Positions 1 to 21,668 of a stretch of DNA of 21,668 nucleotides are shown here, piece by piece (position 1 is the first letter of the stretch; each line of letters opens with the position of its first letter). The notes under the pieces are model-generated. The model did no database searches. It saw only the letters and a list, made by a program, of their open reading frames with translations, and was not told the origin of the DNA. The position numbers and the translations under genes are program-made. The DNA is from a virus: IMG/VR virus record IMGVR_UViG_3300017770_000209, positions 1-21,668 of that record; one strand, written 5' to 3'.

Positions 1-1709
1 CCATTCTTGTCGAGTTGTGCGCCAAGTTGTGCAATTGCTTTTACACGCTCAAGCATTTGTTCTGGATCTTGTGTGGCAGCATCAAACTGCATGTAAAAAT
101 CAAATCGTTCACCAGCATTTCCTTTGTCGTACTTCTGCATGTCCTGCATACCGGTGACACGGAAGTATTCTTGGTCTGGGCCATACTGTTGGTAAAGGGA
201 GTAAACTTGATCGAGTAGAAGTTTTAAGTGATGAAATACTTTATCTATCACTTCTTGTTGCTTCATCTGTGCTTCCACAGGATTTACTCCTGGTGCGTTT
301 CTACCAAAGTATCTATCTGCTTGTTCTTGGATGTATCTACGAAGTTCTACATTAACACCAGATCCACGGGGTGTGTCTGCAAATCTTACTTCACCAGGTA
401 CACGATAAGGTAATTTTACACCCGGCCCAAAACGGGAAGGGGCGCGCCCAAGAGGGTGTTCCAAAGGAGGTAAAGTTGTTAACGATTGTGCATCAATCGC
501 TGCATCTGTTTCGACCTTGAGTACCTGCTGCAAGCTTTCAATAAGCTCTGGGTATGACCTAGACGAGTATAATTTTTTGTCTGTTTTTTCAAGGGTGGTT
601 ACCACGAATGGATATTGCCCATGTGCATAATCAAGTAATTGATGCTTGGCATAAAGATCAGAAATATTGGCATGGTAGATTGTGCAGTAAATACCGGGTA
701 CATTATCCTCATCCAATAGTCTTTGATAACAGTACACAATTCTAACAAGGCTATTATCATTGTTTCTGGTAAACTCATCATTCTCTCGCAATTGATAGAT
801 GTTCTCATCTGTATCCTCGCCTTGTCCTGCAAGTTCAATCGCTGCATCCACAAACTCTTCTGACCATTTTTCGGTACTAATTTTAGACCTTAATTGCTCT
901 GGAGTCATACTCACGGAATGAAACATGTAAGGTGCTTCCTGTGGATCTATACAATAGCTTGGCCAAAATACATCCTCATCGGGTGCAAGGGCTTTGATCT
1001 TAGGTCTACTTACAACTTGGCGTGTGACAGGTACTGTGGTTTCTCCATCCTTACGCATTTCCTTTAACATTGCCCGTGCCTTGGACTTGCTAATATCAAA
1101 CTGTGTTTTAAGTGCTTCGCTTAATTCCTCGTCCATACTTCCATCTTGTATAGCTCCGGCAATCTGTGGAAGGACTTGGGCAATCTCTTCAAGCTTAATG
1201 GTCTGTTGTTGCTTTAGTTCTTGATTCTCGTACCAAGCATAATGAACCATCATACCTTTTTCAAAAAGATGATTTAATCCAAGTTCAATCTCAGGATAAA
1301 ACTCCTGCATCTTAGAATTAATTAACCATCGTAAAAACATGGATACCACATTGGCACGCTCGACATCACTTGATTCTGTGGGTGTGGCTATTATGTGACC
1401 ACGTCGGATTGCATTCATTGACATTGCCACCCGGCAATTAATCAACTCATCGCACATCCTTTGTTCTTGGTCACTCGCACCTTCCCAAGGGAACACATCT
1501 CCTGTGGAACTTTGGCTTGAATGCTTCTTAAAGTCATCACTCTTGCCTGCCCATAAGCAATTACGGACATCATAGTCTCTTTGTCTACGATCTAACCATT
1601 CACCTAAATCACTCTGTGTACGCTTGTACGCTTCACTAAGATAAGCAATGTCAGGCTCTTTTGAGACATATAGTAATTCTGGATCGCTGGCAGAGAGCAT
1701 GTGTAGCAT
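1..1709 (-). CDS. Phage portal protein, 3' part cut by window edge
   Basis: An open frame runs from an ATG at 1709 to base 1 with no stop, about 569 codons, so the C-terminus lies outside the window. The portal forms the dodecameric ring at one capsid vertex through which DNA is packed and ejected. Reasons for the call: an early FPWEGASD segment followed by conserved N-terminal helices, as I recall from podovirus-type portals; a later acidic and aromatic middle region (DVFWPSYCIDPQEAPY); a C-terminal helical stretch rich in Gln and Glu; and its place after terminase in the same operon. It starts 27 bases after the dpdA-like stop. Upstream bases carry GACTACATAAGGG, a motif seen at other gene starts here; AAGG lies rather far (about 15 bases) from the ATG. 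A second ATG three codons in (1700) is possible. Family assignment is from recalled resemblance, not a search. Confidence 0.75.
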   Translation of the reverse strand, partial: MLHMLSASDPELLYVSKEPDIAYLSEAYKRTQSDLGEWLDRRQRDYDVRNCLWAGKSDDFKKHSSQSSTGDVFPWEGASDQEQRMCDELINCRVAMSMNAIRRGHIIATPTESSDVERANVVSMFLRWLINSKMQEFYPEIELGLNHLFEKGMMVHYAWYENQELKQQQTIKLEEIAQVLPQIAGAIQDGSMDEELSEALKTQFDISKSKARAMLKEMRKDGETTVPVTRQVVSRPKIKALAPDEDVFWPSYCIDPQEAPYMFHSVSMTPEQLRSKISTEKWSEEFVDAAIELAGQGEDTDENIYQLRENDEFTRNNDNSLVRIVYCYQRLLDEDNVPGIYCTIYHANISDLYAKHQLLDYAHGQYPFVVTTLEKTDKKLYSSRSYPELIESLQQVLKVETDAAIDAQSLTTLPPLEHPLGRAPSRFGPGVKLPYRVPGEVRFADTPRGSGVNVELRRYIQEQADRYFGRNAPGVNPVEAQMKQQEVIDKVFHHLKLLLDQVYSLYQQYGPDQEYFRVTGMQDMQKYDKGNAGERFDFYMQFDAATQDPEQMLERVKAIAQLGAQLDKN

Positions 1710-1735
1710 AAAACTACATTAGCACCCTTATGTAG

Positions 1736-2377
1736 TCAATCTAATACAAGTTCCTCCTGCACGGGCATTTTGATTTCTCCTGACTGTACCTTGAAGTATC
1801 TTTCTAATGCCTCGGTCATTTTTGGGCCACGAAACCATCCAGTACCATCAGTCGATTCAACCCCTAGTTCTTGGCATCGCATTAAAACCTTAAATGAATT
1901 TATTGCTCCTACATGAACTCGATCAAAAGACTCTGTCCACATAGTTAAATTCCTTAACTTCCATTCTTTTGTACCACCTACAAACACAACAGATGCTTCT
2001 TGCGGTACATCTTGTGGAGTCATTCCATCTTGTACGCAGAATGCCCATGTAAGATCGTAAGACTGTTCTAAAATAGGATGCCACTTTTCCCATTCCCTAA
2101 GTGTTTGATCTCGATTTCCTACACAATCAGGAACAACTACCCATCTAGGTTTTAATATCGTTTCTTGGTAGTAATCTAGCATTTTAGTAAAATCAAATTC
2201 GTTCCATTCTTTACCAGATGACCATACACTAAACCTACCATTATCTATTCCATAAGGAATCCAAGGCACAGGTTCTCTAACTGCAGACTCAGGAGTAAAT
2301 AACCAACCAACAGGATACCCTAGTCCAGCCCAATAATGGACTATCCCTTTAGCATTGTTGGATGGCATTACAATCAT
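1736..2377 (-). CDS. DpdA-like (tRNA-guanine transglycosylase family) DNA base-exchange enzyme
   Basis: A 213-residue protein resembling phage DpdA, the transglycosylase that swaps guanine in DNA for a 7-deazaguanine base. Visible motifs in order: IDNGRFS (44-50), counterpart of the LDSGGF acid of TGT enzymes; VVPDCVG (81-87); VQDGM (115-119); FVGGTKEWK (132-140), the Gly-Gly base pocket; HVGAINS (155-161); and STDGTG (175-180), probable position of the nucleophilic Asp. There is no obvious TGT zinc site, as expected for short viral forms. The start overlaps the end of the deoxyribosyltransferase-like gene by four bases (ATGA), showing translational coupling, and a QueD-like gene is two genes upstream. 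Family resemblance and context support the call; the modified base and target sequence are unknown. Alternative: a TGT-fold protein with another role. Confidence 0.7.
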   Translation of the reverse strand: MIVMPSNNAKGIVHYWAGLGYPVGWLFTPESAVREPVPWIPYGIDNGRFSVWSSGKEWNEFDFTKMLDYYQETILKPRWVVVPDCVGNRDQTLREWEKWHPILEQSYDLTWAFCVQDGMTPQDVPQEASVVFVGGTKEWKLRNLTMWTESFDRVHVGAINSFKVLMRCQELGVESTDGTGWFRGPKMTEALERYFKVQSGEIKMPVQEELVLD

Positions 2378-2787
2378 TGTGTAACACCAGGGTCAAACTC
2401 AGGGTATTCCATTGCTTTGAGTGCCTCATCAAGTGTTGGAAACACATAGTCTGCATGGTATCTAATCCAAGGAGACATGGAACTAGTGACCACAATAATT
2501 TGTTTATGTAAACTCCAAGCAAACATAATTTCCATTGCAGTACCCCATGACGGGTGATCGCACTTTGCTAGGATTGTATCGCAAGAGACTATATCTCGTT
2601 TGTCCCTTTCTACTATTTCCTTTGGCATTCCAGCGATACTTTCTTGCCCTCTGTAATCAGCATCTGTTGGCTTAATACTCATTATACCTTTTTTGCGTAA
2701 GATAGTATTTGCAGCCTTTCTCCACCTCACACAGGTATCATCCATCTCATAGATTGCTCCAGCTAGGTAAACTAATCTTACTTCCAT
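2374..2787 (-). CDS. Nucleoside 2-deoxyribosyltransferase-like protein
   Basis: A 137-residue protein with the layout of short nucleoside 2'-deoxyribosyltransferases and the related DUF4406 group: an N-terminal strand VRLVYLAGAI (3-12), an arginine-aspartate helix RDKRDIVSCD (61-70), and SWGTAMEIMFAW (80-91), where Glu86 matches the usual catalytic glutamate of the G-T-x-x-E motif, followed by the strand KQIIVVT. Such enzymes move a deoxyribose between bases or hydrolyse N-glycosidic bonds of nucleotides. It overlaps the QueD-like gene by ten bases and the dpdA-like gene by four, so the three are made together. That suggests handling of a 7-deazaguanine base or its nucleotide, but this is inference; similar proteins occur in phages without queuosine-type genes. 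Confidence 0.65.
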   Translation of the reverse strand: MEVRLVYLAGAIYEMDDTCVRWRKAANTILRKKGIMSIKPTDADYRGQESIAGMPKEIVERDKRDIVSCDTILAKCDHPSWGTAMEIMFAWSLHKQIIVVTSSMSPWIRYHADYVFPTLDEALKAMEYPEFDPGVTQ

Positions 2788-3140
2788 GCAGATACCTCCG
2801 CTTGCGTTGTTGTCTTGCAGACTTTCACGGAATCTAAAGTTAGATGATTAAATGATAAGTTCTTTTCTAATTCCTTGAATAAATACAGAGCTATACTTTC
2901 TGCGGTAGTCTGTTCCATGATTTCATTTAGATACCTATGATCTAAGCGCTTGACTACTCTACTAACGATCCCACGAAACTCTTGCTGGTCGATTAACCAC
3001 CCAACTTCGGGGTCAGGTTCTCCGCTTACAGTCACATATACTTTATGTGTATGTCCGTGAAGTTCTCCGTATTCCTTTCGTTTATTGCGGATTCTATGTG
3101 CCGCTTCAAAAGTAAATTCTTCCGTCAGTCTAGTCTTCAT
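2778..3140 (-). CDS. QueD-like 6-carboxytetrahydropterin synthase homolog with altered active site
   Basis: A 120-residue protein matching QueD in length and layout. QueD turns dihydroneopterin triphosphate into 6-carboxytetrahydropterin in 7-deazaguanine (preQ0) synthesis. Zinc ligands are present: His15 in FEAAHR, His28 and His30 in LHGH. Asp67-His68 (RLDHRYLNE) matches the catalytic pair. Two residues are missing: the nucleophilic Cys of the KCGxLHGH motif is Tyr24 (KEYGELHGH), and the pterin-binding Glu of the C-terminal VKET motif is Lys109 (VCKT). I checked both codons in the DNA. The start is ATG 3140, four bases after the terminase stop; a longer frame exists but its extra residues are antisense-free terminase overlap and not QueD-like. 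The gene is coupled to the deoxyribosyltransferase-like gene. It may make a different product, work as a partner subunit, or be decaying. Confidence 0.75.
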   Translation of the reverse strand: MKTRLTEEFTFEAAHRIRNKRKEYGELHGHTHKVYVTVSGEPDPEVGWLIDQQEFRGIVSRVVKRLDHRYLNEIMEQTTAESIALYLFKELEKNLSFNHLTLDSVKVCKTTTQAEVSAWK

Positions 3141-3144
3141 AAAT

Positions 3145-4830
3145 CTAATACCCACCACCACCTGTGACCTGTATGTCACGATGGGTGACATGGTCTGCAC
3201 CACTTACAAATAAATATCGCAGGCAGTCAATTTGGTCAGAGAAGTAATCACTCTTACTCTCTCCTGCATATTCAAGCATGGAAGATATTGTATTCTCGCA
3301 CTGATCGGAGAAGTAAAGCTTGGGGCAATTCTTGTCTGTCATGGTTTCTGTATCATCCCAGCTAAGTGCATCATTAATCTTGGCAATACCTGAGTCTATA
3401 GACACACCTGGTGCAGCACGCATCACAAATCCCATGTTACTCATTGTATTGATTATATTACTTTCTCCCTCCTTTGTACGCACTGTGGCTGCTCCCATTC
3501 GTGGGTCAACTATTCGCTCAAATATCTCCTCACCATCTTCCTGTGCTTCAAAGTAGGATAAGTAGTCTGAGTACCCCCAACCTAGAGGACGTTGTCCAGG
3601 GCCAGGTTTACCCACTGCTTTTCCTGCACCATTAATGTGGGGGATTGCCCATGCTCCCATCGTACTATCAGGAAACTCACGATAGACATATATCTTACCA
3701 TCCTTGGTCACGCCTGCCCATAATCCAACCCAAGGTTTACTACCACCCGGATCGCAGATGAAGTAACGTGTTACACTTACAGATGGATCTAAGATGAATG
3801 GTATCTTGCTATGTTCTATTACATTGGTCTCACGCTGGAATTTTGGGAACTTTCCTTCAAAGCTTTTACTTGGTATGCCGAATAATCGAGCAAGCTTTAC
3901 CTCCTGTGGTTGCTTGGAATAGGTACGCACAAGTTCATCTGCATCCACAAAGGGACTCATCTGTGACCAAAAATAATATATGCGACAGTCAGGCCAATTA
4001 GCAGACACTTGTTCAGTAGGCAGTTCCTTATCCATTAACGCACTATACTTTGACCTGACTGTCGTAGCTCCTTTCAGTAAACTATTAACTAATGGCGTGT
4101 ATCCTTGCAGAGTAGTGAAGGTCAGAATCAAACGACCATGATTATCTGTAAGTCTTGCCAATAGCGTGTTAAAAATATTCTCAGGAATCTCCTCATCGGC
4201 ATGTATACAATGGGCTGCCCATCCCTCGAAGATTTGTGGGTCTGCCATGTACTGTCTGTAATTATTAAAGTATATCGTACTCCCACGCTCGGCATCTGGA
4301 TGTGTGGGTGGCAAGATTGCTTTCCCTGCATTGAATCCATTCTTCTGTGTATATTGCAGACTATGATTCTCACTCTTCTTCTTGCTTCTCTTGTACCTAG
4401 CCGGAAGGGAATCCCATATATAACGCTGGGAATCACTTATACTTCTTTCCTCACTAACATGCAAAGAACGTATCTCTGCTTCGGGTATGTTCTGTGCCAA
4501 GTGTACAAGCAAGCGAGAAGCGAAGGTGGTTTTTGACGATCTGTTACCACCAAGGCAGACATGGATTTTTGTTTTTTTCCAGTTTTCCATGACCCTACGC
4601 CACCCAGGAAGAGTCCAACCCCATTCGATTGGATCTTCCTTCTCGCTGTTTGGTTGGTCAAGGAGCAAGCGTGTAAGTGTTTCTGCTCGTACAGGATCTT
4701 GTACTGTTAGCTTGTCTATCTCTTCATCTGATAATGCACACTTCAACTCTCCTCTATCATACTTAAAGTCATCTGTCCAAGGCACGCCAAAGCGTGCGTC
4801 TATTTCGTCTGCATAGGTTATCTTACCCAT
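3145..4830 (-). CDS. terL: Terminase large subunit (packaging ATPase and nuclease)
   Basis: A 561-residue motor protein that pumps DNA into the prohead and cuts the concatemer. The ATPase half has Walker A GGNRSSKT (94-101), Walker B with acids HADEE (210-214), and a coupling motif LILTFTT (234-240). The nuclease half has acidic residues at FICDPGG (Asp360), RIVDPRMGA (Asp442) and SDQIDCLRY (Asp532/Asp535), as in RNase H-fold terminase nucleases. The C-terminus ends in a short glycine run. The start ATG lies three bases after the stop of the PP-loop gene (TAG, ACT, ATG), and the QueD-like gene begins four bases after its stop. A small-terminase-like gene and an HNH nuclease lie on the opposite strand 2.9 kb away, not adjacent as usual. 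Confidence 0.93.
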   Translation of the reverse strand: MGKITYADEIDARFGVPWTDDFKYDRGELKCALSDEEIDKLTVQDPVRAETLTRLLLDQPNSEKEDPIEWGWTLPGWRRVMENWKKTKIHVCLGGNRSSKTTFASRLLVHLAQNIPEAEIRSLHVSEERSISDSQRYIWDSLPARYKRSKKKSENHSLQYTQKNGFNAGKAILPPTHPDAERGSTIYFNNYRQYMADPQIFEGWAAHCIHADEEIPENIFNTLLARLTDNHGRLILTFTTLQGYTPLVNSLLKGATTVRSKYSALMDKELPTEQVSANWPDCRIYYFWSQMSPFVDADELVRTYSKQPQEVKLARLFGIPSKSFEGKFPKFQRETNVIEHSKIPFILDPSVSVTRYFICDPGGSKPWVGLWAGVTKDGKIYVYREFPDSTMGAWAIPHINGAGKAVGKPGPGQRPLGWGYSDYLSYFEAQEDGEEIFERIVDPRMGAATVRTKEGESNIINTMSNMGFVMRAAPGVSIDSGIAKINDALSWDDTETMTDKNCPKLYFSDQCENTISSMLEYAGESKSDYFSDQIDCLRYLFVSGADHVTHRDIQVTGGGGY

Positions 4831-4833
4831 AGT

Positions 4834-5619
4834 CTATAATCCACACATCCCACTACATTCTTCAATGAATCCAAATTCCTTTTGGCCTTTTTCTGTATCA
4901 GTTCGCAAGTCAACTTCATCAAGTGGTTGGTGGGATCTGTGGAGATATAACTTTTGTTTGGTATTATATACCCCGTTTCTGATTCGCTTATCTAGGTCTA
5001 CTGCTTTTGCATACTCTTCCGGCTCTTCATCTTTCAACCTTCTCCACTCTTTATTGCTGTGATATGGGCAAAACCAACAAGAAGATCTTGGAGGCTTTGG
5101 ATAACCATTATCTTTCATCCATTTTAAACAATGATGTCTATGCATATCCATTTCAATTAATGGCCACCTATGCTGAATCCATGATTCGTTAGACTCTTTC
5201 ATCCGTTGAATTTCGTCCTTTGAAATGCCGATCCAAGTGGTAACAATTGGTTCTTTTGGCTTTTTGCCTTTCCATCCAGCAATCTCTTTAGTCTTTCGAT
5301 TAATTGGTCGAATCTTAAAGTCTGTTGTACAAGTCCTCATTAGTAATCCTGTCTCTGTAAAGAAGGGAGGATTTGAACATCTGCTCCCCTTGATTCCTTT
5401 TTCAACATCAACAAGTAAACCATCTTTCTCCATCACTCGATACACGGGGAAAGGAAGCTCGCCCTCTAACCAATCAAGATAATCATAAACACTTTTTGGC
5501 TCTGCACCAACATCACTAAATATAGCTGCGTCAGGCATTGGGTTAATTTCACCATGCTTTGCCATTAATGCCATAGTGGATGACTGAACACCTGCACCAA
5601 GTGATAATATATGATTCAT
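4834..5619 (-). CDS. PP-loop ATPase, phosphoadenosine phosphosulfate reductase-like
   Basis: A 261-residue protein of the adenine nucleotide alpha-hydrolase superfamily that includes PAPS reductase, DndC and QueC. The PP-loop is SLGAGVQSS (6-14), followed by FSDVGAE (35-41), RTCTTDFK (95-102), GISKDE (131-136), a CWFCPYH cluster (181-187) and a terminal ECSGMCGL. Cys97, Cys181, Cys184 and perhaps Cys255/Cys259 could bind zinc or an iron-sulfur cluster. Members are common in phages, mostly with unproven function. It lies directly before terminase, three genes from the QueD/DpdA trio, so a QueC-like ATP-dependent step or a sulfur or DNA modification step is possible, but it is not a standard QueC (which has SGGxDS). 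There is no Shine-Dalgarno site; the ATG is preceded by GACTACAAACAGCTACAA, a motif shared with other starts here. Confidence 0.75.
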   Translation of the reverse strand: MNHILSLGAGVQSSTMALMAKHGEINPMPDAAIFSDVGAEPKSVYDYLDWLEGELPFPVYRVMEKDGLLVDVEKGIKGSRCSNPPFFTETGLLMRTCTTDFKIRPINRKTKEIAGWKGKKPKEPIVTTWIGISKDEIQRMKESNESWIQHRWPLIEMDMHRHHCLKWMKDNGYPKPPRSSCWFCPYHSNKEWRRLKDEEPEEYAKAVDLDKRIRNGVYNTKQKLYLHRSHQPLDEVDLRTDTEKGQKEFGFIEECSGMCGL

Positions 5620-5640
5620 TTGTAGCTGTTTGTAGTCTGT

Positions 5641-5886
5641 TTACCCACGATTTAATATCTCAATACCTACGATGATTGCTTCTTCGAGCGTGTTGCACGG
5701 GATTTCCTTTTCACTGATTGTCCAGCATTCCGTATCCTCTCCAACGTCTCTGGGCTTAATTGCAAGGGTGGTGGCCCTAGCTTTTTGTAATTGCACTTCG
5801 GTAATCTTGCAACTGATGTTGATATCGCTCGCCCGTATTTTTTCCAATAAATCGGATTGTATCCCTTGGGTACATTCACTTGTCAT
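5641..5886 (-). CDS. Small hypothetical protein (81 aa), frame uncertain
   Basis: Two frames compete here. The one chosen starts at ATG 5886 inside the end of the zinc-ribbon gene and gives 81 residues with alternating helix-like and strand-like segments, ending CNTLEEAIIVGIEILNRG; its codons show strong purine bias at position one and it fills the space up to the next gene. The rival frame, 5667-5879, starts at a GTG that overlaps the preceding stop as GTGA and gives 70 very basic residues (KKLGPPPLQLSPETLERIR). A longer reading of the chosen frame up to 6012 is not credible because the 49-aa zinc-ribbon gene occupies that stretch. No function is recognised. It lies 21 bases before the PP-loop gene. 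Confidence 0.5.
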   Translation of the reverse strand: MTSECTQGIQSDLLEKIRASDINISCKITEVQLQKARATTLAIKPRDVGEDTECWTISEKEIPCNTLEEAIIVGIEILNRG

Positions 5887-6025
5887 TACATTTGCAGGCA
5901 TCTTCATAAAATTGCTTCCATTGCTTGCCACATTGCCAACATCTCTGCCATCCAAACGGGGCTTTTCTTGCCCATAACTTCTGCTGCTCGATAGTCCATT
6001 CATCATCACCATCTATCCATTTCAT
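5876..6025 (-). CDS. Small zinc-ribbon protein (49 aa)
   Basis: A 49-codon gene starting with ATG 6025, which overlaps the stop of the upstream coiled-coil gene by four bases (ATGA). The product is rich in Trp and Lys and carries CWQCGKQW followed by DACKCNDK, a C-x2-C ... C-x-C arrangement that looks like a small zinc ribbon. The N-terminal half (WTIEQQKLWARKAPFGW) is probably helical. Zinc-ribbon microproteins in phages often bind nucleic acid or host RNA polymerase, but nothing here shows which. The frame is favoured over the overlapping longer frame because of the overlap geometry and the cysteine pattern. Confidence 0.6.
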   Translation of the reverse strand: MKWIDGDDEWTIEQQKLWARKAPFGWQRCWQCGKQWKQFYEDACKCNDK

Positions 6026-6228
6026 GCTTGTCTGGCTTGCTCCTCAGTTAATTGCTTCCAAATATCACAACATCTGACCTTTAGATCCGTTACTTCCTTG
6101 GATAGCTCGTCATTATGTTTCTCCAGGTCAATGACCCTGCTTTTAAGCACCATATTCTCATCCGTTAATCTCCTCACCCATAATGGCCAACTCTCCAACT
6201 TCTCTCCCGTGGGGGCATATATATTCAT
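6022..6228 (-). CDS. Small coiled-coil protein (68 aa)
   Basis: The 68-residue product has a short hydrophobic start (IYAPTGEKLESWPLWV) and then a long charged helix from about residue 22 to 65 with heptad-like spacing of Leu, Val and Met (ENMVLKSRVIDLEKHNDELSKEV), predicted to form a coiled coil. Start and stop are both four-base ATGA overlaps with the genes on either side. The function is unknown; a small scaffold, regulator or structural accessory are all possible. Confidence 0.7.
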   Translation of the reverse strand: MNIYAPTGEKLESWPLWVRRLTDENMVLKSRVIDLEKHNDELSKEVTDLKVRCCDIWKQLTEEQARQA

Positions 6229-6413
6229 TCTTCGTCCTCCTCGTCTTCATCTAGTTCCATATCAAATTCAAACTCTATGACATCCTGGTCGTAGTATTCT
6301 TTAGCTGCATCCACCATACATTGAACAATTTCTTCATCCTCCATATCAGATTCCTCTGACCAGCGATGAATCATATTCTTAAATTCGTGGTAACATTGTT
6401 CTCTTGCTTGCAT
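6225..6413 (-). CDS. Small acidic protein (62 aa)
   Basis: A 62-residue strongly acidic protein. The N-terminal half is helical with Trp, His and Tyr (HEFKNMIHRWSEESD); the tail is a run of Asp and Glu (ELDEDEEDEE). It overlaps the next gene by four bases and the previous one by 35 bases. Acidic microproteins in phages are sometimes DNA mimics or inhibitors of nucleic-acid-binding host proteins; here that is only a possibility. Confidence 0.65.
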   Translation of the reverse strand: MQAREQCYHEFKNMIHRWSEESDMEDEEIVQCMVDAAKEYYDQDVIEFEFDMELDEDEEDEE

Positions 6414-6585
6414 GATTTTTTATATCAAATTTTCCTCTGCATGGTTCTTTGCGTGGTATCGTTGTTCGATACACTGAACCATGGGCGTTGATTGCTAGTT
6501 GATTCTTGTTCCAAAATCTGTGCCAAGCTTCGTTCATTTCTGCTGTGCTTATTGGGCATTCAATTCCTTCCATAAAGTCTTCCAT
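6379..6585 (-). CDS. Small hypothetical protein (68 aa)
   Basis: A 68-residue frame filling the space between the sigma-like gene (stop at 6607) and the acidic protein gene. The N-terminal two thirds look like a folded protein (AEMNEAWHRFWNKNQLAINAHGSVYRT); the last third is basic and overlaps the next gene by 35 bases. No family is recognised. Confidence is limited by the long overlap and short length, but no better frame covers 6414-6606. Confidence 0.5.
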   Translation of the reverse strand: MEDFMEGIECPISTAEMNEAWHRFWNKNQLAINAHGSVYRTTIPRKEPCRGKFDIKNHASKRTMLPRI

Positions 6586-6606
6586 GCTAGTTCTGCGGTA
6601 TCCACA

Positions 6607-7113
6607 TTAGACATCCTTAAATAATTCTAGGTTTTCGTAATAAAGCCTGCGAAAACGTGGGTGTACATATAACCCATTCTCCATTCTGTATTTCCACTCT
6701 CTTCTGTAATGTTCCAAGCAATACTGCTCAAAGGCATGTGTATTCCCATCAAACGCATTACGAGCATCCTTCTCTTCCTTGCGCTTCTTTATAAACTTAT
6801 TACGAGCATATGTATCGTGATTGTACAGTATAGACTTATTGGTAACCACAGATCGCCATTTAACTTCCTTTCTTATATCCAAGCGACTCACCACACGCCT
6901 CAACTCCTTAAGTATATCTTTTAACGCTTGTGACACACGCGCACCACAAACCTTAAACTTCTTGCCTATCTCTTTGTATTTCAAGCCCTCGAAATAATAC
7001 AACTCTACCAGAATGCGATCTGCTTCAGACATCAGACCAAGCAAGGTTAATGCGTAGTCCTTCATCTCTATATCATCCACAAAAGTCATTACCTTCTCTT
7101 GATACGTTCCCAT
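6607..7113 (-). CDS. Sigma-70 region 4-like transcription regulator
   Basis: A 168-residue protein whose N-terminal part (about residues 25-73) reads like sigma factor region 4: LMSEADRILVELYYFEGLKYKEIGKK followed by the recognition helix CGARVSQALKDILKELRR. Region 2, which binds the -10 element, is absent, so it is not a full sigma factor. The remaining 90 residues are basic and aromatic (NKFIKKRKEEKDARNAF, HPRFRRLYYENLELF) and unlike sigma factors. Phage proteins of this form, such as the ArpU group, switch on late genes. It is third in the long leftward operon that leads into packaging genes, which fits. Start choice is open: ATG 7113, or ATG 7089, which overlaps the stop of the 38-aa gene as TAATG. 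Confidence 0.7.
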   Translation of the reverse strand: MGTYQEKVMTFVDDIEMKDYALTLLGLMSEADRILVELYYFEGLKYKEIGKKFKVCGARVSQALKDILKELRRVVSRLDIRKEVKWRSVVTNKSILYNHDTYARNKFIKKRKEEKDARNAFDGNTHAFEQYCLEHYRREWKYRMENGLYVHPRFRRLYYENLELFKDV

Positions 7114-7205
7114 TCAATGCGTTGAAGCTCATCCTCACTCTCTTCCTCCTCCTCGTCCGGCATGTCTCCCCTTACATCGTAATCAACTTCATCATCATCT
7201 ATCAT
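7089..7205 (-). CDS. Very small acidic protein (38 aa)
   Basis: A 38-codon frame beginning at ATG 7205, which overlaps the stop of the HTH gene by three bases (ATGA), and ending in TAA at 7089-7091, which overlaps an ATG of the sigma-like gene. The product starts MIDDDEVDYD and has a run of five glutamates (DEEEEESEDELQRIEWER) before a basic end. It could be a real acidic microprotein or a coupling peptide that carries ribosomes into the sigma-like gene. Overlap at both ends is the main support. Confidence 0.5.
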   Translation of the reverse strand: MIDDDEVDYDVRGDMPDEEEEESEDELQRIEWERIKRR

Positions 7206-7630
7206 ACTAATCTTCCTTTCCTATCGTACTCGCCTTCCAAGGTGTACATATCTCCATCTTCCCTCTTAACCTTGACCACACTTCCCAAACCAAAACTACC
7301 CGGCTTTGCCCGGAACTTGCCATGTGTGCCATCACTAAATTCTATAAAGCGTAAGTATGGATTCTTAGGTAACAGATAGACCTTAGCACTGCGTACATCC
7401 CCCATACTCTGTTTAATCATTCCTTCCTTAATCAAAGTACGCTCACTCTTCTCTTCCTCTTCCTTCTGCGGTTCTTCCATCTCAAGCAATTTAGCAACCA
7501 TCTTCTTGCTCAGTCGCTTCTGACTAAACGCAAGCCTCACTGTGATAGGCTTTACTCCCATCAACTTGCTAAACTCCGTGTAGTTCATACACGCCTTCTT
7601 TAATATCTCTTTTCCCCTTTCAACATCCAT
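7202..7630 (-). CDS. Helix-turn-helix regulator heading the leftward operon
   Basis: A 142-residue protein with an N-terminal helix-turn-helix of the Cro/CI type (about 14-50: MNYTEFSKLMGVKPITVRLAFSQ then RLSKKMVAKLLEM), an acidic linker (EEPQKEEEEKSE), and a C-terminal strand-rich segment with several Gly (GKFRAKPGSFGLGSVVKVK, TLEGEYDRKGRL) that may be a small beta-barrel. It is the first gene of the leftward late operon and faces the small-terminase-like gene. Its DNA-binding domain and place suggest it controls this divergent promoter region; the palindrome at 7653-7668 is a candidate operator. The start has AAGG seven bases upstream within GACTACATAAGGCTACAAATG's first part. Whether it activates or represses cannot be told. 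Confidence 0.75.
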   Translation of the reverse strand: MDVERGKEILKKACMNYTEFSKLMGVKPITVRLAFSQKRLSKKMVAKLLEMEEPQKEEEEKSERTLIKEGMIKQSMGDVRSAKVYLLPKNPYLRFIEFSDGTHGKFRAKPGSFGLGSVVKVKREDGDMYTLEGEYDRKGRLV

Positions 7631-7694
7631 TTGTAGCCTTATGTAGTCTTACACTTGACAATGCAAGTATTTTCTGAAAAAAAATAAAAATACC
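7631..7694. promoter_or_regulatory. Divergent control region with operator-like palindrome
   Basis: These 64 bases separate the HTH gene (leftward) and the small-terminase-like gene (rightward). ACTTG-ACAATG-CAAGT at 7653-7668 is an inverted repeat with five-base arms and contains TTGACA (7655-7660) on the plus strand. Downstream is an A-rich tract before the ATG at 7695, with no clear -10 at ideal spacing and no Shine-Dalgarno site. On the minus strand the doubled motif GACTACA, four bases, GCTACAAATG sits at the HTH gene start. Confidence 0.5.
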
Positions 7695-8228
7695 ATGCCT
7701 AAGCAATATAAACGACAAGCAAGGAAACCCGGTTCAGTCCGTGGATTCTGTGATGATATGACAAAAAATAATATAATTAAATCAGCAGCCAAGATTGCAG
7801 CCAAACAATCAAATGGGAAAAAAGAAGCAGAGATCCTAATGAAACAAGATCCAGAACTTCGTAAGTCTATTGGTAATTTCCTACGCTATCGTTTGGACAT
7901 GACTGAACAGGAGTTCCTCAATCAGGTAAACTCCAAGCTATCCACTATGGTGGCAGATTCCCTAAACACACTTCATAACAAACTAGACGAAATACCTCCT
8001 CAAAATCTAGCCTATGCTGTCGCAGTACTCATGGATAAATTCCTAACCGTCTCAGGTAGACCATCCAACATCACCGCATCCGCAAATGTAACCCTCGGTT
8101 CATCCGATATGTCCCCCGATCAAGTACGCTCCATCCTTAAAGGAGCAACCAAAGAAGTTAAAAAACAACCCACCCAGGCATCCGAAGATAAAGTTGTAGA
8201 CATCACGCCAGATGACTCCTCTAAATAA
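7695..8228 (+). CDS. Putative terminase small subunit-like DNA-binding protein
   Basis: A 177-residue protein with a basic N-terminus (PKQYKRQARKPGSVRG), a helical core and an acidic, disordered-looking tail (TPDDSSK). The stretch LDEIPPQNLAYAVAVLMDKFLTVSGRPSN (about 98-126) resembles a segment I recall from small-terminase-like and replication-associated phage proteins, in which a conserved Asp-Lys helix precedes a Gly-x-Pro turn. The next gene is an HNH nuclease, and small terminase, large terminase and HNH commonly act together in packaging. It overlaps that gene by 17 bases. The large subunit is on the other strand. Alternative: an unrelated early DNA-binding protein. Assignment is tentative. 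Confidence 0.45.
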   Translation: MPKQYKRQARKPGSVRGFCDDMTKNNIIKSAAKIAAKQSNGKKEAEILMKQDPELRKSIGNFLRYRLDMTEQEFLNQVNSKLSTMVADSLNTLHNKLDEIPPQNLAYAVAVLMDKFLTVSGRPSNITASANVTLGSSDMSPDQVRSILKGATKEVKKQPTQASEDKVVDITPDDSSK

Positions 8229-8796
8229 ACAAATCATCGCCCTACGCAAAAAAGGTCTGTCCTTTAACCAAATTGCAAAGAAACTTAAATGTTCCAAATC
8301 TACTGTATCCTATGCCCTGCGTAAAAAAACACGGGATCTTGCCAAAGAAAAAAATAAAAACTATCCAAGAAATTATAAAGTAATCCTTAATAAAATCTAT
8401 TCCTTCCAAAATCCTAAACCACTTTCCAAACAACCTAAGCCTGCCTGGTATCTTAATAAATCAAAAAGACAGACATCCAAAGCAATATCAGATAAAGCCA
8501 ATCGTTTCCAAAGACCTATGACTTTCAATTATAAAGATGTTCATGCAAAGTATGGTGACACTTTTCCATGCGCGCTTACAGGTAGACCTATAGACTTTCA
8601 CGATCCAGATACCTATGAATATGACCATAAAACTCCCACAGCGCGTGGTGGGGATAATTCTATGGATAATCTCCAAATTGTATGCCCAGAAGCAAACCGG
8701 GCAAAAGGTATGATGACAGATCAAGAGTTCCTCGATCTATGTAAGGAAATTGTTATCCATGCAGGACATCGGATATACAAACCCATGGATAAATAA
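8212..8796 (+). CDS. HNH endonuclease with N-terminal HTH
   Basis: A 194-residue protein. Residues 5-38 form a helix-turn-helix (ALRKKGLSFNQIAKKLKCSKSTVSYALRKK), a resolvase-like DNA-reading module. A basic linker follows. Residues 118-180 hold the HNH nuclease: CALTG (Cys120), YEYDHKTPTARGG (Asp138, His139), DNLQIVC (Asn153, Cys158) and Asn162. HNH proteins beside terminase genes take part in cos cleavage in HK97-type phages; others are homing nucleases. The HTH and the 17-base overlap with the upstream gene make a packaging or DNA-processing role likelier than a free homing element. Ends in TAA directly before a small hairpin. Confidence 0.85.
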   Translation: MTPLNKQIIALRKKGLSFNQIAKKLKCSKSTVSYALRKKTRDLAKEKNKNYPRNYKVILNKIYSFQNPKPLSKQPKPAWYLNKSKRQTSKAISDKANRFQRPMTFNYKDVHAKYGDTFPCALTGRPIDFHDPDTYEYDHKTPTARGGDNSMDNLQIVCPEANRAKGMMTDQEFLDLCKEIVIHAGHRIYKPMDK

Positions 8797-8813
8797 GATC
8801 GTATTCCCGATCT
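8796..8813 (+). terminator. Short hairpin after HNH gene, weak terminator candidate
   Basis: AGATCG-TATTCC-CGATCT forms a six-base-pair stem starting in the stop codon of the HNH gene. A second perfect hairpin, GCCTCG-AAT-CGAGGC, lies at 8839-8853. Neither is followed by a T run, so they may be processing or pausing sites rather than intrinsic terminators. Confidence 0.3.
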
Positions 8814-9083
8814 ACTAACTCAAACTACATTACCCTACGCCTCGAATCGAGGCCATGCTGTATGCCATGCAAGGGGGTAGGGGGCATGAAAGGTATGGGG
8901 GCATGATAGCGTAATTCCCCATCATAACCATGCGCAAACAACGCCCCACCAAGGGGGGCAATATTGCAAAAAAAGTTATGCGGGGGGTGATAATAATATA
9001 GAAAGAACGCAGGCGCGCAGGCGCGCCCCCGCCCCCCCGGGTGCGTGCAGGCGTGCGTCTATTTATAACGTAAAATGAGGGTC

Positions 9084-9108
9084 GCACTTCTTGTTAGAAA
9101 GTGCAAGG
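9084..9108. repeat. Inverted repeat with GAAAGTGCAAGG, partner at 18867
   Basis: GCACTT (9084-9089) pairs with AAGTGC (9099-9104) across nine bases, and GAAAGTGCAAGG (9097-9108) recurs exactly at 18867-18878 next to the integrase, again beside an inverted TGCACTTTC copy. Shared palindromic sites at two control regions suggest a common regulator. Confidence 0.4.
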
Positions 9109-9124
9109 TATGCATGGATAGTGG

Positions 9125-9414
9125 GATTGCGTGGTTTGACTTGGCAAGATTACATGATTGCGTGCGATTGCGTGGTCTAGCTCGATTGATTGCAAGCTTG
9201 GTTTAAACAATCCAGTGTAAATATGTAGTTAGTGTAAATACATATAGCGCATACTTACATTTTCTTGCATGAGGGCGAAATGCTTTTTCACATGCTTTTT
9301 CACATGCTTTCTTTTGACGTAATAACGTAATGACGTCACATGCTATTCACACCACATAATTTCATGCTACCAGTTTGCAAGGATCACATGGTACTAAGTT
9401 TGCAAGATTGCGTG
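9125..9414 (+). repeat. Four GATTGCGTG iterons
   Basis: The nine-base word GATTGCGTG occurs on the plus strand at 9125-9133, 9156-9164, 9166-9174 and 9406-9414. The middle two are ten bases apart, one helical turn. Four exact copies of a nine-mer within 290 bases is far above chance and resembles origin iterons bound by an initiator. Confidence 0.55.
9284..9351 (+). promoter_or_regulatory. DnaA-box matches in tandem
   Basis: TTTTTCACA at 9284-9292 and 9296-9304 fits the DnaA box consensus TTWTNCACA, with the repeats twelve bases apart (unit TGCTTTTTCACA). A one-mismatch copy, CTATTCACA, is at 9343-9351, after a palindromic TGACGTCA. These could bind host DnaA or the phage DnaA domain-IV protein. 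Confidence 0.45.
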
Positions 9415-9436
9415 AAACTTTTTTTGCATGATGCAT

Positions 9437-9475
9437 TGCCCCGTGAACCGGGGGCATGCTGCATGCTGCATGCAT
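9437..9475. repeat. GC hairpin followed by GCATGCT tandem repeat
   Basis: TGCCCC (9437-9442) can pair with GGGGCA (9451-9456) across eight bases. It runs into GCATGCT, GCATGCT, GCATGC at 9454-9473, a seven-base tandem repeat whose units are themselves palindromic. Confidence 0.45.
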
Positions 9476-9525
9476 ACAAGGATGCAAGCTTTTATTAGTT
9501 AGGTTACGATTAACTACAAAATAAG

Positions 9526-9554
9526 TTGACATGGTGCAGTTGTTGTGTTTTAGT
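9526..9554 (+). promoter_or_regulatory. Sigma-70-like promoter for rightward small-gene operon
   Basis: TTGACA at 9526-9531, a 17-base spacer and TTTAGT at 9549-9554 (four of six matches to TATAAT) make a plausible promoter for the gene at 9610 and those after it. A 19-codon reading frame (9531-9590) begins inside it, so promoter and peptide readings partly exclude one another. Confidence 0.45.
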
Positions 9555-9564
9555 GTATTCCATG

Positions 9565-9585
9565 CAAGCGAGATAGCTTGTTTTT
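9565..9585 (+). terminator. Leader hairpin with T run, possible attenuator
   Basis: CAAGC-GAGATA-GCTTG forms a five-base-pair stem directly followed by TTTTT. It sits about ten bases after the predicted transcription start and 25 bases before the first gene, so it may act as a weak attenuator in the leader. Confidence 0.35.
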
Positions 9586-9609
9586 ATTAACTCAAAATTA
9601 TTACTACAA

Positions 9610-10011
9610 ATGAAAAATCAATATAACTCAGTACATGATTATGTTACCACACGCCTTGAAGAAGGGTATGGTAAGGAGACTAATGCATCTGATTTGCACC
9701 ATCACTTATGCAATGAAGATTATTTCATTATCGGAACTTACAAGGCAAAAGAGTTTCTCGGTTCAAGCGCATTCGATATTATCCAAAAGATAAAAGAGTA
9801 TGAACAAGACAACTTTGGAGAATGCACAACAGATTTGAGTGATCCTGAAAAAGTTGCAAATATGTTTGCTTATATTGTGGGGGAAGAAATTCTTCGAGAA
9901 AGTGATCATTTAAATGAATGTTGGAATAATTATCTTACAGATGAAGATCACGCCCAAATCACTTTAGAAATTGCAAGTGTCAACATAGCTAAAGTTTACA
10001 ACTCCAATTAA
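9610..10011 (+). CDS. Hypothetical acidic protein (133 aa), first gene of rightward operon
   Basis: A 133-residue acidic, soluble protein, not recognised with certainty. It starts MKNQYNSVHDYVTTRLEEGYG, has an HHHL segment near residue 25 and a stretch KEYEQDNFGECTTDLSDPEKVANMFAYIVGEEIL (about 62-97) of clear helical character; I have an impression of related phage early proteins of unknown function. There is no Shine-Dalgarno site: the ATG is directly preceded by ATTACTACAA, the motif found at other operon-leading starts in this window. It is the first gene after the candidate promoter, so probably early. Anti-host or replication-accessory roles are possible but not shown. Confidence 0.8.
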   Translation: MKNQYNSVHDYVTTRLEEGYGKETNASDLHHHLCNEDYFIIGTYKAKEFLGSSAFDIIQKIKEYEQDNFGECTTDLSDPEKVANMFAYIVGEEILRESDHLNECWNNYLTDEDHAQITLEIASVNIAKVYNSN

Positions 10012-10037
10012 ACTACAAACAACTAAATTTCAATACC

Positions 10038-10136
10038 ATGTCACACTACGAGCTTACAATCATACTACTAGCACCATACGCCATCATGGGCGCTTGGATC
10101 GCAATACAAACACTTAAAGCAAAAAGGAGAAACTAG
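10038..10136 (+). CDS. Small single-pass membrane protein (32 aa)
   Basis: ATG 10038 to TAG 10134-10136. Residues 5-24 (ELTIILLAPYAIMGAWIAIQ) form one membrane segment; the C-terminus is basic (KAKRRN), suggesting it faces the cytoplasm. The stop is one base before the next ATG within the AAGGAGAAACTAGCATG junction. The start has no Shine-Dalgarno; ACTACAAACAACTA lies 15-28 bases upstream. Function is unknown. Confidence 0.55.
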   Translation: MSHYELTIILLAPYAIMGAWIAIQTLKAKRRN

Positions 10137-10137
10137 C

Positions 10138-10278
10138 ATGAACCAAGACTTACAATATTTTATCACTGAGCATTGCAAGCGCATTGCAACCTTACAAAAC
10201 AGCAAAGACCCCAACAAGCATGCATTGATTGCCTTGCTTGCAAAGGAGATCGGACAAGCAAAGGAGAAACTAGCATGA
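10138..10278 (+). CDS. Small helical protein (46 aa)
   Basis: A 46-residue, Ala/Lys-rich helical protein (KRIATLQNSKDPNKHALIALL, ending GQAKEKLA). AAGGAG lies eight bases before its ATG, and its stop overlaps the next start as ATGA. Its last codons are part of the repeated junction sequence, so the AKEKLA tail is shared with the product of the next gene. No function is recognised. Confidence 0.6.
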   Translation: MNQDLQYFITEHCKRIATLQNSKDPNKHALIALLAKEIGQAKEKLA

Positions 10279-10517
10279 CATTAAGAGAATTAAAACCATC
10301 TAGCTATAGCGCCATCAATGTTACTACTGAGTATCTTGGTAGAAGATATCTTATAACACATTGCAATGATTGGTTTACTGCTGAGCGTGTAGCTTGCGAT
10401 TACCAAGCTAAATTTCCAGACGCATGTTACTTTACAGGTAGCAAGTATGATTCAACTCACATTGATGGTAAAGCCATTGATTTCCGCAATCATTATGCAA
10501 AGGAGAAACTAGCATGA
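10275..10517 (+). CDS. Hypothetical protein (80 aa)
   Basis: The start is ATG 10275, which overlaps the upstream stop (ATGA) and has AAGGAG at good distance; a longer open frame extends upstream but without that signal. The 80-residue product is a mixed alpha/beta-looking protein (YLGRRYLITHCNDWFTAERVACDYQAKFP) ending AKEKLA, the same tail as the preceding protein because both end in the junction repeat. Not recognised. Confidence 0.65.
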   Translation: MTLRELKPSSYSAINVTTEYLGRRYLITHCNDWFTAERVACDYQAKFPDACYFTGSKYDSTHIDGKAIDFRNHYAKEKLA

Positions 10518-10711
10518 AACACGCAAGCGAGATGTTCCCGGAAGCACTCAAACAATTGATTGAGATAGGCGATAAAGGCATGAAACAAAGAGAGCAAAGG
10601 GAGCGTGCAAAGCAAGCCAGCAAGGCCTCGTTTACGAGGGCATGTAAGCATGGTGCAAGAGGGCAATCCTTTACAGAAAAAGAGAAAATACAACTAACAT
10701 TCAACCTTTAA
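10514..10711 (+). CDS. Small basic protein (65 aa)
   Basis: A 65-residue basic, helical protein (KQLIEIGDKGMKQREQRERAKQASKASF) with a C-terminal GARGQSFTEKE. The GQSF coding sequence GGGCAATCCTTTA recurs exactly in the gene at 10905, hinting at a shared origin. ATGA overlap with the preceding stop and a strong AAGGAG site support the start. Charge suggests nucleic-acid contact; no family is recognised. Confidence 0.6.
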   Translation: MKHASEMFPEALKQLIEIGDKGMKQREQRERAKQASKASFTRACKHGARGQSFTEKEKIQLTFNL

Positions 10712-10716
10712 TAATT

Positions 10717-10908
10717 ATGAGCAAGAAAGACATAAAAAGATGGATGGATATAATTTCGGAATTAGCAGATCATGACATTGCACCAAGATTATCGGATGCA
10801 GTAGGTGATGGTGTATATGAAGATATACCAGAAATTGATGATGCAAGATCATTGTTACAAGATGCATGGCAATTACTAAACAATTATTTGGAAGGAGAAA
10901 CAGCATGA
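10717..10908 (+). CDS. Small acidic helical protein (63 aa)
   Basis: A 63-residue acidic protein predicted to be helical (KRWMDIISELADHDIAPRL, then DDARSLLQDAWQLLNNYLEGETA). It begins six bases after the preceding stop. The Shine-Dalgarno is weak (AATAATT upstream). Its stop overlaps the next start as ATGA, again with AAGGAGAAACAGCATG. Unknown function. Confidence 0.6.
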   Translation: MSKKDIKRWMDIISELADHDIAPRLSDAVGDGVYEDIPEIDDARSLLQDAWQLLNNYLEGETA

Positions 10909-11102
10909 GAATAGCAGCACATAAACAAGCACCTAAGCTTACAAGCTTTGAGGTATTCGCATACAAGCAAATCAAAGGCCAGCGTGCCTGTATGAAGGTT
11001 CTAGAGGTGGAAGCGAGAACTGCGCAGGATGCAGGAAAGACCGGGCAATCCTTTAGCAAGATGATGTCTTACGAATATTCACATGTAAGGGAGGTAAGGT
11101 GA
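10905..11102 (+). CDS. Small basic protein (65 aa)
   Basis: The start at ATG 10905 has AAGGAG upstream and a four-base overlap; an upstream in-frame start at 10866 is ignored because it would run through the preceding gene. The 65-residue product is basic (IAAHKQAPKLTSFEVFAYKQIKGQRACMKVLEV) and contains GKTGQSF, coded by the same 13-base word as in the gene at 10514. Not recognised. Confidence 0.6.
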   Translation: MRIAAHKQAPKLTSFEVFAYKQIKGQRACMKVLEVEARTAQDAGKTGQSFSKMMSYEYSHVREVR

Positions 11103-11437
11103 TGAGCAAGCTAACACTAATAGGAGAAAACGAGAATGGCGTTCCCTTTGCATCTCGCATTATAAAGAAGGGCGAGAAGTATGGTAGAAACTTTTGCTTG
11201 GTACATGATGGAGAAGATCCCTTGGTAGAATTTTGGGATCTCAGGCATGAGCATGACTTAATTGCACCCAATGATGAAACTAAAGGGCAATTTGTATCAA
11301 GGTATTACATCAAGACATTAAAAGGAGAATGCGATTATACGCATGGCGAACCTGCAACTGAAAGAGGTGTCAACCTTGATGGTGGCGTAGATGATTGGTT
11401 TGTAGATGCAGTGCAAGTAAGAAAGGCAATCGCATGA
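11102..11437 (+). CDS. Hypothetical protein (111 aa)
   Basis: ATG 11102 overlaps the preceding TGA by one base and has GGAGG seven bases upstream; a GTG one codon earlier is possible. The 111-residue product looks beta-rich, with strands LTLIGENENGVPFASRI, GRNFCLVHDGEDPLVEFWDLR and RYYIKTLKG, and ends in VDDWFVDAVQVRKAIA. Length and composition suggest a single small globular domain. I do not recognise a family. Confidence 0.7.
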   Translation: MSKLTLIGENENGVPFASRIIKKGEKYGRNFCLVHDGEDPLVEFWDLRHEHDLIAPNDETKGQFVSRYYIKTLKGECDYTHGEPATERGVNLDGGVDDWFVDAVQVRKAIA

Positions 11438-11565
11438 GCAAACAAGACAACAATGACCTGCTACCCAAGCTTGCACTTGGCATGGCGCTCTTCATAGCGC
11501 TCAAATTCTTGCCGAAAGTGCTTGCATGGTGGGCTAAGAGAAACAAGAAACAAGGAGAAATATAG
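11434..11565 (+). CDS. Small single-pass membrane protein (43 aa)
   Basis: A 43-residue protein with one membrane segment (LLPKLALGMALFIALKFLPK, about 9-28), followed by a Trp pair and a basic tail (WWAKRNKKQGEI), so the C-terminus is likely cytoplasmic. Its start overlaps the preceding stop as ATGA, and its own tail codons supply the AAGGAG site of the next gene. A holin-like or host-membrane-directed role is possible but unsupported. Confidence 0.6.
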   Translation: MSKQDNNDLLPKLALGMALFIALKFLPKVLAWWAKRNKKQGEI

Positions 11566-11566
11566 A

Positions 11567-11878
11567 ATGAAAATAGAATTAGAATTTGATATAACAAAGA
11601 CAACACAAGATACCATGGAAGGTACATGGCATGGTAATATTGATGATGATGCAGTTTACTTGCATTGCTATACTGAGCTATTAATAAAACATAAGATCGC
11701 ATCTCTTGTAGAAAATATTGACTCAGAGTATGGATGGGGTACTCACGCATGGAATAGACACATGGAACACATTGAAGAGAAATGTCACGTATCTTTGTTT
11801 GAGGAGAATGGCAAAGAGATAGATCCGGAATCTAAGCATGGCACTTTCGTTGCATGGAAGGATGGAGTACCAGCATGA
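11567..11878 (+). CDS. Hypothetical protein (103 aa)
   Basis: ATG 11567 with AAGGAG (11552-11557) is preferred over an upstream in-frame start at 11522 that lies within the preceding gene. The 103-residue product begins with a strand (MKIELEFDITKTT), has a helical middle (VYLHCYTELLIKHKIASLVENI) and several His/Trp residues (GWGTHAWNRHMEHIEEK). No family is recognised. Its stop overlaps the next tiny frame as ATGA. Confidence 0.7.
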   Translation: MKIELEFDITKTTQDTMEGTWHGNIDDDAVYLHCYTELLIKHKIASLVENIDSEYGWGTHAWNRHMEHIEEKCHVSLFEENGKEIDPESKHGTFVAWKDGVPA

Positions 11879-11931
11879 TGTCAACAAAAAGAGAAATACA
11901 AACTTGGACAAAAACTTCGGAGGGTGCATGA
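11875..11931 (+). CDS. Microprotein or coupling peptide (18 aa)
   Basis: An 18-codon frame whose ATG overlaps the upstream stop (ATGA) and whose TGA overlaps the downstream ATG (ATGA). The peptide is MMSTKREIQTWTKTSEGA. The two perfect overlaps keep the chain of coupled starts intact, and CTTCGGAGGG inside it serves as ribosome site for the next gene. It may be functional or just a translational bridge. Confidence 0.4.
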   Translation: MMSTKREIQTWTKTSEGA

Positions 11932-12209
11932 ACACTACAGAATTAGACAAAATCAAAGAATTAACAGAAGCACTAAAAGAATCCATCAAATGGTTGGAAT
12001 GTACAGAAGATGGTACATATGAACAGATTAGGAGAATCTTTGGTGAGGAAACTGTAGACATGTTAAATCGCCATAGAAATATCGTGAAAAAAACTTCGGA
12101 GGCTAGTGTTTTCCCGTGGGAGGAGAAACAAAAGATGCAGCCTAAAGTAATCTATGAAACAGATCCAAGGTTAGATCCAAACTTTGAATCTAGTGAAGGA
12201 GAAACTTAA
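11928..12209 (+). CDS. Small acidic coiled-coil protein (93 aa)
   Basis: ATG 11928 is preceded by CGGAGGG at good spacing; a longer frame from 11838 would overlap the two upstream genes. The 93-residue product has an N-terminal amphipathic helix (TTELDKIKELTEALKESIKWLE) and a Pro/Glu-rich tail. AAAACTTCGGAGG, the ribosome site of this gene, recurs inside it near 12089-12102. It is the last gene of the operon and ends in AAGGAGAAACTTAA, a junction-like sequence with no gene after it. Confidence 0.65.
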   Translation: MNTTELDKIKELTEALKESIKWLECTEDGTYEQIRRIFGEETVDMLNRHRNIVKKTSEASVFPWEEKQKMQPKVIYETDPRLDPNFESSEGET

Positions 12210-12214
12210 TCTTT

Positions 12215-12274
12215 AGGTCATATAGCCTCTTAAAAGCGTTTTAACACCCACATGGGTATATTGACCTTCTTTTT
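12215..12274 (+). terminator. Possible terminator of the rightward operon
   Basis: AGGTCA (12215-12220) can pair with TGACCT (12262-12267), followed by TTCTTTTT. Inside lies a small hairpin ACCCA-CA-TGGGT (12247-12258). The outer loop is long, so strength is doubtful, but the position between convergent operons fits. Confidence 0.35.
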
Positions 12275-12289
12275 ATCCAAAAGCGTTTT
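12232..12289. repeat. Direct repeat AAAAGCGTTTT
   Basis: The eleven-base word AAAAGCGTTTT occurs at 12232-12242 and 12279-12289, 47 bases apart, in the convergent gap 12210-12350. Apart from these, the gap holds the terminator-like element and a 17-codon leftward frame (12290-12343) starting at ACTACAAATG. Confidence 0.5.
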
Positions 12290-12350
12290 CTAGACCCCAT
12301 GCTCGTAACGCAATGGCATACTATGAGATACCATGTAAGTCATTTGTAGT

Positions 12351-13613
12351 CTAAAATGGTTTCTTATCATGCAATCGTGTATCAACACGTGTTGAGAAAC
12401 GCCCGGTTGGCTTGGTAAAAGTTAGCTTAGTTGCACGCACTTCTCCATTTCTGTTCTTAGCAACATTGCAAATGATATCGTCATTGGTTGGATCTACTTC
12501 CTTTTCTCGATGCATGAGAAGCACGCAATCTGCATCTTGTTCTATACTTCCTGACTCACGCAAGTCAGAGAGCATGGGATTGCGGTTAGCACTTTCTAAG
12601 GCACGATTTAATTGAGAAAGGGCAAGCACGGGAACTTCATATTCCATTGCAATTGCTTTCAAGGAACGAGAAATGTGGCTCACCTCTTGCACTCGTGAGT
12701 CATGCCCAGGTGAAGAGAGTAGCTGCAAGTAATCGATTACGATTAAACCAAGCTCGCCTTCAAGCCTTTGCTTGGCAATGAATGCCTCAATACTTTGCAT
12801 GGTGGCTTGGTTATCATCCTTGAATGTAATTGGCCAACCTTGCATTGCTTGCACTTGTGTCTCTAATTTTTGCTTATGACCTGCATTGAGAAACCCCTTG
12901 CCTGTTGGTTTGCGTACACCACTTGCATTGGAAAGTAATCTACCAGCACATTCTGATGATGACATTTCTAAGCTTGCATAGCTTGCTCTTAAACCACGCT
13001 TTGCAGTTTCGTATGTCATTTGTATGGCTAATGCAGACTTTCCTACTCCTGGGCGTGCTGCAAGGACGTACAAGCTACCTTTCTTGAAACCACCGCCAAG
13101 AATAGCATCTAACTTTTCCAAGCCTGTTGGGATTGCTTGCGTGCCACCTGCATCCACTTCAAGAAATTCTGCAAATGCTTCTTTACTTGCTGCACCACAT
13201 GCAACCACGCCTTTGCGTTGAGAAAGTGATTTTGCAATGGTGTTCACAAATGTCTGACTTATCTCTTCTGCTGGTTTACTTGCTTTTAAATCATCATTGG
13301 CTTGCCATAAGGCACGCTCCACACTTCTCGTATTACGATGATCTATCAAATATTCAATGTATCTTTCTATGCCACCTCCTCCAAACTTCTCGCTCAAAAA
13401 GATTACTTCTTGTTTTAGCTCTGGATGTTCTATGATTACATCAATCTCATTGGCAGGTGATAAGCGTAAACACGTTTCAAAGATCGTGGAACGATCCATG
13501 CAGGAGAAGTCATCCTTGGTTAATGCTTCACCTGCTTGTGCGGTGGCTACTCCACTTTCATCATGCAACATGGCGGAGAGAACTGCTTGTTCTGCTAATT
13601 TAACATCAATCAT
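12351..13613 (-). CDS. dnaB: Replicative DNA helicase, DnaB family
   Basis: A 420-residue hexameric 5'-3' helicase. The N-terminal helical domain (about 1-130, EQAVLSAML) is followed by a linker and the RecA-like motor: PTGLEKLDAILGGGFKKGSL, Walker A ARPGVGKS (186-193), SLEMS (214-218), Walker B LIVIDYLQLL (290-299), ALSQLNR (331-337) and SDLRESGSIEQDADCVL (349-365). The length is slightly short of host DnaB (about 450-470). The start overlaps the stop of the RHH/replication protein by eight bases, so the presumed loader and helicase are coupled. No primase domain is attached. Confidence 0.93.
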   Translation of the reverse strand: MIDVKLAEQAVLSAMLHDESGVATAQAGEALTKDDFSCMDRSTIFETCLRLSPANEIDVIIEHPELKQEVIFLSEKFGGGGIERYIEYLIDHRNTRSVERALWQANDDLKASKPAEEISQTFVNTIAKSLSQRKGVVACGAASKEAFAEFLEVDAGGTQAIPTGLEKLDAILGGGFKKGSLYVLAARPGVGKSALAIQMTYETAKRGLRASYASLEMSSSECAGRLLSNASGVRKPTGKGFLNAGHKQKLETQVQAMQGWPITFKDDNQATMQSIEAFIAKQRLEGELGLIVIDYLQLLSSPGHDSRVQEVSHISRSLKAIAMEYEVPVLALSQLNRALESANRNPMLSDLRESGSIEQDADCVLLMHREKEVDPTNDDIICNVAKNRNGEVRATKLTFTKPTGRFSTRVDTRLHDKKPF

Positions 13614-14169
13614 CCGGGTGCTTGGTAGTTACATCAAAATTTAAGCCATGAGTTGAAACAGAATTATTTACCACGTTATCATACCCACCATCATTCAACC
13701 ATGAGTTTGGATGTTTTGCATAATTTCCTTTCTCGTGAAAATGTTGATTGTATTTCTCTGCAACTATCTTTGGGTCAAGCTGTGAAAGATCATCCCAATT
13801 CAATCTGATAGTCTTTACAACTCGTCTTGCAAATTGCTGGTTTTTACATACTTCCCAGAATGCTTGAAACCATGCATGAGTTTCCTCTTTTTTTGCATCC
13901 TTATTTTTAGCCTCTGTATTATTTTTCATTATATCTTTAGATATAATAATATTATCTACACACGTGTGTGCGCGAGGATTGTAATACGGGGGTATTACAT
14001 TGGCATTTTGGATAGTCGGTGCAATGAACTGTGAAATCGCTGCTTTTACGACCTCAGATTTTCTCATTCCTGTAAGCTCACAAAACAACATTAATCGTGC
14101 GTTTGCGGACTCGTTTAATCGGAATGATGTGGTGTAACTTTTTCCTTCTTCTTTATCTTCTTCTGACAT
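13606..14169 (-). CDS. RHH-domain replication protein, possible helicase loader
   Basis: A 187-residue two-part protein. Residues 10-50 (SYTTSFRLNESANARLMLFCELTGMRKSEVVKAAISQFI) look like a ribbon-helix-helix DNA-binding module. After a charged linker, residues 95-175 (HAWFQAFWEVCKNQQFARRVVKTIRLNW ... HPNSWLNDGGYDN) resemble the C-terminal domain of phage replication proteins, which end in a Trp-Leu-Asn-x-Gly-Gly signature and often sit before DnaB. It overlaps the helicase start by eight bases. A DNA-binding helicase loader or replisome organiser is the best guess; this is inference from position and recalled motif. Confidence 0.6.
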   Translation of the reverse strand: MSEEDKEEGKSYTTSFRLNESANARLMLFCELTGMRKSEVVKAAISQFIAPTIQNANVIPPYYNPRAHTCVDNIIISKDIMKNNTEAKNKDAKKEETHAWFQAFWEVCKNQQFARRVVKTIRLNWDDLSQLDPKIVAEKYNQHFHEKGNYAKHPNSWLNDGGYDNVVNNSVSTHGLNFDVTTKHPDD

Positions 14170-14173
14170 ATTT

Positions 14174-14290
14174 TTATGCTCCTATTAATGCTGCTATCCA
14201 TGCCAATATCATCCATGCCCAGGTGATAACTGCTGCTGTAAATATTGCTGTTATTATTATTTTATTCATGATTTTATTAAGTGTATTCAT
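14174..14290 (-). CDS. Small hydrophobic membrane protein (38 aa)
   Basis: ATG 14290 to TAA 14174-14176. The sequence is hydrophobic from residue 11 to the end (IIITAIFTAAVITWAWMILAW), long enough for one long or two short membrane passes, after a Lys/Asn-rich start. It fits exactly between the PD-(D/E)XK gene and the RHH gene. Upstream of the ATG is AACTACAATAAGTTACAC, close to the sequence at 9513-9530. No Shine-Dalgarno is visible. Unknown role. Confidence 0.5.
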   Translation of the reverse strand: MNTLNKIMNKIIITAIFTAAVITWAWMILAWIAALIGA

Positions 14291-14311
14291 GTGTAACTTA
14301 TTGTAGTTAAT

Positions 14312-14746
14312 TTATCGTTTAATGATACTGCTGGCATAGTTTTTTATGCGTTGCACCGGTATCAAGTACGCTTTCTTTGGATGGGTATCTCCCTTGCCTG
14401 TGAATTGACGCAAGGGTGGATTCTGCTCCACAATGAGATCCTTTAATTGTTTTGGAGTGATAAATATAAACTCATCCTTGGTATCAAATATCCACCAATC
14501 TGCGGTGGTGGCCATCAACCCGGATCGCTTGCCATACATCTCGACCTCCACCACGAGATTGCCGGAATAATGAGCCTTCCAATCCTGCTTTACCTCATAG
14601 CCTTGCTTCGTATTGGCTAAGAAGAAATCAAAGCCAGAGAACTTGCCTGGTATGGGTATGGGCTTATGCCCTTTGGATTGGAAGAACTCGATTAATTCGG
14701 CCTCACGCAGCTTTCCAACAGATAGGCTGGTGTCAAACTCAGTCAT
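14312..14746 (-). CDS. PD-(D/E)XK nuclease, Holliday-junction-resolvase-like
   Basis: A 144-residue nuclease. The core is a PD-(D/E)XK fold: Glu17 in the first helix (KLREAELIEFFQSKG), Asp40 (SGFDFFLA), Glu51-Val-Lys53 (GYEVKQDWKAHYSGN) and a following strand LVVEVE, then GLMATTADWWIF, a typical second strand and helix. Small stand-alone enzymes of this kind resolve junctions or nick DNA. It overlaps the RusA gene by eight bases. With RusA frameshifted, this gene may supply the resolvase activity. Confidence 0.7.
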   Translation of the reverse strand: MTEFDTSLSVGKLREAELIEFFQSKGHKPIPIPGKFSGFDFFLANTKQGYEVKQDWKAHYSGNLVVEVEMYGKRSGLMATTADWWIFDTKDEFIFITPKQLKDLIVEQNPPLRQFTGKGDTHPKKAYLIPVQRIKNYASSIIKR

Positions 14747-15076
14747 GGACGCTCACTTCTACCCACGTCTCTTCTTCCTTGTAGGTTTTGACTTTTTCCT
14801 GACTGACTTCGAGGGTGATCGCTTGAGGGTCATCTTCTGGTATAATGTCCGCAGCCCGGAGCGAATCGACAAGGTACTTGACTCCCCCAACAAGGTTGTC
14901 CGGGTCGCAGATTCTGACTCGCTTGGAGATAATGCGGACTCGATGGCGATCATCGCCTCCTTCTGCATTTCTCTCTTCTCTTTGACTCGCGCCCACCGAT
15001 TCATACCCAGAAGTGTGTTCAATGAAGGGGTTCGTTTCTTCACGCACAGCGTTATTTTTTCTCCCTTTTCCATCAC
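14739..15076 (-). CDS. rusA: RusA-family resolvase split across two frames
   Basis: RusA cuts Holliday junctions. The N-terminal half reads well from GTG/ATG 15076/15073, right after the DnaA-IV stop: ITLCVKKRTPSLNTLLGMNR, then a helix to about 14935. The C-terminal half, RICDPDNLVGGVKYLVDSLRAADIIPEDD and VSQEKVKTYKEEETWVEV, is in the frame one base back and ends at 14739. DPDNL holds the catalytic Asp residues. Joined near 14925-14945 the product would be about 115 residues, normal for RusA. The C-terminal frame is also open up to ATG 15086, but its upstream part is not RusA-like. No slippery heptamer is visible, so an indel (mutation or sequence error) is likelier than programmed frameshifting. 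Confidence 0.7.
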
Positions 15077-15555
15077 TAGTTGGCATTTATGTTTCTTCCC
15101 ACCAGGTTAATCTTGGCTGCCATCTCCCTGTCACATTCAAGCAAATCATGAATCTTACTACAGGTGTGGGATATATTGCTATGATTACGATCGAAGACCT
15201 TGCCCAGCTCTTCAACCTTATATCCTTGTTTGCGACTGTAGAAGATTGCACATTGGCGTGCCAAGGACACATCTTGTGTGCGTTTCCTACTTTCTATCTC
15301 CGCAACACTTACACCAAGAGTCTTGGCACATATCTTTTTGATATCATCAATAGAGATCATACATTCTCTGTGTGTATATATAGTGATGTCAGGGTCACTC
15401 TGATTATTCATATCCTCACCTGCCAATGTTGCCACTAATTGCTTCAGTGCTGCATGTAATACCACAACCGCGCCTTCAAAGTTCTGTTGCTCAATATGAT
15501 CTTCAGCATATCCCAGCACTTTATCCATCTCGTTTATTTTCAATCTATTAGCCAT
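15076..15555 (-). CDS. DnaA domain IV-like DNA-binding protein
   Basis: A 159-residue protein without AAA+ ATPase. Residues 66-140 match the DNA-binding domain IV of the bacterial initiator DnaA: SIDDIKKICAKTLGVSVAEIES, then SLARQCAIFYSRKQGYKVEELGKVF, then RNHSNISHTCSKI (123-135), the counterpart of the DHTTVLHA signature that reads DnaA boxes. Residues 1-50 are a separate helical segment that might bind a partner. It lies between the small HTH gene (16-base overlap) and rusA, upstream of dnaB in the same operon. DnaA-box matches at 9284-9304 are candidate targets. It could recruit helicase to the phage origin or compete with host DnaA. Confidence 0.8.
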   Translation of the reverse strand: MANRLKINEMDKVLGYAEDHIEQQNFEGAVVVLHAALKQLVATLAGEDMNNQSDPDITIYTHRECMISIDDIKKICAKTLGVSVAEIESRKRTQDVSLARQCAIFYSRKQGYKVEELGKVFDRNHSNISHTCSKIHDLLECDREMAAKINLVGRNINAN

Positions 15556-15776
15556 TCGTCACTGCTCCTTCCCTCAGTTTTCATCCACTGGTTAATTTCT
15601 CTTTTATCCCATGCAAATCCACGTCCACCTCGGCAGGCCATGCCATCTACTATGTAACAGGTTAATCCTTCATCCGCATGGAATTGATCCAAGGATGTCT
15701 GTGATTTAAACCCAAGTAGTTTAAGTGCTTTCTTGCTGGTAATTAAGTATTTCTTTGCACCTTGATTCCTGCCCAT
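15540..15776 (-). CDS. Small HTH DNA-binding protein (AlpA/excisionase-like)
   Basis: A 78-residue protein with a winged-helix layout: YLITSKKALKLLGFKSQTSLDQF (helix-turn-helix), a short hairpin, then GRGFAWDKREINQWMKTE, the typical end of MerR/AlpA/Xis-type modules. Such proteins regulate promoters or assist excision. Its start overlaps the exonuclease stop (TAATG), so it is not beside the integrase; a regulatory or replication role is as likely as excision. Confidence 0.6.
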   Translation of the reverse strand: MGRNQGAKKYLITSKKALKLLGFKSQTSLDQFHADEGLTCYIVDGMACRGGRGFAWDKREINQWMKTEGRSSDEWLID

Positions 15777-16750
15777 TACGCCACCTTTTGGTTAGCCCAA
15801 CGCAAGGCATTGGAAAATTCATACATCGATATGGTCTGCCTATTACGGATCTTCCTCGTCTCAATATTATGTTCCTTAATTATCTTATAAACATAACTGC
15901 GACTCACACCAAACTTCTCGCTAGTCTTACTAATAGACAAACGATTCTCCGTAAAAGGCGTGCCAAGATTTAATGTTTTAATATCATCGGAATAGCCCGG
16001 CCATACATCGGTACGCAAACATTCACCATAGATTTTAATCGCTTCAAGCACACGGGGTACTTCACGCTCAATATCATTGTTGTCTATATGGTAACATGCA
16101 GTGGCATATGGTTCAGACTTCTCGACAACCAAGAACACAAACTGCTTGGGTCGCTCGCCCATCTGCCTTAATGCAGTCATGTAGAATGCAGCTTGGAATG
16201 CATAGCCAAATTGACGAACGCTCTTAGCAAATCCTTTCTCACTTGCATCCATCGTAGTCTTTAAATCTATGACCATTCCATTCTCGCTATTATACAAGTC
16301 AGGACGAACCTTGCAGGGCGTGCCTTCGATCTCGAAGTATCCTGTATGTTCAGTCTTACTTGCCGGATGGTACAACATCTCTAGTAGCAGTGGATGCATT
16401 CTTGCAGATGCAGCTACCTCCATGCACATATTATAATCAGATTCTGGTAACCAACGCTTGTTTGGTTCTGCTGCTTCCATCTCTGCAAATGCATCTTTGT
16501 ACGCTTTGGTTCTGCTTGAATTGCCATCAATCTCTGTTGGCTTGCATCCAAATTCAATATCAACTAATGCAGGCTCAAGTGTAGCTGTATGTACCAGGCT
16601 GCCATTCAATAGGGCAGGGGTACTTGGCGTGGGGAACTTCATCGAATGCTTCACCTTTGCCGGGCAAGAGCCGAGCAATTGTCTTGCTCGACTCGAACCC
16701 AACGCAGTGTCCGCATGATAGTCTTCGTTGCTAATGTTGGGACGTAACAT
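15776..16750 (-). CDS. RecE/PD-(D/E)XK exonuclease with C-terminal HTH
   Basis: A 324-residue nuclease of the phage recombination type. Start ATG 16750 (MLRPNISNEDYH) lies one base after the SSB stop; the open frame upstream is rejected. Motifs: SSSRARQLL-like start (19-26), GSLVHTATLEP (50-60), VRPDLY with Asp151, VIDLKTT with Asp162 and Lys164, and FGYAFQAAFYM (181-191). These form the catalytic core of the RecE/DUF3799 group, which makes 3' single strands for annealing. Residues 270-295 (RLSISKTSEKFGVSRSYVYKIIKE) add a helix-turn-helix that is unusual for this family. No RecT-like annealing protein is in the window; the SSB gene is upstream in the operon. Confidence 0.85.
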   Translation of the reverse strand: MLRPNISNEDYHADTALGSSRARQLLGSCPAKVKHSMKFPTPSTPALLNGSLVHTATLEPALVDIEFGCKPTEIDGNSSRTKAYKDAFAEMEAAEPNKRWLPESDYNMCMEVAASARMHPLLLEMLYHPASKTEHTGYFEIEGTPCKVRPDLYNSENGMVIDLKTTMDASEKGFAKSVRQFGYAFQAAFYMTALRQMGERPKQFVFLVVEKSEPYATACYHIDNNDIEREVPRVLEAIKIYGECLRTDVWPGYSDDIKTLNLGTPFTENRLSISKTSEKFGVSRSYVYKIIKEHNIETRKIRNRQTISMYEFSNALRWANQKVA

Positions 16751-16751
16751 A

Positions 16752-17327
16752 TCAATAAGGGACTTCGTCCTCGTCCTCCTCAACGGGTGGTTCAAATGCT
16801 GCAAATGGATCTTCACCATCAAATAATGCCGGAAGATTGATTGCCTTTAACTCTGCCTTCACAATAGCTCGCAGATCCTCATCCAACTTTTTGATTGGCT
16901 TTGGATTCATGGCATAAGTTGTCTCCAATCCTTCACCATTCCTGACAACTGAGATGTCGTACTTACGGCAATCACCCCAATCCTCATCATTCGCAAGCTG
17001 TAATAACTCTGATTGTAGTTTAGTCTGCGTCATTTCCAATATCTGCACTTTACTTTCTGCATAATTATAAACCACAAACGCATAAAAACTGCGTGGCTTA
17101 TCCTCAAATGCTTGGGGTGCTTCTTCACCTTCTGCCCAACGGATGGGACGCTTCTTGCCATCCACAACTGCCCAGCCTAACGTTCCACATATAAAGCCTG
17201 GAGTAGGCTTATCATCACTACTTCCGATTATTCGGAACTTATTATCTCCCTGCTGAAACCTCATATAGTTTCCAGCGCCACCACCACCTTCTGAAGGTGC
17301 TTTTATATTACTAGGTAAGAATGCCAT
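16752..17327 (-). CDS. ssb: Phage single-stranded DNA-binding protein
   Basis: A 191-residue protein with a low-complexity start (APSEGGGGAGNYMRF), a core with DNKFRIIGSSDDKPTPGFICGTLGWAVV and RSFYAFVVYNYAESKVQILEMTQ, and an acidic tail (FEPPVEEDEDEVPY). This is the pattern of a phage SSB/gp32-type group in which the tail docks partner enzymes. It is the first gene of the replication-recombination operon, followed after one base by the exonuclease. The promoter should lie in 17328-17396. No Shine-Dalgarno site is seen; the leader is A/T-rich. Confidence 0.75.
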   Translation of the reverse strand: MAFLPSNIKAPSEGGGGAGNYMRFQQGDNKFRIIGSSDDKPTPGFICGTLGWAVVDGKKRPIRWAEGEEAPQAFEDKPRSFYAFVVYNYAESKVQILEMTQTKLQSELLQLANDEDWGDCRKYDISVVRNGEGLETTYAMNPKPIKKLDEDLRAIVKAELKAINLPALFDGEDPFAAFEPPVEEDEDEVPY

Positions 17328-17396
17328 AATATTATTTATTTTATGTTTTTGTATTTTATTGTTGCTTATTGTATTTTGTCATGCTTTTAGAGGTAC
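17328..17396. promoter_or_regulatory. Divergent promoter region with helically phased repeats
   Basis: This gap separates the SSB operon (leftward) and the RHH gene (rightward). TTGTATTTT repeats at 17349-17357 and 17369-17377, 20 bases apart, and TTATTGT at 17357-17363 and 17367-17373, ten bases apart. On the minus strand ATGACA, an 18-base spacer and TAAAAT could be a promoter for ssb. The RHH protein is a natural candidate to bind the repeats. Confidence 0.45.
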
Positions 17397-17606
17397 ATGA
17401 GCAAAACACGTGAAAATCTAACCAAACCCTTGTCCCTACGTTTACACTCTGAAGTGCGTAAAACGATTAAAACAGTTAGTGAGGATACAGGTCTCCTCCA
17501 AGCCCAGCTTTACGACATGGTTCTACGTGCAGCTTGTAAGACGATTCGAGAGAATGATTATTGTTTTGAACTTCCGTTGAAGTTTGAGCTTTCAAAAAAG
17601 AAGTAA
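17397..17606 (+). CDS. Ribbon-helix-helix (Arc/CopG-like) regulator
   Basis: A 69-residue protein. After a basic start, KPLSLRLHSEVRKTIKTVSEDTGLLQAQLYDMVLRAACKTI has one strand and two helices, the ribbon-helix-helix form that binds DNA as a dimer through the paired strand. It is divergent from the SSB operon, and phased repeats lie between them, which suggests control of early replication genes and itself. AGAGGT precedes the start closely. Its 3' half is overlapped by a doubtful minus-strand frame. Confidence 0.65.
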   Translation: MSKTRENLTKPLSLRLHSEVRKTIKTVSEDTGLLQAQLYDMVLRAACKTIRENDYCFELPLKFELSKKK

Positions 17607-17721
17607 GTAATTCCTGCAAGTCTGTAATCTGTACTACACTAGGGCGGTCGGCAAATATCTCGACTGCCCCGTTTTCTTGTATACGAAATTCTATACCATT
17701 AAATACTGCTGTTGTTATCAT
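17476..17721 (-). CDS. Doubtful hypothetical protein (81 aa), overlaps RHH gene
   Basis: The first 45 residues look like a real folded protein (FNGIEFRIQENGAVEIFADRPSVVQITDLQELLTSFLKA), coded by the otherwise empty stretch 17607-17721. The remaining residues are antisense to the RHH gene and look poor. The start is preceded by AACTACAATCAACTACAAATAG, the recurring start motif of this phage. Either the two genes overlap tail to tail by 131 bases or this is an older gene truncated by the RHH gene. Confidence 0.4.
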   Translation of the reverse strand: MITTAVFNGIEFRIQENGAVEIFADRPSVVQITDLQELLTSFLKAQTSTEVQNNNHSLESSYKLHVEPCRKAGLGGDLYPH

Positions 17722-17760
17722 TACTATTTGTAGTTGATTGTAGTTTGAATTATTATTTCT

Positions 17761-17777
17761 GCATATAAGTAATATGC
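17761..17777. repeat. Inverted repeat beside integrase gene, possible attachment or arm site
   Basis: GCATAT-AAGTA-ATATGC is a perfect six-base inverted repeat with a five-base spacer, 16 bases from the integrase stop. Phage attachment sites often lie next to int and consist of such core-type repeats. Nothing else in the sequence confirms this. Confidence 0.3.
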
Positions 17778-17792
17778 ATGGGAGGTTTTTAA

Positions 17793-18791
17793 TTATGCGA
17801 TCTTAGTCGCAGATATAGTAGGTAACCCACTATATATCTGATCCGTCAACTTAGTGTCTGCGTGTCCTAACGCTTTACTTGCCGGATAAATTCCATTGCT
17901 TCGCATCAATCGATGTCCGCAGTATTTTCTTAATAAATGAACAGCATACTTTTCCTTCACGCCACACTCTTCTTTCAAGAATTGTGCAAAGCGCTCACGT
18001 ATTTGTACCTGTTTACAATTCAAGATTAAGTCATTAAAGTCACGCATCTCCATAACCTTGTCCCAAAATGTAGGATCGCATGGCCTATCCTGGAACTCAC
18101 CACCACATTTAGGATTATGAATACGAATGCATTTATTGCCTTCGATGTCCTCATATAAATCACTCCACCTTGCTCGCCTCATCTCTGAGTTACGCAAGCC
18201 AAGGCCATACGCAAGTAAGTAAGCTTTGTAAAAAATTGGTTTGGTATGCTTGATCGATTCGCACTTCTCAATAACCCTGTGAATGTCATTAGTAGGTATA
18301 AATGATTTAACAGGTTGTTGCTTAACCACTGTGGTTGTCCAATTTACCATGTAGGAAGTCTCAATTCCCTGCTCATCATACCATTCGATCATACCACGTG
18401 AGAATAAACTTTTACTTAATTTCAATCTTTGTGCGCCTTCTGGGAAGTTACGCAAAAAATGCTTAGGCAAAATTAATCCACTCTCAGGATGCCTTCCACC
18501 CAAGTACCGGGTATCAAGATCCAAACTCATCTCTAATTTGTCCATGACATACTTAAATGCATTCGCACAATTACGCATCGTCTCATACTTCGGAACATGA
18601 AAAGTGGTGCTTCTACAATCTTTGTATGCAAAAATTAATTCGCTTAAAAGAATTGTCCGTGCAGGTGGCTTCTCATAATTCAGTACAATATTATTAGACA
18701 TAGTTCGTGGGGTTCGGGGTAAATGTCCACGATTATCTAAATCCATTCTGCTTGTGTGTAAAGCATTTACGTCTTTGTTGGCTAAGTGCAT
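17793..18791 (-). CDS. int: Tyrosine recombinase (phage integrase)
   Basis: A 332-residue site-specific recombinase. Catalytic residues: Arg200 (GLGLRNSEMRRARW), His285 and Arg288 (HLLRKYCGHRL), His310 (LGHADTK) and the nucleophile Tyr320 (DQIYSGLP). A Lys near 228 (NPKCGG) fits the beta-hairpin lysine. The N-terminal 160 residues would hold the core- and arm-binding domains. Starts at 18791, at codon 16 or at codon 31 are all possible since none has a Shine-Dalgarno site. The gene is transcribed alone between the structural terminator and the RHH region, and marks the phage as temperate or derived from one. Confidence 0.88.
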   Translation of the reverse strand: MHLANKDVNALHTSRMDLDNRGHLPRTPRTMSNNIVLNYEKPPARTILLSELIFAYKDCRSTTFHVPKYETMRNCANAFKYVMDKLEMSLDLDTRYLGGRHPESGLILPKHFLRNFPEGAQRLKLSKSLFSRGMIEWYDEQGIETSYMVNWTTTVVKQQPVKSFIPTNDIHRVIEKCESIKHTKPIFYKAYLLAYGLGLRNSEMRRARWSDLYEDIEGNKCIRIHNPKCGGEFQDRPCDPTFWDKVMEMRDFNDLILNCKQVQIRERFAQFLKEECGVKEKYAVHLLRKYCGHRLMRSNGIYPASKALGHADTKLTDQIYSGLPTISATKIA

Positions 18792-18830
18792 TTTTTTAAT
18801 TATTTGTTTTAGTGGGTTTTAATACCCCAT

Positions 18831-18893
18831 TGCACTTTCTTTAAGACATGCGTGACATTTCTGAACGAAAGTGCAAGGAATACTATTTTAGTA
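18831..18893. promoter_or_regulatory. Integrase control region with inverted repeats
   Basis: TGCACTTTC (18831-18839) and GAAAGTGCA (18867-18875) form a nine-base inverted repeat 27 bases apart; GAAAGTGCAAGG is shared with 9097-9108. TACTATTTTAGTA at 18881-18893 is a perfect palindrome around a short centre. On the minus strand, TTGTGA, a 16-base spacer and TATACA (near 18895-18925) is a possible promoter. These are likely regulator sites upstream of int. Confidence 0.45.
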
Positions 18894-19007
18894 GATGTAT
18901 AATTCCTTGTCTTGGCATCACAAAAAGCAAAAAATGTTTTTATGTCAAACACATTGTGTATTTTTTTTACCTTCATTAGGTAGCACTAGTAATGCAGTCC
19001 AAAAAAA

Positions 19008-19025
19008 AGCCACCCGGAGGTGGCT
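19008..19025 (-). terminator. Strong rho-independent terminator of the late operon
   Basis: On the minus strand AGCCACC-TCCG-GGTGGCT makes a seven-base-pair GC-rich stem with a stable four-base loop, followed by eight T (plus-strand A run 19001-19008). It lies 63 bases after the stop of the ejection-like gene and insulates it from int. Confidence 0.85.
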
Positions 19026-19087
19026 AGGTGCTGACACTCCTGCCAGCTAACTCAAGGAATTACTACGTCCCTTTTGTAAATGCTAAG

Positions 19088-21668
19088 TTAGTTTGAGTTA
19101 TTTATTTTGTCAAGTCCTCCGAGGTATTTCCAATAGACCATATCTAATGGAGTACCTTGTAGCATTGCACCTTTATATTCTTTATCTCCAGCTAATGCCC
19201 CTATGTCTTGGGCTGCTCTATCAAACGCAGTTGTTGGTGGAAGTAATCCTTCAAGGAAAGCTTTGGCAGGCCCGTCTCTTTGTGCCTTCATTACTATGTA
19301 TCGATTGATACCAAGTAGTTTCCAAAGGTTGTTCTCTAGCAACTCGTCACGCTTTATTGGTCTACCATACAAAGTATCTTTAATCATGTCCGTACCTGCA
19401 TTGGCAGCAGCAAAGACAGTTGCTAATCCAATCAAGCCTTTCATTCCTTTTGCAGCGGATTTTGCAGCAGCTTTCTTGTTACCTTGGGCATACAACTCTT
19501 TTGCTTTTGCAATGTCTGCACCTGCTGCTTCTCTTGCTACATCAAATTGTTTTATAGTAAAAGTTTTAAGCATGTACATGATACGCATGTTCCCACTTTC
19601 ATTGTAGAACTTAGGCATCTCACCAAGTGTTGCAGGATTAAGATCCAAGAATTTATACCATATTAATTCTTCAACTGCTTTAGGTAGTTGTTTACTTGCC
19701 GGATTACTTTCAATTAATTCCCTTACCATTTGATCTGCACGTTGCTTGCCAAACACAGGGGTTAAATCATCTTGTAATTGACCTGGGCTTTTGCGTGCTT
19801 GTGCTCGATACTTTTTCCATGATGCATTCATGGTAGTATTCTTTGCAAGCTGATCTAACTTTTTTAATCCAACAACAGTAAATACTTTATCAAGAGCTTT
19901 ACTTAAACCATCCGTGCTTGTGGCAGAATCTATATTATGATCTGCAAGGTTAAAGTATTTTACGAAATCAAAATTATCTTTCTGATTAAACAAGCTACGG
20001 AATGTATTATCGAATCCATTGAAGTGTATTGAATATGCAAGGTCACCAAGCTGAGTTATTGCAGATCCAAAGTTACCCATGACTTGCATATAGTTTAAGT
20101 TCTTAGCAGCCTGGAAAGCTGGGTTTACAGTTTTACCACTAAAGCGAGACTGTATTATCTCACGCAGTTTTTCAATATCCTCTGCTGTATATTTCTTATC
20201 ACCCTGCAACATTCTTTTTGCAACTTGCCCGGCAAGAGATTCATCAACCTCCATCTTCATACCAAGGTCTGCACCTATCCTATCTGTACTTCCTTCAAAT
20301 CCTACTTGCTTGCCTTGGTCTGATGGTTTTCTAAACAAGAATTTTTTACGCTCAGTTGCCATGACTGCACGCTCAATGTAATTCTTTAATGCATCTGCTG
20401 GATCTGCATAAGCATCAAGCATTTTATCATCAACTTCCTTAATACTTCTTCCTTTAAAGTTACCGGGTAATGCACCACCTGGTTGCGTGGGAAAACCACG
20501 CAATACTCTACTAGTAACTTCTGCTGCTTCTTCTGCTGGTATTATATCAATAGATTCGTATTTATGTTTAACACGATAATCTTCAAGTGCCTGCTCTACT
20601 TGATTTCTAGTATCACGAAAGTCATCATTATCATCTAAGAATTTCTTAAAAGATTTGTAGTCTTCTACCTGTCTTGGGAAGTAGTCTTCAATATAACCAA
20701 CCTCGATGCCACCTTCTTCTCTTGCATAGTCTCTAACCTCGTTAAGTGCCTTACGCATCTCATTAAGTTCGGACTTATCTGTTATACCCAAGTCATCAGT
20801 CATGCGAACTATTGCGATGTAGTCACCATTAAGTAAGTTTGTTTTAAACTCACGCAGTTTTACTTTATTACCTTTTAGCCTTTTTGACATGGTGGTAATA
20901 AATGGAGACACACGATCAAGGAATTGCCTGGTCTTTATATTTACATTTTTTTCATGTGAACGAAATATAGAATTAAGCAATGGATCTATGTTCTTTAATT
21001 TGCGTGACAATGGAACAAGTGTATCGCTTAGAAAATCTTTTGCATCAGATGCTATTTTCTTAAATTGGTTTTGCCTGACATACATTCCTTTGTCTGCAAA
21101 GTCTTTTACCTTCTCTGCCTTAACTGCATCTGGTTCTACCTTACTTGGGTTTGCTTTAGCTTGTGCATTTGCTCTTTTAAATGTGGAAGTCTTTCTAAAT
21201 TTACGTAACTGTCTAGCACCTAAACCTCCTGCAAAAAGCAAAGCTAGTAGCAATGGACTAAACCCTGCTTGCTTTATTTCACTTTCATCATCATCCGATA
21301 ATAATCCAAGTGTGACTGCACCTCCAGCCCCTGCGGTTAATGCAAACTCACGAGTCATCCCTTGCTTTGCAGCCTTTATAAACTTCTCATAGTTACTACC
21401 AAGTTTATCATCTGCCATCCTTTCAGCTTTACTTGCTGGGCCTGCCTGCTCCATTGGCCGATCCGTAAAGTTTATTGCCTTGGTTGGTTGGTCTGCACCA
21501 CCTTGATTTGCTCGCATGGCATCTTCTAAATCAAGGACATCCATTCTATTGCGCTTGAGGATTCTTTTTAAATCTTCTTGTAGCTTTGCTCTTTCTTTCT
21601 TAGCACCTTTTCCTTTACCAAGCCTATGGTCTAAAATAGCTTGTCTTTGTTTTATGCTATTGAGGGCA
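19088..21668 (-). CDS. Large virion (ejection-like) protein, 5' end outside window
   Basis: At least 859 codons: the frame is open to the right edge, and the ATG at 21544 is not proven to be the start, since the 41 upstream codons (RLGKGKGAKKERAKLQEDLKRI) look coding. Features counted from that ATG: a hydrophobic Gly/Ala/Leu stretch about 64-110 (FSPLLLALLFAGGLGARQL), long charged helices, IEDYFPRQVEDY near 281, and near the end KGLIGLATVFAAANAGTDMIKD and EGLLPPTTAFDRAAQD. The PP-T-x-F-D-R end resembles, as I recall, large phage proteins carried in the virion or polyvalent proteins. Membrane-active helices and size fit an internal protein injected with DNA. It is last in the late operon, before the terminator. 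Confidence 0.6.
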   Translation of the reverse strand, partial: ALNSIKQRQAILDHRLGKGKGAKKERAKLQEDLKRILKRNRMDVLDLEDAMRANQGGADQPTKAINFTDRPMEQAGPASKAERMADDKLGSNYEKFIKAAKQGMTREFALTAGAGGAVTLGLLSDDDESEIKQAGFSPLLLALLFAGGLGARQLRKFRKTSTFKRANAQAKANPSKVEPDAVKAEKVKDFADKGMYVRQNQFKKIASDAKDFLSDTLVPLSRKLKNIDPLLNSIFRSHEKNVNIKTRQFLDRVSPFITTMSKRLKGNKVKLREFKTNLLNGDYIAIVRMTDDLGITDKSELNEMRKALNEVRDYAREEGGIEVGYIEDYFPRQVEDYKSFKKFLDDNDDFRDTRNQVEQALEDYRVKHKYESIDIIPAEEAAEVTSRVLRGFPTQPGGALPGNFKGRSIKEVDDKMLDAYADPADALKNYIERAVMATERKKFLFRKPSDQGKQVGFEGSTDRIGADLGMKMEVDESLAGQVAKRMLQGDKKYTAEDIEKLREIIQSRFSGKTVNPAFQAAKNLNYMQVMGNFGSAITQLGDLAYSIHFNGFDNTFRSLFNQKDNFDFVKYFNLADHNIDSATSTDGLSKALDKVFTVVGLKKLDQLAKNTTMNASWKKYRAQARKSPGQLQDDLTPVFGKQRADQMVRELIESNPASKQLPKAVEELIWYKFLDLNPATLGEMPKFYNESGNMRIMYMLKTFTIKQFDVAREAAGADIAKAKELYAQGNKKAAAKSAAKGMKGLIGLATVFAAANAGTDMIKDTLYGRPIKRDELLENNLWKLLGINRYIVMKAQRDGPAKAFLEGLLPPTTAFDRAAQDIGALAGDKEYKGAMLQGTPLDMVYWKYLGGLDKINNSN

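Follow-up and report, generated by a model that had tools for sequence, protein, structure and literature searches.

A conserved intergenic region, candidate replication origin beside a putative cos-like site, in an uncultured marine phage group

The window analysed here is the whole of an uncultured virus record, 21,668 bases in length. An HNH endonuclease gene ends at 8796 and the first rightward early gene starts at 9610, and between them lies a gap in which aligned relatives keep 77–87% DNA identity (Table 1). A preliminary description had proposed a gene-free block within this gap (9084–9475) as a candidate origin, naming iterons, DnaA boxes, GCATGCT tandems and a GC hairpin, and had paired it with a phage protein that carries the DNA-binding domain IV of DnaA. 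The block is indeed free of supported genes, and the true gap without one extends from 8797 to 9609. No Rfam family or tRNA was found.

The virus belongs to an abundant, uncultured group of marine phages, of which this analysis found no cultured member. Among 50,697 GenBank phage records there was no DNA match over 8000–12300. In IMG/VR, 354 pattern matches to the large terminase were obtained and 353 were confirmed as relatives. Two terminase relatives are located in Verrucomicrobiota MAG contigs, which gives a weak lead to the host. The near-complete relatives that we compared are 35.6–39.0 kb long. In two of them, G002 and G003, the contig ends in direct repeats (99 and 127 bases), and both were treated as circular; G001 and G004–G006 show no such repeats, and their rotation takes circularity as an assumption. 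Elsewhere in the window (1736–3203) are genes for a QueD-like protein, a nucleoside deoxyribosyltransferase-like protein and possibly a short DpdA-like protein (phrog_15826, of unknown function). They are variably present in relatives, and 7-deazaguanine DNA modification is a possible role.

Table 1. Features of the intergenic gap and of the genes discussed in the text.
Feature	Position	Strand	Basis or remark
TerS-like gene	7695..8228	+	named by position beside HNH and terminase module
HTH-HNH endonuclease, packaging-type neighbour	8212..8796	+	Pfam HNH_4, HTH_38
Conserved intergenic control region, HNH gene to rightward early genes	8797..9609	.	no supported ORF; relatives align
Left hairpin GCCTCG-AAT-CGAGGC	8839..8853	+	G002 and G004 have variant hairpins here
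Ultraconserved GC-rich element GTTATGCGGGGGGTGATAATAATATAGAAAGAACGC, putatively cos-like	8975..9010	+	relatives
Three GATTGCGTG iterons (9125, 9156, 9166)	9125..9174	+	enrichment count
Remaining TTGCRWG array (9190, 9265, 9375, 9400, 9408, 9424)	9190..9430	+	
Two TTTTTCACA 'DnaA boxes', 12-bp tandem	9284..9304	+	not conserved
Covarying hairpin CCCCG-TGAAC-CGGGG	9439..9453	+	
TTGACA, possible −35 of rightward early genes (weak)	9527..9532	+	conserved in alignment
DnaB-like helicase	12351..13613	-	
RHH protein (187 aa), candidate core initiator/loader	13606..14169	-	C-terminal part weakly similar to replication-initiation families
In-gene element CCTCGCG...ACACACGTGTGT...TTATATCT-AA-AGATATAA, rival origin candidate	13929..13977	-	
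159-aa protein, a fusion of 65-aa phage N-domain and DnaA domain IV	15076..15555	-	

The best conserved DNA of the gap (8917–9048) lies to the left of the block and had been overlooked. It includes the GC-rich element GTTATGCGGGGGGTGATAATAATATAGAAAGAACGC, about 180 bp beyond the HNH stop codon, which we found at 31 distinct loci with no more than 7 mismatches in 36 bases. An 18-base core of this element is exact in 59 viral contigs, and a diverged form was recognized by eye in G013. At L182 (~3030–3110), upstream of the GC-rich element, four near-tandem gcggtaaggcgcttattgcg(tg) copies lead into that element in G006.

The block itself carries a repeat array. The four exact GATTGCGTG copies reported earlier were all located, the fourth at 9406, where about 0 would be expected; the whole window holds 5 against 0.15 expected, a count reached in no shuffle. 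GATTGCGTG, TTGCAAG and TTGCATG together make up a TTGCRWG array, with 10 copies in a 600-base block of the window, where the remainder of the window predicts 0.80 (Poisson p 1.4e-8). TTGCRWG is enriched in each genome that encodes domain IV (14 copies per block in G002, 12 in G003, 8 in G009 and 7 in G001), and TTGCAAG is an enriched word across 25 related blocks (94 versus 7 expected). The range is 5–14 copies in phages with domain IV and 2–5 in those lacking it. Blocks like that of G004, which lacks the domain, keep 4–5; the block of L137 has 5, L137 being the closest relative of G004 (DnaB 98.8% and HNH 100% identical) and presumed, on the strength of this kinship, to lack domain IV as well. 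In more distant relatives the words differ but are still built on TTGC (TTTGCG in G005, TTGCGGG in G006). The array words are short (7–9 bp), degenerate and present on both strands, and they form the significant repeat array in noncoding DNA that characterizes an iteron-type origin.

The supposed DnaA boxes are a different matter. The window has 3 TTWTNCACA matches where 2.9 are expected, and the two matches in the block are a single 12-bp tandem duplication (ATGCTTTTTCAC). The tandem matches are absent from L002, L005 and L068, and the motif is absent from 8 of 12 blocks of domain-IV phages (G002 counted through L175). The conserved TTWTNCACA cluster of an oriC-type origin was therefore not found, and the chance-level count and loss in relatives rule out the boxes as a conserved feature. 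The GCATGCT tandems are likewise at chance level (3 versus 4.5 expected). Of the repeats put forward earlier, then, the array is kept in relatives, as is the hairpin, and the DnaA boxes are lost in most.

The GC hairpin at 9439–9453 is conserved through compensatory changes. Stem sequences vary among relatives, yet pairing holds in 97.9% of cells; the two inner CG pairs are invariant and four pairs change on both sides. Its covariation score is 0.81. Shuffling lowers it to 0.24, with none of 500 shuffles reaching the observed value, and sliding gives at most 0.28. Because the register was set manually, either from a flank shared by the sequences or from the hairpin, the pairing count leans towards structure. 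These data suggest that a folded strand or cruciform is kept here, rather than a sequence.

Strand composition switches in the gap. A GC-skew check, recommended with the original proposal, placed the cumulative minimum at the 8975–9010 element in all six large relatives tested (G001–G006), so that the composition switch of an iteron-type origin is present at the site. To the left of the gap, third-position GC skew is negative in every genome tested (up to 10), whichever strand is coding: it is −0.33 for TerS and −0.32 for HNH on the plus strand, and −0.51 for an HTH gene (HTH7202) and −0.41 for a sigma gene on the minus strand. Plus-strand genes to the right are mostly positive, g10173 being negative. 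Antisense transcription of TerS and HNH may be the source of the negative left-hand skew, and for four of the six genomes the position of the minimum presupposes circularity. Nevertheless, the skew pattern favours an origin near the gap, and a switch there together with a conserved array and hairpin makes such an origin plausible. The least stable duplex DNA is found in the RHH gene and upstream of it, not in the block; the exception is a low-stability point at 9577, where the first early gene is close by.

How might these features work together? The reading that we prefer, and hold tentatively at somewhat less than an even chance, is that an 810-bp conserved cis-acting control region, of which the block forms the right-hand part, is most likely a replication origin region next to a packaging (cos-like) site. 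We place the origin here because replication strand bias flips in this region. Proteins would bind at the TTGCRWG array; the RHH 'loader' and DnaB would open and load either at the gap or at an element inside the RHH gene; and the HNH/TerS module would act on the 8975–9010 element. Domain IV would be a late addition, an accessory DNA-binding factor and not the defining initiator of the region. Three observations sit uneasily with this reading: g10173, to the right of the gap, has negative skew; less stable DNA than that of the block exists elsewhere in the window; and the largest arrays occur in the clade with domain IV, so that domain IV could read the array. The original proposal of an origin in the block stands as regards skew and repeats, and its pairing with DnaA domain IV is unsupported.

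Alternatively, the gap may be a packaging initiation (cos) site, with HNH, TerS and TerL cutting at or near GCGGGGGGTG (8980–8989) and with the TTGCRWG array serving as a cosB-like binding field for TerS or for the HTH of the HNH protein. We rate this at not quite an even chance. An ultraconserved GC-rich element beside TerS-like and HNH genes suggests a cos or packaging site, and the arrangement matches an HNH-type cos, in which an HNH gene adjoins the small terminase gene (here named by position only, the TerS-like gene having no family match) next to a conserved GC-rich site; the HNH protein also has an N-terminal HTH. In many linear Pahexavirus records, HNH homologues lie ~50–500 bases from the record ends, at the extreme end and with the terminase genes at the opposite one, as expected for a neighbour of cos. 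Wherever a lineage has this stretch, TerS, HNH and the element are all present, except in G013, where no HNH relative was detected. Contigs also end near the element more often than expected; however, these ends are scattered over ~200 bases rather than falling at one base, and several contigs cross the supposed cut. Moreover, the array extends 460 bp from the element, and packaging alone does not predict a skew switch. A cos site at the gap is plausible, as is an origin, and the two functions are not exclusive.

A serious rival to the block as origin lies within the RHH gene. All lineages share two replication proteins, the RHH 'loader' and DnaB; the G003 allele of the RHH protein gives a match below threshold to Pfam RepB-RCR_reg. 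Two very different RHH alleles with a common 3′ end (STHGLNFDV) are found among close relatives that have domain IV, which suggests exchange by recombination. The TTGCRWG array is unchanged with either allele; the RHH domain is therefore probably not the array reader, and we set that candidate aside. Between the two halves of the gene is a linker with CCTCGCG, an alternating purine-pyrimidine tract, hairpins and an AT-rich run. This element recurs in the window, G001–G006, G008, G009 and G013 (there as CCTTCACG). It starts in codon phase 0 in the window and G013, phase 2 in G003–G006 and phase 1 in G008. Being read in all three codon phases, its conservation cannot be explained by the protein code and implies selection on DNA. 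Its hairpins, registered by hand, hold 77 of 77 stem pairs in 10 differing sequences. A DNA-level conserved element within an initiator gene, the mark of a lambda-type origin, is thus present.

The true origin may accordingly be lambda-like and formed by the CGCG hairpin, the second hairpin and the AT-rich tract at 13929–13977, a reading we regard as possible though clearly below even. Its position at the same linker across lineages, the three codon phases, the paired hairpins and the low duplex stability in or near the gene all speak for it, as does excess folding against synonymous shuffles in G003 (z −5.0) and in G004, G005 and G006 (about −2.0 to −2.4). On the other hand, z is weak for the alleles of the window (−0.6), G008 (−1.3) and G013 (−0.6), no iterons were seen beside the element by eye, and the skew does not switch there. 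The element could instead be a module boundary or a single-strand priming site.

Transcription offers a further account, in which the gap holds only operators, terminators and a leader hairpin that control the flanking genes. Terminator-like hairpins are in excess (6 versus 1.0 in shuffles) and a conserved TTGACA precedes the first early gene. The promoter scan did not list this TTGACA, however, and found no matching promoter before the early genes, and the skew switches whichever way the genes run; transcriptional control is unlikely to be the whole explanation.

What, then, of the 159-aa protein? Its description as a DnaA domain-IV protein without an ATPase was accurate. Domain IV is matched end to end by Bac_DnaA_C (PF08299, 1–69/69, E 6e-16) and by profile to PDB 8btg and 1j1v. 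The domain IV helix-turn-helix of the DnaA family is present, and the AAA+ ATPase (domain III) is not. The reported gene order also holds, the 187-aa RHH protein and DnaB being encoded downstream in the same gene series. In the RDHTTV motif the histidine is kept and its neighbours are altered (RNHSN, RDHSN, RTHSS): 'GGRDHTTV' is 'FDRNHSNI' in the window, and the residue before the histidine is N, D or T in relatives. An AlphaFold model of the protein (mean pLDDT 43.5) was too poor for use. The slot after this gene is occupied by a RusA-like, Hjc-like or RuvC-like resolvase according to the relative (named by eye; respectively the window, G001, G009 and L245; G003, G004, G007, L233 and G013; and G005, G006 and G008), and these unrelated resolvases appear to have been exchanged there. 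The RusA-like resolvase (14739–15086, minus strand) has its N-terminal residues in one frame and its C-terminal half in the −1 frame, a split identical in G001, G009 and L245, with no classical slippery heptamer seen.

Domain IV is the newer part of this protein. The corresponding protein of G004, G006, G007 and G008 consists of the N-terminal 65–70 residues alone, and short proteins like these occur in G005 and G013. A DCCDGQDQ tail is common to the L233 protein, which has domain IV, and to the G004 and G007 proteins, which lack it, so that the domain resembles a cassette placed between the N-domain and the tail. (L245 and L233 have a divergent domain IV on inspection and were counted as having it.) In trees of eight shared proteins, the phages with domain IV form one clade, G004 and G007 are its sister and G005, G006, G008 and G013 fall outside, which argues that the domain was gained once. 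Moreover, G004, G005 and G006 retain the element and the skew minimum at the gap; domain IV is thus not needed for the existence of the region. Judging from these sequences, the region predates the domain, which joined an older 65-aa phage protein in a single fusion.

Stand-alone domain IV may recur beside helicase loaders. In an Opitutia MAG contig (L196:902-1737), a gene for a DnaC-like ATPase is followed immediately by one for a stand-alone DnaA domain IV of 89 aa. We found no report of a stand-alone phage DnaA domain IV in the open-licence literature. Two tblastn candidates for isolate phages with the domain (H1 and H2) were rejected as full-length bacterial DnaA in unverified scaffolds.

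Could domain IV nevertheless be an initiator? In one version, the domain was grafted onto the older small phage protein, the chimera with its changed contact residues reads TTGCRWG, the array then expanded, and the origin is recognized without an AAA+ ATPase. We think this improbable; the array is larger in phages with domain IV, and because of the single gain this difference is confounded with phylogeny. Least probable is the model first proposed, in which the 159-aa protein reads boxes or iterons and opens the origin without AAA+: despite a real domain IV in one gene series with loader and DnaB, and the larger arrays, the boxes are not conserved, the domain is confined to one clade, and element, skew switch and a smaller array are present without it.

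On the preferred reading, in which domain IV came late, this phage group is a natural before-and-after series in which a phage replication gene cluster captured the DNA-binding domain of DnaA. The series comprises sister phages with and without domain IV, one common intergenic region and two exchangeable RHH alleles. The element kept in three reading frames within the RHH gene is in addition a testable origin candidate in a marine phage group.

Several known systems resemble parts of this arrangement. The origin of the Vibrio PLE satellite, which works with RepA_N, is of the iteron type, and like the gap it consists of noncoding short-motif repeats on a mobile replicon with replication proteins of its own (PMC7145576). 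The repeats in the window differ in being 7–9 bp, degenerate and on both strands, and no RepA_N was found. The phage domain IV aligns end to end with that of E. coli DnaA (PDB 1J1V) and keeps the histidine of RDHTTV. Unlike the bacterial oriC/DnaA system, however, the phage protein has no AAA+ domain and the DnaA boxes of the block are not conserved. The lambda origin lies inside gene O. Similarly, our in-gene candidate is in an initiator-like gene, in a linker between DNA-binding and C-terminal parts and near AT-rich DNA, although RHH takes the place of the O fold and no iterons were seen in the gene by eye. Cos packaging modules of the HK97 type combine HNH, TerS and TerL. As in these modules and in Pahexavirus, the HNH gene adjoins a TerS-like gene and a GC-rich conserved site; in the window, by contrast, it is early genes and not TerS that lie beyond the site, and TerL is on the opposite strand.
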